Assembly (NCBI RefSeq): GCF_000829825.1
Contig: NZ_JXSL01000027.1
Coordinates: 248,001-312,000, forward strand
DNA length: 64,000 bases
Direction of reading: 5' to 3'
From: Paramagnetospirillum magnetotacticum MS-1
GTDB lineage: Bacteria; Pseudomonadota; Alphaproteobacteria; Rhodospirillales; Magnetospirillaceae
The translations under genes were made by a program, and so were the position numbers. Of this stretch, positions 1 to 64,000 are shown piece after piece. Within the stretch, counting starts at the first letter, position 1, and the number at the start of each line of letters is the position of its first letter. The notes under the pieces were generated by a model. That model saw only the letters and a list, made by a program, of their open reading frames with translations. It searched no databases and was not told where the DNA came from.

Positions 1-294
1 GATCGGGTGGCCCAGGCGTCGTCGCACGGTGCCGCCCAGATGGTGGTGGACGAGGCCACCTTGGTGATGCCGCTGGGAGGCGTCATCGACGTGGACAAGG
101 AACGCGCCCGTCTGGACAAGGAGATCGCCCGGCTGGAGGGCGAGATCGGCAAGGTGGACAAGAAACTCGGCAATGCCGACTTCATCGCCAAGGCGCGTCC
201 CGAAGTGGTCGAAGAGCAGCACGAACGCCGCGCCGACTGGGCGCAGGCGGTGACCAGGCTGAAGGAGGCTTTGGAGCGGCTTTCCGGCGCTTAA
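1..294 (+). CDS. valS: Valyl-tRNA synthetase, C-terminal fragment (5' end outside window)
   Basis: Only the last 97 codons are in the window; the frame is open from base 1. The segment begins with a GGVIDVDKERARLDKEI stretch and continues as a charged heptad-rich helix pair. This is the C-terminal coiled-coil arm that valyl-tRNA synthetases use to grip tRNA-Val. The catalytic HIGH/KMSKS regions would lie upstream. The apparent start at base 7 is an internal GTG codon and not a true start. The assignment rests on the tail alone but is characteristic. Confidence 0.88.
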   Translation, partial: DRVAQASSHGAAQMVVDEATLVMPLGGVIDVDKERARLDKEIARLEGEIGKVDKKLGNADFIAKARPEVVEEQHERRADWAQAVTRLKEALERLSGA

Positions 295-379
295 AGACCG
301 GAAGGCCCGCTTTCAACCCGCCGAGACTCCATCTCGGTTTCCCGCTAAGATTGGTGCGGGCTGTGCGGGAAAATTGTAG

Positions 380-2311
380 GTGATGCCTGACCTCGGCGAG
401 CGGATCACTCGGGATCTGACCACACGGTATGTTACCGTGCTGGGGGTGCTGGGCGTGGTGGCTCTGCTGTCGTTTTTCGCCCTGGCCCGGATTGTTACCG
501 ATGCTGGCGATAGCGCCGAACTGGTCCAATTGACCGGTGAGCAGCGGGTCCTGGTGCAAAAAGCGGTCTTCGAGACTCACCGGTTTCTGGTGTCTTCGGG
601 AGAGGAGCGCCAGACGGCCCGGAAATCCCTGGCCTCCGTTCTTGATGATCTGGAAGCCGGGCATCAGCGGATTTTCTTCTCCGGCTCCCGCCCGTTATCA
701 GAGCCCGCCCACGAGGTGCTGAGCGCTCCCCCCTGGAACCTAGATCGCGAGATGAAGGATTTTGTCCGTTTCGGGCGGGCGATCCTCTCCCTGCCCGACA
801 GCGTGGAGGGGCACAAGACAAATCTGGCGGGCATAGCCTTGAAGGCGGCCAACCCCCTGATGTCGGGTCTGGACGAGGCTTCAAGCCGTTTTCGCCGTGA
901 CGCCGCCGGACAATTGGGCGGCGTGGTCACTGTCCAGGGGACAAGCCTGTTTATCGCGCTTGGCCTGCTGGTGCTGTCGGCCCTGGGCGTCTTTCGCCCC
1001 ATGGTCTTACGGCTGAAGGCCGATTTTGCCGAGCGTTCCGAGGCATCGGCGCGACTGCGCGAAAGCGAGGCGCGCCTATGGCGCATCCTGGAGGAAAGCC
1101 CCGTCGGCGTATCGGTGTCGCGACGGCGCGACGGCAAGGTTGTCTTCGCCAACAGCCGGTTCACCGATATCATCGGCATGAGCCGCGACGAATTTCTCGG
1201 CTCGGCGGCGCGCGAGCATTACGTGGACGACGCCCAGCGGCAGGTGGTTTTGGCCATTTTGCGCCGCGACGGGCGCCTGGACGACGCCGAGGTGGAGTTC
1301 CGCCGCAAGAATGGAAGTCCATTCTGGAGCCTGTTGACCATCCGTCCCCTGGAATTCGAGGACGAGCCGGTCAATCTGGCCTGGATCTACGACATCACCG
1401 AGCGCAAGGCGGCGGAGCAGCAGATCTTGCTGGCTGCCAAGGTTCTGGAAACGGTGACCGAGGCCGTGGTGATCACCGATGCCGACAACCGCATCATCTT
1501 CGTCAATCCCGCTTTCACCACCATCACCGAATATTCCAAGGACGAGGTGCGGGGCAAAAACCCCAGCTTTCTGCGTTCCGGCCGCCACGATCCCGAATTC
1601 TACGCCAATCTGTGGAAGGTTCTTGCCGAGACAGGCCATTGGGAGGGCGAGATCTGGAACCGGCGCAAGTCGGGTGCCTTTTATGCCGAGTGGCTGTCCA
1701 TCAACGCTTTGCGCGACGTCAGCGGCGCCATCACCCATTTCGTGGCGGTGTTCTCCGATATCACTCACCGCAAGGAAGACGAGGAGCGCATCTGGCGTCA
1801 GGCCAATTACGATGCGCTGACCGGCCTGCCCAACCGCTCGCTGTTCCTCGATCGTCTGAGCCAGGCGGTGCGTCAGGCCAAGCGCGACAAGAAGTACTTT
1901 GCCCTGATGTTTTTGGACCTGGATGGCTTCAAGGCGGTCAACGACACTTTGGGACATGCGGCCGGTGACGTGTTGTTGCAGCAGACTGCCACCCGGCTGT
2001 ACCAGTGCATGCGGGCCACCGATACCTTGGCGCGGCTGGCCGGTGACGAATTCGTGGTCATCTTGGAAGGCGTGCACGGCCGGGACGACCCAGCCGTGGT
2101 GGCGGGCAAAATCCTGACTTCGCTTGCTGTTCCTTACGAGTTGGATGCGGGAACGGCCCATGTCCGGGGCTCGCTCGGCATTGCCCTTTATCCCGACGAC
2201 GCCTCCGACGGCCCGGCCCTGATCCGCCGTGCCGATGCCGCCATGTATGCGGTGAAGCGGGGCGGCAAGAACAGCTTTTTGTTCGCTGGCGACCTGCCGC
2301 CGGATGCCTGA
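380..2311 (+). CDS. Membrane PAS-PAS-GGDEF diguanylate cyclase
   Basis: A 643-residue inner-membrane sensor predicted to make cyclic di-GMP. The N-terminus has a membrane helix (about residues 15-38), then a helical periplasmic region containing LTGEQRVLVQKAVFETHRFL, which resembles the PilJ/nitrate-type four-helix sensor. A second membrane helix follows at about 185-205, then two PAS domains (about 225-345 and 350-470) and a C-terminal GGDEF domain (about 473-635). The signature reads AGDEF rather than GGDEF, a variant active in some enzymes. An RATD motif five residues upstream matches the RxxD product-inhibition site. There is no EAL domain. The start is GTG at 380 or ATG at 383. It converges on the hemerythrin gene, with stops 3 nt apart. 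Confidence 0.9.
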   Translation: MMPDLGERITRDLTTRYVTVLGVLGVVALLSFFALARIVTDAGDSAELVQLTGEQRVLVQKAVFETHRFLVSSGEERQTARKSLASVLDDLEAGHQRIFFSGSRPLSEPAHEVLSAPPWNLDREMKDFVRFGRAILSLPDSVEGHKTNLAGIALKAANPLMSGLDEASSRFRRDAAGQLGGVVTVQGTSLFIALGLLVLSALGVFRPMVLRLKADFAERSEASARLRESEARLWRILEESPVGVSVSRRRDGKVVFANSRFTDIIGMSRDEFLGSAAREHYVDDAQRQVVLAILRRDGRLDDAEVEFRRKNGSPFWSLLTIRPLEFEDEPVNLAWIYDITERKAAEQQILLAAKVLETVTEAVVITDADNRIIFVNPAFTTITEYSKDEVRGKNPSFLRSGRHDPEFYANLWKVLAETGHWEGEIWNRRKSGAFYAEWLSINALRDVSGAITHFVAVFSDITHRKEDEERIWRQANYDALTGLPNRSLFLDRLSQAVRQAKRDKKYFALMFLDLDGFKAVNDTLGHAAGDVLLQQTATRLYQCMRATDTLARLAGDEFVVILEGVHGRDDPAVVAGKILTSLAVPYELDAGTAHVRGSLGIALYPDDASDGPALIRRADAAMYAVKRGGKNSFLFAGDLPPDA

Positions 2312-2314
2312 TCC

Positions 2315-2746
2315 TCAGGTCAGATGCAGCACATAGGGCCGATAAGGGCGGTCCTCGGCCTTGATGTGATCCACCAGCCAGCGTTGCAGGAATTTCGCCG
2401 CCTCGATGGTGAGGTCGCGCGATGCGGTTTCGTCGTGGTCGGGGGCTGCGTCCAGCGCCTGGAAACGCTCGTAAAGCCGCTGGGCCTCCACCAGCAGCCT
2501 CACATGCTGGGCCCGATGCCCCGCCAGCCCGGGATAGCCCGCGCGGTCCAGCAGGGTTTCCTCGGCACCAAAGTGGATGCGGGTGCGCGCGATCAACTCG
2601 CCCAGGATGAGGGTCAGACGCGAAAAGGCTGCGCTCTGTCGGGCGGCGCTCAGGAAGTCGTTGGTCAATTGGAGCAAGTGGCGGTGATCGGAATCCATGG
2701 CCGGAACGCCAAGCTTCAGATCATTGGACCATTCGAGGACGGTCAT
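2315..2746 (-). CDS. Bacteriohemerythrin (non-haem di-iron O2-binding protein)
   Basis: A 143-residue single-domain hemerythrin starting MTVLEWSNDLKLGVPAMD. All seven di-iron ligands can be placed: His21, His58, Glu62, His76, His80, His126 and Asp131. It should therefore bind O2 reversibly in the cytoplasm, as an O2 store, carrier or sensor. The open frame extends 14 codons further upstream, but ATG 2746 is chosen because a GGGAG Shine-Dalgarno lies about 8 nt before it and family members begin here. Such proteins are frequent in microaerophilic magnetotactic and spirillar bacteria. The convergent neighbour is a diguanylate cyclase. Confidence 0.9.
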   Translation of the reverse strand: MTVLEWSNDLKLGVPAMDSDHRHLLQLTNDFLSAARQSAAFSRLTLILGELIARTRIHFGAEETLLDRAGYPGLAGHRAQHVRLLVEAQRLYERFQALDAAPDHDETASRDLTIEAAKFLQRWLVDHIKAEDRPYRPYVLHLT

Positions 2747-2806
2747 GCCGGATTCTCCCGCCGCATATTCAAAGAGGAAGTCTAGCACTTTCGTTTCAAG
2801 GGAGTC

Positions 2807-3442
2807 TTAACGCATGGCGCCCAGCAAGGCGTCCAGAGCCTGATGGAACATGGCCTCGGTCAGCCGGCCGGTATTGGTGTTGTAGCGAGAGCAGTGATAA
2901 CTGTCGCCCAGCACCAGCCCGCCGGGCAGAGGGTGGATGCGGCCATGGCCGAAGGGATAAGCCGCCTTCTTCAAGCCCAAGGTGGACAGCACCTGCTCGT
3001 GGGAGCCGCGCCCCAGGCAGAAGATGCCGCGCAGATTGGGCATGGCCGCGATCTCGGCGGCCAAAAACGGGCGGCATGCGGCGAACTCGGCGGGGAGGGG
3101 CTTGTTGGCTGGGGGGACGCATCGCGCCGCATTGGTGATGCGGCATCCGACCAGTTCCAGGCCATCATCGGCCGCCTGGCGGTAGTCGCCCCGTGCCAGG
3201 CCGAAATGTAGCAGGCTGGAATAGAGCAGGTCACCGGCATAGTCGCCGGTAAAAGGGCGTCCGGTGCGGTTGGCACCCTTGAGGCCGGGGGCCAGGCCCA
3301 CCACCAGCAATCGGGAATCCAGGCCGCCGAAGGACGGCACCGGGTCGTGATGCCAGCCGGGATACTGGGCCCGGTTGGCACGGCGGAACGCGGCTAAGCG
3401 CGGGCACAGCCCGCAATCGGCCTGGGGCGCGAAGTCACTCAT
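2807..3442 (-). CDS. Uracil-DNA glycosylase, family 5 (UDGb type)
   Basis: A 211-residue base-excision repair enzyme that removes uracil, and often hypoxanthine or xanthine, from DNA. Motif 1 reads GLAPGLKGANRTGRPFTGD, the family-5 form lacking the Asp/Asn catalytic water activator of family 1. The distal motif is HCSRYNTNTGRLT. N-terminal Cys11 and Cys14 (in ADCGLCPRL), with further Cys downstream, are consistent with the iron-sulphur cluster of families 4 and 5. The start codon ATG 3442 lies 1 nt beyond the NYN gene stop, so the two are probably translationally coupled. The longer open frame upstream overlaps the NYN gene and is rejected. Confidence 0.9.
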   Translation of the reverse strand: MSDFAPQADCGLCPRLAAFRRANRAQYPGWHHDPVPSFGGLDSRLLVVGLAPGLKGANRTGRPFTGDYAGDLLYSSLLHFGLARGDYRQAADDGLELVGCRITNAARCVPPANKPLPAEFAACRPFLAAEIAAMPNLRGIFCLGRGSHEQVLSTLGLKKAAYPFGHGRIHPLPGGLVLGDSYHCSRYNTNTGRLTEAMFHQALDALLGAMR

Positions 3443-3443
3443 G

Positions 3444-4007
3444 TCAGTCCACGGTATAGGGGCGGTCGTCGCGGTGCTGCTGGGCGCGGGCGATCTGGCT
3501 TTCCAGGTCCTGCAACTCGATGAACACATCGGCCTGGCGCCGCAATTCATCGGCCACCATGGGCGGCTGGGAACGGATGGTGCTGACCACCGAGACACGC
3601 ACGCCCTTGCGCTGGACCGCTTCCACCAGTCGGCGGAAGTCGCCGTCGCCGGAGAACAGAACCACATGGTCCAGGTACTGGCACATCTCCATCACGTCGA
3701 TGGCCAGTTCGATATCCATGTTGCCCTTGATCTTGCGCCGTCCCATGGCATCGGTGAATTCCTTGGTCGGCTTGGTGACCATGGTGTAGCCGTTGTAATC
3801 CAGCCAATCCACCAGCGGGCGGATGGGGGAGTATTCCTGATCCTCCATCAGGGCGGTGTAGTAAAAGGCGCGGATCAGGCGGCCCTTGCCCGCGAACAGG
3901 TTCAAGAGCTTCTTGTAGTCGATGTCGAAGCCCAGCGAGCGAGCCGCCGAATAAAGGTTGGAGCCGTCGATGAACAGGCCGAGGCGTTCGGCGGAATAGA
4001 ATTGCAT
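3444..4007 (-). CDS. NYN domain protein (LabA/DUF88 PIN-like nuclease fold)
   Basis: A 187-residue NYN-domain protein. The conserved acidic centre is visible: LGLFIDGSNLY near the N-terminus, KGNMDIELAIDVM mid-protein, and VVLFSGDGDFRRLVEAVQRKG towards the C-terminus. This places it with LabA/DUF88 PIN-fold proteins, which are predicted metal-dependent RNA nucleases. The start MQFYSAERLG at 4007 is preferred; the frame upstream is open but unlike the family. It forms a two-gene unit with the uracil-DNA glycosylase and is divergent from rpoZ. The substrate is unknown. Confidence 0.87.
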   Translation of the reverse strand: MQFYSAERLGLFIDGSNLYSAARSLGFDIDYKKLLNLFAGKGRLIRAFYYTALMEDQEYSPIRPLVDWLDYNGYTMVTKPTKEFTDAMGRRKIKGNMDIELAIDVMEMCQYLDHVVLFSGDGDFRRLVEAVQRKGVRVSVVSTIRSQPPMVADELRRQADVFIELQDLESQIARAQQHRDDRPYTVD

Positions 4008-4181
4008 GATGATCTCACTTGTCACAATGGCATGGGCCGCCTGATGCGGCGAATAATGACCTGAACGTAGGGGGGGAGGGACCATCTAGCAAGGGGGCTT
4101 TGGCAAGGGGGCTTGCTTTCCTGGCCCAAGCGACGATATAAGCTGTCTCTTTCCGAGATTGCCTGTAGACAAGGATCTTCG

Positions 4182-4562
4182 ATGGCGCGCGTTACGGTTG
4201 AAGACTGTGTACTGAAGGTTCCGAACCGCTTTGAGCTGGTGCTGATCGCTGGCCAGCGGGCGCGGGACATTTCCGCCGGGGCCAAGCTGACGGTGGAGCG
4301 CGACAACGACAAGAACCCGGTGGTGGCTCTGCGCGAGATCGCCGACGATACGGTTCCGCTGGATGGCTTGCAGAACGCCCTGATCCAGAACCTCCAGAAG
4401 CATGTCGAGGTCGACGAGCCGGAAGAGGACGAGATGGAAGGCTTCATCGCCGACCGTGATCTGGCCTTCGAGAATGTCGCCAACGAGGACGAGATGATCG
4501 AGGACGGCATGTCCATCAACGATACGGGCGCCGATTTCGACGTCGATTCCGGCGACGAATAA
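4182..4562 (+). CDS. rpoZ: RNA polymerase omega subunit
   Basis: A 126-residue omega subunit that assists folding and assembly of the beta-prime subunit. The N-terminus [20 protein letters not shown] and the downstream AGQRARDIS stretch are the standard omega signature. The C-terminal half is a long acidic tail rich in Glu and Asp, as in many alphaproteobacterial omegas. ATG 4182 has an AAGGA ribosome site. It sits directly upstream of rsh, the classic rpoZ-spoT order, with an apparent terminator between. Confidence 0.96.
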
Positions 4563-4576
4563 GCCTGGTGTTCGAC

Positions 4577-4623
4577 ACCGCCCGCTTCCGTCTGGCAAGG
4601 CGGGGGCGGGCGGTTTCGTTTTT
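4577..4623 (+). terminator. Rho-independent terminator after rpoZ
   Basis: A 9-bp perfect stem ACCGCCCGC / GCGGGCGGT (4577-4585 with 4606-4614) encloses a GC-rich loop and is followed by TTCGTTTTT. It lies 14 bases after the rpoZ stop. Some read-through into rsh is likely, given the short gap. Confidence 0.75.
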
Positions 4624-4695
4624 GCGTTTTCCTCATTGCCCGAGGGTGGGCTCCGGTCCAAACTCAAGCTGGAGAAAGGTGAGGTGGCCTAGGCG

Positions 4696-6867
4696 ATGAT
4701 GCGCCAATTCGAACTGGTGGAACGCGTCAAGTCCTACGATCCGGGTGCGGACGAGGACGCCATCAACCGCGCCTATGTTTTCGCCATGAAGATGCACGGC
4801 TCGCAATTGCGGGCCTCGGGCGATCCCTATTTCTCCCATCCCATCGAGGTGGCGGGCATCCTGACCAAATACCGTCTGGATTCCTCGTCCATCATTACCG
4901 CCCTGCTGCACGACACCATCGAGGACACGCCCGCGACGCTCGACGATATCGAGAAGCTGTTCGGGCGCGAGATCGGCCGTCTGGTGGATGGCGTCACCAA
5001 GCTGAACCGCATCGAACTGCAATCGGACCACGCCAAGCAGGCTGAAAATCTGCGCAAGCTGGTCCTGGCCATGAGCGAGGACATCCGCGTCCTGCTGGTC
5101 AAACTGGCCGACCGCATGCACAACATGCGCACCCTTCACTACATCAAGAATCCCGACAAGCGCCGCCGCATCGCCATGGAGACCATGGAGATTTACGCGC
5201 CTCTGGCCGAGCGCATCGGCATGCAGGGCATCAAGATGGAGCTGGAGGATCTGGCCTTCGCCGAACTGCACCCGGACGCGCGCGGCTCCATCGTGGCGCG
5301 TCTGTCCTTCCTGCGTGAGCAGGGCGGCGACCTGATCGGGCGCATTCTGGATGAGCTGCGTTCCATCCTGGCCGAGCCGGGGATCAAGGCCGTGGTCTCG
5401 GGGCGCGAGAAGACTCCCTATTCCATCTGGCAGAAGATGCAGCGCAAGAATGTCGGATTCGAACAGCTTTCCGACATCATGGCGTTCCGCGTCGCCGTGG
5501 ACAATGTGGAGGATTGCTACCGGGCCCTGGGGGTCATTCACTCCAAGTATCCGATGGTTCCCAACCGCTTCAAGGACTACATCTCGACACCCAAGCCCAA
5601 CGGCTATCGTAGTTTGCATACCGGGGTGTTCGGGCCCGAGCGCCACCGCATCGAGGTCCAGATCCGAACTTCGGAAATGCATGAAGTGGCCGAACTGGGT
5701 GTGGCCGCCCACTGGAAGTACAAGAACGACAGCGGCGGCGGCAATGGCGGGAACATGACCGATGGCCGCCAGTACCGCTGGCTGCGCGAATTGCTCGACA
5801 TCCTGGAGCATGCCTCCAATCCCGAGGAGTTCCTGGAGCACACCAAGCTGGAGATGTTCTCCGATCAGGTGTTCTGCTTCACGCCCAAGGGCGACCTGAT
5901 CTCGCTGCCCCGTGGCGCCTGCCCGGTGGATTTCGCCTATGCCGTCCACTCCCAGGTGGGCGATACCTGCGTCGGCGCCAAGGTCAACGGCCGCATCATG
6001 CCGCTGCGCACCCAGCTGCAGAACGGCGATCAGGTCGACATCATCACCTCCAAGGCGCAGACGCCGAACCCCACCTGGGAACGCTTCGTCGTCACGGGCA
6101 AGGCCCGCGCCCGCATCCGCCGCTTCATCCGCACCCAGCAGCGCGCCCAATATACCGAACTGGGCCGCGCCATCCTGGTGCGCACCTTCCGCCAAGAGGG
6201 TTACGAGTACACGGAAAAAGCCCTGGAAGGCGTGCTGCGCATCTTCAAGGCGCCGTCGGCGGAGGATCTGCTGGCCCTGGTGGGCGAGGGCACGCTGACC
6301 GGCCGCGACGTGGTCTCCACCGTCTTCCCGGAACTCAAGACCCAGACATCGCGCCCAGACAACGTGGTGGCGCTGAAGGCGCGAAGCGGTAAACCGCTAT
6401 CGGATAAGAAGGACAAGGCCGGGGCGGTGCCCATCAAGGGCCTGATTCCCGGTATGGCCATGCATTTCGCCGGTTGCTGCCATCCGCTGCCCGGTGACCG
6501 GATCGTTGGCATCGTCACCACCGGCAAGGGCGTCACCATCCACACCATCGACTGCGAGAATCTGGAGCAGTTCGCCGATACGCCCGAGCGCTGGCTGGAT
6601 CTGGCCTGGGACGAGGCCGATACCGCCGCCCATCTGGGCCGTATCGATCTGGTGGTGACCAACGAGCCCGGCGCCTTTGGGGCCATTTCCACGGTGATCG
6701 CCAAGAATATGGGCAACATCACCAATCTCAAGATCACCAACCGCACCACTGACTTTTTCGAGATGCTCATCGATATCGAGGTGCGCGACGTCAAGCACCT
6801 CACCAATGTCATCGCCGCGTTGCGCGCCACGCCGGTCATCAATTCGGTGGACCGGGCCAGAAACTAG
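4696..6867 (+). CDS. rsh: Bifunctional (p)ppGpp synthetase/hydrolase (Rel/Spo homologue)
   Basis: A 723-residue stringent-response enzyme. The order is an HD hydrolase domain with HDTIEDT (about residues 70-80), a synthetase domain with RFKDYISTPKPNGYRS (about 295-310), a TGS domain (VFCFTPKGDLISLP, about 393-450), a conserved-cysteine segment (HFAGCCHPLPGD, about 593) and a C-terminal ACT domain (about 650-720). RxKD rather than ExDD in the synthetase loop and an intact HD motif indicate both activities, as for the single Rel/SpoT enzyme of alphaproteobacteria. There are tandem ATGs at 4696 and 4699. Confidence 0.96.
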   Translation: MMRQFELVERVKSYDPGADEDAINRAYVFAMKMHGSQLRASGDPYFSHPIEVAGILTKYRLDSSSIITALLHDTIEDTPATLDDIEKLFGREIGRLVDGVTKLNRIELQSDHAKQAENLRKLVLAMSEDIRVLLVKLADRMHNMRTLHYIKNPDKRRRIAMETMEIYAPLAERIGMQGIKMELEDLAFAELHPDARGSIVARLSFLREQGGDLIGRILDELRSILAEPGIKAVVSGREKTPYSIWQKMQRKNVGFEQLSDIMAFRVAVDNVEDCYRALGVIHSKYPMVPNRFKDYISTPKPNGYRSLHTGVFGPERHRIEVQIRTSEMHEVAELGVAAHWKYKNDSGGGNGGNMTDGRQYRWLRELLDILEHASNPEEFLEHTKLEMFSDQVFCFTPKGDLISLPRGACPVDFAYAVHSQVGDTCVGAKVNGRIMPLRTQLQNGDQVDIITSKAQTPNPTWERFVVTGKARARIRRFIRTQQRAQYTELGRAILVRTFRQEGYEYTEKALEGVLRIFKAPSAEDLLALVGEGTLTGRDVVSTVFPELKTQTSRPDNVVALKARSGKPLSDKKDKAGAVPIKGLIPGMAMHFAGCCHPLPGDRIVGIVTTGKGVTIHTIDCENLEQFADTPERWLDLAWDEADTAAHLGRIDLVVTNEPGAFGAISTVIAKNMGNITNLKITNRTTDFFEMLIDIEVRDVKHLTNVIAALRATPVINSVDRARN

Positions 6868-6890
6868 ACATCACTCCCAGGAGACGTCAC

Positions 6891-7196
6891 ATGCAGGAAT
6901 TTCGCATTCTGTCCATTGCCGCCGGTCTTGCCTTGATCGCTTCCGCGGCCCTCGCCCAATCCTCCGTTGATCTCGACAAGAGCTGGGGCGGTACCAAGGC
7001 GGCCGCGAAGTCGGCGGTCGGCGGGTCCTCCGTCTGCGTTCCCGGTGCCACGGTGGAGGCCTTGTCCGAAGGGGGCTGGTATCCGGCCGTGGTCCTGGAC
7101 CCGCTGCGTGACGGCCGCTGCTTCGTTCATTACGAGGGCTATGGCGCCGATGATGACGAAGCCTTGCCTCCCAACGCCATCCGGTCGCGCCGCTAA
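6891..7196 (+). CDS. Small exported protein with Tudor/agenet-like fold
   Basis: A 101-residue protein with a clear signal peptide (MQEFRILSIAAGLALIASAALAQ, cleaved after ALA). The mature part is short. Its C-terminal half, from about VCVPGATVEALSEGGWYPAV through HYEGYGADDDEALPP, has the Trp-Tyr-Pro-Ala-Val and His-Tyr-Glu-Gly-Tyr pattern of Tudor/agenet-like small barrels. In eukaryotes these barrels bind modified proteins or nucleic acids; in an exported bacterial protein the ligand is unknown. A CAGGAG ribosome site precedes ATG 6891. It lies between rsh and pdxJ, 12 bases before pdxJ, and may be cotranscribed with it. Confidence 0.75.
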   Translation: MQEFRILSIAAGLALIASAALAQSSVDLDKSWGGTKAAAKSAVGGSSVCVPGATVEALSEGGWYPAVVLDPLRDGRCFVHYEGYGADDDEALPPNAIRSRR

Positions 7197-7208
7197 GGGT
7201 CTCGTTCC

Positions 7209-7943
7209 ATGTCCAGCCGTCTTCGCCTCGGGGTCAATATTGATCACGTCGCCACCATCCGTAACGCCCGCGGCGGTCACCATCCCGATCCGGTGCGGGC
7301 GGCGCATATGGCGGCAAGCGCCGGGGCGGACGGCATCACCGCCCATCTGCGCGAGGATCGGCGCCATATCTCCGATCGGGATATGGAGCGGCTGGCCAAC
7401 GAGATCACCCTTCCGCTCAATTTCGAGATGGCCGCCACCGAGGAGATGGTGGCCATCGCGCTGCGCCACCGGCCCCATGCCGCTTGCATCGTGCCCGAGC
7501 GCCGCGAGGAGCGCACCACAGAGGGCGGCCTCGACGTGGTGGGGCAGTTCGACAGCCTGAAGCCTCTGGTCGGGCGTCTGGTCGAGGCGGGCATCCGCGT
7601 TTCCATGTTCATCGAGGCCAACCTTAAGCAACTGGACGCCTCCAAGGCCCTGGGCGCGCCGGTCATCGAACTGCATACGGGGGCCTATTGCGACGCCGAG
7701 GGCGAGGCCCGCGACCGCGAATTCGCCCGCATCCGCGAAGCCGCCGCCCATGCCCATTCCATCGGCCTGGAATGCCATGCCGGGCATGGCTTGTCTTACG
7801 ACACGGTCAAGCCGGTGGCGGCGCTGCCTTCCATCATGGAACTGAATATCGGCCACTTCCTGGTGGGTGAAGCCATCTTTGTCGGACTGGAAGCTTCCAT
7901 CCGCCATATGCGCCAACTGATGGACGAGGCGCGCCGAAGGTGA
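7209..7943 (+). CDS. pdxJ: Pyridoxine 5'-phosphate synthase
   Basis: A 244-residue TIM-barrel enzyme that condenses 3-amino-1-hydroxyacetone 1-phosphate with deoxyxylulose 5-phosphate to give pyridoxine 5'-phosphate. Diagnostic segments are [28 protein letters not shown], and the end [17 protein letters not shown]. It overlaps acpS by 4 nt, a common pairing in proteobacteria. Confidence 0.97.
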
Positions 7944-8335
7944 TCATCGGTCTCGGCAATGATCTGGTGGATATCCGCCGCATCGAGGATAGCCTGGAAC
8001 GGTTCGGCCAGCGTTTCATCGACAAGGTCTTCACCGTGGCCGAGCAGGCCACCGCTGATCGGCGGGTGGGTCAGGCGCGGGCGGGTGCCTATGCCAAGCG
8101 CTTCGCAGCCAAGGAGGCGCTGGTCAAGGCCCTGGGCAAGCAGGGCGTGGGCTGGCGCGACATGGAGGTCACCAATGATGCCGAGGGCAAGCCGCATCTG
8201 TCCTTAAGCGGCGGCGCGGCCGAGCTTCTGGCGCGGCGGATTCCCGCCGGGATGACCGCCCATCTTCACCTGTCCCTGTCCGACGACTACCCCCTGGCCC
8301 AGGCCGTCTTGATCATCGAAGCCCTGCCTGCTTGA
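7940..8335 (+). CDS. acpS: Holo-[acyl-carrier-protein] synthase
   Basis: A 131-residue phosphopantetheinyl transferase that converts apo-ACP to holo-ACP using CoA. It shows the N-terminal [15 protein letters not shown] metal-binding motif and the [12 protein letters not shown] motif. The start is a GTG overlapping the pdxJ stop (GTGA), so the two are coupled. It is followed by lepB and rnc. Confidence 0.96.
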
Positions 8336-8428
8336 CATAGGGCGCGGGGGCTGGCTTGATCTCGGCGTCAAGGAATGGTCTTTCCGGATCTGATGACATA
8401 CATTTCAATGGGATAAGCGGCGCTATTC

Positions 8429-9172
8429 ATGTCTAAAGGCAAGTCGGGCGGAATGGGCGAGACGATCCGAACCATCGTTTACGCCATGCTGATCGCCGGG
8501 AGCGTCCGCACCCTGGCCTTCGAGCCCTTCAACATACCCTCGGGCTCCATGATCCCCAGCCTGTTGATCGGCGATTATCTGTTCGTCTCCAAATACGCCT
8601 ATGGCTATTCCCGCTATTCCATGCCCTTCGGCATCGGGCCGGGCGGCGGACGGATCATGGAGCATATGCCAGAGCGCGGCGACGTGATCGTCTTCAAGAA
8701 GCCGCCGGAGAACAAGGTCGACTACATCAAGCGGGTGGTGGGTCTGCCCGGCGACCGCATCCAGGTGAAGGGCGGCATTCTGCATATCAACGGCAGTGCC
8801 GTGGACAGAAAGCGTATCGAGGATTTTGTCGAGCGCGACCGGGACGGCAACATCTTGCGCGCGCCGCAATATATCGAGACCCTGCCCAACGGGCGCAAGC
8901 ACAAGATCATCGAATTCCTGGGCGATAACGGCCCCGCCGACAACACCATGGAATATCTGGTGCCCGCCGGTCATTACTTCATGATGGGCGACAACCGCGA
9001 CAATTCGGCGGATTCCCGCTTCCTGTCCGAGGTGGGCTATGTGCCGGCCGAGAACTTGGTCGGGCGGGCGGAGATTCTGTTCTTCTCCGGCGATGGCAGC
9101 GCCGCCCTGTGGGAAGTGTGGCGTTGGCCCTGGGCCATCCGCTATGCCCGCCTGCTTCAGGGGATCGAGTAG
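8429..9172 (+). CDS. lepB: Signal peptidase I
   Basis: A 247-residue inner-membrane leader peptidase that cleaves Sec and Tat signal peptides. It has one N-terminal membrane segment (about residues 10-30). The catalytic serine is in PSGSMIPSLLIGDYLFV and the lysine in DYIKRVVGLPGDRI. The C-terminal box GDNRDNSADSR completes the family signature. It lies in the conserved acpS-lepB-rnc order; the rnc start follows 4 bases after the stop. Confidence 0.96.
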   Translation: MSKGKSGGMGETIRTIVYAMLIAGSVRTLAFEPFNIPSGSMIPSLLIGDYLFVSKYAYGYSRYSMPFGIGPGGGRIMEHMPERGDVIVFKKPPENKVDYIKRVVGLPGDRIQVKGGILHINGSAVDRKRIEDFVERDRDGNILRAPQYIETLPNGRKHKIIEFLGDNGPADNTMEYLVPAGHYFMMGDNRDNSADSRFLSEVGYVPAENLVGRAEILFFSGDGSAALWEVWRWPWAIRYARLLQGIE

Positions 9173-9176
9173 CGCC

Positions 9177-9869
9177 ATGAAGGGCGCCGCCGCCGATCTT
9201 CCCGCGCTACTGGGCCATGCCTTCGCGCGGCCCGAGCTTCTGTCACAGGCCCTGACCCATCCCAGCACCCAGCAGCACCGCCGCTCCCAGGGTTCGGACC
9301 CCTATGAGCGGTTGGAGTTTTTGGGCGATCGTGTCCTGGGCCTGGTAGTGGCAGAGATGCTGTTTCTCCGCTTTCCCGACGAGGCCGAGGGCGCCCTGGC
9401 GCGGCGCCATGCCGCCCTGGTGCGCCGCGAGGCGGTGGCCCGTATCGCCAATGAGATCGGCCTGGGGCGTCATCTGGTGCTGGCCAAGGGCGAGTCGGAT
9501 GCCGGTGGGCGGACCAATCCCGGCATCCTGGCCGATGCTTGCGAGGCGGTGATCGGCGCCCTTTACGCCGATGCCGGTTTTGCCGTGGCGGCGGCCTTCG
9601 TGCGGTCACGCTGGGAACCCATGATGGAAGAGGCCCTGGCGCCCCCAAAGGATGCCAAGACTGGGCTGCAGGAATGGGCTCAGGGGCGGGGCAAACCGCT
9701 GCCCGCCTATAAGATGCTGGGCCAGGAAGGCCCGCCCCACGAGCCGACTTTCCTGATGGAGGTTAGTGTGGAGGGTGTAGGCTCGGCCGTGGGTCGCGGT
9801 GCCTCGAAACGGGTGGCGGAGCAGGCCGCCGCGAAACTGCTTCTGGCGGCCCAGCATTCAGGGGAATGA
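9177..9869 (+). CDS. rnc: Ribonuclease III
   Basis: A 230-residue double-stranded RNA endonuclease for rRNA and mRNA processing. The catalytic signature ERLEFLGDRVLGLVVAEML is present, with a second acidic cluster at LADACEAVIGALY. A C-terminal dsRNA-binding domain (about 155-225) ends with GRGASKRVAEQAAAKLLL. ATG 9177 is chosen; the frame is open upstream but overlaps lepB. Confidence 0.96.
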   Translation: MKGAAADLPALLGHAFARPELLSQALTHPSTQQHRRSQGSDPYERLEFLGDRVLGLVVAEMLFLRFPDEAEGALARRHAALVRREAVARIANEIGLGRHLVLAKGESDAGGRTNPGILADACEAVIGALYADAGFAVAAAFVRSRWEPMMEEALAPPKDAKTGLQEWAQGRGKPLPAYKMLGQEGPPHEPTFLMEVSVEGVGSAVGRGASKRVAEQAAAKLLLAAQHSGE

Positions 9870-9906
9870 TGGTTTTTCGCCAATATTGAAACTCTAGAGT
9901 AAGACC

Positions 9907-11763
9907 ATGCTCGCACTTGCCGCCACCATGCTCACGGTCATCGGATTAGCGGGGCTGCTTCCTGGGTTGGCGCGCGGAGGGCGTGAGGGCGACTGGCTGG
10001 GGGCGCGGGTTTTCTCCGGCTTTTGCCTGCTGCTGCTCCTCGTCTATTTTGGCCATTTGGTGCTGGGCCTGACCTTGCCGGTTGCTGCCGGTGTCTCGGC
10101 TGGGATGGCGGGACTGGGACTGACTCGGCTTGTACTGAGGGGTTTCGGCAAAGACCGGTCTATCCTGGTCCACCCGGTGGTTCTGATGCCGCTGGCCGGT
10201 ATGGTCATCCTGGTGATCCGGGGGCTGGACTATCAGCCGCTGGCCTGGGATGAATTGACCAACTGGCTGGCCTGGACCCGGCAGGCGGCCCTGAAAGGGC
10301 GTCTTCTCGGTGACGATATCAGACACGGCGTTCTTGGTTATACGCCCGGTTGGACCATCGCCTTGGCCTATCCCAATCTGCTGTTCGGCGGTTTCATTGA
10401 AAGCCGCTCGGCCATGGTGCCCTTCGTCATGCATGTGGCGTTGTGCGGTCTGATCCATGACATCGCAATGAGATTAAGGCTGCTTTTGGGAGTGTCGCGG
10501 GTATCGGCCCGCCTGGGCGCCTGGGTCCTGGTCCTCGGCCTTTTGGGCGTCGAGGCCATGTGGCGTCTGGCTCCCACCAATCTGCTGATCGAGAAGCCGC
10601 AAATTTATACCCTGACCGCCGCGTTGCTGTTAGGGCTCTTGATTCTGGAAGACGCTGCCGACCGCATGCGGGCCGGACTGCATCTCGGACTGGTCATCGC
10701 CGGGGGATATCTGATCAAGGTCTCCATGCTGGCCTTCGTCGCTCCGCTGCTTGTCCTACTGGGATGGGCGGCCTTGCGCTCGGCCGGGCAGGGGCGGTCC
10801 AGGATCGCGGTTATGTTCGGGTTAGCCCTGGTGCCGACGATACTGGTCTATGGGGTGTGGCGGAGCGTGGGGGCGGTGCAGGGGTGCATGTCCGACCCCC
10901 TGGCCCTGTTGCCCGGTCTGCTGGCTGGCGGCGATGGTTCGGTCCGCATGACGGATCTGTTCCTGCGGCTGTTCGGAACCATCCTGGCCTATGTGGCGGA
11001 GTTTAAGCTGCCCCTGACCCTGGTCGCGGCCGGGGGCGTGGCCGTGGCCGCTTTCAATGCCCGCCAAAGACCCCTGATCATTGCATTCGCGCTGTACCTG
11101 CTGCTCTATTTCGGGGCGCTGTACGTCTATCATCTCGACTGCTTCGGCGAGTTCTATTTCAAGAACCTAAACTCTCCCGACCGCTTTACCCGTGTCCCGT
11201 TGCGGACATTCCACGCGGCGGGACTGGTGTTGCTGTTCTTCGCGCTGCATCCGGTTGAAGTGCGTCTGCACCGATGGACGCTGCCCATTCTCGCCGCTGT
11301 TCTTGGTGTGTGGGGCGTGTATCGCCTGGATATGAGTATCCGCTCCATGACGGAACGCTTTGAAGCCGCCGGGGAACAGGTGACCACCGTGCGCACCATG
11401 CGCGGCTGGACCGAGGCCGTGGCGGCGCGTGTTCTCCTCCACCCCGAGCAGGGGCGTGACGTTCAGATCATCGCCCAGGGCAGTGACGGCTATGAGGTCA
11501 TGATCATGACCTATTTCGCGGCAGGCCGCTTTATCGTGCATGGCAGCCACAGTTTCGGCGAGGCTCCCATCAATGTCTGGATGAGCAAGGCTTCTCCGGA
11601 TACATTCCGGCGTCGGATCATGGAGTCCTCGTTGGTCGTGCCCGTCCATCTCGATACCTGGGCGAGGCAGAGTCTCGACATTGGGGCCGGTTGTCTGGAC
11701 AGTCCCAGGCTTCTCGTGCCCGATGCCGTCACGGGCCGAATGGAATGCCCGCAGGAGCCTTGA
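9907..11763 (+). CDS. Polytopic membrane protein of unknown function, possibly a GT-C-like glycosyltransferase
   Basis: A 618-residue protein with roughly 11-13 predicted membrane helices through residue 480, then a soluble C-terminal region of about 130 residues. A loop after the early helices reads PLAWDELTNWLAW, resembling the acidic first loop of GT-C lipid-linked-sugar glycosyltransferases, but I cannot show homology. It sits between rnc and era, genes that are normally adjacent, so it looks inserted into the block. It ends 74 bases before era, so cotranscription is possible. Function is not assigned. Confidence 0.7.
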   Translation: MLALAATMLTVIGLAGLLPGLARGGREGDWLGARVFSGFCLLLLLVYFGHLVLGLTLPVAAGVSAGMAGLGLTRLVLRGFGKDRSILVHPVVLMPLAGMVILVIRGLDYQPLAWDELTNWLAWTRQAALKGRLLGDDIRHGVLGYTPGWTIALAYPNLLFGGFIESRSAMVPFVMHVALCGLIHDIAMRLRLLLGVSRVSARLGAWVLVLGLLGVEAMWRLAPTNLLIEKPQIYTLTAALLLGLLILEDAADRMRAGLHLGLVIAGGYLIKVSMLAFVAPLLVLLGWAALRSAGQGRSRIAVMFGLALVPTILVYGVWRSVGAVQGCMSDPLALLPGLLAGGDGSVRMTDLFLRLFGTILAYVAEFKLPLTLVAAGGVAVAAFNARQRPLIIAFALYLLLYFGALYVYHLDCFGEFYFKNLNSPDRFTRVPLRTFHAAGLVLLFFALHPVEVRLHRWTLPILAAVLGVWGVYRLDMSIRSMTERFEAAGEQVTTVRTMRGWTEAVAARVLLHPEQGRDVQIIAQGSDGYEVMIMTYFAAGRFIVHGSHSFGEAPINVWMSKASPDTFRRRIMESSLVVPVHLDTWARQSLDIGAGCLDSPRLLVPDAVTGRMECPQEP

Positions 11764-11837
11764 ACGTGCATTATGCTGTCGGTGCGAACGCAACCGAGGA
11801 AACATACGGGCGGCAAGCCGCTGGAACAGGTGAAGTC

Positions 11838-12749
11838 ATGAATGAAGTTCCCGAAACCGATCAGCGCTGCGGCTTCGTGGCGGTGGTGGGCGCCCCCAAT
11901 GCCGGCAAGTCGACCCTGGTCAACGCTCTGGTGGGCACCAAAGTGTCCATCGTCTCGCCCAAGGTGCAGACCACCCGCTTTCGGGTGATGGGCATCGCCA
12001 TGGTGGGCGAGGCCCAGGTGGTGCTGGTCGATACACCCGGCATCTTCGCGCCCAAGAAGCGGCTGGAGCGCGCCATGGTGGCGGCGGCCTGGGGCGGCAC
12101 CAACGATGCCGACCATATCTGCCTGCTGATCGACGCCGCCAAGGGCTATGACGACGAATCCCGCGCCATCGTCGATAAGCTGAAGGAGACCAAGCGTCAG
12201 GCCATCTTAGTGCTGAACAAGGTGGATCTGGTCAAGCGCGACAAGCTGCTGGGCCTCACCGCTCAACTGGACGCCGAGGGCATCTTCACCGACGTCTTTA
12301 TGATCAGCGCGCTCAAAGGCGACGGTATCGACGACCTGCTGGCCCATCTGGGCAAGCTGGTGTCGCCCGGCCCCTGGATGTTCCCCGAAGATCAGGTCTC
12401 GGACCTGCCGCAGCGCCTGCTGGCCGCCGAGATCACCCGCGAGAAGGCCTTTATCGCTCTGTATCAGGAGCTTCCCTATTCGCTCCATGTGGAGACCGAG
12501 AAGTGGGAGGAGAAGGAGGACGGCTCGGCGCGCATCGATCAGGTGATCTATGTGGAGCGCGAAAGCCAAAAGCCCATCGTGCTGGGCAAGGCTGGTCGCC
12601 AGATCAAGTCCATCGGGGCGAGCGCCCGCCAAGAGCTCGAGGAATTGCTGGAACGCCGCGTCCATCTCTTCATCCATATCAAGGTCCGCGAGGACTGGTC
12701 GGAGAAGCGCGGCCATTACTCCGAGATCGGCCTGGATTTCGATTCGTGA
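11838..12749 (+). CDS. era: GTPase Era
   Basis: A 303-residue GTPase that binds the 3' end of 16S rRNA and assists 30S maturation. The P-loop is GAPNAGKS; switch and G-motifs include DTPGIF and NKVD. The C-terminal KH domain contains VLGKAGRQIKSIGASAR. ATG 11838 (MNEVPETDQRCG) is chosen over the 49-codon upstream extension, which overlaps the preceding gene. Confidence 0.96.
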   Translation: MNEVPETDQRCGFVAVVGAPNAGKSTLVNALVGTKVSIVSPKVQTTRFRVMGIAMVGEAQVVLVDTPGIFAPKKRLERAMVAAAWGGTNDADHICLLIDAAKGYDDESRAIVDKLKETKRQAILVLNKVDLVKRDKLLGLTAQLDAEGIFTDVFMISALKGDGIDDLLAHLGKLVSPGPWMFPEDQVSDLPQRLLAAEITREKAFIALYQELPYSLHVETEKWEEKEDGSARIDQVIYVERESQKPIVLGKAGRQIKSIGASARQELEELLERRVHLFIHIKVREDWSEKRGHYSEIGLDFDS

Positions 12750-12773
12750 GCACAGCCTTTTCATGAAGATCAT

Positions 12774-12852
12774 CGTCATCCCGGACGAGCAACGCGAGAT
12801 CCGGGATCCAGGGGGGGCCACTCCTGGATCCCGGCTCAAGGCCGGGATGACG
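12774..12852. repeat. Palindromic intergenic repeat (REP-like)
   Basis: An imperfect long inverted repeat between era and the small membrane gene. Outer arms CGTCATCCCGG (12774-12784) and CCGGGATGACG (12842-12852) are perfect complements, and inner GATCCGGGATCC / GGATCCCGG segments extend the stem. This arrangement is the widespread dispersed repeat found between genes in many proteobacterial genomes. It may act as an mRNA-stabilising hairpin or an attenuator between era and recO. Confidence 0.8.
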
Positions 12853-12875
12853 ACGGAGTGGAAGAGGGGGACCGC

Positions 12876-13091
12876 ATGAGCTTGCGCGCCATTGCCATCA
12901 TCCTGATCTGGGTCGGGGTTCTGGCGCTGCTCGGCGTGTTGGTTCACCGCTTTACCCGAGGCGCCTGGAGCCTGGAAGACGACGACATCCCGGTCATCTC
13001 GCCGCGCCAGAAGCTGGCGGCTGCCCTGGCTTTGGCCACCACCACCGCAGGGCTGGGGCTGTTCATCTGGAGCTGGTATGGAATGGGATGA
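12876..13091 (+). CDS. Small two-helix membrane protein
   Basis: A 71-residue protein with two predicted membrane helices (about residues 5-24 and 46-66) joined by an acidic loop SLEDDDIPVISPRQK. ATG 12876 is chosen since it begins the hydrophobic segment. The gene overlaps the start of recO by 14 bases and is probably cotranscribed with it. I recognise no family; a helix pair of this kind between era and recO is seen in related genomes as a hypothetical protein. Confidence 0.6.
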   Translation: MSLRAIAIILIWVGVLALLGVLVHRFTRGAWSLEDDDIPVISPRQKLAAALALATTTAGLGLFIWSWYGMG

Positions 13092-13788
13092 CGACGGAAT
13101 CGTCCTGGCGGTGCGCCGTCATGGCGAAACCGGCGCGGTCGCCTCGCTGCTGACCCGAAGCCATGGCCGCCATGCCGGTCTGGTCCATGGCGGCCAGGGC
13201 CGGACCAATCGTCCCATCCTGCAGCCCGGCAATCTCGTCCGCGCCAAATGGACCGGCCGCCTGCCCGAGCAATTGGGCAATTTCAAACTGGAAATGCTCC
13301 ACGCCTATGGCGCGGCCTTTTTGGATGACGCCGCACGGCTTTCCGCCCTCGGTTCCGCCTGCGCCCTGGTGGAGACGGCCCTGGCCGAACGCCAGCCCCA
13401 TCCCGCCTGCCATGCCGCCCTGGTGGCGCTGCTTCATGCTCTGGAAGCCGAGTCCTGGCCCAGCATCTATGTCCATTTCGAACTGGCCCTGCTGCGCGAC
13501 CTGGGCTTCGGCCTCGACCTCTCGGCCTGCGCCGCGACGGGGCAGACCGACGATCTGGCCTGGGTCAGCCCCAAAACCGGCCGCGCCGTCAGCCGCGCGG
13601 CGGGCGAGCCCTACCGTGACAAGCTGTTCAAGCTTCCCGCCTTCCTGGTCGAAGGCGGGGAGGGCGATGCCGCCGCCATCCGCGAAGGGCTGGAGATGAC
13701 CGGCTTCTTCCTGCAACGCCACGTCCTCGACTCCCGCCATGCTGTTCTGCCGGCGGCGCGGGGACGGATGATCGGGCGGTTGGGGTGA
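13078..13788 (+). CDS. recO: DNA repair protein RecO
   Basis: A 236-residue recombination mediator that, with RecR and RecF, loads RecA on SSB-coated DNA. The N-terminal OB-fold begins MEWDDDGIVLAVRRHGETGAV and contains GRHAGLVHGGQGR; the helical C-terminal domain follows. It lacks the four-cysteine zinc site of some homologues. The era-recO order supports the call. Confidence 0.94.
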   Translation: MEWDDDGIVLAVRRHGETGAVASLLTRSHGRHAGLVHGGQGRTNRPILQPGNLVRAKWTGRLPEQLGNFKLEMLHAYGAAFLDDAARLSALGSACALVETALAERQPHPACHAALVALLHALEAESWPSIYVHFELALLRDLGFGLDLSACAATGQTDDLAWVSPKTGRAVSRAAGEPYRDKLFKLPAFLVEGGEGDAAAIREGLEMTGFFLQRHVLDSRHAVLPAARGRMIGRLG

Positions 13789-13821
13789 TCCTCACGGTTT
13801 AACCGCGATCTGATCCCCATA

Positions 13822-13871
13822 TTGGGCTATCGCCCAAACCCATTTGGGGCCATGCCCCAAGCCCCCTTTTT
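13822..13871 (+). terminator. Double hairpin after recO, likely terminator
   Basis: Two adjacent hairpins: TTGGGC/GCCCAA (13822-13837) and TTGGGGC/GCCCCAA with a CAT loop (13844-13860). The second is followed by GCCCCC and a TTTTT tract. It can terminate the recO transcript. The same sequence style suggests a dispersed intergenic repeat in this genome. Confidence 0.6.
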
Positions 13872-13923
13872 GTTTGTTCGTAAAAATCAGGGGCGGTCAA
13901 TGATGGATTGACTCTGACTCCAT

Positions 13924-15681
13924 TTACTCTCTGCAATTACCCTCTGCTTTCTCATCATGTGCCGCTTTCTCGGGAAAATGTTCGTAGACTGCATCCATGA
14001 GAATGAACCTCAGGATCGGGCGTAGATCTCCTGCGATGTTTTGCAAACGCTCAATACTCCAGTTGCCCATATCATTATGGGAGTTCCAATGCAGATCTTT
14101 GAGCCAATGTGATGCGATGGTGCTCGCTCGCTCGGAAAGCTTTTTGTTGTCTCGAAAAACTTCGGTGCGCGTGCTTGCCATTCCAACCAGTCTTCCAATG
14201 GGAAAATGCTGGCCATTGTCATCTCGGCACGGAAGTTTGATCTGATCGTAGTGGTACACGAGCGCCCATTCCAGCAAAGCCCGCATGAGCATGAACAAGG
14301 ACAGCCGGAACGAGGTTAGATTGTTTTTCGTTGAGCTGAGTTGCGTCAGCTCATAGGTCAGCCGCTTCAGCCGATCATCGTCACGAAGGCACCGAATATC
14401 TTCGAGAAGCAGAAGCGGCCTGGGCTTCTGAACTGGTGGCAGCGTAGAAGGCGTGGCCGCATCCGAATTCATCTCGTCGGGGAGGGCCATGGGAGCCAAC
14501 GGTGGCGACGTACAATCGGCGGGCAGTGGATGAGCCGATACCGTCGAGGGCGGCGTTTCTAGTTCCATATGGCTGCCGTTCGCGCCGTCCTCAGGACCAT
14601 TCGGCGGGATGTCCTTAGGCGAGGCTGGGTTGTCCGGAAGCTCCAGTTGCCCGTCGGTCGGTTCAGTACTGGTGGGCGGCTTCGGTGCGGGTTTTCGGCC
14701 TTCGGTTTTCCTATTGGGCGGAGTGTACAGCGATAGGCCCCCAGCTGGTCTGTTCATGTCGAAGAGGTCAGGTTCCTTTCCTGGGCACGGAACGACCTCA
14801 TTTACCCGATCGCCAATTGGCCAAGTCCGCCGGAGATAATCCTCGACCGAATCTCCCTTGGAAAATTTGTCGTCCGTATCCCTACGCTGGGCAATCAACG
14901 TATGTCGGGCAATCACACCGACCATTTGGTCAAGATTGCTAAAACCAAATCGATTGGGCCGCCCATCATCAAAGAACATGGGTTGCCCAAAGTGGTGTTC
15001 TACTCTTCTAGAAAGTACGGCTCTGAGGAATGGTTCATGATCGACTTGCTCATCACGGTATAGAATGGCCTTTTCATCATCTGGCCACACATTTCCATGA
15101 ATGGCAATTTGGAGAGCCTCTCTTCCACGGAGAAGCTGCTTCACCGTCTTTAGGTCAATCTTAAGGGTTTGGGCAATTTCCTGCTCATTCTTGCTTTTCT
15201 TGAATTCTCGATGGACGTAGCGCATTCGGGATACCAGAGACCATGCCCGCCTTTGAATGACGGCATGGATATTCGCAACGATCGGATCCCCGCGTTCCCT
15301 GTCGTAATCGAAACAGACGTCGATCTTGCTGATGTTGTTCCTGGTTTCATCATCGATGACCGGGATTTGTGGCAGTAGATCGTACGCAGATTCGGGCAGG
15401 ATCTCTGGGTTAAGCAATATCTTGCATGCGGCGGTCCTGCGATTGCCTTCAAGGACGATGTGTTGCTTTCCGTCGAAGTACGTCAGAACGGTCTCGGTCG
15501 GCCAAAGCTCTTTGGCCTCAATGATGCTTTTTGCCAGAGCGATTACATCGTGATCGCGCAGCAGGTGAAGTAAAATCGCCTCTTGGCTGTGTGATGTTAG
15601 CTCGAAGCGTGGATTGTCAGGGTCAAGTTGCAACGCTAAAGGAGAGATGCGATCACGTTGCCAACGATTAGAAACTGTCAT
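13924..15681 (-). CDS. Orphan ParB/Srx-like nuclease-fold protein
   Basis: A 585-residue protein with an N-terminal ParB-like domain (about residues 1-110), including HIVLEGNRRTAACKIL, which corresponds to the nucleotide-binding G-x-R-R box of ParB/Srx proteins. A possible HTH follows (EQEIAQTLKIDLKTVKQLL, about 167-185). A Pro-rich linker (about 320-420) joins a helical C-terminal region with LFMLMRALLEWALVYHY. It is not the chromosomal parB: there is no parA beside it and the architecture differs. Base composition is visibly AT-richer than its neighbours, suggesting horizontal acquisition. ATG 15681 has a GGAGG ribosome site. Comparable orphan ParB-like proteins occur in mobile and defence loci, but no partner is visible here. 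Confidence 0.75.
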   Translation of the reverse strand: MTVSNRWQRDRISPLALQLDPDNPRFELTSHSQEAILLHLLRDHDVIALAKSIIEAKELWPTETVLTYFDGKQHIVLEGNRRTAACKILLNPEILPESAYDLLPQIPVIDDETRNNISKIDVCFDYDRERGDPIVANIHAVIQRRAWSLVSRMRYVHREFKKSKNEQEIAQTLKIDLKTVKQLLRGREALQIAIHGNVWPDDEKAILYRDEQVDHEPFLRAVLSRRVEHHFGQPMFFDDGRPNRFGFSNLDQMVGVIARHTLIAQRRDTDDKFSKGDSVEDYLRRTWPIGDRVNEVVPCPGKEPDLFDMNRPAGGLSLYTPPNRKTEGRKPAPKPPTSTEPTDGQLELPDNPASPKDIPPNGPEDGANGSHMELETPPSTVSAHPLPADCTSPPLAPMALPDEMNSDAATPSTLPPVQKPRPLLLLEDIRCLRDDDRLKRLTYELTQLSSTKNNLTSFRLSLFMLMRALLEWALVYHYDQIKLPCRDDNGQHFPIGRLVGMASTRTEVFRDNKKLSERASTIASHWLKDLHWNSHNDMGNWSIERLQNIAGDLRPILRFILMDAVYEHFPEKAAHDEKAEGNCRE

Positions 15682-15826
15682 GGGGCGGAACCTCCGATAA
15701 CGATGGTTGCAAGAGTTATTTTATAGGTCAAGTGGTGATCTGCTTACTTGGTGGCGCCACCTCAATTTCCTGCGTCCCCACCTGTTAGCAAACCGACATC
15801 CTCCATTCCCCTTGACCTCACCCCAC

Positions 15827-15862
15827 TGAATGAATAATCATTCAACTGAACGAGCATTCAGT
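15827..15862. promoter_or_regulatory. Tandem palindromic operators, FadR(TetR)-type
   Basis: Two abutting dyads lie just upstream of the CoA-ligase start. The first, TGAATGAATAATCATTCA (15827-15844), has perfect 7-bp arms and matches the TGAATGAMTANTCATTCA operator of the TetR-family fatty-acid regulator FadR of Bacillus. The second, ACTGAACGAGCATTCAGT (15845-15862), has perfect 6-bp arms. A TetR-family repressor responding to an acyl- or aroyl-CoA is the natural reading. No such regulator gene is in this window. Confidence 0.75.
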
Positions 15863-15876
15863 TTGCGGAGGATCAG

Positions 15877-17532
15877 ATGCGCTTGCCCAGTGGTGCTCCA
15901 GGGGGTGTGCCCAGTGCCCATGTGGACCGCTTTGCCCGCGAACTGTTGCCGCCGCCTGATCTGTGGCCGGTCTTTGACTATTCGGCGCCCCATCTCGGCC
16001 ATTATCCCGACCGCATCAACGCGGCGGCCGCGCTGATCGATACGGCAGTGGCGGCGGGGTTTGGGGCCAAGCCGGTGTTCCATTACGGGGAAGGGACCTG
16101 GAGTTACGCCCATCTTCTCGACCGGGCCGAGCGCATCGCCCGCGTCCTGACCGAGGACTTCGGGCTGGTGCCGGGCAATCGGGTGCTGCTGCGCTCGGCC
16201 AATACGCCCATGCTGGTGGCGTGCTGGCTGGCGGTGTTGAAGGCGGGGGGCATTTGCGTGACCACCATGCCGCTGCTGCGCGCCAAGGAACTGTCCTACA
16301 TCGTGGAGAAGGCCCGAATCGCCATCGCCCTGTGCGAGCTTGATCTGGCCGAGGAGATGGATCTCACCCGCCAGAAAATGCCCGAGCTTCGCCATGTGTC
16401 CTATTTCACGCCGCTAGGCGACGGCACCAAGTCCGACGCCGATCTTGACCGCCGCGCCGAGGCCAAGCCTGCCGGATTCGCCAATGTGGACACGGCGGCC
16501 GACGATGTGGCGCTGATCACCTTCACCTCGGGGACCACAGGCAATCCCAAGGGCGCCATGCATTTCCACCGCGACATCTTGGCGTCGTGTGATTGCTGGC
16601 CACGCCGCCATGGCCTGGACGCCGACGAGGTGGTGATCGGCTCGCCCTCCATCGCCTTCACCTATGGCAAGGCGGCCTTCATGATGTATCCGTTGCGGTA
16701 CCGCGCCACCGCTGTTCTGGTGCCCAAGCCCACGCCGGACCTGATTTTGGAGGGCATTCAGCGTCATCGCGCCACCAGCCTTTACGCGGTGCCCACCTCG
16801 TTCAACGCCATGCTGGGCATGATCGGCAAATACGATATCTCGTCCTTGCGCAAGGGGTCCTCGGCGGGCGAGCATCTGCGGCCCAAGCTTTACGACGACT
16901 GGCTGGACCGTACCGGCATCAAGCTGGTCAACGGAATCGGCATGACCGAGATGCTGACCCATTTCATCTGTCAGTCGGCGGATGTTGCCAAGCCGGGCGC
17001 TACCGGCTTTCCTGTGGATGGTTACAGCGCCTGTATCTTGGACGACGACTTCAATCCGCTGCCTGTGGGGTCCAAGGGGCGCCTCGCGGTGCGCGGGCCC
17101 ACCGGCTGCCGCTATCTCGACGATCAGGCGCGACAGGCGGGTTTCGTCAAGAACGGCTGGAACGTCACCGGGGACATCATGGAGCAGGACCAGGACGGCT
17201 GGTTCTGGTATGTGGACCGCTCCGACGACATGATCGTCTCGTCGGGCTACAACATCTCGGCCCAGGAGGTGGAGCGCGCCATCCTGGACCACCCCAAGGT
17301 GGCGGAATGCGCCGTCATCGGCGTTCCCGACGAGGCGCGCGGCACCATCGTGCGGGCCTGTATCGTGCTGGATAACCCCTCCCTGGCCTCGGAACTGCTG
17401 GCCGAGGAGATCCAGACCTTCGTCAAAGCCAATATCGCGCCCTACAAATACCCGCGCGAGGTCAAATTCGTGGAGTTCCTGCCCAAGACCCAGACGGGCA
17501 AGATCCAGCGGTTCCGTCTCAGGGAATTATAG
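15877..17532 (+). CDS. Aryl/acyl-CoA ligase, 2-aminobenzoate/benzoate-CoA ligase type
   Basis: A 551-residue ANL-superfamily AMP-forming ligase. The ATP motif is FTSGTTGNPKGAMHFH; later motifs are GIGMTEMLTHF, TGDIMEQDQDGWFWY and SSGYNISAQEVE. The acylatable lysine lies in PKTQTGKIQRFRL. The N-terminus and the GYSACILDDDF region resemble benzoate- and 2-aminobenzoate-CoA ligases, so an aromatic acid is the best guess, but specificity cannot be fixed by reading. GGAGG precedes ATG 15877. Two operator-like palindromes lie immediately upstream. It stands alone, with no other aromatic-degradation gene in the window. Confidence 0.8.
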   Translation: MRLPSGAPGGVPSAHVDRFARELLPPPDLWPVFDYSAPHLGHYPDRINAAAALIDTAVAAGFGAKPVFHYGEGTWSYAHLLDRAERIARVLTEDFGLVPGNRVLLRSANTPMLVACWLAVLKAGGICVTTMPLLRAKELSYIVEKARIAIALCELDLAEEMDLTRQKMPELRHVSYFTPLGDGTKSDADLDRRAEAKPAGFANVDTAADDVALITFTSGTTGNPKGAMHFHRDILASCDCWPRRHGLDADEVVIGSPSIAFTYGKAAFMMYPLRYRATAVLVPKPTPDLILEGIQRHRATSLYAVPTSFNAMLGMIGKYDISSLRKGSSAGEHLRPKLYDDWLDRTGIKLVNGIGMTEMLTHFICQSADVAKPGATGFPVDGYSACILDDDFNPLPVGSKGRLAVRGPTGCRYLDDQARQAGFVKNGWNVTGDIMEQDQDGWFWYVDRSDDMIVSSGYNISAQEVERAILDHPKVAECAVIGVPDEARGTIVRACIVLDNPSLASELLAEEIQTFVKANIAPYKYPREVKFVEFLPKTQTGKIQRFRLREL

Positions 17533-17572
17533 GCATTACTTCGCTTGCGCGTGGGCTCGTTTGACCAAGCCG

Positions 17573-17680
17573 CAGGGCGCTGCCCTGCACCCGCCAGGGA
17601 CTGAAGTCCCTGGACCCTATTACGAATAATCCAATGGGATCAAAGGGCCTTGGCCCTTTGCGGGTGTGGGCAGAGCCCGC
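17573..17680. repeat. Cluster of hairpin repeats in intergenic region
   Basis: At least three inverted repeats in a row: CAGGGC/GCCCTG (17573-17587), CCAGGGA/TCCCTGG (17594-17613) and AAAGGGCC/GGCCCTTT (17642-17659), then GCGGG/CCCGC. The block lies between the convergent CoA ligase and radical SAM genes. It looks like a dispersed non-coding repeat and can serve as a bidirectional terminator. Confidence 0.65.
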
Positions 17681-17715
17681 AAGGGGGGCTAACTCTACGA
17701 CTATGAGATGTTTTC

Positions 17716-19026
17716 TTAGCCGAAAGGATCGTCGCATTTGCCGCACATGGGGATATCGCGGACATCGCCATTGCGGAAGGCGTCCAGGATGCGGCCATAG
17801 GCGGAGCCACGGCGGATCTCGCCCAGGCCCTGATCCATGATATTGCCGATCTTCAATTGGGCATTGGAATCATAGCAGCCGCAGGCGGTCACCGTGCCGT
17901 CGCAGAACACGCCGACGGCCTTGAGGAACAGGCGGCAAGGCATCAGGCGGTGGTGATCGATATCCTTCAAGGACCAGATTCCGTGGCGTTCGCTCAAACT
18001 CCCGCACTGGACAGAGCCGCCGAAATTATTGGCGGGCACGGTCCACACATCGGTGATGCCGATGGAGGCGAGGAAGGCCTTGGTCTTGCGCAGATTGACT
18101 TCCCAATCGCCCAGCGCCACCGCCTTGACGGCGAAACGGGTGGGGGTGTCCTTCAGCGCCTTGTGGATGGCTTTGAGGTTGACCACGATTCGCTCGAATT
18201 TCGCGCCCACATAGACGCTCTCATAACTTGGCGCGTCCCAGCCCGCGAAGGAGAATTGCAGATAGGCTAGGCCCAGCTTGGACAGGCGGGAAATCTTATC
18301 GGGTGTGAACGGCGTGCCGTTGGTGACGATGCCCACCTGAAAGCCCTCGGCCACGGCATGCTCCAGCATCTCGAAGACGCGGGGATGGAGGAAGGGTTCT
18401 CCCTGACCGGCCAGGATATGCATGGTCTTGATGCCGCTGGCCTTGCCCTCGGCGATCACCCGCTCGAAGACCGCGTCCTCCATGAAGCCGGAATTGTCCT
18501 TCCAGATCTCCCATCCGCACATGGTACAACGCAGATTGCATCGGCGGCTGAGCTGGACGTAAAGCTCGTAGGGCACCAGCTGGCGCCGTTCGGCCGGAGC
18601 GATGACCAGGGCCCGGGCCTTGGCCAGATGGGGGGCGGCGGCCTGCGACCGTCCGGCCTCCTCCAGGGCGATGCCTAGCAAATAATGGATGCGGCCCGAT
18701 TGCGGCTGTATTTGCGCTGCCGGTTCCAGCAGGGCCAGGGACTCGGCGGCCCGGCCTTGCGCCACCAGGGCACCGGCCAGACCGACCATGGTGTCGAGAT
18801 GACCGGGAATGGCCGTCAGCACCCGGCGGAACAGCGTCTCCGCCTCGGGGGCGCGCTGACGGGCCAGCAATAGACCGGCGCGGCGATAGTCGCATTCCAC
18901 ATGGCCATCGGCCTTTTCCAGGGCGGCGATGGCCTCGTCCAGCAACTGTCCCTCGGCCAGACGCATGGCCTCGGCCAGGATGAGGGCCGGATCGATCGGC
19001 TTGGTTTTTTTCTTCGGCGGCTTCAT
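17716..19026 (-). CDS. TPR-radical SAM/SPASM protein
   Basis: A 436-residue protein. The N-terminal 140 residues are TPR-like helical repeats (for example AETLFRRVLTAIPGHLDTMVGLAGALVAQGRAAES, given here as one repeat region). The radical SAM core begins at LSRRCNLRCTMCGWEIW with the CxxxCxxC cluster motif and continues with the GQGEPFLHP segment. A C-terminal SPASM-like region has many Cys (for example FCDGTVTACGCYD and MCGKCDDPF), so auxiliary iron-sulphur clusters are likely. Family members modify peptides, proteins or cofactors. No precursor peptide is visible nearby. ATG 19026 is chosen over an upstream in-frame start. Confidence 0.82.
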   Translation of the reverse strand: MKPPKKKTKPIDPALILAEAMRLAEGQLLDEAIAALEKADGHVECDYRRAGLLLARQRAPEAETLFRRVLTAIPGHLDTMVGLAGALVAQGRAAESLALLEPAAQIQPQSGRIHYLLGIALEEAGRSQAAAPHLAKARALVIAPAERRQLVPYELYVQLSRRCNLRCTMCGWEIWKDNSGFMEDAVFERVIAEGKASGIKTMHILAGQGEPFLHPRVFEMLEHAVAEGFQVGIVTNGTPFTPDKISRLSKLGLAYLQFSFAGWDAPSYESVYVGAKFERIVVNLKAIHKALKDTPTRFAVKAVALGDWEVNLRKTKAFLASIGITDVWTVPANNFGGSVQCGSLSERHGIWSLKDIDHHRLMPCRLFLKAVGVFCDGTVTACGCYDSNAQLKIGNIMDQGLGEIRRGSAYGRILDAFRNGDVRDIPMCGKCDDPFG

Positions 19027-19118
19027 GACGCGGCAGACTAACACCGCCACCTCTCGGCTTTCCATGGTGGTGTTGTCTGGGGCATTATGCCCGAGGCCAA
19101 AAAGGGGAGAGCGGGGCA

Positions 19119-22100
19119 GTGCCGGGCGTGTCAGCCGACGACAGGATCACCAGCCAGGAGGATGGCCCAGGCGGCCGTTGGCGTTTTGGCATCCGTGCCA
19201 AGCTGGTGGTGGCGGTCGGCACCGTGGCTGGCATGATCATGGTCGCCAGTCTGCTCACTTGGTTCAGTTATTCGGAAATCGAACGTCTGCTGGCCGCCGT
19301 GACGCGGACCAATCTGCCCAGCCTGTCCAACGCCCTGAAACTGTCCGAGGCCACCGCCCGGCTGGCCGCCGCCGCTCCGGCTCTTGACGGCTCCCAGTCA
19401 CAGTTCCAGAGGCAAAGTAATTTCGTGGCGCTGCAACAGCAGACCGAACGCCTGCTTGTTCTGGTCGACCATCTGGCCGGGTCCATCGCCGATACCGGGC
19501 GGGTCGAGGAACTGCGTTCCATGATCGCCGCCTTTGCCGACAATGTGGTGGATCGTAACATCTTAGTGGACAAGCGGTTGCAACTGGCCGAGCGCAGCCG
19601 CGCCCAGGCCGAGATCATCAGTAATCTCGACGTGGAGGTGCACCGCGCCATGGGAGGGCTGATCGGTGATCCCGCCCTGGCCACCGTGGTGCTGGCGTCG
19701 AACTACCTGCGCGAGGCGGTGGTGGCCGGCAATCTGGAGAAGGTCGGCGACCTGCGCAGCGCCTATGAGGAACAGGTGCGCTATCTGGCTGAACTGGTCG
19801 ATGCCGCCGGGTCCAGGCCGCCCAGGACCCGCGAACTGACCCGGCGCGTGTTGGCGCTGGGGACGGGGCCGGAAAACGTTTTCGAACTCCGTACCTTGCA
19901 GATGTTGACCATTGCGCGGCTGGCCGCCGCCAATGACGAGGGGCGCGATCTGGTGGCCCGCACCTCGTCCTCGGTGGGGCGGCTGGTTTCGGCGGCGGAA
20001 GCCGAGGCGGCGGAGAACGAGCGCCGCACCGAGGCCGCGGTGTCGAGCGGGCGGACCACCATGCTGGTGGTGGCCATGCTGACCTTCTTCGGGCCGCTGC
20101 TGTTCATATGGCTGTATCTGGGACGCAGCGTGGTTGCGCGTCTGGCCGGACTGGCGTCGTCCATGCACGCCATCGCCGAGGGTGACTTTCAGGCGCCCAT
20201 TCCCGGCCAGGGCAATGACGAGATCACCGATATGGCCGCCGAACTGGCAGTGTTCCGCGACGCCATGGCCAAGCTGCAGGAATCCAGCGAGGCGCTGATC
20301 GAAAGCGAGCGGCGCCTGCGCCGCATCCTCGATACCTCACCCCTGGCTCTGGCCATTTCGCGGGTGTCGGACAGCGCCATTTTGCTGGTCAATCCCCGCT
20401 GGTCCGAACTTTACCGGGTGCCGAAGGCCCGCGCCCTGGGAATGACCGTGGCGTCTTGCTATTCCGATCCGGCCAACCGGCTGCGGCTGGTCGAACTGGT
20501 GAAAAAACGCGGCTTCGTGGGCGGGTTCGAGTGCCGGATGCGGGCCAGCGACGGCCATGAATTCTGGGCCATGCTCTCGGCCGCCGAAATCGAGATGGAC
20601 GGCGAGCCCGCGGTGATCGTCTCCTCCACCGATATCACGCGGCACAAGGAGGAGGAGGCCGCCCTGGCCGAGGCCAAGAAGGTGGCCGAAGAGGCCAGCC
20701 AGGCCAAATCCCTGTTCCTGGCCACAATGAGCCATGAGATCCGCACGCCCATGAACGGCGTCTTGACCATGGCCCAACTGCTCGAAGACATGCCTTTGCC
20801 CGCCGAGCAGCGGGAAATGGCCCGCGTCATCCGCGATTCCGCCACATCGCTGCTCACCATCATCAACGACATCTTGGATTTCTCCAAGATCGAGGCCGAC
20901 AAGCTCCAACTCGAACTGGTGGAACTGTCGCTGTCGGAACTGGTGGAAGGGGTGGCCGATCTTCTGACCATCCGCGCCCAGGAAAAGGGCATCAGCCTGA
21001 TCACCTTCATCGATCCGGCCCTGACCGACATGGTCATCGGCGATCCCATCCGCCTGCGCCAGATCATCACCAATCTGGCCGGTAACGCCATCAAGTTCAC
21101 CGACAAGGGGTATGTGCGCATCTCGGTCCGCGCCCTGGACCCGCGTGAGCGTCCGTTGCGTCTGGAGTTCAACATCACCGACACCGGGATCGGACTGGAT
21201 TCGGAACAACAGGCCCGCCTGTTCGAGCCCTTCATGCAGGCCGACGTCACCATTTCCCGGCGCTATGGCGGAACCGGGCTGGGCCTGTCCATCTGCCGCC
21301 GCCTGGTGGCCATGATGGATGGCGAAATCGGGGTGCGCAGCAATATGGGCCAGGGCTCGACCTTCTGGTTCCAGGTGCCCCTGGAACCGGCCGATGTCGC
21401 GCCGGAGGAGACCCCGGACCTGTCCGGCATCGCCGTCCTGGTCCTGGCGGAAGGGCCGGTGGCGGCGGAATGCCTGCGCCAGTATCTCGGCCATTTGGGT
21501 GCCCAGGTGGCTGTGGTGGTGGGGGCCGAGGGCGCCGTGGCTGCCGTGCGTGCCGCCGCCTTGGCCGGTTGGACCTATGACGTGGCGCTTCTTGATGATG
21601 GCCAGGATTTCCGTATGCGTCTGGGCGTGGCCGGGGCCCTGATGACCGCCGCCGGGCCCGATCTGGAATTGAAGGTGGCCTTGCTGGTCGCCAAGGAAGC
21701 CTTCGCCGCCGTGGCGTCCGAAATCAAGGCGGCCGGGCTATACGCCGCCCTGCCCAAACCCATCCGCCGTCGCCAGCTATGGCGCAATGTGGCCGTTGCG
21801 GTGGGGCGGGCCATGCCCGAAGCCGAGTCCGCCGATGGCGTCGGCGCGGAGGAGGGGTGGCGTCCTCCAACCACCGAAGAAGCGGCGGCGGCGGGCGCCC
21901 TGATCCTGGTGGCCGAGGACAATCCCACCAACAAGGTGGTCATCCGCCACCTGATGGAGCGCCTGGGCTACGCCATCGAGGTTGTGGGCAACGGCGCCGA
22001 GGCCTGGGAGCGCATGCAGATCCGCGATTACGGCCTGTTGCTCACCGATTGCCATATGCCCGAGATGGATGGCTACGAACTGACCCAGCGCATCCGTGAA

Positions 22101-22700
22101 TGGGAGGTGGAGACCGGCCATCTGCTGCCCATCGTGGCGCTGACCGCCGATGCTTTGGCCGGGACCGCGCGGCGTTGCCTTGATTGCGGCATGAACGCCT
22201 TTTTGGCCAAGCCCATCGACCTGATTCAGTTGGACGCCACCATCCGCCGTCTTCTGCCGGTGGCGGTCGGGCTGCGGCGGCGGCGTTCCGGGGGCGAGGA
22301 GGCGGTGGCGCCCCCGCTGGCGGCGGTCGGGGTTCCTCTGCTTGGTCCCGTGGCGGCGGACCCGTCCTTGCCGCCGGTCCTCGATCTTACCCCCATGCGG
22401 CAGATCTTTGGCGATATCGGAAACGAGGTCCGCGAACTTCTGGCCCTGTTCGTGGACACGACCCGTCCGCTGGTGGTGGATCTTGGCATTGCCTTAGAGG
22501 CCGCCGACGCCCTGGCGGCGCGGGAAGCGGCCCATTCGGCCAAGGGGGCGGGCAACAGCGCCGGGGCCTTCCGCTTCGCCAAGCTGTGCGCCCAGGCCGA
22601 GGCCGCCTGTGCGGCTTCCGATCTGGCCACGGTCAGCGCTCTCTATCCCGCGCTGGAAGTTGCCTTCGACGAGGCCGCCGCGGCGATCGCAGCCATATGA
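19119..22700 (+). CDS. Hybrid sensor histidine kinase with two receivers and Hpt
   Basis: A 1193-residue phosphorelay protein. It has a membrane helix (about 28-50), a helical periplasmic sensor, a second membrane helix (about 308-330) and HAMP (about 330-385). PAS follows (about 400-515), then HisKA with [15 protein letters not shown] (about 540) and a HATPase with [18 protein letters not shown] and GGTGLGLSI. The first receiver-like domain (about 770-895) lacks the acidic pair. A second receiver is intact ([11 protein letters not shown] and [15 protein letters not shown]). A C-terminal Hpt has HSAKGAGNS. The start is GTG 19119. No separate response regulator adjoins it. Confidence 0.93.
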
Positions 22701-22711
22701 CAAAAAGAAAA

Positions 22712-22733
22712 CCGCGCTCTCTGTGGAGCGCGG
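22712..22733. terminator. Bidirectional terminator between hybrid kinase and rpmJ
   Basis: A perfect 8-bp stem CCGCGCTC/GAGCGCGG with a 6-nt loop lies between convergent genes. On the minus strand it is followed by TTTTCTTTTTG, a good U-rich tract for ending rpmJ transcription. On the plus strand the tail is poorer. Confidence 0.8.
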
Positions 22734-22783
22734 CTTGCTTCGATCTTGTGCCTTATTTAAGGGCGCTGACCGGCTGCCGGGCC

Positions 22784-22909
22784 TTAGCCCTGGCGGGCCT
22801 TGAAGCGGGGGTTCGTCTTGTTGATGACGTAGACCCGGCCCTTGCGGCGAACGATGCGGCAATTCTTGTCGCGCAGCTTGGCCGACTTCAGCGAGTTACG
22901 AATCTTCAT
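22784..22909 (-). CDS. rpmJ: 50S ribosomal protein L36
   Basis: A 41-residue very basic protein reading [19 protein letters not shown] at the start and [13 protein letters not shown] at the end. This is the longer 41-residue L36 type that usually lacks the full four-Cys zinc ribbon; only one Cys is seen here. It stands alone and is not in a ribosomal operon. The stop is TAA at 22784-22786. Confidence 0.95.
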
Positions 22910-23055
22910 GGTCCGACTTCCTAAAGCGTAATTGTCGCCGAAACGACGTCACTTGGTTTCGCAAGCGCGAGGCCGGGAAAATACGGAAAGGAACGGGGGC
23001 TGTCAACAGCTCGTGAAACGTTTTCTTTCGAATTTTGGAAGTTATACTCCTTTCC

Positions 23056-23847
23056 ATGCTGACCTTCATCCCTGATCCCCTCGGAACCCCCGTCGCCTTC
23101 CATACCGTAGAGGGCCGGGCAGGCGCGCGCGTCCTGGTGGTTTGCGACCATGCCTCGGCGGCCATCCCCGCCAGCCTGGGTGATCTGGGGGTTGGCGAGG
23201 CCCAGCGGACCAGCCATGTGGCCTGGGATATCGGCGCCGCCCAGGTGGCCGTCATTCTGGCTGATATCCTGGGTTGTCCCGCCGTTCTGTCGGGCGTCAG
23301 CCGACTGGTCATCGACTGCAACCGCCAGCCCGGCGACCCGTCTTCCATACCCGCGCTCAGTTGCGGCGTCCGGGTTCCGGGCAACGAGGGCGTCGATGAG
23401 GCAGAGGCCGATGCCCGTGCCCGCGACTGGTTCTGGCCCTATCACACCGAGATCGGCGACCGCATCGCCCATTTATGGCGCGAGGCAAGCGTACCGGCGG
23501 TGGTGGCCGTTCACAGCTTCACGCCCTGCATCGAGGGGCAGATGCCGCGGCCCTGGCATGTGGGCGTGCTGTGGAACCGGGATCCGCGCATGGCGGAACC
23601 GGTGCTGGCGGGCCTGCGGGCGCGCGGCGATCTGGTGGTGGGCGACAACCAGCCCTATTCCGGGCGCGAGATCAATTACACGCTGGACACCCATGCGGGC
23701 GTGGCCGGGCTGCCCAATGTCTCGTTCGAGATCCGCCAGGATTTGTTGGCCGACGAGGCCGGGTGCCGACGCTGGGCTTTGATCCTGGCCGATGCCCTGA
23801 GCGGCGTTCTGGCCGATGACGGGCTGTACCGCGCCGAAACCTATTAG
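23056..23847 (+). CDS. N-formylglutamate amidohydrolase family protein
   Basis: A 263-residue putative zinc hydrolase of the N-formylglutamate amidohydrolase (HutG-like) family. Visible family segments are VVCDHASAAIP, VAWDIGAAQVAVILA, SRLVIDCNRQPGD, AVHSFTP and the C-terminal VSFEIRQDLL. There are no histidine-utilisation genes around it, so the physiological amide substrate is uncertain. ATG 23056 is chosen. Its last 4 bases overlap a tiny lipoprotein gene on the other strand. Confidence 0.88.
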   Translation: MLTFIPDPLGTPVAFHTVEGRAGARVLVVCDHASAAIPASLGDLGVGEAQRTSHVAWDIGAAQVAVILADILGCPAVLSGVSRLVIDCNRQPGDPSSIPALSCGVRVPGNEGVDEAEADARARDWFWPYHTEIGDRIAHLWREASVPAVVAVHSFTPCIEGQMPRPWHVGVLWNRDPRMAEPVLAGLRARGDLVVGDNQPYSGREINYTLDTHAGVAGLPNVSFEIRQDLLADEAGCRRWALILADALSGVLADDGLYRAETY

Positions 23848-23966
23848 AATCCGGTATTGAAGATGGAGCAGCCGCCCCTGGTTCCGGCGTTATTGCCCTT
23901 CACCTCGCAATTGCCGCAAGCAGCGAGGAACAGGCAGATCAGCAGGGGCAGCAACCGGTGTTTCAT
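23844..23966 (-). CDS. Tiny lipoprotein (40 aa)
   Basis: The 40-residue frame starts MKHRLLPLLICLFLAACGNC and ends SIFNTGF. It has a positively charged n-region, a hydrophobic core and a lipobox LAAC, with Cys17 as the lipidation site. The mature peptide would be only 24 residues, with two further Cys (20 and 33) that could pair. It resembles entericidin-sized lipoproteins in size, not in sequence. The stop overlaps the preceding plus-strand gene by 4 nt. The start ATG 23966 has no strong ribosome site. Confidence 0.65.
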   Translation of the reverse strand: MKHRLLPLLICLFLAACGNCEVKGNNAGTRGGCSIFNTGF

Positions 23967-24055
23967 GACCCCATCCTAGCAGAGTGTAACACCCGCTTGA
24001 ACCAGCTCCCTTGCTTGGCTATGGTCTGGACCCATTTCGACCGAGGAGCGCGTTC

Positions 24056-24319
24056 ATGAGCGAGGAACAGAATACCAGCCAGATCGGCGGCATCGCGGCC
24101 GAGGCGCTGCGCCAGTTCATCGACCGTATCGAACGGTTGGAAGAGGAAAAGAAGGCCCTCTCGGCCGATATCAAGGACGTCTATTCCCAGTGCAAGTCCC
24201 AGGGATTCGACACCAAGATCATCCGCAAGATCGTGGCGCTGAGAAAGCGCGACCGCCAGGAGCGGGAAGAGGAACAGCAGATCCTCGATCTCTACCTCGC
24301 CGCCCTCGGCGAGGCGTAA
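24056..24319 (+). CDS. gapR: GapR-type DNA-binding protein (DUF2312)
   Basis: An 87-residue DUF2312 protein. It reads [25 protein letters not shown] then [20 protein letters not shown] and ends with a short acidic helix. GapR of Caulobacter clamps overtwisted, AT-rich DNA ahead of the replication fork and is widespread in alphaproteobacteria. ATG 24056 ([12 protein letters not shown]) is chosen over an upstream open extension; a GAGGAG ribosome site precedes it. Confidence 0.92.
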
Positions 24320-24359
24320 GCCATCTCGTCGCTCGAGGAATGACGGCCCGTCCGGGCCG

Positions 24360-24770
24360 TCACTTCCGTCCGCGCTCGATCTCGATTCCCACCGAGGCGG
24401 CCTCGGCATAGACGTCGAGCTTTTCCACCCGGATGCGCGCGGTTTCCACCCGCTCATCGATCAGGCACAGGTCGGCGATCTTCTCCGCCAGGGTCTCCAC
24501 CAGATTGATGTGTCCCTCGGCCAGCATGGTCTTGATGCCGTCGATCACATCCTCGTAGGACACCACATTGGCGATGTCGTCGCTCAAGGGTCCTGCCTGT
24601 TCCAGCACGCTCATATCCACGTTGATACGCACCCGCTGCGGCGCCAGCAATTCATGGGCATGGATACCGATCAAGCATTTGAGCACCAGATCGCGCACCA
24701 GAATGCGATAGAGGCGGCGGACCGGCGCTTCGCCCGGCTGGATATCGGCTTGACTGCGGCTCACGAACAC
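24360..24770 (-). CDS. folB: Dihydroneopterin aldolase
   Basis: A 136-residue folate biosynthesis enzyme, converting dihydroneopterin to 6-hydroxymethyl-dihydropterin plus glycolaldehyde. Family landmarks are VLKCLIGIHAHELLAPQRV, the VSYEDVIDGI segment and NLVETLAEKIADLCL. The N-terminal 20 residues extend beyond the usual start. It heads towards gapR and lies downstream of a PAS-like gene and folK on the same strand. Confidence 0.93.
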   Translation of the reverse strand: MFVSRSQADIQPGEAPVRRLYRILVRDLVLKCLIGIHAHELLAPQRVRINVDMSVLEQAGPLSDDIANVVSYEDVIDGIKTMLAEGHINLVETLAEKIADLCLIDERVETARIRVEKLDVYAEAASVGIEIERGRK

Positions 24771-24833
24771 TTGGATCTTTCCTCAGGCTGGGAAAGCAGG
24801 GTCATAGCGCTTACCGAGCGCTGGGCGCAAGTG

Positions 24834-25376
24834 TCAATGACTGGTGCCGCAACACGGGGGGCAGCGAACCTGATGGGTGCGGAAGGGGATGTCATCGGCA
24901 AAGATGCCCAGGCGGTCCAGGGCCTCGCTTGCCGGTTGCCATTGGTCCCCGATCTTGATCCGCCCGCATTCGGGGCATAGATCCACATTGACCGGCAGGC
25001 GCAGATGCCGCTGGTGGAATTCGCCGACCTCCTGCGGTTCCGTGGCGATAAGGCGGCTGGAAAACCGGATTCCGCCGCAGCCCAAGGGCATCATGACCAT
25101 GGACATCAGCCGTTTTGTGCCAGGATCGTCGCACCGGAAGGCAAAGCAAACCCCTAAGCCCGTCCGCCGAATCTCGGTCACCAGGGCGCGGTAGATATCG
25201 GAAATATTGGCATCGTCCACCACGTCCCAGAGAGAGCGGCTGAGAACACTCTTCTGGTAGGTCTTCTCCGGCCAACCCTGGCCGAAAGCAACGATGCGGT
25301 CGCGGCCGCAAATTTCATAGCTCAGGACGTCGGCAGCATCCTGGGTCGGCTCACTGATCTGAAAGAGCCCCACCAT
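24834..25376 (-). CDS. PAS-like protein with C-terminal CxxC zinc-ribbon pairs
   Basis: A 180-residue cytoplasmic protein. The first 120 residues read as a PAS-like sensor (LSYEICGRDRIVAFGQGWPE, then SLWDVVDDANISDIYRAL). The C-terminal region has two cysteine pairs, LCPECGRIK and RCPPCCGTSH, suggesting a bound metal. ATG 25376 has GAGG upstream and is preferred over GTG 25388. There is no output domain, so it may act as a stand-alone sensor or adaptor. It lies between folK and folB but has no evident folate role. Confidence 0.65.
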   Translation of the reverse strand: MVGLFQISEPTQDAADVLSYEICGRDRIVAFGQGWPEKTYQKSVLSRSLWDVVDDANISDIYRALVTEIRRTGLGVCFAFRCDDPGTKRLMSMVMMPLGCGGIRFSSRLIATEPQEVGEFHQRHLRLPVNVDLCPECGRIKIGDQWQPASEALDRLGIFADDIPFRTHQVRCPPCCGTSH

Positions 25377-25435
25377 CGGCCACCTCACAAATCCATAGCT
25401 CTATGCCCTAAGGATGTTGTGGTTCTGGCCCTCAT

Positions 25436-25936
25436 CTACAAGGCCATGGAGTCCAAAGGGGCGAGGCGGCGGATATCATCAGCCTCGGGCAAGCGCGCCA
25501 GCAGGCCGGCGATGTCGGTGCCCAGCAGCGGATGAAGGCAGGCCCCGGCGATCTCGGCAAGGGGGGCCAGGGCGAAATGGCGTTCGGGCAGCCGGGGATG
25601 GGGCAGGGTGAGAATCTCGCTCTCCATCACCACATCACCATAGAGAAGGATGTCGAGGTCGATGAGACGCGGCCCATAGCGCACCGAGGCGACGCGGCCC
25701 AAATCGTCTTCCATGGTCTTGAGACAGGACAACAGGTCCAGTGGGGCGAGCTGGGTTTTCAACGCGGCTGCCATGTTGAGGAAGGCGGGCTGGTCGGTGA
25801 CATAAAGCGGGGCCGTTTCCCAGACCCGAGAGCGGGCGGTGATCACTCCGACCCGGCCCAGGGCGTCCAGGGCGGCGCGCAGATTGGCGGGCCGGTCGCC
25901 CAGGTTGGTGCCGAGACCGAGATGAACCAGTGTCAT
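25436..25936 (-). CDS. folK: 2-amino-4-hydroxy-6-hydroxymethyldihydropteridine pyrophosphokinase
   Basis: A 166-residue enzyme that pyrophosphorylates the product of FolB in folate synthesis. It has LGLGTNLGDRPANLRAAL at the N-terminus, then VRYGPRLIDLDILLYGD and LPHPRLPERHFALAPL, the HPPK signature. A DUF465 gene starts upstream on the same strand. Confidence 0.96.
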   Translation of the reverse strand: MTLVHLGLGTNLGDRPANLRAALDALGRVGVITARSRVWETAPLYVTDQPAFLNMAAALKTQLAPLDLLSCLKTMEDDLGRVASVRYGPRLIDLDILLYGDVVMESEILTLPHPRLPERHFALAPLAEIAGACLHPLLGTDIAGLLARLPEADDIRRLAPLDSMAL

Positions 25937-25945
25937 GGAATGCTG

Positions 25946-26152
25946 TCAGGCGATGATGTCGGGGATCAGGGCGTTTTCCAGCCGCGCAATCTCGTCCTTG
26001 AGATGCAGTTTGCGCTTTTTCAGGCGCTGAAGGCGCAGCTGATCGAACGGCGCCTCGTCGGAAACGCGTGAAATCACGTCATCCAAATCGCGGTGCTCGG
26101 TCTTCAATTCCGCCAGTTGACGGCGGACTTCATCAAGATTGTCATCGATCAT
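25946..26152 (-). CDS. DUF465/YdcH family small protein
   Basis: A 68-residue helical-hairpin protein of the YdcH/DUF465 family. The conserved end is QRLKKRKLHLKDEIARLE. Function is unknown in the family. It is 9 bases upstream of folK on the same strand. A second paralogue is encoded at 28072 in this window. Confidence 0.85.
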   Translation of the reverse strand: MIDDNLDEVRRQLAELKTEHRDLDDVISRVSDEAPFDQLRLQRLKKRKLHLKDEIARLENALIPDIIA

Positions 26153-26247
26153 GGCTGGACGCGGCTAGGATTACGTGGCTAGACGGTAGCAGAACTCCGC
26201 CGGAAACGGTATGGGTAAGGTAGGACAATCACGGAAAGGGGTGGGGA

Positions 26248-27333
26248 ATGACGGCCAAGCGTATCGGAATTCTGACCAGCGGCGGCGATTGTGCCGGACT
26301 GAATGCGGCCTTGCGGGCCGTGGTTCACCGCGCCATCCGCAATTACGGCTGGAAAGTGTTCGGCATCCGGGACGGCAGCCTTGGACTCATGAACCGTCCA
26401 CTCAACTACGTGGAATTCGACCTGAAGTCGGTGGGCGACGACATGCTGCGCCTGGGCGGCACCATCTTAGGGACCATCAACAAGGGCGACCCTTTCGCCT
26501 ATCCCATGCCCGACGGCAGCAAGAAGGACCGCTCCCAGGACTTCGTGGACGGCTATAAGGAATTGGGCATCGAGGCGCTGGTGGTGATCGGCGGCGATGG
26601 TTCCATGCGCATCCTCAATGAATTATGCCGCAAGGGCGGCATTCCCATGGTCGGCATCCCCAAGACCATCGACAACGATGTGGCCCATACCGACTATGCC
26701 ATCGGCTTCGCCACGGCGCTCAACGTGGCGGGCGAGGCCATGGATCGGCTGGCCCCCACGGCGGCCAGCCATCATCGCGTGATGATCCTGGAGGTCATGG
26801 GCCGCGATGTGGGCCACATCGCCATCAACGCCGGTATCGCTGGCGGCGCCGACGTGGTGCTGATCCCCGAGATTCCCTATACCCTGGAAGGCATTGCCCG
26901 GAAAATTTCCGAGGTCAGGGCCGAGGGGCGCAATCACGCCCTGATGGTGGTGGCCGAGGGCTGCAAGACCGAAACCGGCGAATCGGTGACCACGCTGCAG
27001 AGCGGCGGTCAGGCCCGCTATGGCGGTATCGGCCAGTATCTGGCGGCGCGTCTGGCCGAAACCGTGGAGGCGGAAACCCGGGTCACTGTTCTGGGCCATG
27101 TGCAGCGCGGCGGCATGCCCGCCATGCGCGACCGCATCATCGCTTCGGCTTTCGGCGTCTATGCCGTCGATCTGATCGCCCAGGGCAAGCTGGGGCGTAT
27201 GGTGGCCTGGCAGCATGGTCAGGTGGTGGATGTTCCGATCACCGACGTGGCTGGCATTACGCGGGCCATCGACCCCTACGGCACCCTGGCTCAGACGGCC
27301 CGCGGCCTGGGAACCTATATCGGCGAGATGTAG
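26248..27333 (+). CDS. pfkA: 6-phosphofructokinase (group III type)
   Basis: A 361-residue phosphofructokinase. The nucleotide-binding start is RIGILTSGGDCAGLNAAL. The donor-defining positions read GGDGS and PKTIDND, meaning Gly at the E. coli 104 position and Lys at the 124 position. This G/K combination marks group III enzymes, most of which use ATP, while D/K would mark pyrophosphate users. The allosteric pattern of E. coli PfkA is not conserved. The likely role is glycolytic, but donor preference should be assayed. Confidence 0.9.
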   Translation: MTAKRIGILTSGGDCAGLNAALRAVVHRAIRNYGWKVFGIRDGSLGLMNRPLNYVEFDLKSVGDDMLRLGGTILGTINKGDPFAYPMPDGSKKDRSQDFVDGYKELGIEALVVIGGDGSMRILNELCRKGGIPMVGIPKTIDNDVAHTDYAIGFATALNVAGEAMDRLAPTAASHHRVMILEVMGRDVGHIAINAGIAGGADVVLIPEIPYTLEGIARKISEVRAEGRNHALMVVAEGCKTETGESVTTLQSGGQARYGGIGQYLAARLAETVEAETRVTVLGHVQRGGMPAMRDRIIASAFGVYAVDLIAQGKLGRMVAWQHGQVVDVPITDVAGITRAIDPYGTLAQTARGLGTYIGEM

Positions 27334-27346
27334 GGTAGGGGGGGGC

Positions 27347-27374
27347 GGGGAGTGGCCTTTGGCCTACTCCCCCC
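27347..27374. terminator. Hairpin between convergent pfkA and ubiX
   Basis: The stem GGGGAGTGGCC (27347-27357) pairs with GGCCTACTCCCC (27361-27372) around a TTT loop with one bulged base. It lies between the two stops and may end both transcripts. There is no strong U-tract. Confidence 0.5.
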
Positions 27375-27933
27375 ACCTTCGGATGGTCCCGCAATCCAGG
27401 CCGAACAGGTCGAGCATGCGCCCGGCCGTGTGCTCGATCATGTCGTCCAGGCTTTCGGGTCTGGCGTAGAAGCCGGGGACGGGGGGCGCGATCACCGCGC
27501 CCATCTCCGAGAGTTGCAGCATGGAGCGCAGATGGCCGGTATGAAGTGGCGTCTCGCGCACCATGAGGACCAGGCGGCGGCGTTCCTTCAAGGCCACATC
27601 GGCGGCCCGGGTCAGCAACGAGGTGGTCACCCCGGTACTGATCTCGCTCATGCTGCGGATAGAGCACGGCGCCACGATCATGCCCAGCGAGCGGAACGAG
27701 CCCGAGGCCGGTGCGCCGCCGATATCCTCGGCCTTATACCAGTGGCTGGCCAGGGCGCGGACCTGGGCCACTTTCATCTCGCTTTCGTGGGACAGGGTCA
27801 CTTCGGCGGCGCGGCTCATGATCAGATGGGATTCAACGCCCAGCCGGGCCAGCATCTCCAGGACACGGATGCCATAGACCACCCCCGAGGCTCCACTAAT
27901 TCCTACGATCAGGCGGGGCGGGGGGGCGTTCAA
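27364..27933 (-). CDS. ubiX: Flavin prenyltransferase UbiX
   Basis: A 189-residue UbiX/Pad1-like enzyme, which makes the prenylated FMN cofactor for UbiD-type decarboxylases. The signature GISGASGVVYGIRVLE is at the N-terminus, with SFRSLGMIVAPCS, LVLMVRETPLH and IAPPVPGFYARP following. It is needed for ubiquinone synthesis and possibly for decarboxylation of aromatic acids. Confidence 0.94.
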   Translation of the reverse strand: MNAPPPRLIVGISGASGVVYGIRVLEMLARLGVESHLIMSRAAEVTLSHESEMKVAQVRALASHWYKAEDIGGAPASGSFRSLGMIVAPCSIRSMSEISTGVTTSLLTRAADVALKERRRLVLMVRETPLHTGHLRSMLQLSEMGAVIAPPVPGFYARPESLDDMIEHTAGRMLDLFGLDCGTIRRWGE

Positions 27934-28071
27934 GGGTGTTGGTCCTCGTTCAGGTTTGAAGATGGAGTAAGAACCTTAGTCCAGGCGGGTGATGAGGGCA
28001 ATTTCCTGCTGACAATTGTGTGACAGGAGGAATAAGATTCCCAGGTTACTCATCCCCTAGGGAGGACCGTA

Positions 28072-28245
28072 ATGAGCCTTCATGACCGTGCTGAGTCCTT
28101 GAAAGTCAAGCATGCCGCTCTGGAAAGCGCCATCGAAATGGAAACCAGACGCCCGCTGCCGGATAACACCCAAATCCACGATCTGAAACGCAAAAAACTC
28201 CTGATCAAGGACGAGTTGAGCCGCATAGGCTCCGGGCCTCACTGA
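28072..28245 (+). CDS. DUF465/YdcH family small protein (second copy)
   Basis: A 57-residue protein reading MSLHDRAESLKVKHAALE, with the conserved DLKRKKLLIKDELSRI segment near the end. It is paralogous in type to 25946-26152. A GGAGG ribosome site lies 5-6 bases before ATG 28072. A strong terminator follows, so it is likely monocistronic. Confidence 0.88.
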   Translation: MSLHDRAESLKVKHAALESAIEMETRRPLPDNTQIHDLKRKKLLIKDELSRIGSGPH

Positions 28246-28259
28246 GGAAGGCGATCGGA

Positions 28260-28286
28260 GGGGCCGGGTTTACCGGCCCCTTTTTT
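28260..28286 (+). terminator. Rho-independent terminator after DUF465 gene
   Basis: A perfect 8-bp stem GGGGCCGG/CCGGCCCC with a GTTTA loop is followed at once by TTTTTT. It ends the 28072-28245 transcript. Confidence 0.93.
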
Positions 28287-28366
28287 CATGGTGGCTTTGG
28301 CGAAAAAGCTTTTCGCCGCCTTCACAGAATTCAGCGGATTTCCTGAATACCCCTGAAATTGCGAAG

Positions 28367-28465
28367 TTTGCAAATGGGTGAGCATCGCCGCCTATTGCTC
28401 TGTTTTTCAACAATAAAGCCATTCTGCAAAATTGCATTTGCGTTTCTGCAATGCACCTTTGCAAA
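28367..28465 (+). promoter_or_regulatory. TTTGCAAA operator cluster upstream of propionyl-CoA synthetase
   Basis: The 306-base gap before prpE contains the palindrome TTTGCAAA twice (28367-28374 and 28458-28465). Related half-sites TTCTGCAA occur at 28422-28429 and 28444-28451. TTTGCAAA is the known binding core of ScfR-family short-chain acyl-CoA regulators: PccR of Rhodobacter, and RamB and PrpR of actinobacteria. A member of that family probably controls the gene. The regulator gene is not in the window. The rest of the gap is AT-rich and holds only the preceding gene's terminator. Confidence 0.7.
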
Positions 28466-28551
28466 AATTGCCGAGTTACGGCATTCTCCCCCTCAGACGG
28501 AGGGGCAAAAGCCCCCCACGGGAGAGTGGCAAAGCAGAGGACCTGTCCGAC

Positions 28552-30468
28552 ATGACCAACGCATACCAGCAAGCTTACGAGAAGTCGCTGAAGGACCCCG
28601 AGGGGTTCTGGGGTGAGGCGGCCAAGGAAATTCATTGGTACAAGACCTGGGACAAGGTCCTGGACGATTCCAAGAAGCCGTTCTATCGCTGGTTCGTCGG
28701 TGCCGAGACCAACACCTGCTACAACGCCATCGACCGCCATGTGGAGCAGGGTCGCGGCGCGCAGACCGCCATCATCTATGACAGCCCCGTCACCAATACC
28801 AAGCGCAAGATCTCTTACGACGAGCTGAAGGATCAGGTGTCGCGCCTGGCCGGTGCCATGGCCGCGCTCGGCGTCACCAAGGGTGACCGCGTCCTGCTCT
28901 ACATGCCCATGATCCCCGAAGCGGTGGTCGGCATGCTGGCCACCGCCCGTCTGGGCGCCATTCACTCGGTGGTGTTCGGCGGCTTCGCCCCCACCGAACT
29001 GGCCACCCGCATCAACGATGCCAAGCCCAAGGTGATCCTCTCGGCCTCCTGCGGCATCGAGGGTTCGCGCGTCATCGCCTACAAGCCCCTGCTGGACGAG
29101 GCTATCGAGATCTCCGAGCACAAGCCCGGCAACACCATCATGTATCAGCGCCCCCAGTCGGCCGCCGTGATGGACAAGGCTGGCGATCTGGACTGGACCG
29201 AGGTCTGCGCCAAGGCCAAGCCCGCCGATTGCGTGCCGGTCCTGGCCACCGATCCGCTCTACATCCTCTACACCTCGGGCACCACCGGCCAGCCCAAGGG
29301 CGTGGTCCGCGACAATGGCGGCCACATGGTCGCCCTGATGTGGTCCATGAAGTATGTCTACGACATCAAGCCGGGCGAGGTCTTCTGGGCCGCCTCCGAC
29401 GTGGGTTGGGTGGTCGGCCACTCCTATATCTGCTACGCCCCGCTGCTCAACGGCTCCACCACCGTGGTCTACGAGGGCAAGCCGGTCGGCACCCCCGATG
29501 CCGGTGCCTTCTGGCGCATGATCAGCGAATACAAGATGGCCGCGCTGTTCACCGCGCCCACCGCCTTCCGCGCCATCAAGCGCGAAGACCCCAACGCCGA
29601 ACTGCTCAAGAAGTACGACCTGAGCGGCTTCCGCGCCCTGTTCCTGGCGGGCGAGCGTTCGGACCCCGACACCATCAACTGGGCCGTCAACCACCTCAAA
29701 GTGCCGGTGGTCGATCACTGGTGGCAGACCGAGACCGGCTGGGCCATCGCCGCCAATTGCCTGGGCCTGCATGAATTCCCCATCAAGCCCGGCTCGCCCA
29801 CCAAGCCCGTCCCCGGATGGGGTCTGGAAGTCCTCGACGAAGGCCATCAGCCCTGCGAGGCTGGCAAGGTCGGTTCGCTGGTGGTGCGCCTGCCGCTGCC
29901 CCCCGGTGCTCTGCTTACCCTGTGGAATGCCGATCAGCGCTGTGTCGACAGCTACTATTCGGAATTTCCCGGCTGCTACAAGACCGCCGATGCCGGCATG
30001 ATCGATGAGGACGGCTACGCCTACATCATGTCGCGCACCGACGACATCATCAATGTGGCCGGTCACCGCCTGTCCACCGGCGGCATGGAAGAAGTGCTGG
30101 CCAGCCATCCCGACGTGGCCGAATGCGCCGTCATCGGCGTCGCCGACCAGCTGAAGGGCCAGCTGCCGCTGGGCTTCATCTGCCTCAAGGCGGGTGTGAC
30201 CAAGCCCCACGATCAGGTCATCGCCGAAGTGGTCAAGCTGGTGCGCGAGAAGATCGGCCCCGTGGCCGCCTTCAAGACCTGCACCGTGGTCAACCGTCTG
30301 CCCAAGACCCGCTCGGGCAAGATCCTGCGCGGCACCATGCAGAAGATCGCCGACAACCAGGACTTCAAGATGCCCGCCACCATCGACGATCCCTCCATCT
30401 TGGACGAGATCGGCGAGTCTCTGGAAAGCGTCGGCTACGCCAAGGCCCGCAAGGACGCGGTGGAGTAA
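28552..30468 (+). CDS. prpE: Propionyl-CoA synthetase (PrpE/ACSS3 type)
   Basis: A 638-residue AMP-forming ligase. The N-terminus MTNAYQQAYEKSLKDPEGFW and later NTCYNAIDRHVEQGRG are typical of PrpE/ACSS3 rather than Acs. The ATP motif is YILYTSGTTGQPKGVVRD, the core VDHWWQTETGWAIAAN, and the acetylatable lysine is in LPKTRSGKILRG. It activates propionate, and possibly acetate or butyrate, for entry into methylmalonyl-CoA or PHB metabolism. ATG 28552 is chosen. The TTTGCAAA sites upstream fit short-chain acyl-CoA control. Confidence 0.9.
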   Translation: MTNAYQQAYEKSLKDPEGFWGEAAKEIHWYKTWDKVLDDSKKPFYRWFVGAETNTCYNAIDRHVEQGRGAQTAIIYDSPVTNTKRKISYDELKDQVSRLAGAMAALGVTKGDRVLLYMPMIPEAVVGMLATARLGAIHSVVFGGFAPTELATRINDAKPKVILSASCGIEGSRVIAYKPLLDEAIEISEHKPGNTIMYQRPQSAAVMDKAGDLDWTEVCAKAKPADCVPVLATDPLYILYTSGTTGQPKGVVRDNGGHMVALMWSMKYVYDIKPGEVFWAASDVGWVVGHSYICYAPLLNGSTTVVYEGKPVGTPDAGAFWRMISEYKMAALFTAPTAFRAIKREDPNAELLKKYDLSGFRALFLAGERSDPDTINWAVNHLKVPVVDHWWQTETGWAIAANCLGLHEFPIKPGSPTKPVPGWGLEVLDEGHQPCEAGKVGSLVVRLPLPPGALLTLWNADQRCVDSYYSEFPGCYKTADAGMIDEDGYAYIMSRTDDIINVAGHRLSTGGMEEVLASHPDVAECAVIGVADQLKGQLPLGFICLKAGVTKPHDQVIAEVVKLVREKIGPVAAFKTCTVVNRLPKTRSGKILRGTMQKIADNQDFKMPATIDDPSILDEIGESLESVGYAKARKDAVE

Positions 30469-30497
30469 GTCTTTTCCGCCGGCGGAAAAAGCGCAGA

Positions 30498-30527
30498 CGG
30501 CTCCCGGAGCAATCCGGGGGCCGTTTT
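30498..30527 (+). terminator. Rho-independent terminator after prpE
   Basis: A 10-bp stem CGGCTCCCGG/CCGGGGGCCG, with one T-G pair and an AGCAAT loop, is followed by TTTT. It is placed 30 bases after the prpE stop. Confidence 0.85.
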
Positions 30528-30682
30528 CGTTGGTGGGGTGGGGCGTTTGTCGATGCCAACGAAGCGGATTCGTTGTGCGCCAACAGTCCTCACATTGTGA
30601 TTACAACAGATCATCGAGCGGTGAAGATGACGGGCGATGGCTTGGTTTATGTGCCCCTTGGCCTTAGGCCGCGTTCTTCACT

Positions 30683-30940
30683 CTAAACCGCTCGCCCTTC
30701 CGCTGTCCCATTCGCTATTTCCAATAGCCAATCTTCGACCAGGGACAGGCGGTCGTCGCATTCCTGGCGTTGGAGGCAATCCTCGCGATGGAGGCAGTCT
30801 TGCACGATGGAGGCGGTGCTGCGGACCAAGTCGGGATCTGGGCGCCGACCGGCCCATTTCAGCGCCAGATCCAGCCCTTGCAGGCATGTGCAGTCGAGTC
30901 CCTGGCCCATGGCTATCTCCCTAAAGGAGGTTTGTGCCAT
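30683..30940 (-). CDS. Small cysteine-rich protein of unknown function
   Basis: An 85-residue protein starting MAQTSFREIAMGQGLDCTC. It has a CTC pair near the N-terminus, a central LDLALKWAGRRPDPDLVRS helix and a distal DCLHREDCLQRQECDDR block of three spaced cysteines. It ends with LVEDWLLEIANG. The pattern resembles small cysteine-bearing alphaproteobacterial proteins of unknown function such as DUF6455, but I cannot confirm the family. ATG 30940 has a TCCTTT-complementary AAAGGAGG-like context only on the opposite strand, so the start is less certain. An overlapping plus-strand frame is considered spurious. Confidence 0.5.
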   Translation of the reverse strand: MAQTSFREIAMGQGLDCTCLQGLDLALKWAGRRPDPDLVRSTASIVQDCLHREDCLQRQECDDRLSLVEDWLLEIANGTAEGRAV

Positions 30941-31295
30941 TATCATATCGCCAAAAAGGCGATGATGTATCGCATCTTGTTTGGTGCATTGATAGGATCT
31001 GCGAGTGTATCCCATACCAAATATATAATCAAAAAAATCCGCCCCGAACCTATTGGTCGGGGCGGTGGCAGTTGCTTAGAGAGGGAGGCTGACCTCGGGG
31101 GGGAGGTCAACATCTGGAATAAGACTAACAAGCAGCTTTTGTTACGTCAAATGATTTTAAGGTGCGATGCGGTAATTCCGAGCAATTCTGTCGGGATGAA
31201 GGATGGGTGCGATCTATCTATCTGATTTCATTATGAGAAATAACGATATTCGGGGCATTGGTCCCGGATCGATTTGGTCACAAGCTTGAAAAATT
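30941..31295. other. 355-base AT-rich intergenic stretch
   Basis: No convincing gene is seen. It carries a minus-strand terminator (31031-31065) and a second small inverted repeat TGACCTC/GAGGTCA (31090-31109). The composition is clearly AT-richer than the flanking genes. A small RNA ending at the minus-strand terminator is possible. Confidence 0.5.
31031..31065 (-). terminator. Rho-independent terminator, minus strand
   Basis: A perfect 9-bp stem CCGCCCCGA/TCGGGGCGG (31039-31047 with 31057-31065) is followed, read on the minus strand, by ATTTTTTT. It lies 230 bases beyond the end of the COG0523 gene. It may end the znuA-hisI-COG0523 transcript or an unannotated small RNA. Confidence 0.8.
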
Positions 31296-32330
31296 TCAGG
31301 GAGCACCATTCTCCTCCAAGGCCAAAACGCCCTTCAGCAAATCCTCGACCGCCTGGCGCGACAGGTCGCGGGTGATGAAGACGATGCGGGTCCGGTGGTC
31401 GTCGTCGGGCCAGCCGGGCAGGGGCGCCGGGGGGTGGAAGACGTGCTGCACCCCGTGAATGGCTAGCGGATCGACGGATTCTCGGGCATTGACGATGCCT
31501 TTGATACGCAACAGGTTCTCGCCCTTGGAGGAAATCATCAATTCCAGAGCGAACCCCAACGCCATCCACGATACCGGCTCGGTGGCGGTGAATACAAAGG
31601 CCTGGATATGGGCATCATGGCGGTTGGCGTCATGGTGGTGATGATGGTGGTCGTGATGGGAGCGGTAGGCTTCCTCATTCAGCCAGCCTGCCACATCAGG
31701 AATTTTGCTGCCCGCATTGAACAGGCCGGCATCAAGAATTTCCGCAGGCTCCACCTTGCCCTGTACCGCGACGATAATGGGCGCGGCGGGGTTGAGGCGG
31801 CGCAGGCGGGCTCGTAAAACCTCCACCATGACCGGATCGGCGATGTCGGCCTTGGTCAGGATCAGCCGGTCGGCCACGGCCACTTGCTTGACCGCCTCGG
31901 CCTGGGCGTTGAGGGTGCGCTCTCCATTGACCGCATCCACCGTGGCGACGATGCCGTCCAGCTTGTAGCGGCTTGAGATCAACTGATCGCTCATCAAGGT
32001 GTGGATGATGGGGGCGGGGTCGGCCAGGCCGGTGGTCTCGATGATCATGCGGCTGAATTCGGGGATTTCGCCCCGTACCCGCTTGATGAACAGGTCGCGC
32101 ATGCCTTCCACCAGATCGCCGCGCACCGTGCAGCACAGGCAGCCCGATTGCAGCAGGACCACATCCTCGGCCACTTGGCGCACCAGCAGATGATCCAGCC
32201 CCACCGAGCCGAATTCGTTGATCAGGACGGCGGTGTCGGCCAGTCCCGGCTGGGCCAGAAGATGGTTGAGCAGTGTCGTCTTGCCGCTGCCGAGAAAGCC
32301 GGTCAGCACGGTGACGGGGATAAGGCTCAT
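31296..32330 (-). CDS. COG0523 (CobW/ZagA-like) GTPase metallochaperone
   Basis: A 344-residue G3E-family GTPase. The P-loop is LTGFLGSGKTTLLNHLL. The metal motif GCLCC (in LLQSGCLCCTVRGD) is the CxCC hallmark of COG0523. A His-rich stretch of ten residues (HHDHHHHHHD) sits in the linker before the CobW_C domain. Family members deliver zinc, or other metals, to client enzymes under starvation. It overlaps the hisI stop by 4 nt and ends the znuA-hisI operon, strongly implying a Zur-controlled zinc chaperone. ATG 32330 is chosen; the upstream frame overlaps hisI. Confidence 0.93.
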   Translation of the reverse strand: MSLIPVTVLTGFLGSGKTTLLNHLLAQPGLADTAVLINEFGSVGLDHLLVRQVAEDVVLLQSGCLCCTVRGDLVEGMRDLFIKRVRGEIPEFSRMIIETTGLADPAPIIHTLMSDQLISSRYKLDGIVATVDAVNGERTLNAQAEAVKQVAVADRLILTKADIADPVMVEVLRARLRRLNPAAPIIVAVQGKVEPAEILDAGLFNAGSKIPDVAGWLNEEAYRSHHDHHHHHHDANRHDAHIQAFVFTATEPVSWMALGFALELMISSKGENLLRIKGIVNARESVDPLAIHGVQHVFHPPAPLPGWPDDDHRTRIVFITRDLSRQAVEDLLKGVLALEENGAP

Positions 32331-32725
32331 TTCTTGTAAAGCTCCTCGGGCGAGACCAGGACCTTGGCCACTTCGGTCAGACCCTCGGGTCGCGCGGCGG
32401 TGTAAAAGCAGGTGCGGCGCCCGGTGTGGCAGGCGACGCCGTCCTGGTCGACCTTCAACAGAATGGTGTCGCCGTCGCAATCGATGAGGAAGTCCTTGAG
32501 GCGCTGTTGCTGGCCCGAGCTTTCGCCCTTGCGCCAAAGCCCGCCGCGCGAGCGCGAGAAATAGCAGACCCGTCCGGTCTCCAAGGTCTCGGCCACGGAT
32601 TCCTTGTTCATCCAGGCCATCATCAACACTTCGCCGGTATCGTGCTGCTGGGCGATGGCGGGAACCAGTCCGTCGGCGTTAAATTTCAGTTTGGCGAGAA
32701 CGGCGGCGGCGTCGATGGCGGACAT
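32327..32725 (-). CDS. hisI: Phosphoribosyl-AMP cyclohydrolase
   Basis: A 132-residue HisI, the third step of histidine biosynthesis, monofunctional without the HisE domain. Metal ligands are intact: DCDGD (Asp82, Cys83, Asp84, Asp86) and CHTGRRTC (Cys99, Cys106), giving the Zn and Mg sites. It sits between znuA (32 bases upstream) and the COG0523 chaperone (ATGA overlap) rather than with other his genes. Zinc-dependent HisI in a Zur operon suggests it is either a client of the chaperone or a stress-expressed copy. Confidence 0.95.
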   Translation of the reverse strand: MSAIDAAAVLAKLKFNADGLVPAIAQQHDTGEVLMMAWMNKESVAETLETGRVCYFSRSRGGLWRKGESSGQQQRLKDFLIDCDGDTILLKVDQDGVACHTGRRTCFYTAARPEGLTEVAKVLVSPEELYKK

Positions 32726-32757
32726 GATCAAAACCTCTTGAAACAGGAGGCTCATCC

Positions 32758-33675
32758 TTAGCGGGCGGCAAGGCACTCGGCAAGGGCGCTGGCCAGTCCT
32801 TGCATCTGTTGCACATAGGAGTCCTTGCCCGGAGCCACAAGCAGGCCTTCGGGGTCCAACTGTCCCAATCTTGCCCCGGACGCCTCGGCCAGCATGGTTG
32901 CGGTGGCCTTTGGCGCGCCCGGTTCGCCGAAGACGCAAGCCGCGCCGGAGGTTTTCAGGCGGTCGCGCAACTGGGCCATGCGCTTGGCCCCCGGCGGGCG
33001 TTCGGGGTCGACGGTAATGGCGCCAGCCGGGCTCAGACCGTATCGCGCCTCGAAATACTGATGGGCGTCGTGAAATACCACATAAGGGCGCTTGGCAACC
33101 GGGGCCAGCCGGGCCGCCAGATGCGCGTCCAGTTCGGCAAGCCGCCTCTTCATGGTTTGCGCATTGGCGGCATAGCGCTGGGCATTGTCCGGGTCCAACG
33201 CGCCCAGACGTTCGCTCACCGCGACGACTAAGATTGCGGCATTGCGCGGATCAAGCCACACATGGGGGTCGGTTTCGTCGCCTTGCCCATGGGCGTGGTG
33301 GCCTCCATGATCATGATGGTCAGGCTCCCAGGCGCCGCCTTCGCGGGTGTCCAGGCGGATCAGGCCGGGTAGCGACAGCATGGCAAGTCCGTCCTGGCGT
33401 TTGGCCATGGTATGGTCCAACCAGGATTCCAGCGCGGGGCCGACCCAGACCACCAGTTTGGCCTTCTCGGCAGCGCGGGCATCGGAAGGCTTCATGGCAT
33501 AACCATGGGGAGATGCGGTTCCCGAGACGATCAGCCCGGGCTCGCCCATCCCCTCCATTACGGCAGCCACCAGGGAATGCAGCGGCTTGATGCTGACCAG
33601 GACCTTGGGAACCTCGGCCAAGGCGGGGGCGGCAAGGCCTGTCAGAAGGAGGGCGGCAGCGAGGGTCTTCCGCAT
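32758..33675 (-). CDS. znuA: Zinc ABC transporter, periplasmic binding protein
   Basis: A 305-residue ZnuA. It has a signal peptide (MRKTLAAALLLTGLAAPALA) and a mature start VPKVLVSIKPLHSLVAAVM. The zinc ligands include the His in SGTASPHGYAMKPSD, the His in VVFHDAHQYFEARYG and an acidic residue near the end. A His-rich loop (DHHDHGGHHAHG) is typical of ZnuA. ATG 33675 has GGAG upstream and is preferred over ATG 33693. It is transcribed away from zur from a shared operator. Confidence 0.95.
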   Translation of the reverse strand: MRKTLAAALLLTGLAAPALAEVPKVLVSIKPLHSLVAAVMEGMGEPGLIVSGTASPHGYAMKPSDARAAEKAKLVVWVGPALESWLDHTMAKRQDGLAMLSLPGLIRLDTREGGAWEPDHHDHGGHHAHGQGDETDPHVWLDPRNAAILVVAVSERLGALDPDNAQRYAANAQTMKRRLAELDAHLAARLAPVAKRPYVVFHDAHQYFEARYGLSPAGAITVDPERPPGAKRMAQLRDRLKTSGAACVFGEPGAPKATATMLAEASGARLGQLDPEGLLVAPGKDSYVQQMQGLASALAECLAAR

Positions 33676-33705
33676 GGGGGCGCTCCGTGTCATGATGGAA
33701 AAGAT

Positions 33706-33728
33706 GAAATGTTATAATATAACATATC
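33706..33728. promoter_or_regulatory. Zur box between znuA and zur
   Basis: A 23-bp near-perfect palindrome. The left arm GAAATGTTATA is followed by A and the right arm TATAACATATC, with one mismatch from a perfect inverted repeat. This matches the known gammaproteobacterial Zur consensus closely. It sits 30 bases from the znuA start and 13 bases from the zur start, so one Zur dimer pair can control both directions. Confidence 0.92.
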
Positions 33729-33741
33729 AACGGCGGCAAGA

Positions 33742-34224
33742 ATGAGCTTTCCCGTTCCCCAACATGATCACGGCGCCTGTATCCGGGCCGCCATGGCGGC
33801 GGCGGAGGAGGAGTGCCGTCGGCGTGGCGCTCGTCTTACCGATATCCGCCGCCGGGTTCTCGAACTGGTATGGGGCAGTCACAGGCCGGTCGGGGCCTAT
33901 GCTCTTCTGGAGGAACTGGGCAAGGAGGGTTGGTCGGCGGCGCCGCCCACTGTCTATCGGGCGCTCGAATTCCTGCAAGCCCACGGACTGGTTCATCGCA
34001 TCGCCTTGCTCAATGCCTTTGTCGGCTGTGCCCATCCCGGTCACCTTCATGAGGGGCAGTTCCTGCTCTGCGCCCAATGCGGCATCGCCGTGGAACTGGA
34101 GGATAAGGAGGTGGATGCCTCCATCGGCCGGGCGGCGGGGCGCATGGGCTTTTCCGTCTCGCGCCAGACCATCGAGATCGAGGGACTGTGTCTCGAATGC
34201 AGGGCCAAGGGAACGCCGTCATGA
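33742..34224 (+). CDS. zur: Zinc uptake regulator Zur (Fur family)
   Basis: A 160-residue Fur-family repressor. The winged-helix is at about 25-90 (LTDIRRRVLELVWGSHRPVGAYALLEEL, seen as one region, then PPTVYRALEFLQ). The dimerisation half carries the metal-site residues HLHEGQFLLCAQCG and the second pair LCLEC. Binding to the nearby Zur box would repress its own operon and znuA when zinc is sufficient. The stop overlaps the znuC start (ATGA). Confidence 0.94.
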   Translation: MSFPVPQHDHGACIRAAMAAAEEECRRRGARLTDIRRRVLELVWGSHRPVGAYALLEELGKEGWSAAPPTVYRALEFLQAHGLVHRIALLNAFVGCAHPGHLHEGQFLLCAQCGIAVELEDKEVDASIGRAAGRMGFSVSRQTIEIEGLCLECRAKGTPS

Positions 34225-35006
34225 GCCTGCTCAGTCTTCATGACGTGCGGTTGAGCCATGGCCGGACCCTGGTGCTTGATCATGTGGACCTGACGGTGGA
34301 TGCCGGGCGGATCATCACCGTGGTGGGACCCAACGGAGCGGGAAAGTCCTCGCTGCTCAAGGTGGCCTTGGGGCTGCTGACGCCTGATTCCGGCCGGGTG
34401 GAGCGGTCGGCCAAGGTGATCGGCTATGTGCCTCAGCGTCTCGAGATCGGGCGGCTTTTGCCTTTGTCGGTGCGGCGCTTTCTGGCCATGGCGATCCGCG
34501 AGACGGCGGATAAAGGGCAGTTGGAGGCCATGCTCGACACAGTGGGAGCCGGTCATGTCCTGGCGCGCCAGGTGGTGGATCTGTCGGGCGGCGAGATGCA
34601 ACGGGTCTTGCTGGCCCGCGCCCTTCTGCGCAAGCCCGATCTGCTGGTCCTCGACGAGCCGGTGGGCGGCGTGGATGTGGCGGGGCAGGCCGAGCTTTAC
34701 GATCTGATCACCGGTCAGGCGCGCGAGGCCGGAGTGGGCGTGCTGATGGTGTCGCACGACCTGCATGTGGTCATGGCCGCCACCGATCATGTGGTCTGCC
34801 TCAATCGCCATGTCTGCTGCGCCGGTCATCCCGAAGCGGTCAGCCGCCACCCGGAATATCTTGCGCTGTTCGGTCCCCGTGTGGCCGCCAGCCTTGCTAT
34901 CTACACCCATGCCCATGATCACGGGCATGGCGCCGATGGTTCCGTTCTGCCCCTGGACGCCGGGGGAGGGGGGCATGTTCATGGACCAGGGTGCCGCCAT
35001 GGATGA
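34221..35006 (+). CDS. znuC: Zinc ABC transporter, ATPase
   Basis: A 261-residue ABC ATPase. Walker A is VGPNGAGKSSLLKV, the signature LSGGEMQRVLLARAL, and Walker B LLVLDEPVGGVD with a switch His in MVSHDLHVV. A His-rich tail (HAHDHGHG, then HVHGPGCRHG) fits zinc handling. ATG 34221 is chosen over an upstream open frame because it makes a translationally coupled ATGA with zur. Confidence 0.96.
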   Translation: MSLLSLHDVRLSHGRTLVLDHVDLTVDAGRIITVVGPNGAGKSSLLKVALGLLTPDSGRVERSAKVIGYVPQRLEIGRLLPLSVRRFLAMAIRETADKGQLEAMLDTVGAGHVLARQVVDLSGGEMQRVLLARALLRKPDLLVLDEPVGGVDVAGQAELYDLITGQAREAGVGVLMVSHDLHVVMAATDHVVCLNRHVCCAGHPEAVSRHPEYLALFGPRVAASLAIYTHAHDHGHGADGSVLPLDAGGGGHVHGPGCRHG

Positions 35007-35781
35007 TTTCCTGATTCGGGCCTTGATGGCCGGTGCCGCGGTGGCGCTGGTTGCCGGGCCGTTGGGCTGCTTCATCGTCTGGCGCAGGATGGCCTATTTC
35101 GGCGATGCCCTGGCCCATTCCGCCCTGTTGGGCATCGTGGCGGGATTGCTGCTCGGCGTGGCGCCGCTGGTGGGCGTGGCCGCCTTATGCGTCATCGCCG
35201 CCCTTATCCTGGCCCGCGCCGAAGTGGATCGGGCCACCGGGGGCGACAGCCTGCTGGGCATCCTGGCCCATGGCTCCCTGGCCTTGGGTCTGGTCCTGCT
35301 GTCCCTGATGGATCGGGTCAGGGTCGATCTGATGGGCTGGCTGTTCGGGGACATCTTGGCGGTCGGCGCCTCGGACCTGGCCTGGCTGTGGGGTGGGGCA
35401 TGCTTTGTCCTGGCGATGCTGGTCTGGCAGTGGCGCAGTCTGGTGGCGGCTGCCGTGGACGAGGATCTGGCCGTGGTCGAGGGGCACAAGGTGGCCCGCG
35501 TCCGGATGCTGCTGATGCTGCTGGTGGCTTTGGGCGTTGCGGGCGCCATGAAAGTCGTCGGCATCATGCTGGTCACCGCCATGCTGATCATTCCGGCGGC
35601 GGCGGTGCGGCGTCTGTCGCGTACCCCGGAACAGATGGCCGGGCTCGCGGCTTTGGCCGGATTGATCGCCGTGGCGCTGGGCCTGGCAGGCAGCTGGATC
35701 TGGGACACGCCGTCGGGGCCCAGCATCGTTACCGTGGCGACGGCGCTTTTCCTGCTGTCTCGGACCCTGTCACGGCGATAA
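34999..35781 (+). CDS. znuB: Zinc ABC transporter, permease
   Basis: A 260-residue ABC-3 family permease with about 7-8 membrane helices. It starts MDDFLIRALMAGAAVALVAG and contains WRRMAYFGDALAHSALLGI, a ZnuB signature, and ends in a hydrophobic helix. It overlaps znuC by 8 bases. A slightly longer start at 34975 (with an AGGGGGG context) is possible. Confidence 0.94.
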   Translation: MDDFLIRALMAGAAVALVAGPLGCFIVWRRMAYFGDALAHSALLGIVAGLLLGVAPLVGVAALCVIAALILARAEVDRATGGDSLLGILAHGSLALGLVLLSLMDRVRVDLMGWLFGDILAVGASDLAWLWGGACFVLAMLVWQWRSLVAAAVDEDLAVVEGHKVARVRMLLMLLVALGVAGAMKVVGIMLVTAMLIIPAAAVRRLSRTPEQMAGLAALAGLIAVALGLAGSWIWDTPSGPSIVTVATALFLLSRTLSRR

Positions 35782-35886
35782 TTCCTCCGGAGAGCCTTGC
35801 CGATTGTCCAAGGCGGTGCCATCATCGGCCTTCAATTCCGGTAATTGGGGAGGCTCCGCTCCAGAAAGGAGTAGAGGCCTTGAGAT

Positions 35887-37059
35887 ATGAGCGATTCCAA
35901 GCGTAGAGAAAAATTCGAATCCAAGGTTGCGGAGCTGCTTGCGGTTACCTCGGGATTGAAGGTTCCGCAGATTCTCATGCTGCGCCGGATGACCGCGTCC
36001 GACCCGGATACCCAGTCCTGGGCCAATGAGCGCGAATTGGGCGTGGTATTCGATACCATTCTCGACCGCGCCATCGCCGCTATCGACGTCGAGGAATTGG
36101 GCGCCGCCGCCGATCAGCATTTCGACGGCTTGCTTCCGCCCGGTCCCGACGATGCCCGCGACAAGGATCGCTGGCTTTTGTTCGATGTCACCAAGAAGTA
36201 TCTGGTCAACCGTTCCAAGGCGGCCATTGCGGTTCCCGCCGCCCCCGAGCCGCCCTCCGCGGTGATCGAGGAGGAGGAGGAGGAACCCTTCGCCTTCGAC
36301 AATTTCCGCCAGATGTTCGATGAGACCTTGGCCCGCTATACCCGCCGCGCTCTTCAGGTTCTGGTGGTCAATCCGGCCACCGCCGCGGCCATGCGGCCGC
36401 ATATTCCACTGCCTTTCATCATCTCGCCCGGCTTTGCCAATTGCTATGAGACCTTGCTGCGCAAATTCGTGCTTCCCGACATCCGTGCCACCAAGCGCAT
36501 CAAGGAATTGTCGGAAAGCCGGACCTGGGATGCCAATGGTCCCAACCGATTGATCGGCATCATTCAGCAAGGTGGCCAGGGCAATCCCATTCTCGACACC
36601 TGGGACTCCCGCTGGGGCGCCTATAAGTCCGAAGGGGTGGGTGCCAAGCACGCCAAGGCCAACGACCCCTGGGCGGTCTTTCACGACTGGGCCAAGGCTG
36701 GCGGTTTTCCTTCGCCCGACGAATCCGATATCCCGCTGTTGCATTCGGTCATCCGGTGGGAGCCGGAATCCCTGATCGAAGCCTGGCGGGAGGTGGCCTT
36801 GCTCTATCAGCAGGAGTTTCACCCCAAGGACCGCCACGATCAGGCCCGCGAGGGAGCCTTCCGCGACGCCATCGTGCGGGTCATCCGGGAACAGCCCAAA
36901 TATGGCGGCGATCTCATCGCCATGAAGGCATTTTTCGAGATGCCCAAATGTGATCGCATGTTCCTCAGAAAACTGATGCAGACGGTGGGGGGCACCGAAA
37001 CCGAGCGACGCCGTGTCGCCCCCGGACTGGTTCATTTTTACAACAATCTCCCTCTGTAA
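35887..37059 (+). CDS. Conserved hypothetical protein, 390 aa
   Basis: A soluble 390-residue protein with no signal peptide or membrane helix. The N-terminal third is charged and helical. A run of seven Glu in EEEEEEE-type sequence (about residues 130-137) separates it from a larger C-terminal domain. That domain contains RTWDANGPNRLIGIIQQGG and then a helix-rich end. I recognise no family. The long frame with normal codon bias is convincingly coding. It lies between znuB and a histidine kinase, on the same strand as both. Confidence 0.65.
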   Translation: MSDSKRREKFESKVAELLAVTSGLKVPQILMLRRMTASDPDTQSWANERELGVVFDTILDRAIAAIDVEELGAAADQHFDGLLPPGPDDARDKDRWLLFDVTKKYLVNRSKAAIAVPAAPEPPSAVIEEEEEEPFAFDNFRQMFDETLARYTRRALQVLVVNPATAAAMRPHIPLPFIISPGFANCYETLLRKFVLPDIRATKRIKELSESRTWDANGPNRLIGIIQQGGQGNPILDTWDSRWGAYKSEGVGAKHAKANDPWAVFHDWAKAGGFPSPDESDIPLLHSVIRWEPESLIEAWREVALLYQQEFHPKDRHDQAREGAFRDAIVRVIREQPKYGGDLIAMKAFFEMPKCDRMFLRKLMQTVGGTETERRRVAPGLVHFYNNLPL

Positions 37060-37142
37060 TATGCCCGTCTCAGCTGCGTTTATGCATGCCTTGAGGTTTG
37101 TGCTATAACCTAAGGTATGGGGAAATGCGTGTGAGGGGTGGT

Positions 37143-39140
37143 ATGGCAGGAGCATTGTGGATAGGAGGCAGGCGCGGAAAGCTGTCGGCTTGGCTGCCTC
37201 TGCTGGTCGCTTCTCTCATTACGATCTGTTCCGGTCTGGTCCTGTTCAAGGTTTATGCCCTACAGGCGGAGCGCCGCCACGAGGCTGCCAGGGCTGAACT
37301 GCTGTCCCGGCTTTCCGTGCTGAGGGCCCATCTGGAATACAATTTGACCGCCCCCTTGCTCATCAGCCGGGGCTTGGTGGCCCAGATCATCCTGCATGAC
37401 GGCTTGACCGATGCGGAATTCGCGCGCGCCGCATCCCTGGTGATCAAAGATTATGATTCCGTCCGCAACCTGACCATGTCGCGCGGCACGGTGATTTCCG
37501 CCGTCTATCCCGAAGCGCCCAACCGGGCTGTGTTGGGGGTCGATTACCACAGCAAACCAGATCAATGGCCGAGTGTGGAGCGGGCCATTTCCAGCCGCAA
37601 ACCGGTGGTGGCGGGTCCCGTGAACCTGATCCAGGGCGGAACGGCCCTAATCGGGCGGGTTCCGGTCTATATGCCCGATCACGGCGGCGGTGAGTCCAGG
37701 TTTTTCGGCCTGATCAGCGTCGTGATCGATCTTCCCAAGGTGTTTTCCGCCTCAGGGCTCGATGCCGGGATGATGTCCATGGAACTGGCCGTACGGGGGC
37801 ATGATGGCTTGGGCCGGTTGGGTGACATGATCAGGGGGGACGAATCCATCTTCGGGCGTTCACCGGTGGAGATGGAGGTCAGTCTGCCCGACGGCACTTG
37901 GATTATGGCGGCCATTCCCAAGGGCGGCTGGGCCGCCGATGACGGTCAATTGCGGGTAACGGGCGGCATGGGGGCTGTGCTGTTCCTGTTGACGGTCCTG
38001 GCGTCTTTCGGCTGGGCGTTCTATGCCCGGCGTCAGCAGCGGGCCAGCCGTCTCGTGGCCGAGAGCGAACAACGTTACCGCGCCCTGATGGAGACCGTGC
38101 CCGTGGCAGTCGTGGTCCATCGGGAGGGAATCATTTTGTTCGCCAATACCCAGGCGGCCCGGACGGTAAGGATGGCTGCCGGAGAAACACTGGTTGGCCG
38201 CAAAGTCATGGATTTCGTCCTCCCCGAGGACCGCCAATCCGTGGCTGAGCGGGTGGCGACGGTTCTTGCCAAGCCTGATCAGGAGGCTGGCGGCCCGGTC
38301 CGCTATGTCACCTGCGACGGCCAGGTCATCGAGACCGAGGTGGTTTCCATCCGGGTCGGCCTGGAGGATCAGCCGGCGGTCTTGTCGGTGGTTCTGGACG
38401 TGTCCCTGCGCAAGAAGGCGGAGCGGGAACGGGAAAGCCTGCTGGACAGTCTTCGGCGTTCGAACGAGGACTTGCAGCAATTCGCCTATATTGCCAGCCA
38501 TGACTTGCAGGAACCTCTGCGCAATGTGTCGGGTTATGTGCAGTTGCTGGGGCGGCGCTATCGCGGACGGCTGGACAAGGATGCCGACGACTTTATTTCC
38601 TTCGCCGTCGAGGGAACCAAGCGCATGCAGGAGATGATCGCCAATCTTCTGGATTATTCGAGACTTCAGCACGATGATGGCGTGACCGAGCGGGTTGATA
38701 GCCGTCTGCCTCTCGACGAAGCCCTGGCCGATCTTGGCGCCGCCATTGACGAGTCCGGTGCCGTGGTCGAAGTGGTCGGCCACATGCCGGTGGTGTTCGC
38801 CCGGCGCGTCGAACTGGCCCGCATCTTCCTGAACCTTATTGGCAACGCTATCAAGTACCGGCGCAGCGACACGGTTACGCTTATCCGCATTTCGGCCCGC
38901 CGCGAGGGGACCAATTGGGTGATTTGCGTTGCCGATAACGGTATCGGCATGGAACCGGCCTATCTGGACCGCATCTTCACCTTGTTCCAGCGCCTGCATT
39001 CCCGCGATACCTATGACGGGACCGGCATCGGCCTGGCCATCTGCCGCAAGCTGGTGCAGCACAATGGCGGGCGTATCTGGGCGGAATCAGAGCTGGGGCG
39101 CGGCTCCACCTTTAATTTCAGCCTTCAGGCGGCGGATTAG
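37143..39140 (+). CDS. CHASE-PAS sensor histidine kinase
   Basis: A 665-residue membrane kinase. The first helix is at about 13-35 (LSAWLPLLVASLITICSGLV). A CHASE-like periplasmic domain (about 60-270) has SAVYPEAPNRAVLGVDY. A second helix lies at about 278-300, then PAS (about 320-440). The HisKA is of the phytochrome-related type, with FAYIASHDLQEPLRNVSGY. The HATPase has NLIGNAIKYRRSD, VADNGIGM and GTGIGLAICRKL. No response regulator is adjacent. ATG 37143 has a GAGGGG site; ATG 37125 is an alternative. Confidence 0.9.
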   Translation: MAGALWIGGRRGKLSAWLPLLVASLITICSGLVLFKVYALQAERRHEAARAELLSRLSVLRAHLEYNLTAPLLISRGLVAQIILHDGLTDAEFARAASLVIKDYDSVRNLTMSRGTVISAVYPEAPNRAVLGVDYHSKPDQWPSVERAISSRKPVVAGPVNLIQGGTALIGRVPVYMPDHGGGESRFFGLISVVIDLPKVFSASGLDAGMMSMELAVRGHDGLGRLGDMIRGDESIFGRSPVEMEVSLPDGTWIMAAIPKGGWAADDGQLRVTGGMGAVLFLLTVLASFGWAFYARRQQRASRLVAESEQRYRALMETVPVAVVVHREGIILFANTQAARTVRMAAGETLVGRKVMDFVLPEDRQSVAERVATVLAKPDQEAGGPVRYVTCDGQVIETEVVSIRVGLEDQPAVLSVVLDVSLRKKAERERESLLDSLRRSNEDLQQFAYIASHDLQEPLRNVSGYVQLLGRRYRGRLDKDADDFISFAVEGTKRMQEMIANLLDYSRLQHDDGVTERVDSRLPLDEALADLGAAIDESGAVVEVVGHMPVVFARRVELARIFLNLIGNAIKYRRSDTVTLIRISARREGTNWVICVADNGIGMEPAYLDRIFTLFQRLHSRDTYDGTGIGLAICRKLVQHNGGRIWAESELGRGSTFNFSLQAAD

Positions 39141-39142
39141 GG

Positions 39143-39868
39143 CTAGGATCGCGCGGGGGTGAGGCTGAACCCGGCCAGGGATTCGGTCTGCGACAAGGTG
39201 TCGAGCAGTTCCAGGGGCGCCGGTTCACGCTCGGCCGCCAGCGACATCTGGTATTCGAACAGCTTGCCGCCTTGTGCCAACTGAAAGCTCCAGTCACGGG
39301 CCACGAAGCCATGGCGGGCCAGCATGGCGTGGATGTCCTTGGCTGGCGGCGTCTGGTTGTGCAGATAGGTGAGCGTCAGATGCAGAGCCGTCTGATGGGG
39401 CAGGGCATGTTCGATGCGCCGCGCCGTGGTCATAACGGCCACGGTGCACACAGCGCCAACAATGGCGGCCGCATAGAATCCGACACCGATCAGAACGCCG
39501 ATGGCGGCCGTCACCCAGATGGAGGCGGCGGTGGACAAGCCGCGGATGCTGAAGCCTTCCTTCATGATCACACCGGCGCCCAGGAAACCGATGCCGGTCA
39601 TGATGCCCTGGATGGCGCGGGTGGGGTCGGCGACGCCGGGCGTATCGGTGAGGCCGCCGTACCACATACCGGGATAGCCGTTGACCACGGTCAGCGCCGT
39701 GGAGGCCATGCAGACCAGGGAATAGGTGCGTAAGCCCGCGGCCCGGCCGTGATACGACCGCTCGTAGCCGATCACCAACCCGGTGGCCAGGGCTCCCAGC
39801 ATGTGGAGCACCACCAGCCCGTTGGTGACCAGTTCCTTACCCGACCAGTAGGAGAGCAGCGTCTCCAT
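39143..39868 (-). CDS. mgtC: MgtC/SapB family membrane protein
   Basis: A 241-residue protein with 4-5 membrane helices in the first 160 residues. The MgtC signature GIGFLGAGVIMKEGFSIRGL and the following STAASIWVTAAIG are present. A C-terminal cytoplasmic domain of about 75 residues is present, as in the longer MgtC proteins. Relatives modulate F-ATPase or membrane physiology in low Mg2+ and are virulence factors in pathogens. Its start is 2 bases after the outer-membrane factor stop, so the two are coupled. Confidence 0.9.
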   Translation of the reverse strand: METLLSYWSGKELVTNGLVVLHMLGALATGLVIGYERSYHGRAAGLRTYSLVCMASTALTVVNGYPGMWYGGLTDTPGVADPTRAIQGIMTGIGFLGAGVIMKEGFSIRGLSTAASIWVTAAIGVLIGVGFYAAAIVGAVCTVAVMTTARRIEHALPHQTALHLTLTYLHNQTPPAKDIHAMLARHGFVARDWSFQLAQGGKLFEYQMSLAAEREPAPLELLDTLSQTESLAGFSLTPARS

Positions 39869-39870
39869 GC

Positions 39871-41802
39871 CTAGCTGGCGTTATCGTTGAAGGCGGCGGT
39901 CTCGTAAATATCGGCGGGCGCCATGGACGGCAAGGTGTCCAGGGCGGTGGGCTGGGTCCGCACCAGCACCGGCTTGTCCACCGGTTCCGTCACCCGGGCG
40001 GCGGGTGACGTCACGGGCTCCTGGCTGGGGGCCGGTGCGGCCTCTGGAGCCGGGCTGGGCGGGGCCGGCGTCCGAGCCGGAGCGGGAGCGGGAGCGGGAG
40101 TGGGAGCAGGAGCGGCAGGTGCCTGAGCCGGGGCAGGAGCCACATCAACCTGAGGCCTCGGAGCCGATGGCGGCGGCGGAGCTTCGGTCGCGGCGGGCGC
40201 TTCGACCGGAGCGGGCACAGGGGCCTGGACCGGAGCCGGAGCGGGCACAGGGGCCGGAGCGGGAACCGCGGCAGGAGCGGGGGCCGGGCTGGGTTTGACC
40301 GAGGCCGGAGCCTGGGCGGGAGATGGCGTGGCCGGGGCGGGAGGCGGCGCATTAACGGCGATTTCGTCCAGTTCCATGCCGCCGCCCAGGGCCTTGTAGA
40401 GGCCGATGGCGGCCTCCAGACGACCGAAGCGGGCCTGGACCTTGGCATCCTCGGCCTGGAAGCGGGTGCGCTGGGTCTCCAGGACGTTGAGGTAATCGAC
40501 CATGCCCAGGCGGAAGGCTTCGGAGCTGAGACCATAGGCGTCCAAAGAGGCCTGCAGCACTTCCTGCTGGGCCACTTCCAGATCGCCCTGCAACCGGACC
40601 GCCAGCAGCGAATCCTCGACATCGCGCAAGCTGGTCAGGATGGTCTGCTGGTAGGTTTCCACCAATTCGGCTTGCCGGGATTCGCTGTAGTCGATATCGG
40701 ACCGGGTCTTGCCGTTATCGAAGATGGTGGCGGCCAAGGTGGCGGCCAGGGTGAAGAAGATGCTGGTGGGATTGGTGATGTTGTCGAAATACTGGGCGGC
40801 CCAACCGCGATCGCCAGAAATGGACAGCGTCGGGAACAGCTTGGCCCGCGCCACGCCGATATTGGCATTGGCGGCGATCAGATTGGCCTCGGCCTTGCGG
40901 ATATCGGGGCGGCGCAGCAGAAGGTCGGAAGGCAGGCCCGCCGACATTTCCGGCACCAAAAGATCGCGCAGCGTCTTGCCGTTCAGCGTCATGGTCTGGG
41001 GCGGCTTGCCCAACAGGACGGCCAGTTTGTTGAAGGCGCGTTCGCGGGTCAGGATGATGGGCGGAATGGTGGCTTCGGTCTGGGCCAGGACATTGCGCTG
41101 TTGCGCCAGTTCCAGGTTCGAGCTTTCGCCCAGGCGGACACGCTCGGACACCGCCTTATACATGGCCTTCATATTGGCGATGTTGCTGCGCGCCACGGCC
41201 TCGCGGTCCAGGCCTTCCAGATACTGGATATAGGTGAGGACCACGTCGGAAATCAGGGTGAGACCGATGGCCTCGCGGTCGTGGAGATTGGCGAAGGCGG
41301 TGGCCAGGGAAGAGGCCTCCGACGCCCGGACCTTCCCCCACAGATCGATTTCCCAGCTTGCCGAAACATAGGCGGAGCTGAGGCGATGGCTGCGGTTGGT
41401 GGGCGGGTTGGGGTCGGCGCCCTGTCCACCCTGGGGAGAATCGATGCTGCGCTTGCCTGAAGCGGTGATGGTGGGCAGCAAGGCGGCGCCCGCCGATCCC
41501 GCCTGCGCCTCGGCCTGGACGATGCGGGCGGTGGCTGCCTTGAGGTCGTGGTTGTTGGCCAGAGCCTCGGTCACCAGGGCGTTCAGTTCCTCGGACCCGA
41601 AGATCGTCCACCAGTTCGACAGTGGCTTGGGCATTTCCGGCGAGGGTTCGGGCAGCGGATTGCGAAAGCTGGTGGGGAGGCTCTGCTTGGGGCGTTCATA
41701 TTTCGGCGTCATGTTGCAGGCGGTGTTGCTGAGCAACAGCGCCGCGATCATCACCCATCGCGCCGCAAGCGCGGTGACTGCCGGTTTTTCCGTGGTGCCC
41801 AT
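39871..41802 (-). CDS. Outer-membrane efflux lipoprotein (NodT/OprM family) with long Pro/Ala tail
   Basis: A 643-residue TolC-like outer-membrane factor. The N-terminal signal ends at the lipobox LLSNTAC, so it is a lipoprotein of the NodT/OprM branch. Two OEP repeats follow to about residue 470 (ASWEIDLWGKVRA, LLRRPDIRKAEANLIAANAN). The unusual part is a tail of about 165 residues, first rich in Pro-Ala repeats (PAPAPVPAPAPV and the like), then ending VLVRTQPTALDTLPSMAP. Most homologues stop near 470-490. No membrane-fusion or RND partner is adjacent; mgtC follows instead. Confidence 0.88.
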   Translation of the reverse strand: MGTTEKPAVTALAARWVMIAALLLSNTACNMTPKYERPKQSLPTSFRNPLPEPSPEMPKPLSNWWTIFGSEELNALVTEALANNHDLKAATARIVQAEAQAGSAGAALLPTITASGKRSIDSPQGGQGADPNPPTNRSHRLSSAYVSASWEIDLWGKVRASEASSLATAFANLHDREAIGLTLISDVVLTYIQYLEGLDREAVARSNIANMKAMYKAVSERVRLGESSNLELAQQRNVLAQTEATIPPIILTRERAFNKLAVLLGKPPQTMTLNGKTLRDLLVPEMSAGLPSDLLLRRPDIRKAEANLIAANANIGVARAKLFPTLSISGDRGWAAQYFDNITNPTSIFFTLAATLAATIFDNGKTRSDIDYSESRQAELVETYQQTILTSLRDVEDSLLAVRLQGDLEVAQQEVLQASLDAYGLSSEAFRLGMVDYLNVLETQRTRFQAEDAKVQARFGRLEAAIGLYKALGGGMELDEIAVNAPPPAPATPSPAQAPASVKPSPAPAPAAVPAPAPVPAPAPVQAPVPAPVEAPAATEAPPPPSAPRPQVDVAPAPAQAPAAPAPTPAPAPAPARTPAPPSPAPEAAPAPSQEPVTSPAARVTEPVDKPVLVRTQPTALDTLPSMAPADIYETAAFNDNAS

Positions 41803-42135
41803 TGGTTCCCCTGGTCCTGTAGCGCATCAGTAAGTACCACGATTGCCGTGCCTTCGGAAGGGCCGTCGGGTAGGGGATTCAACCCATAGCCTTTTAGTCA
41901 TGGAGGTCCTTCCCCACATGTGTTGTTGGCGAAGCGGACATAGGCTTGCCGCAGGGATGCGCACGCCACCCTCTAATGTTGCGCCGCAACAAAAGGTTCG
42001 CAATTAACCACAATACAGTTAACGTTAGTTATCTTGTTATGAAACAACGGCTTTTAGCTAAAAATGTCGTTGCAAAATAGGGAAGGTTCATTTACCTATC
42101 TGCCCTGTCAAACGATTCAGGCTCCGGGAGGAACC
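41803..42135. other. 333-base divergent intergenic region upstream of pdhA
   Basis: No gene is seen. It separates the outer-membrane factor from pdhA and must hold both promoters. Two palindromes stand out: TGTTGCGCCGCAACA (41977-41991) and TTTTAGCTAAAA (42052-42063). The stretch near 42000-42065 is AT-rich. Confidence 0.55.
41977..41991. promoter_or_regulatory. Candidate operator palindrome upstream of pdhA
   Basis: TGTTGCGCCGCAACA is a perfect 15-bp inverted repeat (7-bp arms around a central C), 145 bases before the pdhA start. It has the size of a dimeric repressor site. The regulator is unknown; I do not recognise a matching consensus. Confidence 0.5.
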
Positions 42136-43134
42136 ATGGCCAGCAAGAAGAAGGATCGGGGGGCTGCCGAGCCCACCCCGCAGGAACTCATCCGCTATTA
42201 CCGCGAGATGCTGCTCATTCGCCGCTTCGAGGAGAAGGCGGGGCAGCTCTACGGAATGGGGCTGATCAACGGCTTCTGTCACCTCTATATCGGCCAGGAA
42301 GCCGTGGTGGTGGGAATGCAGGCCGTGGCGGGCGCCGCGGATTCCTGCATCACCTCCTACCGCGATCACGGTCATATGCTGGTCTGCGGCATGGACCCCA
42401 AGGGGGTCATGGCCGAGCTGACGGGCCGCGCTGGCGGCTATTCCCGCGGCAAGGGCGGCTCCATGCATATGTTCAGTCGTGAGAAGCGGTTCTATGGCGG
42501 CCACGGCATCGTGGGCGCCCAGGTGCCGCTGGGCACCGGCCTGGGCTTCGCCCACAAATATTCCAAGGATAATGGCGTCGCCCATGTCTATTGCGGTGAT
42601 GGCGCCGTCAATCAGGGCCAGGTCTACGAGGCCTTCAACATGGCCTCCCTGTGGAAGCTGCCCGTTGTCTTCGTCATCGAGAACAACAAATACGCCATGG
42701 GCACCTCGACCATCCGTCACGCCGCCGGGCAGGAGCTGTACATGCGCGGCGCCGCCTACGGCATTCCCGGCGAGCCGGTCAACGGCATGAGCGTCATCGC
42801 CGTGCGCGAAGCCGCCGCCCGCGCCCTGGAACACGCCCGTTCCGGCCAGGGTCCCTATATCCTGGAAATGAACACCTACCGCTATCGCGGCCACTCCATG
42901 TCCGACCCGGCCAAGTACCGGAGCAAGGAGGAGGTGACCAAGATGCGCGAGCAGCACGATCCCATCGACCAGCTGAAGGAAAAGCTGCTGGCCGACGGTC
43001 TGATCGACGAGGCCGGTCTCAAGGAGATCGATCGCGAGGTCAAGGTGATCGTCACCGAGGCGGCCGAATTCTCGCAGTCCAGTCCCGAGCCGGATCCGTC
43101 CGAGCTGTGGACCGACGTGCTGATCGAAGCGTAA
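42136..43134 (+). CDS. pdhA: Pyruvate dehydrogenase E1 component, alpha subunit
   Basis: A 332-residue TPP-dependent E1 alpha. The TPP motif spans [17 protein letters not shown] to [15 protein letters not shown]. The phosphorylation-loop region [19 protein letters not shown] is present. It decarboxylates pyruvate with PdhB. GGGAGG precedes ATG 42136. It is the first gene of the pdh operon. Confidence 0.97.
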
Positions 43135-43151
43135 GCGAGGGGGGTATAAAA

Positions 43152-44513
43152 ATGCCGATTCAAGTTCTGATGCCCGCCCTGTCGCCGACCATGACCGAGG
43201 GCAAGCTGGCCAAATGGCTGAAGGCCGAGGGCGATGCCGTCAAGTCCGGCGACATCCTGGCTGAAATCGAGACCGACAAGGCCACCATGGAAATGGAAGC
43301 CGTCGAGGATGGTGTGCTGGGCAAGATTCTGGTGCAAGGCGGCACCGAGGGCGTGGCGGTCAATACGCCCATCGCCCTGATCCTGGAAGAGGGCGAGGAC
43401 GCCTCGGCGCTTTCTGCTTCTGCTCCGGCTCCTGCCACCGCCGCTCCCGTGGCGGCCCCTGTCGCCGCGGCCCCAGTTGCCGCTCCGGTGGTCATCGCTC
43501 CGGCGCCCGAGGAAAAGGTCTACGCCTCCTACAAGCGTCAGACCATCCGCGAAGCCCTACGCGACGCCATGGCCGAGGAAATGCGCGCCGATCCGTCCGT
43601 CTTCCTGATGGGCGAGGAAGTGGCCCAGTACCAGGGCGCCTATAAGGTCAGCCAGGGTCTCTTGGACGAATTTGGGGCCGAACGTGTCATCGACACCCCC
43701 ATCACCGAGATGGGCTTTGCCGGTCTGGCTTGCGGTGCCGGATATGCGGGCCTCAAGCCCATCGTCGAGTTCATGACCATGAACTTCTCCATGCAGGCCA
43801 TTGACCACGTCATCAATTCGGCGGCCAAGACCCTTTACATGTCGGGCGGCCAGTTGACCTGCCCCATCGTGTTCCGCGGTCCCAACGGTGCTGCCAGCCG
43901 CGTCGGTGCCCAGCACAGCCAGGATTACGCCTCTTGGTACGCCCATTGCCCCGGCCTCAAGGTGGTGGCGCCGTGGAGCGCCGCCGACGCCAAGGGCCTG
44001 CTCAAGGCCTCCATCCGCGATCCCAATCCGGTGGTGTTCCTTGAGAACGAGCTGCTCTACGGCCAAAGCTTCGACGTGCCCGACGATCCCGATTTCGTCC
44101 TGCCCATCGGCAAGGCCAAGATCGAGCGGGCCGGTGCCCATGTGACCATCACCGCCTATTCGCGCATGGTTCAGATCGCTCTCGACGCCGCCGAGATCCT
44201 CAAGGGCGAGGGTATCGAGGCCGAGGTGATCAATCTGCGCACCATCCGTCCCTTGGACACCGCCACCATCGTGGCTTCGGTGCAAAAGACCAACCGCATC
44301 GTCAGCCTGGAAGAGGGCTGGGCCTATGCCGGTATCGGCTCGGAAATCGCCGCGGTGATGATGGAGCAGGCCTTCGATTGGCTGGATGCGCCGGTGGTGC
44401 GGGTCTGTGGCGCTGACGTGCCCATGCCCTATGCCGCCAATCTGGAAAAGCTGGCCCTGCCGCAGATCGAGCATGTGGTGGCTGCCGCCCGCTCCGTCTG
44501 CTATCGCGCTTGA
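43152..44513 (+). CDS. pdhB: Pyruvate dehydrogenase E1 component, beta subunit with N-terminal lipoyl domain
   Basis: A 453-residue E1 beta. Residues 1-78 form a lipoyl domain with the lipoylation site [18 protein letters not shown] Pro/Ala-rich linker of about 45 residues joins it to the standard beta subunit ([15 protein letters not shown] onward, with [15 protein letters not shown]). Lipoyl-bearing PdhB is characteristic of alphaproteobacteria. The lipoyl domain is closely similar in DNA and protein to that of PdhC next door. Confidence 0.97.
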
Positions 44514-44529
44514 AAAGGGGGGACGTAGC

Positions 44530-45795
44530 ATGCCTGTTCAAATCCTGATGCCCGCCCTCTCGCCGACCATGACCGAGGGCAATCTGGCCAAGTGGCTGAA
44601 GAACGAGGGTGACGCCGTCAAATCCGGCGACATCCTCTGCGAGATCGAGACCGACAAGGCGACCATGGAATTCGAAGCCGTGGACGAAGGCGTCCTGGGC
44701 AAGATCCTGGTGGCTGGCGGGACCTCCGGTGTCGCGGTCAACACCCCCATCGCCGTTCTGTTGGAAGAGGGCGAGGATGCCTCGGCCATTTCCGCCGCTC
44801 CGGCCCCCAAGGCTGTTGCGGCTCCGGCGAGTGTCGCCGCTGCACCGATAGCTGCGGCTCCGGCCGCCGCTCCCGCTGCAGCCCATGGTGGTGACCGCGT
44901 CGTCGCTTCGCCTTTGGCCAAGCGCATCGCCAAGGACGGCAATGTGGACCTGAAGGCGGTCAAGGGTTCGGGTCCCCACGGTCGCATCGTCAAGGCCGAC
45001 GTGGAAGCGGCGATCAAAGCCGGTCCCGCCAAGCCTGCCGCCGCCACTCCGGCTGCTGCCGCCGCTGCGCCCAAACCCGCTCCTGCTCCGGCGAGCGCCA
45101 GCCCGTTCGAGCCTGCCTTCGAGGAGATTCCCAACTCCTCCATGCGCAAGGTCATCGCCCGGCGCCTGACCGAGGCCAAGTCGACCATTCCGCACTTCTA
45201 TCTGTCCATCGATTGCGAGTTGGACTCCTTGCTGAAGGTGCGTGCCGATCTCAATGGCCGGTCCGACGCCTACAAGCTGTCGGTCAACGACTTCGTGGTC
45301 CGCGCCGTGGCGCTGGCCCTGAAGAAGGTTCCCGCCGCCAACGCCTCGTGGGGTGAGGATGCCATCAAGCGCTATAAGGACGTGGACATCTCGGTGGCTG
45401 TGGCGACGCCAAGCGGCCTGATCACCCCCATTGTGCATCACGCCGATCACAAGGGGCTGGCCGAGATTTCCAACGAGATGAAGGCGTTGGCAGGTAAGGC
45501 AAGAGACAACAAGCTGAAGCCCGAGGAGTTCCAGGGCGGCGGCTTCACCATCTCCAATCTCGGCATGTTCGGCATCAAGGACTTCGCCGCCATCATCAAC
45601 CCGCCTCAGGGCTGCATCCTGGCCGTCGGCGCGGGCGAGCAGCGTCCGGTGGTGAAAGCCGGTGCCTTGGCTGTGGCGACGGTGATGACCTGCACGCTCT
45701 CGGTGGACCACCGGGTGGTCGATGGCGCGGTGGGGGCGGAATTCCTGGCCGCCTTCAAGAAGCTGATCGAAGACCCGCTGTCGATGCTGCTGTAG
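44530..45795 (+). CDS. pdhC: Dihydrolipoamide acetyltransferase (PDH E2)
   Basis: A 421-residue E2. It has one lipoyl domain (residues 1-78, site [14 protein letters not shown]) and a peripheral-subunit-binding domain (about 135-172, SPLAKRIAKDGNVDLKAV then GPHGRIVKADV). The catalytic domain (about 195-421) ends with CTLSVDHRVVDGAVG, which holds the HxxxDG active site. It forms the core of the complex. Confidence 0.97.
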   Translation: MPVQILMPALSPTMTEGNLAKWLKNEGDAVKSGDILCEIETDKATMEFEAVDEGVLGKILVAGGTSGVAVNTPIAVLLEEGEDASAISAAPAPKAVAAPASVAAAPIAAAPAAAPAAAHGGDRVVASPLAKRIAKDGNVDLKAVKGSGPHGRIVKADVEAAIKAGPAKPAAATPAAAAAAPKPAPAPASASPFEPAFEEIPNSSMRKVIARRLTEAKSTIPHFYLSIDCELDSLLKVRADLNGRSDAYKLSVNDFVVRAVALALKKVPAANASWGEDAIKRYKDVDISVAVATPSGLITPIVHHADHKGLAEISNEMKALAGKARDNKLKPEEFQGGGFTISNLGMFGIKDFAAIINPPQGCILAVGAGEQRPVVKAGALAVATVMTCTLSVDHRVVDGAVGAEFLAAFKKLIEDPLSMLL

Positions 45796-45808
45796 GGAGG
45801 GCCGCGTC

Positions 45809-46387
45809 ATGAGCCGCGAGGCCGTGATCGCCGCCTTCGCCAGCCTGAAGGCCGATTTCCGCGATGAACGTTTTCCCGTCATCGCGGGACGGCTGGCTGG
45901 AGAATGTCTGGTTTGGGGCGAGCAGTTGCTGACGCTGTTTGCCCATGCCGACCGCGACGCCCTGAGGGCCGTGGATGCGCTCGCCCGCTTCTGGGTGGTG
46001 CGCTTTCGCGGCATGCCCGAACCGGCCGATCTGGGCGGGGCTGGGCCGGGGCCCGCTTTCGTCCTGGCCTTCACCGCCTTTCCCTATCTCGACGTCATGA
46101 TGGAGGCGTGGGAATTGGGCGAGGTGGTGGCGGAGCAGGGGCCCGACCGGATGACGCTGCGCTGTCTGTTCGATGGCGAGGACCAGGGAACCCTGGTGAG
46201 TGCCGAGCGGGCAGGGGGCGGATGGCGTTTCGATCTGATGGGGCTCTACCGCGCCAAGGCCCAGGCCCTGGAGACGTTCATTCAAGCCGAGTTCGGCGAT
46301 TTCGACGCCTTTCTCGACCATTACGTGGCCGAGCACGATTTGAATTTCATTGCGGATCAAGCCTGGCGGCCTCTGGCCGAAAAATAA
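45809..46387 (+). CDS. Hypothetical protein in pdh operon (192 aa)
   Basis: A 192-residue soluble protein starting MSREAVIAAFASLKADFRDE. It has aromatic and acidic character, with FTAFPYLDVMMEAWELGEV in the middle and LDHYVAEHDLNFIADQAW at the end. No known family is recognised. It starts 13 bases after pdhC, with GGGAGG upstream, and lies before another unknown ORF and lpdA, so it is surely cotranscribed. Confidence 0.72.
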   Translation: MSREAVIAAFASLKADFRDERFPVIAGRLAGECLVWGEQLLTLFAHADRDALRAVDALARFWVVRFRGMPEPADLGGAGPGPAFVLAFTAFPYLDVMMEAWELGEVVAEQGPDRMTLRCLFDGEDQGTLVSAERAGGGWRFDLMGLYRAKAQALETFIQAEFGDFDAFLDHYVAEHDLNFIADQAWRPLAEK

Positions 46388-46405
46388 AAACCGGGAGGGA
46401 GTGAA

Positions 46406-46873
46406 ATGGGTCTGAGAGTAAGGGAGATGCCCCGTCCGCCGGGCATGCCGGTTACGCCGTTCCCCGCGGGAAGTGTGGCCGAGCGTTCGGCTCTGGCTGG
46501 TCTGGTGGGCATGATCGAGAACAACCCCGCCTTTTGCAATCGCGGTGTCCTGCCCGAAGAGCAGGAGCGTTGCTACCGCGCCGTGGTCGATGCCAAGCGC
46601 CTGATCGGCGATACCGCCGAACTGCTGCCGCCCGGCACTCCGGCCGATGATCTGCTGGGCGCCATGCGCGCCGCCTGCCGCAAATACATTCTCGAAGCCG
46701 AGAATTGGGACCGCCGCACCGGGCGGCGCTATCAGATGCCGACCTTTGTTTTCTACCAGTTGCTGGGCGCCTTCCGCGAATTGCTGGGAGTGCATGTCTG
46801 GCGTCTGGCCGAGGCCTACGACATGGAAATCGAGGGCCGCCTCAACATGATCTTCCCCGGCTCACCGGAATAA
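46406..46873 (+). CDS. Hypothetical protein in pdh operon (155 aa)
   Basis: A 155-residue predominantly helical soluble protein. The first 25 residues are Pro-rich (VREMPRPPGMPVTPFPAGS). The remainder reads YRAVVDAKRLIGDTAELLPP, then RRYQMPTFVFYQLLGAFREL. I recognise no family. GGGAGGGAG precedes ATG 46406, and lpdA follows 13 bases after the stop. Its place between E2 and E3 suggests a role with the complex, but nothing in the sequence proves it. Confidence 0.7.
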   Translation: MGLRVREMPRPPGMPVTPFPAGSVAERSALAGLVGMIENNPAFCNRGVLPEEQERCYRAVVDAKRLIGDTAELLPPGTPADDLLGAMRAACRKYILEAENWDRRTGRRYQMPTFVFYQLLGAFRELLGVHVWRLAEAYDMEIEGRLNMIFPGSPE

Positions 46874-46886
46874 TTTGGAGAAAACC

Positions 46887-48275
46887 ATGGCCGAGAACAG
46901 CTTCGACATCATCGTCATCGGCGGTGGCCCCGGCGGCTATGTCGCCGCCATCCGCGCCGCGCAATTGGGCATGAATACCGCTTTGGTGGAGCGCGAGCAT
47001 CTGGGCGGCATCTGCCTCAACTGGGGCTGCATCCCCACCAAGGCCCTGCTGCGTTCCGCCGAGATCTACCGCAACATGCAGCATGCCGAGTCTTACGGCC
47101 TGTCGGCGCCCGGCGCCTCGTTCGACCTGGCCAAGATCGTGGCGCGCTCGCGCGGGGTTTCGGCCCAGTTGCAGGGCGGCATCAAGCATCTGCTGAAGAA
47201 GAACAAGGTCACGGTGATCGAGGGCACCGCCAAGCTGGCGGGTGGCGGCAAGGTGGCCATCGAGGGCAAGCCCACCATCTCCGCGCCCCACATCATCCTG
47301 GCGACGGGGGCGCGGGCCCGCATCCTTCCCGGTTTCGAGCCCGACGGCAAGTTCATCTGGACCTATAAGGAAGCCCTGGTTCCCGACACCATGCCCAAAC
47401 GCCTGCTGGTCATCGGCTCGGGCGCCATCGGCATCGAGTTCGCCAGCTTCTTCAATGCATTGGGTGCACAGGTCACCGTGGCCGAGGCCATGGACCGTGT
47501 CTTGCCGGTGGAAGACGCCGAGATCAGCGCCATGGCCCAGAAGAGCTTCGAGAAGCAGGGCATGAAGATCCTGACCAGCGCCAATATCAAGGGGCTGAAG
47601 AAGAACGCCGCCGACGTCACTGTCACCATCGAGGCTGGCGGCAAGACCCAGGACATCACCGTCGATCGGATCATCACCGCCATCGGTATCGTCGGCAATG
47701 TGGAGAATATCGGTCTGGAAGGCACCAAGATCAGGGTGGAACGCACCCACGTCATCACCGATCCCTATTGCCGCACTGACGAACCGGGCATCTACGCCAT
47801 CGGCGATATCGCAGGCGCTCCCTGGCTGGCTCACAAGGCCAGCCACGAGGCCATGATCTGCGTGGAAAAGATCAAGGGCTTGGCCGATGTCCATCCGTTG
47901 GACATGCGCAAGATTCCCGGCTGCACCTACTGCCATCCCCAGGTGGCCTCAGTGGGCCTTTCCGAGGCCAAGGCCAAGGACAAGGGCTATACGGTCAAGG
48001 TCGGCCGCTTCCCCTTCATGGCCAACGGCAAGGCCATCGCCTTGGGCGAGACCGAGGGCATGATCAAGACGGTGTTCGACGCCAAGACCGGCGAATTGCT
48101 GGGCGCCCATATGATCGGCGCCGAAGTCACCGAGATGATCCAGGGCTATGTGGTCGCCAAGACGCTGGAGACCACCGAGGCCGAGTTGATGCACACCGTC
48201 TTCGCCCATCCGACGCTGTCGGAAATGATGCATGAATCGGTTCTGGACGCTTATGGGCGGGCGGTCCACTTCTAA
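46887..48275 (+). CDS. lpdA: Dihydrolipoamide dehydrogenase (E3)
   Basis: A 462-residue FAD/NAD flavoprotein that reoxidises dihydrolipoamide. The FAD motif is IIVIGGGPGGYVAAIRAA, the redox disulphide GGICLNWGCIPTKAL, the second FAD motif TDEPGIYAIGDIAGAP, and the C-terminal active His in VFAHPTLSEMM. ATG 46887 follows TTTGGAG. It ends the pdh structural genes. Confidence 0.97.
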   Translation: MAENSFDIIVIGGGPGGYVAAIRAAQLGMNTALVEREHLGGICLNWGCIPTKALLRSAEIYRNMQHAESYGLSAPGASFDLAKIVARSRGVSAQLQGGIKHLLKKNKVTVIEGTAKLAGGGKVAIEGKPTISAPHIILATGARARILPGFEPDGKFIWTYKEALVPDTMPKRLLVIGSGAIGIEFASFFNALGAQVTVAEAMDRVLPVEDAEISAMAQKSFEKQGMKILTSANIKGLKKNAADVTVTIEAGGKTQDITVDRIITAIGIVGNVENIGLEGTKIRVERTHVITDPYCRTDEPGIYAIGDIAGAPWLAHKASHEAMICVEKIKGLADVHPLDMRKIPGCTYCHPQVASVGLSEAKAKDKGYTVKVGRFPFMANGKAIALGETEGMIKTVFDAKTGELLGAHMIGAEVTEMIQGYVVAKTLETTEAELMHTVFAHPTLSEMMHESVLDAYGRAVHF

Positions 48276-48288
48276 TCGCTGATTTTCA

Positions 48289-48362
48289 CCCCGAAGGCAC
48301 GAAGGGCACGAAGAACAAGCAAAGGTTTCTTCGTGTTCCTTCGTGCCTTTGCGCCTTCGTGG
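48289..48362. repeat. Inverted intergenic repeat between lpdA and lipA
   Basis: A long imperfect hairpin. GAAGGCACGAAGGGCACGAA (within 48292-48315) is complementary to TTCGTG/TTCGTGCC segments in 48327-48359. Tandem CACGAAG units occur on one arm and CTTCGTG on the other. It resembles a known class of dispersed CACGAAGG palindromes. It may stabilise or attenuate the lpdA-lipA transcript. Confidence 0.75.
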
Positions 48363-48408
48363 TTCAGAAGTCCTTGACCCACGACCATTGCTGGACGATA
48401 TCCAAGCC

Positions 48409-49350
48409 ATGAACGACAAGCAGTCCCTGCGTCATCCCGAAAAAGCCCGCAAGCCGGACCAGATCAGTCCGCGCAAGCCCGACTGGATCAGGGTCAAGGC
48501 TCCGACCTCGGAAGAGGCGGCGGAAGTGCGCCGCCTGATGCGCGAAAAGAACCTGCACACCGTGTGCGAAGAGGCGGCCTGCCCCAATATCGGCGAATGC
48601 TGGAAGCACAAGCACGCCACCTTCATGATCCTGGGCGATACCTGCACGCGGGCCTGCGCCTTCTGCAATGTCAAGACCGGCAATCCCAAAGGTGCTGTCG
48701 ATCTGGCCGAGCCCGAGCATCTGGCCGAATCGGTCAAGGCCATGGGGCTCAAACACGTCGTCATCACCTCGGTGGACAGAGATGATCTGGCCGATGGCGG
48801 CGCCTTCCAGTTCGTGGCCTGTATCGAGGCCATCCGCGCCTCGTCGCCTGAATGCACCATCGAGGTGCTGACGCCTGATTTTCGCGACAAAGGCGAGGGG
48901 ACCGTCGAGCGCATCGCCATCGCCCGTCCCGATGTGTTCAACCACAATCTGGAAACCGTGCCGCGGCTTTATCCCGGCATTCGTCCCGGTGCCCGCTATT
49001 TCGAGTCCCTGCGCGTGCTGCAGCGGGCCAAAGCTGCGAACACTTCCATTTTCACCAAGTCAGGCATCATGGTGGGGCTGGGGGAGGAGCGGGCCGAGGT
49101 ACTGCAGGTCATGGATGACATGCGCTCTGCCGGGGTGGATTTCATCACCATCGGCCAGTATCTTCAGCCGACCTTGAAGCATGTGGCGGTGTCGCGCTTC
49201 GTCACCCCCGACGAGTTCGAGGATTACCGCGCCCAGGCCCGCGCCAAGGGCTTTCTTATGGTGGCGGCCACGCCGCTGACCCGATCCAGCCACCACGCCG
49301 ACCGCGATTTCGAGGCGCTGAAGGCCGAACGCCAGCGCCGCCAGGGGTAA
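48409..49350 (+). CDS. lipA: Lipoyl synthase
   Basis: A 313-residue radical SAM enzyme that inserts sulphur into octanoyl groups on lipoyl domains. Both clusters are visible: the auxiliary [13 protein letters not shown] and the SAM-binding [13 protein letters not shown]. The end [12 protein letters not shown] contains the conserved RSSxHA motif. ATG 48409 is chosen. Its place after pdh genes fits maturation of the PdhB and PdhC lipoyl domains. Confidence 0.97.
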
Positions 49351-49362
49351 CCAGGGACCACC

Positions 49363-49791
49363 ATGCCGACCCATGCCGAGCAGCGCGTTCTGCCTTATCC
49401 TCCGGAGAAGTTGTTTGAACTGGTGGCCGACGTGGCCCGGTACCCTGAATTCCTGCCTTGGTGCGTGGCGTCGCGCATCCGCTCACGCGATGGCGATGTG
49501 TTCTTCGCCGATCTGGTCATCGGCTTCAAGATGGTGCGCGAGCGCTTCACCTCCAAAGTGACGCTCACGCGGCCCGACCGCATCGACGTCACTTATACCG
49601 AGGGGCCGTTCAAGCATTTGAACAACCACTGGGTCTTCAAGCCCCATCCCGAAGGCACCGAGATCGATTTCTACGTGGATTTCGAGTTCCGGTCCAAGAT
49701 GCTGCAGGCCCTGATCGGCGCTTTGTTCAACGAGGCGGTCAAGATGATGGTCGGGGCCTTCGAAAAGCGCGCCCGGCAGCTTTACGGGTAA
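49363..49791 (+). CDS. RatA/Coq10-like START-domain protein
   Basis: A 142-residue SRPBCC protein reading PTHAEQRVLPYPPEKLFELV, then DVARYPEFLPWCVASRI and the end VKMMVGAFEKRARQLYG. Bacterial members are named RatA; the mitochondrial relative Coq10 binds ubiquinone and supports respiration. A quinone-chaperone role is the more likely one here. It follows lipA by 12 bases and precedes a terminator. Confidence 0.88.
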   Translation: MPTHAEQRVLPYPPEKLFELVADVARYPEFLPWCVASRIRSRDGDVFFADLVIGFKMVRERFTSKVTLTRPDRIDVTYTEGPFKHLNNHWVFKPHPEGTEIDFYVDFEFRSKMLQALIGALFNEAVKMMVGAFEKRARQLYG

Positions 49792-49806
49792 ATCACGCCA
49801 CAACGG

Positions 49807-49844
49807 AAAAAGCCCCCGGCGGAGGATCATCGCCGGAGGCTTTT
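49807..49844 (+). terminator. Rho-independent terminator after the pdh-lipA block
   Basis: AAAAGCC-CCCGGCG pairs with CGCCGG-AGGCTTTT (49807-49820 with 49831-49844) with a GAGGATCAT loop. It ends in TTTT and lies 16 bases after the RatA-like stop. The A-rich 5' side means it can also act on the opposite strand. Confidence 0.88.
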
Positions 49845-49998
49845 GCCCAGAGGTAGTGCCCCAAAAGTCACCCTCGGGCCCGTCTTTATGTCCCGTTCGT
49901 TCGTTCGAGGAGGGGACGGACTATGTAATTCGTGACGGGTTCAATCTAGGACCGGGTGGGGGGCTGCGTCTGTGAAGAGTCTCACATAGCGGTAAGAC

Positions 49999-50700
49999 TC
50001 AATCCAGCGAGGTCAGGCCTTCCAGGGCGTTGACCTTGTTCAGGGTGATCTGGCCGCGCCCCAATGTCACGATTCCCGCCTGTTCCCATTTGGACAGCAC
50101 CTTGTTGACGCTTTCCCGGCTGATGCCCAGATGGTCGGCGATTTCCTGCTGCGACAGCTTGATGGCCGAGGGGCCGCCCGCCTTGCTCTTGGTCCCCATG
50201 GTCTGGTCCAGCATCAGCAGATGCTTGGCCAGGCGGGAGGGAAGCGACAGGAAAACCATGTCTTCCAACTGGTTGTCGGCCTTGCGGATGCGGTCGCACA
50301 GCACCTCGATCAGGTGCAGGGCCTGGGCAGGATGCTTATGCAGGAAGGTGTGGACGTCCTTGCGCTCCAGCGCGATCAGCTCGGTGGCCTCCATGGCGGT
50401 GGCGTCGGCCGAGCGCTCCTTGCCGTCCAGGACGGCGATCTCGCCGAACAGCTGGCCCGGCTTGATCATGCCATAGGTGACCTCGCGGCCATCCGCCGAC
50501 AGGACGCCGATGCGGATCAGTCCTTTGGCCAGCAGATAGAGACGGTCGCCGGGATCACCCTTGGAAAACAGGGTCTCGCGGGCGTCGATCTTGACCATCT
50601 TGGCGCGGGCGGCCAACTCATCCAGCAATTCGGGCTGAACAGAGGCAAACAGTGGCGTATTCGCCAGCATCTCGCGGCGACGCAAAGCTGAATCCGGCAT
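49999..50700 (-). CDS. Crp/Fnr family transcription regulator
   Basis: A 233-residue protein with an N-terminal cyclic-nucleotide-binding domain (about 15-130, with FSKGDPGDRLYLLAKGLIRI and GELFGEIAVLDG-like residues GQLFGEIAVLDGKER). A C-terminal winged helix carries LSQQEIADHLGISRESVNKV. It lacks the Fnr cysteine cluster, so it is Crp-like and may bind a nucleotide. It starts 21 bases after livM on the same strand. GGGAGGG precedes ATG 50700. Confidence 0.92.
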   Translation of the reverse strand: MPDSALRRREMLANTPLFASVQPELLDELAARAKMVKIDARETLFSKGDPGDRLYLLAKGLIRIGVLSADGREVTYGMIKPGQLFGEIAVLDGKERSADATAMEATELIALERKDVHTFLHKHPAQALHLIEVLCDRIRKADNQLEDMVFLSLPSRLAKHLLMLDQTMGTKSKAGGPSAIKLSQQEIADHLGISRESVNKVLSKWEQAGIVTLGRGQITLNKVNALEGLTSLD

Positions 50701-50721
50701 GATCGAGCTTTCCCTCCCCAC

Positions 50722-51669
50722 TCAGCCGGTGATACCGCGCCGCTTCAACCACGGCGCCAGCACGCCAATCATACCGCTACGGAACAGCAATACGCAAATC
50801 ACGAAAATGACGCCCTGGATGATGATGACCCACGAGCCGATGCCAGCGAAGAAGTCCTGGATGGCCACCACCAGGAAGGCGCCCACCGTCGGTCCCAGAA
50901 CGGTGCCAACGCCGCCCAGAAGGGTCATCAGCACCACCTCGCCTGACATGTGCCAGCTGACATCGGCCAGGGAGGCCAACTGGAACACCAGACTCTTCAG
51001 CGATCCGGCCAGTCCGGCGAAGGCGGCCGACAGGACGAAGGCGATCAGTTTGTAGCGGCTGACCTCATAACCCAACGAGATGGCGCGGGGCTCGTTGTCG
51101 CGGATGGCTTTCAGCACCTGGCCGAAGGGGGAATTGACCACCCGGTACAGAAACAGCAGCGAAAGGACGAACACCGCCAGCACGAAGTAATACATGGCCA
51201 TGGTGTTGGACAGGTCGATCAGCCCGAACAGATGGCCGCGCGGCACGCCCTGGATGCCGTCCTCGCCATGGGTCATGGGGGCCTGCACCGCCACGAAAAA
51301 GCCCAACTGGGCAAGCGCCAGGGTGATCATGGCGAAATAGATACCCTGACGGCGGATGGCCAGCCAGCCGACCACGCCGCCCAGCACCGCTGCCGTGGCG
51401 ACGCCCAATAGGATGGCGATTTCCGGGGTAAGGCCCCATTCCTTGGCGGTGAAGGCGGTGACATAGGCCGACCAGCCGAAGAACATGGCATGGCCAAAGG
51501 ACAACAGCCCCACATAGCCCAGGAGTAGATTGAAGGCGGCGGCGAACAGGCCGAAGCACAGACCCTTCATCAAAAAGACCGGGTAGAAGATGAAGGGCAG
51601 AACCAGTCCCAGCCCAAGCAGTGCGAGGATGAAGGGCGTCTGGCGCGATGGCGGAGGGGCGTTGCTCAT
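50722..51669 (-). CDS. livM: Branched-chain amino acid-type ABC permease LivM
   Basis: A 315-residue inner-membrane permease with about 9-10 helices. Landmarks are AFNLLLGYVGLLSFGHAMFFG and the C-terminal GGVGTVLGPTVGAFLVV. It pairs with LivH (3-base gap). With livK, livF and livG it makes a HAAT-type importer. Confidence 0.95.
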   Translation of the reverse strand: MSNAPPPSRQTPFILALLGLGLVLPFIFYPVFLMKGLCFGLFAAAFNLLLGYVGLLSFGHAMFFGWSAYVTAFTAKEWGLTPEIAILLGVATAAVLGGVVGWLAIRRQGIYFAMITLALAQLGFFVAVQAPMTHGEDGIQGVPRGHLFGLIDLSNTMAMYYFVLAVFVLSLLFLYRVVNSPFGQVLKAIRDNEPRAISLGYEVSRYKLIAFVLSAAFAGLAGSLKSLVFQLASLADVSWHMSGEVVLMTLLGGVGTVLGPTVGAFLVVAIQDFFAGIGSWVIIIQGVIFVICVLLFRSGMIGVLAPWLKRRGITG

Positions 51670-51672
51670 GGG

Positions 51673-52560
51673 TCAGGCTCCCTTGCCGAATAGCCCGGCG
51701 GGCTTGATCAACAGCACCACCACCATGACCATGAAGATCACTGTACTGGCCGCTTCCGGGTAGAAGACCTTGGTCAATCCCTCGACGATCCCCAGCATGT
51801 AGCCGGTGAGGATGGAGCCCATGATGGAGCCCATGCCGCCGATCACCACCACGGCGAAGACCACGATGATCAGGTCCGAGCCCATCTTGGGGCTGACCTG
51901 ATAGATGGGGGCGGCCAACACGCCGGCGATGGCCGCCAGGGCGACACCGAACCCGTAGGTGAGCGTGATCATCAAGGGTACATTGATGCCGAAGGCCTGA
52001 ACCAGGGTGGGGTTTTCCGTTCCGGCGCGCAGATAGGCGCCCAACTTGGTCTTTTCGATGGCGTACCAGGTGCCCAGGCACAGGACGAGGGAGGCGACCA
52101 CCACCCAGCCGCGATAGATGGGCAGGAACATGAAGCCCAGATTCCATCCACCCGCCAGGGCTGGGGGCACGGCATAGGGCTGGCCCGACACGCCATAGCC
52201 TTCGCGAAACAATCCCTCGATGATCAGCGCCAGACCAAAGGTCAGCAGCAGGCCGTAGAGGTGATCCAGCTTGTAAAGGCGGCACAGCATGGTGCGCTCG
52301 ATGATGATGCCGATGACCGCCACCACCAGGGGGGCGGCGATGAGGGCGCCCCAGTATCCCAGTCCCAGGAAATTCAGCGCCAGCCAGGCCACGAAGGCGC
52401 CCATCATGTAAAGGGCGCCGTGGCTGAAATTGATGATGTTGAGCAGCCCGAAGATCAGCGCCAGCCCCAGGCTGAGCATGGCGTAGAAGGCGCCGTTGAT
52501 GAGACCCAGCAGCAATTGCCCGAACAGGGCCTGGGTCGGTATGCCGAGAATGGTCATCAT
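51673..52560 (-). CDS. livH: Branched-chain amino acid-type ABC permease LivH
   Basis: A 295-residue permease with about 8 helices. It contains GLINGAFYAMLSLGLALIFG and NIINFSHGALYMMGAFVAW near the N-terminus, and GGMGSIMGSILTGYMLGIVE. It forms the membrane pore with LivM. Confidence 0.95.
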   Translation of the reverse strand: MMTILGIPTQALFGQLLLGLINGAFYAMLSLGLALIFGLLNIINFSHGALYMMGAFVAWLALNFLGLGYWGALIAAPLVVAVIGIIIERTMLCRLYKLDHLYGLLLTFGLALIIEGLFREGYGVSGQPYAVPPALAGGWNLGFMFLPIYRGWVVVASLVLCLGTWYAIEKTKLGAYLRAGTENPTLVQAFGINVPLMITLTYGFGVALAAIAGVLAAPIYQVSPKMGSDLIIVVFAVVVIGGMGSIMGSILTGYMLGIVEGLTKVFYPEAASTVIFMVMVVVLLIKPAGLFGKGA

Positions 52561-52624
52561 GGCGGTAAGGGCTCCCCCTGGACAGGAAGGGACGCCGGGT
52601 CACCCCGGCGTCCCGGCCTCGATG

Positions 52625-53839
52625 CTACTTCTTCACCAGCGAGCAGGTGCTTTCGGACAGAGGCTGATAGGCCTCGTCACCCGGAATGGTGCGGACGATC
52701 TTGTAGTAGTCCCAGGGCCCCTTGGACTCGGACGGCTTCTTGACCTGGGCCAGATACATGTCGTGGACCATGCGGCCATCGGCGCGGATCTTGCCGTTCT
52801 TGGCGAAGAAGTCGTTGATGGGCAGCTTGCGCATCTCGTCGGCCACCTTGATGCCTTCGTCGGTCTTGGCGGCTGCTGCGGCCCGCAGGTAATGCAGAAC
52901 CTGGGAATAGGTGCCCGCATGGACCATGGACGGCATTTTGCCATTGCCCATCTTCTCGGACCAGCGCTTGGACCAGGCGCGCGTCTGGTCATCCATGTCC
53001 CAGTAGAAACCGGTGGTCAGCATCATGCCCTGAGCGGTTTCAAGGCCCAGCGAGTGGATGTCGGTGATGAACACCAAAAGACCGGCCAGTTGCTGGCCCG
53101 CCTGGGTGATGCCGAATTCCTTGGCCTGCTTGATGGCGTTGATGGTGTCGGCGCCCGCATTGGCCAGACCGATGATCTGGGCGCCCGATGCCTGGGCCTG
53201 GAGCAGGAAGGACGAGAAGTCGGAATTGGGGAAGGGGTGCTTGACCGCGCCCTTGACCTCGCCGCCATTGGCCTTAACCACCTTCTCGGTCTGGGCCTGG
53301 AGGTTGTGGCCGAAGGCATAGTCGGCGGTGAGGAAGAACCAGGTCTTGCCGCCGTTCTTCACCACAGCATTGCCCGTGCCGTTGGCCAGGGCGTAGGTGT
53401 CGTAGGTCCAGTGAAAGCCGGTGGGCGAGCATTTGTCGTTGGTCAGCGGCGTGGATGCGGCGCCCGAGACCAGATCGATCTTGCCCTTTTCCTTGGACAC
53501 TTCGCGCACCGCGATGGCGGCGGCCGTGGTCACCAGTTCGGCGATCACGTCCACCTGTTCGGTGTCATACCATTTGCGCGCGATGCCCGAGGCGATATCG
53601 GCCTTGTTCTGATGGTCAGCCGAGATCAATTCGATGGGCTGGCCGTTGATCTTGCCGCCGAAATCGTCGATGGCCATCTGGGCGGCGACAATGGTGCCCT
53701 TACCCGCCAGATCGGAATAGGTTCCCGACAGGTCGGTGAGTACGCCGATCTTGACCTTGCCGTCGCTGTACTGGGCATGCGCCATGCCGGTGGACAGGGC
53801 CAGCGCCGCGGCGCCGAGCAGAAGCCTCTTCATCACCAT
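52625..53839 (-). CDS. livK: Periplasmic substrate-binding protein of Liv-type ABC transporter
   Basis: A 404-residue type I binding protein with a signal peptide (about residues 1-24, ending MAHAQ). The mature start DGKVKIGVLTDLSGTYSDLAG and the ADHQNKADIASGIARKWYD segment are typical of the HAAT/Liv family. It is longer than classic LivK (about 345). Substrate cannot be read; such proteins bind amino acids, amides, urea or aromatic acids. GGAGG precedes ATG 53839. Confidence 0.9.
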   Translation of the reverse strand: MVMKRLLLGAAALALSTGMAHAQYSDGKVKIGVLTDLSGTYSDLAGKGTIVAAQMAIDDFGGKINGQPIELISADHQNKADIASGIARKWYDTEQVDVIAELVTTAAAIAVREVSKEKGKIDLVSGAASTPLTNDKCSPTGFHWTYDTYALANGTGNAVVKNGGKTWFFLTADYAFGHNLQAQTEKVVKANGGEVKGAVKHPFPNSDFSSFLLQAQASGAQIIGLANAGADTINAIKQAKEFGITQAGQQLAGLLVFITDIHSLGLETAQGMMLTTGFYWDMDDQTRAWSKRWSEKMGNGKMPSMVHAGTYSQVLHYLRAAAAAKTDEGIKVADEMRKLPINDFFAKNGKIRADGRMVHDMYLAQVKKPSESKGPWDYYKIVRTIPGDEAYQPLSESTCSLVKK

Positions 53840-53861
53840 GTTGTACGTCCTCCCATTGGTG

Positions 53862-54572
53862 TTAAACGCCGAGATAAGTCTTCAGCTTTTCCATATTGGC
53901 CGCCAAGGCTTCGTTGGGGATCATGTCGATCACCTGCCCGTGCTCGACCACGTAATGGCGGTCGGCGACGGTGGCGGCGAAGTGAAAATTCTGTTCCACC
54001 AGCAAGATGGTGAAACCTCTCTCTCGTAAGGTACGGATGATGTCGCCGATATGCTGAACGATGACCGGGGCCAAGCCCTCGGTGGGCTCGTCCAGCAGCA
54101 GCATATCGGCGCCGGTGCGCAGGATCCTGGCGATGGCCAGCATCTGCTGCTCGCCGCCTGACAGTTTGGTTCCCTGGCTGGAGCCGCGCTCCAACAGGCG
54201 GGGGAAGAGGGCGTAGACCTCGTCCAAGGGAAGGCCGCCCGGCTTGATGATGGGGGGCAGCACCATGTTCTCTTTCACGGTCAGCGAGGAGAAGATGCCG
54301 CGCTCTTCCGGGCAATAAGCCAGACCCAGCCGCGCGATGCGGTTGGACGAGAGAGTGATGGTCTCGGTGCCCTGGTATTTCACCGAACCGGCGCGCTTGC
54401 CCACGATGCCCATGATGGAGCGCATGGTGGTGGTCTTGCCGACGCCGTTGCGGCCCAGCAGGGTGACCACTTCGCCCTTGGGCACGTCGAAGCTCATGCC
54501 ATGCAGCACATGGGATTCGCCGTAATGGGCGTGCAGATCCCTGACGGAAAGGAGAATTTCGGACTCAGCCAT
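53862..54572 (-). CDS. livF: Branched-chain amino acid-type ABC ATPase LivF
   Basis: A 236-residue ATPase. Walker A is LLGRNGVGKTTTMRSIMG, the signature LSGGEQQMLAIARIL, and Walker B MLLLDEPTEGLAP. YCPEERGIFSSLTVKENM is a LivF landmark. It overlaps the livG end by 8 bases and is followed by livK. Confidence 0.96.
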   Translation of the reverse strand: MAESEILLSVRDLHAHYGESHVLHGMSFDVPKGEVVTLLGRNGVGKTTTMRSIMGIVGKRAGSVKYQGTETITLSSNRIARLGLAYCPEERGIFSSLTVKENMVLPPIIKPGGLPLDEVYALFPRLLERGSSQGTKLSGGEQQMLAIARILRTGADMLLLDEPTEGLAPVIVQHIGDIIRTLRERGFTILLVEQNFHFAATVADRHYVVEHGQVIDMIPNEALAANMEKLKTYLGV

Positions 54573-55335
54573 GGCCTGCCGCTCCGTGCCCAGATCCCAT
54601 ATAGGCTTCGACCACCTCGGGATTGTCGGTGATCTCGGCATAGCTGCCCTCGGCCAGGACCCGGCCCAGCTTCAGCACCGTGATGGTGTCCGAGAGGTCG
54701 GCGACCACCGAGAGGTTATGCTCCACCATCAAGATGGTGCGGTTGGCCGATACCCGGCGGATCAGTTCCGCGGTGCGCTTGACGTCCTCAGTCCCCATGC
54801 CTGCCATGGGCTCGTCCAGCAGCAGCATCTCGGGGTCCAGCGCCAAGGTGGTGGCGATTTCCAGCGCCCTTTTGCGGCCATAGGACAATTCACCGGCCGG
54901 GGTGTCGCGATATTGGGCGACCCCCACATCCTCGATCAGTTCCTCGGCGCGGGCGTTGAGTTCGTCAAGACACCGGTCAGACCGCCAGAACTGGAACGAC
55001 TTGCCCTGGCGGCGCTGCAGCGCGACGCGGACGTTTTCCAGAACCGTCAAATGGCCGAACACCGCCGAGATCTGGAACGAGCGAACCATGCCCTGGCGCG
55101 CGATGGCGGCCGGTTGGGTGTGAGTGATGTCGGTGCCGTTGAACAGGATCTGGCCCCGCGTGGGCGTCAGAAATTTGGTCACCAGATTGAAGCAGGTGGT
55201 CTTGCCCGCGCCATTGGGGCCGATCAGCGCGTGGATGGTGTGGCGGCGAATCTTGAGATTAACGTCGGACACGGCGACGAAACCCCTGAACTCCTTGGTC
55301 AAGGAGCGGGTCTCGACGATGAAGTCGTCTCCCAT
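54565..55335 (-). CDS. livG: Branched-chain amino acid-type ABC ATPase LivG
   Basis: A 256-residue ATPase. Walker A is LIGPNGAGKTTCFNLVTK, the LSYGRKRALEIATTLAL signature follows, then MLLLDEPMAGM. It is the first gene of the transporter operon. ATG 55335 is chosen; the open frame upstream is less typical. GGAGGTGTCCGC precedes the start. Confidence 0.96.
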   Translation of the reverse strand: MGDDFIVETRSLTKEFRGFVAVSDVNLKIRRHTIHALIGPNGAGKTTCFNLVTKFLTPTRGQILFNGTDITHTQPAAIARQGMVRSFQISAVFGHLTVLENVRVALQRRQGKSFQFWRSDRCLDELNARAEELIEDVGVAQYRDTPAGELSYGRKRALEIATTLALDPEMLLLDEPMAGMGTEDVKRTAELIRRVSANRTILMVEHNLSVVADLSDTITVLKLGRVLAEGSYAEITDNPEVVEAYMGSGHGAAGHG

Positions 55336-55861
55336 GCGGACACCTCCCTGCGGCGACCTTATCGGGCGATCGCGCGCGGGAGTTTTTCCCGTCTGCCCGG
55401 ACGCCTGAATATTATTCATTAAATAAGGCCATCAAAATCGCACCCTGTCAAAGCATGGAATTACCGGACAAGGCTCATCGGGTGAATACCGTATCTCAAG
55501 GCTAGATCCCCAATTCCCGCGAGTCGAAATCTGTGATCTCCTCGAGAAGGAATGAGGGAATTGACCCTCCCTTTTACAAGGGGGCCGTCATAAGCCTGTG
55601 GTGACCGGTCAAGTCTATGCCCGCTTCCTGCCAGATCCCGTGCTTGTCCCAGGTGTCCCTTGGCATTGACCGACTCTGTCTGCGGGGGGGCCGCAACCTA
55701 CTCTTGGCGAACTCGGCGGAATGCCGTATGAAGTCCAACTTGGCTGATCGCCGTCGGTGATCGGGCAGGGGGGCTGTCGTGCCCGCCCAAGGGACGGATT
55801 GGGTGTGTAGTCAGGCTTTGCGGCCGGTAGGGGGCGCAAGGCGGTATATAAGGAACATGAA
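55336..55861. other. 526-base divergent intergenic region between livG and gltB
   Basis: No convincing gene is present; short frames in it have no recognisable content. It must contain divergent promoters for the livGFKHM and gltBD operons. No sigma-54 -24/-12 element or classic NtrC palindrome was found by eye. The central part is lower in GC than the flanks. Confidence 0.6.
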
Positions 55862-60493
<4,632 letters not shown>

Positions 60494-60494
60494 A

Positions 60495-61913
60495 ATGGGA
60501 AAGGCTACCGGTTTCAAGGAATTCGAGCGCAAGACCCCGGGCTATGAGGCCCCGGCCGAGCGCGTGAAGCATTATCGCGAATTCACCACGCCGCTGACCA
60601 ACGAGGAATTGGCCTGCCAGGGGGCGCGCTGCATGGATTGCGGCATTCCCTTCTGTCACCAGGGCTGCCCGGTCAACAATATCATTCCCGACTGGAATGA
60701 TCTGGTGTACCGCAACCGTTGGCAGGAGGCCGCCGAGGTTCTCCACTCGACCAACAATTTCCCGGAATTCACCGGCCGCGTCTGCCCGGCTCCTTGCGAG
60801 GCGGCGTGCACGCTCAACATTACCGACAGCCCCGTGGCCATCAAGACCATCGAACATGCGGTGGTCGAACGCGCCTTCGCCGAAGGCTGGCTGGTGCCCG
60901 ATCTGCCGAAGCGCGAGACCGGAAAGATGGTGGCGGTGGTGGGCGGCGGCCCGGCTGGCATGGCGGCGGCGCAGCAACTGGCCCGCGCCGGCCACGCCGT
61001 GACCCTGTTCGAGAAGAACGCCCAGGTGGGCGGTCTGCTGCGCTACGGCATTCCCGACTTCAAGTTGGAGAAGGCGGTCATCGACCGCCGCGTGGCGCAA
61101 ATGGAGGCCGAGGGCGTCACCATTCGGGCCAACACCCATGTGGGTGTGACGTTCCCGGTCAAGGACCTGCTGGACGGTTTCGATGCCGTCGTGCTGACGG
61201 GTGGTTCGGAAAAGCCGCGTGATCTGCCGGTTCCAGGACGCGAGCTGAACGGCGTTCATTTCGCCATGGACTTCCTCACCCAGCAGAACCGACGCAATTC
61301 GGGCGAGGCGGTCGGCGTCGCCGATATCCTGGCCAAGGGCAAGAAGGTCGTGGTGATCGGCGGCGGCGATACCGGCGCCGACTGCGTCGGCACCTCCAAC
61401 CGCCAGGGCGCCGCCTCCATCACTCAGATCGAGATCATGCCCCGTCCGCCTGAAAAGGAGGACAAGGGCCTGTCCTGGCCATTATGGCCCAATCGGCTGC
61501 GGACCTCGTCCTCCCATGATGAAGGCTGCGAGCGCCGCTGGGCGGTCTCCACCGTGCGTTTCACGGGCAAGGACGGCCAGGTCACCGGCCTCGACTGCAC
61601 CGAGGTGGATGCCAAGTTCCAACCCATTCCCGGCACCGAGTTCAAACTGGAGGCCGATCTGGTCCTGCTGGCCATGGGCTTCGTCCATCCTGTCCATGAG
61701 GGACTGGTTGAGGGTCTGGGACTGGAGAAGGACGGGCGCGGCAATGTCAAGGCCGACACCATCGCCTATCAGACCAATAATCCCAAGGTTTTCGCCGCTG
61801 GCGACATCCGCCGCGGTCAGAGCCTGGTGGTCTGGGCCATCCGCGAGGGGCGTCAGGCGGCGCGCGCCGTGGATGCCTTTCTCATGGGCTCCAGCGACCT
61901 GCCTGCCTGCTGA
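60495..61913 (+). CDS. gltD: Glutamate synthase small subunit (beta)
   Basis: A 472-residue FAD/NADPH flavoprotein that feeds electrons to GltB. The N-terminal Cys cluster region is [19 protein letters not shown], followed by [11 protein letters not shown]. The FAD motif is [17 protein letters not shown] and the NADPH motif [19 protein letters not shown] 60495 is 1 base after the gltB stop, with GGGAGGG upstream, so the pair is coupled. Confidence 0.97.
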
Positions 61914-61927
61914 ATTGCTTAGTATCG

Positions 61928-61961
61928 GGGAGGGTGCCGACCAGACAAGTGGCGCCCTCCC
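61928..61961 (+). terminator. Hairpin terminator after gltD
   Basis: An 11-bp stem GGGAGGGTGCC/GGCGCCCTCCC with one T-G pair and a 12-nt loop. It is followed by TAGAGATCTTTTC, a weak U-tract. It lies 15 bases after the gltD stop. Confidence 0.75.
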
Positions 61962-62231
61962 TAGAGATCTTTTCGATATTAGTGAACGCCATTGATTTTG
62001 TTAGTGGCCATAACAAAATCAAGAAAGCGAATTCACAAAATCAAATTCTGCGAATTTACGCCGTCTTCTTTTCATAATGCTGTTTTCTTAGAGTGGTGCG
62101 CCCGATGGCTTGCGCCAATGGTATGCATATTCGAAATCGGTATTTGGACTTATTGACTAGTACAGAAGGTCGTCATAGAACGGATAAAGATGGAGGGTCC
62201 GTATCAATATCGGCCTTGGGATATATGTCGA
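61962..62231. other. AT-rich leader of the chemoreceptor gene
   Basis: With the gltD terminator this makes a 318-base gap free of genes. It is markedly AT-rich and holds a repeat cluster (61992-62056). No sigma-54 or sigma-28 motif could be assigned with confidence. Confidence 0.5.
61992..62056. promoter_or_regulatory. Repeat cluster upstream of chemoreceptor, candidate operator array
   Basis: A perfect inverted repeat has 12-bp arms TTGATTTTGTTA (61992-62003) and TAACAAAATCAA (62011-62022). The core ACAAAATCAA recurs at 62035-62044. Copies are thus spaced 21 and 22 bases, two helical turns. GCGAATT also repeats at 62027 and 62050. The layout suggests several protomers of a regulator bound on one face of the DNA. 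Confidence 0.6.
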
Positions 62232-63920
62232 ATGTCTATCAGTAATTGGCGTTTCAGAGCCAAGATTCTTCTCATCGTTGTGCTGTCGCTGCTGGGTATG
62301 GCGACGATCATCGCGGTGAATCTCGCCAATCTCCATGACGAGTTGATGACGGCCCGCAAGGTCAAGACCCAGCATGTGGTCGAAACCGCTCACAGCGTCA
62401 TCAGCCATTACGTCAAACTGGCCAAATCCGGTCAGATGACCACCGAGGCCGCCCAGGCTGCCGCTATCGACGCCATCAAGAACATGCGCTATTCCGGAAC
62501 CGAGTATTTCTGGATCAACAGCCTGGCGGGCAAGATGGTCGTCCACCCCATCCGCCCCGACATGCAAGGCCAGGACCTGATGGGTCTGAAGGATCCGGCG
62601 GGCAAGAATTTCTTCGCCTCGATGATTGAGGTGGTCAATAAGGACAAGGCCGGTTTCGTCGATTATCTGTGGCCCAAACCCGGATTCGACAAGCCGGTTC
62701 CCAAGCTGTCCTACGTCAAGGGGATAGATGAATGGGCGTGGCTGGTGGGGTCGGGCATCTATATCGATGACGTGGACACCGCTTTTCGCGCCGAGGTCGT
62801 TCAAATTGGCGGCATCGTGGCTGGTGTGGTGTTTATAGTGTTGCTGGTGTCCTGGTGGATCGGCAAGAACGTTGTCGATGGCATGCACAATGTCACCGGC
62901 GGAATCCGCAAACTGGCCGAGGGCGACACCGCTGTCGAGATCAGGGGGGCTGATCGCGGCGACGAGATCGGTGATCTGGTCCGTGCCGCTGAGATCTTTC
63001 GCGAACACTCTCTGACCATGGAACGGATGTCGGCGGAACGGGCTGAAAATCGCCGTCAGGCAGAGGTGGAACGCCGCTCCACCCTGTCCGGTCTGGCCGA
63101 CGAGTTGGAGCGCGGCGTCAAATCGACCGTGGTGATGGTCAGCGATTCCGCCAATCGCATGCAGACGACGGCCAATGGCATGGCGGGTTCTATCGATCAC
63201 GCCTCGCGGGAAAGTCAGGCCGTGGCGGCGGCTGCCCAGCAGACCTCGTCCAACGTGGAAACAGTGGCCGCCGCGGCCGAGGAATTGTCGTCATCCATTC
63301 GCGGCATCGGCGCTCAGGTGATGGAAAGCGCTCATATCGCCAAGGAGGCTGTTGACGCCGCCAACCGCACCGATTCCGTGGTGCGCGGCCTGTCCGAGGC
63401 CGCCGACCGGATCGGAGAGGTGGTGCGCCTGATCAATGATATCGCAGGTCAGACCAATTTGCTGGCTCTGAACGCCACCATCGAGGCCGCTCGGGCGGGC
63501 GAGGCTGGCAAGGGCTTCGCCGTGGTGGCCAATGAGGTCAAGCATCTGGCCAGCCAGACCGCCAGGGCCACCGAAGAGATCGGCCAGCAGATCGCCTCCA
63601 TCCAATCGACCACTGCCGACGCGGTGGGTGCCATCGAGTCCATCGGCAAAACCATCGGCCGCATGGATGAGATTGCCGGTTCCATCGCCGATGCGGTGGA
63701 GCAGCAGGGCGCGGCGACTCAGGAAATCGCCCGCAATGTCCACGAGGCGGCCGATGGGGCAGAGGAGGTATCGCGCCACATCTCCTCCATCAGCCGGACC
63801 GCATCGGAAGCCGGTGTGGCAGCCCGCGAATTGTTGGAAGCGGCGGCGGAATTGGCTGGAGAGTCCGAAACCCTGCGCAGCGGCGTGGACCGTTTCCTGG
63901 GCGAAGTGCGGGCAATGTAG
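62232..63920 (+). CDS. Methyl-accepting chemotaxis protein with Cache sensor
   Basis: A 562-residue chemoreceptor. The first membrane helix is at about 8-30 ([20 protein letters not shown]). A single Cache (sCache_2) periplasmic domain contains [20 protein letters not shown]. The second helix is at about 190-210, then HAMP (about 211-265). The signalling domain has the hairpin tip [23 protein letters not shown] 62232 (MSISNWRF) is preferred; the ATG at 62190 adds an unusual leader. sCache_2 receptors often sense organic acids or small metabolites. Confidence 0.92.
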
Positions 63921-63947
63921 CCGTCTTGACTGTCCTCAAGGCGATAT

Positions 63948-63980
63948 GACCGGCGGTGGGGCACCATTCGCCGGTCTTTC
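63948..63980 (+). terminator. Hairpin terminator after the chemoreceptor
   Basis: A perfect 8-bp stem GACCGGCG/CGCCGGTC (63948-63955 with 63969-63976) is followed by TTTCGTTT. It lies 28 bases after the stop. Confidence 0.75.
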
Positions 63981-64000
63981 GTTTGAGGATGTTCGTTCAT

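Follow-up and report, generated by a model that had tools for sequence, protein, structure and literature searches.

A methyltransferase-less relative of the PD-Lambda-5 A subunit as a candidate solo defence gene in Paramagnetospirillum magnetotacticum MS-1

A single gene in the stretch of the Paramagnetospirillum magnetotacticum MS-1 genome that we analysed (64,000 nucleotides, hereafter the window; the genome itself is G000) is probably derived from PD-Lambda-5_A as a solo form lacking the methyltransferase, carried on mobile accessory DNA and serving a role in defence. PD-Lambda-5 is an anti-phage system of E. coli that has been validated by experiment; it emerged from a functional selection in this species, had an effect on nine of ten phages tested, and has been described as restriction-modification and abortive infection in compacted form (RM+Abi) (Vassallo et al. 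2022, PMC9519451). It consists of a ParB-like subunit A and a D12 adenine methyltransferase, subunit B. The window protein has both the ParB-like N-terminus of subunit A and an A-type C-terminal domain with conserved R/E/H residues, but its gene lies between recO and a ligase gene, with no D12 methyltransferase adjacent. No description of a solo form was found in the literature. A sequence-only reading of this DNA had suggested a single-gene accessory or defence function, which still appears to be the best reading because the gene stands alone, is sporadic in its distribution, and shows homology to PD-Lambda-5_A.

An inserted gene between recO and a ligase gene

The locus comprises the following features, in window positions:

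13924–15681, minus strand: solo PD-Lambda-5_A-like gene, 585 aa, ATG start (open reading frame, PADLOC and PHROG matches, dN/dS)
15691–15695, minus strand: Shine-Dalgarno sequence GGAGG, 9 nt upstream of the ATG (from sequence)
13786–15795, unstranded: inserted segment between recO and the ligase gene, ~2.0 kb, 52% GC (empty sites in congeners)
13821–13893, plus strand: dispersed REP-like palindromic repeat with a terminator-like hairpin at 13843–13861 and a T-run (repeat matches, hairpin)

Coordinates, strand, and start codon of the 585-residue open reading frame are exactly those assigned earlier. With a GC content of 52.4% and a GC3 of 56.5%, the gene lies ~3 SD off the mean of the 53 predicted window genes (63.2 +/- 3.1% and 78.6 +/- 6.7%, respectively). 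It had been singled out as the sole gene of foreign composition, and it is indeed the only convincing one so far off, but a doubtful 145-aa open reading frame at 30788–31225 is AT-rich to a similar degree. As had also been noted, neither parA nor any plasmid gene lies alongside: the neighbours, as read from open reading frames, are recO and an acyl-CoA-ligase-type gene. This neighbourhood is a housekeeping one and not a defence island, which counts against the defence reading.

The recO–ligase junction is empty in five congeners (G016, G010, G013, G009, and G008), in which the gap measures 155–286 bp; the flanks of the insertion are 80–89% identical to these genomes, and the alignment ends at window positions ~13785 and ~15795. 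About 2.0 kb carrying this one gene alone therefore entered one lineage. While recO was present in each of 16 further genomes from the genus, the window gene was absent from 15 of the 16 searched, the sole carrier (G016) having it at a different place. Homologues of normal composition at the same site in every relative had been named as the pattern that would point to a housekeeping role; the comparison of related genomes instead revealed empty sites, sporadic presence, and other members at unrelated loci. No integrase, transposase, or clear target-site duplication was seen at the insertion. Of the terminator-like repeats previously thought to flank the gene, a single one was found, on the plus strand and on the recO side of the gene. 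Since this hairpin is part of a palindromic repeat that is scattered over the genome (17 other matches), it is not specific to the window gene, and it was ruled out as a specific boundary of the insertion.

Domain organisation and homology to PD-Lambda-5_A

The protein is divided into four parts, all encoded on the minus strand:

15247–15681, minus strand: N-terminal ParB-like domain, residues 1–145 (DPDNPR, EGNRR, and H139 motifs; Foldseek, profile match)
15436–15450, minus strand: EGNRR motif, residues 78–82, corresponding to the nucleotide-binding GERR motif of ParB
14797–15246, minus strand: helical middle region with HTH, residues 146–295 (model helices; ParB/KorB/Noc matches)
within the middle region, minus strand: solo-clade signature HFGxxxFxxxGxxN, residues 230–243 (alignment)
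14416–14796, minus strand: Pro-rich disordered linker, residues 296–422 (pLDDT ~30, highest dN/dS)
13981–14415, minus strand: C-terminal helical effector-like domain, residues 423–567 (AlphaFold, hhalign, dN/dS)
14269–14283, minus strand: R467–E471 of the conserved triad (of 30 long homologues, 29 have the R and all have the E)
14077–14079, minus strand: H535 of the conserved triad (H in all 29 long homologues that have a residue at this position)

Neither Pfam nor NCBIfam nor a PDB search with the single sequence returned a usable match for the window protein. PADLOC PD-Lambda-5_A profiles, in turn, matched residues ~10–175 (best 1.8e-21), and phage family PHROG_9592 matched the protein at 1.5e-33. 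In a BLASTP comparison with a prophage homologue (L070), the N-terminal part aligned at 3e-33 and the C-terminal part at 0.002, while in another solo-clade member (L133) the PD-Lambda-5_A profile match covers residues 8–493 of 496. Alignment of the C-terminal part with PD-Lambda-5_A C-termini by hhalign gave an E-value of 1.3e-8, compared to 0.35 for a control region. Judged by these profile and sequence comparisons, the window protein as a whole is homologous to PD-Lambda-5_A, though diverged. A tblastn search of plasmids and phages yielded distant N-terminal matches only, and provided a route to an A+B pair in phage AS1, where a D12 methyltransferase matching PD-Lambda-5_B at 4e-103 comes after the homologue. 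The likeness to PD-Lambda-5 thus consists of homology along subunit A, with the same order of ParB-like domain, HTH, linker, and C-terminal helical domain, of the EGNRR and R/E/H residues common to both, and of mobility. The window protein and its clade differ from PD-Lambda-5 in that no member has a B methyltransferase beside its gene, and in their long stem in the tree and two signatures of their own (HFGxxxFxxxGxxN and NxHxxxGN), which were identified by alignment and do not occur in the additional phage homologues examined.

AlphaFold gave a weak model of the full-length protein (pLDDT 53.7), and the Foldseek matches of this model are led by ParB, Spo0J, Noc, and KorB, which fill the first 30 places with probabilities of 0.82–1.00 and E-values of only 0.002–0.1. 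These structural matches extend over the HTH middle region, i.e., the DNA-binding domain. A family profile matched Helicobacter Spo0J (4umk) at 2e-4, with EGNRR aligned onto GERR, and residues G79, N80, R81, R82, H139, and W147 are invariant in 30–31 long homologues. Both the ParB fold with an HTH-like region and the Pro-rich linker proposed from sequence were thus recovered. Because the N-terminal motifs differ from those of known ParB CTPases, nucleotide binding by this domain is a guess.

The C-terminal domain was modelled apart from the rest because the full-length model was too weak there. Built from 21 homologous sequences, the separate AlphaFold model is a helical bundle (pLDDT 89, pTM 0.84), so that the domain's earlier description as helical holds; given its homology to the PD-Lambda-5_A C-terminus, it is not unique, as had been supposed. 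Profile search and structure prediction at the two ends of the protein, both suggested beforehand, hence led to a ParB fold N-terminally and to PD-Lambda-5_A homology C-terminally. HEPN proteins lead the Foldseek list for the C-terminal model, although weakly (best E-value 0.78, probability 0.60, TM ~0.45). This bundle resemblance and the conserved R, E, and H recall HEPN effectors such as HEPN-MNT toxins, Csm6, and AbiV, but the fold match is not significant and the canonical Rx4-6H motif is absent, with no R located 5–7 residues ahead of H535 in the window protein. Given the weak matches and the missing motif, "HEPN-like" is a lead for this predicted domain, and although the domain may have nuclease activity, we lean somewhat against it.

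Methyltransferase neighbours, solo clades, and mobility

Among full-length long A proteins encoded on distinct phage or viral contigs with the downstream side present, a D12 methyltransferase was adjacent in 32 of 32 cases, and the same holds for seven genome-borne A proteins (L058, L060, L064, L065, and L135–L137). The retrieved flanks of six solo-clade members contained no B, RE, or C5 relative, and none was seen beside the window gene upon inspection; the neighbour search modelled D12 and C5 methyltransferases, and other types may have escaped it near some homologues. Genes adjoining the solo loci, as read by eye, are mostly housekeeping genes. The examination of homologue neighbourhoods for restriction or defence genes, which the sequence-only reading had proposed, pointed to D12 methyltransferases beside phage A proteins and to one retron, in genome G082.

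The solo form is represented by seven members, i.e., the window gene and those of G016, G082 (L004), G632, G655, G660, and G652, which form one clade with 100/100 support nested within the A+B tree. A second solo clade (L061–L063) also has 100/100 support. A single origin of both was ruled out, as the supported branches force two changes; on this tree, the second clade lost B separately. In two of its three members, a T5orf172/MUG113 (GIY-YIG-like) gene lies downstream in convergent orientation (L061 8985–9473, L063 9932–10405), and this gene may replace the methyltransferase as a partner.

Members of the window clade were detected in 3/55 genomes of the family and 7/317 of the order, the collections searched being samples, and this presence fits an accessory gene. 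They occupy several unrelated sites, except that the sites in G655, G652, and G660, all from one genus of the order, look alike, which suggests vertical inheritance within that genus. The G016 copy lacks its first 84 residues and lies beside a prophage-like region, and the G652 copy (L134 5604–8325) is split by an insertion sequence, recognised by sequence from an IS3-like transposase gene at 6289–7146. In G082, the gene is part of a small island:

4704–10386 of L066 (G082:C45): 5.6-kb island with an integrase-like gene, a type I-C retron RT-Toprim gene, and the solo ParB-like gene

This island starts at a tRNA-Ala(GGC) gene (4704–4779) and is bounded by 49-bp direct repeats (4735–4783 and 10338–10386) that repeat the 3' half of the tRNA-Ala gene. 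The retron gene (2e-215) precedes the solo gene on the same strand, at a distance of 97 bp.

Two further types of gene cassette were observed. Some phages encode three-gene cassettes composed of a short ParB-like A protein, a 310–356-aa protein whose motifs read as endonuclease-like, and mostly a D12 or C5 methyltransferase, which is present in most and is either convergent or following (L018, L057, L071, L072, L074, L095–L100, L109–L114, and others). Three of the endonuclease-like proteins were scanned, with no Pfam match. These cassettes share the ParB-like N-terminal domain with the window protein and are methyltransferase-linked in most cases, but the C-terminal domain is missing from their A protein and replaced by a separate protein, and no solo form is seen; they possibly represent an undescribed restriction-modification type. 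In the window genome, Tn7-like genes (TnsA-like, rve/Mu-type TnsB, TnsC-like, and TniQ) are found at G000:C9:66011–76854 (L067 4012–14855), and beside them are genes for a HerA-like ATPase, a 453-aa protein, and a PD-Lambda-5_B-like D12 methyltransferase, which constitute a candidate defence cargo.

Alternative readings and a proposed mechanism

The protein might still work as PD-Lambda-5, with a trans-acting B methyltransferase elsewhere in the genome marking self DNA, and G000 does encode one B-like D12 methyltransferase on another contig (E-value 4e-66). Since this enzyme adjoins the HerA-like ATPase gene near the Tn7-like transposon, however, it is most likely part of that cassette. G632, G660, and G652, three of the six other solo genomes, lack any B match, G016 and G082 have weak D12 matches only (best 1.6e-20 and 3.7e-18), and the B of G655 sits with its own second, short A-type gene, making this alternative unlikely. 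We also consider it rather improbable that the gene is a functionless, decaying remnant of PD-Lambda-5 after methyltransferase loss. While two of the seven members are broken (the truncated G016 copy at a prophage edge and the interrupted G652 copy), the dN/dS of the whole window gene is 0.16 against G016 and 0.06 against G082, the two closest homologues, the latter value being rough because synonymous sites are saturated. Conserved domains reach values of only 0.03–0.08 (C-terminal domain 0.067 against G016), compared to 0.31–0.46 in the linker, the fastest-changing part of the protein. These low values indicate that the window protein is under constraint, with strong purifying selection on both conserved domains, and the solo clade is moreover old and diverse, with its own conserved signature.

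Resemblance of the N-terminal and middle domains to ParB, KorB, and Noc raises the alternative of a DNA-binding regulator or partition-like ParB of a mobile element. The window protein shares with ParB, Spo0J, Noc, and KorB the fold of the N-terminal and DNA-binding domains (probability 1.00 and E-value 0.002 for the best match) and a GERR-type motif, present as GNRR. It differs from them in having neither an adjacent parA nor a partition locus or replicon nearby, and in its C-terminal helical domain, which replaces the ParB dimerisation domain, carries the conserved polar triad, and has no ParB match. The G082 member, furthermore, is cargo of a small tRNA-Ala island and not of a plasmid, and the methyltransferase pairing of relatives speaks against a partition role, so that we regard this alternative as quite improbable. 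A role as an accessory of the type I-C retron is suggested by the closely spaced, co-oriented genes of G082 and is highly improbable: a retron adjoins only one of the seven solo members, and no type I-C RT was found anywhere in G000 or G016, for which reason a retron partnership as a general rule was rejected.

Under the preferred reading of a solo PD-Lambda-5_A derivative with a defence role, the ParB-like N-terminal and HTH domains would contact DNA, a nucleotide, or both, and serve as a switch for sensing phage DNA or infection. The linker, flexible and Pro-rich, would relay the state of this switch to the HEPN-like helical domain at the C-terminus, where the R/E/H triad would then halt phage replication or the cell in an abortive infection, with nucleic acid as the probable target. 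Lacking a cognate methyltransferase, the solo protein cannot use that self-methylation mark and needs either a trigger from the phage or a mark already present in the host. Release could accordingly depend on a cue specific to phage (for instance modified DNA, intermediates of replication, or a protein of the phage), or alternatively on the reading of a mark that the host already makes.

The solo branch has kept the conserved residues of a toxic-looking subunit without the protecting methyltransferase, which raises the question of how the host is spared. Solo and A+B forms represent a natural pair for finding the trigger, and a caller demanding both A and B genes would overlook the solo form. 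At slightly less than even confidence, we propose that an RM-like defence became methyltransferase-free at least twice, and that its ParB-like sensor, fused to a killing domain, may discriminate phage from self without a modification enzyme, acting either as an abortive system triggered by phage or as a detector of modified DNA in phages.

Follow-up and report, generated by a model that had tools for sequence, protein, structure and literature searches.

Two conserved genes between E2 and E3 of pyruvate dehydrogenase in the Magnetospirillum-Paramagnetospirillum group, candidates for accessory proteins of the lipoyl apparatus

Introduction

The pyruvate dehydrogenase (PDH) operon of Paramagnetospirillum magnetotacticum MS-1 carries two genes, here called A and B, between the genes for E2 and E3. 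Both are genuine genes under purifying selection, and in the genomes of their family they are found only at this site. We tentatively propose for A and B a dedicated accessory role, without catalysis, in the native PDH/lipoyl apparatus of the Magnetospirillum-Paramagnetospirillum group. That they touch or regulate the complex is inferred from genome context alone.

Bacterial PDH is usually regarded as consisting of E1, E2 and E3 alone. A listing-level search of the open PMC library yielded nothing that we recognised as concerning genes A and B, and returned no paper on NTF2 and PDH or on PDH accessory proteins. PDH abundance has been reported for a Magnetospirillum in passages of PMC4268860 that do not mention the two ORFs, and the words pyruvate, pdh, dihydrolipo- and lipoyl are absent from the main texts of PMC7676999 and PMC9549626.

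Results and Discussion

Genes A and B in the PDH cluster

The window, i.e., the whole stretch of 64,000 nucleotides that was analysed, contains a cluster in the order E1 alpha, E1 beta, E2, A, B, E3, lipA and a gene that is presumably of the COQ10-type family, all on the plus strand (Table 1). The earlier note had described A and B as two well-formed ORFs with ribosome sites and gaps of 13-18 bases; its coordinates proved exact, the three gaps being 13, 18 and 13 bases, and the ribosome sites ahead of A, B and E3 are purine-rich. No promoter-like sites were found on the plus strand within 41800-49900, no plus-strand terminator-like sites in the E2-A, A-B and B-E3 gaps, and no Rfam matches within 41000-51000. 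Of the 7 terminator-like matches found, where 5.8 were expected, a single plus-strand one lies inside B (46724).

Where E1 alpha starts (42064-42135) is uncertain, as alignments with the congeners begin only at about residue 8-25 of its longest frame and those with some other relatives at residue 2-3; the alternative start is the ATG at 42136. On the minus strand, 39871-41802 encodes a protein that by eye is of the outer-membrane-efflux type and whose C terminus is a long tail rich in proline and alanine, and two congeners align only with the first 479-480 of its 643 residues.

Table 1. Features of the PDH cluster in the window
Feature	Position	Strand	Basis or remark
PDH E1 alpha	42064..43134	+	ORF and tblastn to relatives; exact start codon uncertain
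PDH E1 beta with N-terminal lipoyl domain	43152..44513	+	ORF; lipoyl motif seen on reading the sequence
PDH E2 with N-terminal lipoyl domain	44530..45795	+	ORF; stop ends at 45795
E2-A gap, 13 bases	45796..45808	+	ribosome site GGGAGGG for A
Gene A	45809..46387	+	ATG to TAA, 192 aa; no Pfam/NCBIfam match; model NTF2-like
A-B gap, 18 bases	46388..46405	+	ribosome site GGGAGGGAG for B
Gene B	46406..46873	+	ATG to TAA, 155 aa; divergent DUF6650 (PF20355) relative; four-helix-core model
B-E3 gap, 13 bases	46874..46886	+	ribosome site TTGGAG for E3
PDH E3, dihydrolipoyl dehydrogenase	46887..48275	+	ATG at 46887
lipA, lipoate synthase	48409..49350	+	
COQ10-type START-like protein (presumed)	49363..49791	+	last gene of conserved cluster

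At this G+C, the mere presence of an open frame proves little, as is shown by an antisense ORF of 346 aa (45755-46795) that spans the same stretch and is longer than either A or B. The proof that A and B are real genes under purifying selection is their conservation. Among the five nearest congeners, A retains 82-86% protein identity with dN/dS of 0.18-0.28, and B 94-97% with dN/dS of 0.05-0.10, while B compared with a sixth congener gives 0.11; the sixth row of the A table (G012) is excluded as a gapless comparison across an indel. Substitutions in both genes fall mainly at codon position 3, and both genes are found again at the same site in many species.

A and B have descended vertically together with the operon. 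Over 17 rows, the correlation of pairwise distances for A is 0.91 with B, 0.90 with E1b, 0.88 with E1a and 0.87 with E3, against 0.77 each with LipA and COQ10 and, lowest of all, 0.62 with E2; the corresponding values for B, over 14 rows, are 0.95 for E1a, 0.93 for E1b and E3, 0.87 for COQ10, 0.77 for LipA and 0.69 for E2. The distances of E2 correlate weakly with every gene, including E1a (0.61) and E3 (0.70). Mean within-genus distances are 0.353 for A, 0.137 for B, 0.144 for E2, 0.089 for E3 and 0.080 for E1a, so that the rate of change in A is about four times that in E1a and E3.

Distribution and position of A and B

Among named records, the nearest relatives belong to Paramagnetospirillum, Phaeospirillum and Magnetospirillum. 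Within the family of the window, A occurs in 27 and B in 24 of 55 genomes, confined to two of 17 genera. B was never found without A (0 of 24), and A without B in three genomes of two genera (G001, G002 and G020). The A profile matched 24 of 258 genomes of the order, of which G049 and G512 belong to other families, and one of 385 genomes of the class, which is the window's own; the B profile matched three of 289 genomes, two of these matches being DUF6650 proteins. On these counts we reject the idea that A and B are widespread in the class.

The genes keep their place wherever they occur in the family. All 27 A-bearing genomes have the order E2-A-(B)-E3 on one strand, B lies between A and E3 in all 24 genomes that carry it, and the 22 named records repeat the order without exception (B in 19). 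The arrangement that we took as the mark of an accessory gene, a conserved position with E2 and E3 on the same strand and with short gaps, thus holds for every A (27) and every B (24) in the family. In four genomes (G033, G453, G455 and G456) A and B overlap, which fits coupled translation.

Three genomes of the window's own genus (G004, G005 and G015) lack both A and B. Their E2 is 61-63% identical over the aligning part and has no lipoyl domain, and lipA is absent from the stretch read beside the PDH cluster. The E3 of these genomes falls beside that of another family (G038; grouping value 95) and outside the genus, whose remaining E3 proteins form one group (value 100). The sequences point to replacement of the PDH cluster by transfer in these genomes (L113, L114 and L115). 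The cluster there is not the family's own, so A and B were lost along with the native operon and no copy was retained at another site. The loss of A and B with the replaced operon fits a PDH-linked role; mere physical linkage is also expected to give it.

The E2 of the replaced clusters starts directly at the E3-binding domain, and the upstream E1beta carries a lipoyl domain. Such clusters were observed in G004 (L113, 6758-7654), G005 (L114/L238), G015 (L115), G038 (L234), G043 (L237), G119 (L235) and G112 (L240). In G004, Pfam assigns E3_binding and 2-oxoacid_dh to E2 and Biotin_lipoyl to E1beta; in the others, the lipoyl-less E2 is based on tblastn and reading of the frames. The sole lipoyl arm in these clusters seems, as judged from the sequences, to sit on E1, an arrangement for which we recognised no literature in a listing-level search. 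In G120 (L239, 375-2657, minus strand), a single 789-codon open frame holds both E1beta and a lipoyl-less E2. The two appear to be fused, with one lipoyl domain between them in all; a sequencing frameshift is the alternative.

It had also been suggested that the two proteins might co-occur with the lipoyl-type PdhB. Such a tie fails: at least 22 of 43 relatives without A have a lipoyl E1beta (counted from separate upstream frames), as do G004, G005 and G015, which lack both genes.

The E2-E3 slot in other genomes

The earlier note's statement that most alphaproteobacteria have no such inserts holds in a census of E2-E3 gaps. Among relatives without A and B, we took 40 stretches, of which 38 could be measured (two have no E3 downstream, and G026 contributes two stretches), and 35 of the 38 have gaps below 200 bases. 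Across the class, 56 stretches whose best E2 match was PDH-like were chosen from 81 genomes; gaps are below 200 bases in 32 of the 48 measured. Gaps of at least 200 bases, with varied ORFs inside, account for the other three of 38 and 16 of 48. An E2-E3 slot with A and B is unusual, yet the slot accepts extra genes elsewhere.

Another recurrent tenant of the slot in several unrelated families is a small cupin, identified in G045 by Pfam (Cupin_2, E 1.1e-12; L084, 378-737) and by eye only in G041 (L106), G062 (L202), G087 (L211) and G122 (L223). In rhizobial pdh operons, the genes between pdhC and lpdA encode a GDSL-type hydrolase and a DUF5076 protein. Like A and B, these are extra ORFs in the same slot; unlike them, A and B matched no Pfam family.

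The unrelated ORFs that occupy the slot in other lineages, in those 16 class genomes and three stretches of relatives, speak for A and B being passengers that use the strong PDH operon for their expression and act elsewhere in the cell, as does the fact that PDH works in many relatives having neither gene. A passenger is expected to turn up elsewhere in some genome, however, and A never does so in the 27 family genomes; moreover, A and B both vanish where the operon has been replaced. We consider this explanation the main rival of the accessory role, and somewhat less probable than it.

Protein A

A has no match in Pfam, NCBIfam, PADLOC or PHROGs, and its 17 relatives gave only scattered single-member chance matches to families (best E 0.0076). 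Such misses do not argue against membership in any family. Among the sequences of solved structures there was no meaningful match for A or B (best E 0.2 and 0.82). The predicted model of A has a pLDDT of 94.5 and consists of helices, a four-stranded sheet (101-142) and then a long helix. Foldseek returned nothing significant for it (best E 0.01). In the structural comparison, NTF2-like or cystatin-cone domains make up most of the 50 rows. The best match is a de novo pocket design (6w3w; Z 8.5, 98 aligned residues, r.m.s.d. 3.2) and the best natural chain is the BenB beta subunit (3e99; Z 7.3, 95 aligned, r.m.s.d. 3.8); the rows also include 2r4i (Z 7.0, 100 aligned, r.m.s.d. 3.5), scytalone dehydratase (4std; Z 6.9, 112 aligned, r.m.s.d. 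4.5) and a putative ketosteroid isomerase (3hx8; Z 6.8, 98 aligned, r.m.s.d. 2.7).

With caution, the model may thus be read as an NTF2-like fold. The model, with its four strands and flanking helices, aligns to many NTF2-like, SnoaL-like and cystatin-cone proteins, whereas about 40 C-terminal residues of A lie outside most alignments, and no described NTF2-like family in Pfam or NCBIfam matched A by sequence. The Z values are mostly at the level of common arrangements.

Since pocket enzymes such as 4std and 3hx8 are among the fold neighbors, A could be an enzyme or metabolite-repair protein handling a small molecule, a by-product of the metabolism of pyruvate, lipoate or acetyl-CoA, in an NTF2-like pocket, with B as its partner. 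The recurrent cupin in G045 and, by eye, in the four other genomes would agree with this, as if the slot favored small-molecule proteins. Against it, inspection by eye of the residues that the family shares with G049 and G512 shows no conspicuous catalytic pair, and the Z-scores do not rise much beyond those of common arrangements. We therefore hold such an activity to be unlikely.

A outside the family

The two homologs of A outside the family bear on what A might serve. In G512 (family f22), A begins 7 bases after E2, and the contig stops at the end of A; this homolog was new to the profile (E 2.1e-28, one genome). In G049 (family f15), A lies about 30 bases before lipA. G049 is itself a row of the A profile, and only its single-sequence value counts (25% identity, E 1e-9). 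A PDH-type E2 was not found in G049, where the sole E2 detected matches at 38%, as is typical of the 2-oxoglutarate type. With A beside E2 in the one and beside lipA in the other, the shared denominator is lipoyl-enzyme genes, which all 29 A copies from these genomes adjoin. As the only E2 found in G049 is of this kind, the client of A need not be PDH.

The earlier note named assembly or regulatory factors, or small-molecule sensors, as candidates. This stands in part: within the family, A and B are strictly tied to the operon, as an assembly or regulatory factor would be, but in one genome A adjoins lipA and a PDH-type E2 was not found, and DUF6650 relatives of B (see below) lie away from pdh.

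The G049 arrangement, together with lipA close downstream in most A-bearing clusters, would also agree with A acting on lipoylation itself, as an escort, protector or remodeler of the lipoyl domain that works with LipA on any lipoylated E2. This would rest on one genome and one remote homolog, and A adjoins E2, not lipA, in all genomes of the family, which makes it distinctly improbable.

Protein B and DUF6650

B likewise has no match in Pfam, NCBIfam, PADLOC or PHROGs, and the Pfam model of DUF6650 found none of 13 aligned B proteins (B and 12 relatives) at E up to 10. In the opposite direction, the B profile found two proteins (E 7.9e-13 and 5.2e-10), both of which Pfam calls DUF6650, and hhalign aligned B to a three-row DUF6650 alignment over 132 of its 155 residues (probability 98.3, E 1.4e-14). 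B and DUF6650 (PF20355) align around AMRxACRxY, the LGAFRE region and a C-terminal D-hydrophobic-EGxL. On these alignments, B is a divergent relative of DUF6650 by common descent. B differs from the DUF6650 proteins examined in being shorter at the N terminus and in its place, as they lie away from pdh genes. DUF6650 is rare, occurring in two of 99 relatives (one above the cut-off) and one of 190 class genomes. One congener with B in its operon (G016) also has a DUF6650 protein away from the PDH operon (L070, 1477-2049).

The model of B, with a confidence of 83.8, lower than that of A, has long helices at 24-38, 50-73, 80-105 and 113-137. Foldseek returned nothing significant. Four-helix structural matches (the best, a designed protein, with Z 9.2, 113 aligned residues and r.m.s.d. 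2.9) are at the level of helical bundles and were not used.

DUF6650 is listed among the domains newly implicated in anti-phage defense in PMC13092281, and B, as its kin, might have kept a defense role, e.g., as a guard watching the PDH complex during phage infection; we regard this as very unlikely. Typical defense genes differ from B, which descends vertically, is under strong constraint and holds a fixed place in a housekeeping operon, and A and B matched 0 PADLOC families. Rather, B behaves like a domesticated housekeeping gene, with its fixed position, strong constraint and lack of a PADLOC match.

A possible accessory role of A and B

Under the proposed accessory role, A and B would be made in step with E2 and E3. 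A would be the older and more constant part, soluble and with an NTF2-like, probably pocket-bearing fold, and might dock on the lipoylated E2 core or the lipoyl domain, or act with LipA on E2 lipoylation. It would serve as an assembly, protection or metabolite-sensing factor. B, a predicted four-helix protein from DUF6650 stock, would be a later addition that either assists A or acts as an adaptor joining A to the complex.

Several observations stand against this proposal. The operon position can mean co-expression alone, and the sequence distances of A and B track E2 less well (0.62 and 0.69) than E1a, E1b and E3, although E1a and E3 track it weakly as well. The roughly four-fold faster evolution of A, as estimated from these distances, is unlike a core subunit. 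PDH operates in many close relatives that have neither gene, which shows that the complex does not generally require A or B, and the absence of B from three A-bearing genomes means that B is dispensable even beside A.

In other organisms, E3BP and the fungal PX (PMC7494870 for PX) are PDH accessory subunits, non-catalytic partners of E2 and E3, which is the role proposed here for A and B. Kinship of A or B with E3BP or PX was not found in sequence or fold, and the E2 described here already has its own peripheral-subunit-binding sequence (by eye). A more far-reaching version of the proposal, which we find rather improbable as it stands, is that A defines a new family of accessory subunits of lipoyl complexes, NTF2-like and binding the lipoylated E2 core, with B as a helical adaptor domesticated from the defense-family stock of DUF6650, together making a lineage-specific regulated PDH complex.

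A and B are a lineage-specific addition to a classic operon, made up of one unnamed family and one divergent relative of DUF6650. If the accessory role is true, some bacteria, including a model magnetotactic group that has genetically tractable members, would run PDH with dedicated helpers, and B would provide the first non-defense context for DUF6650.
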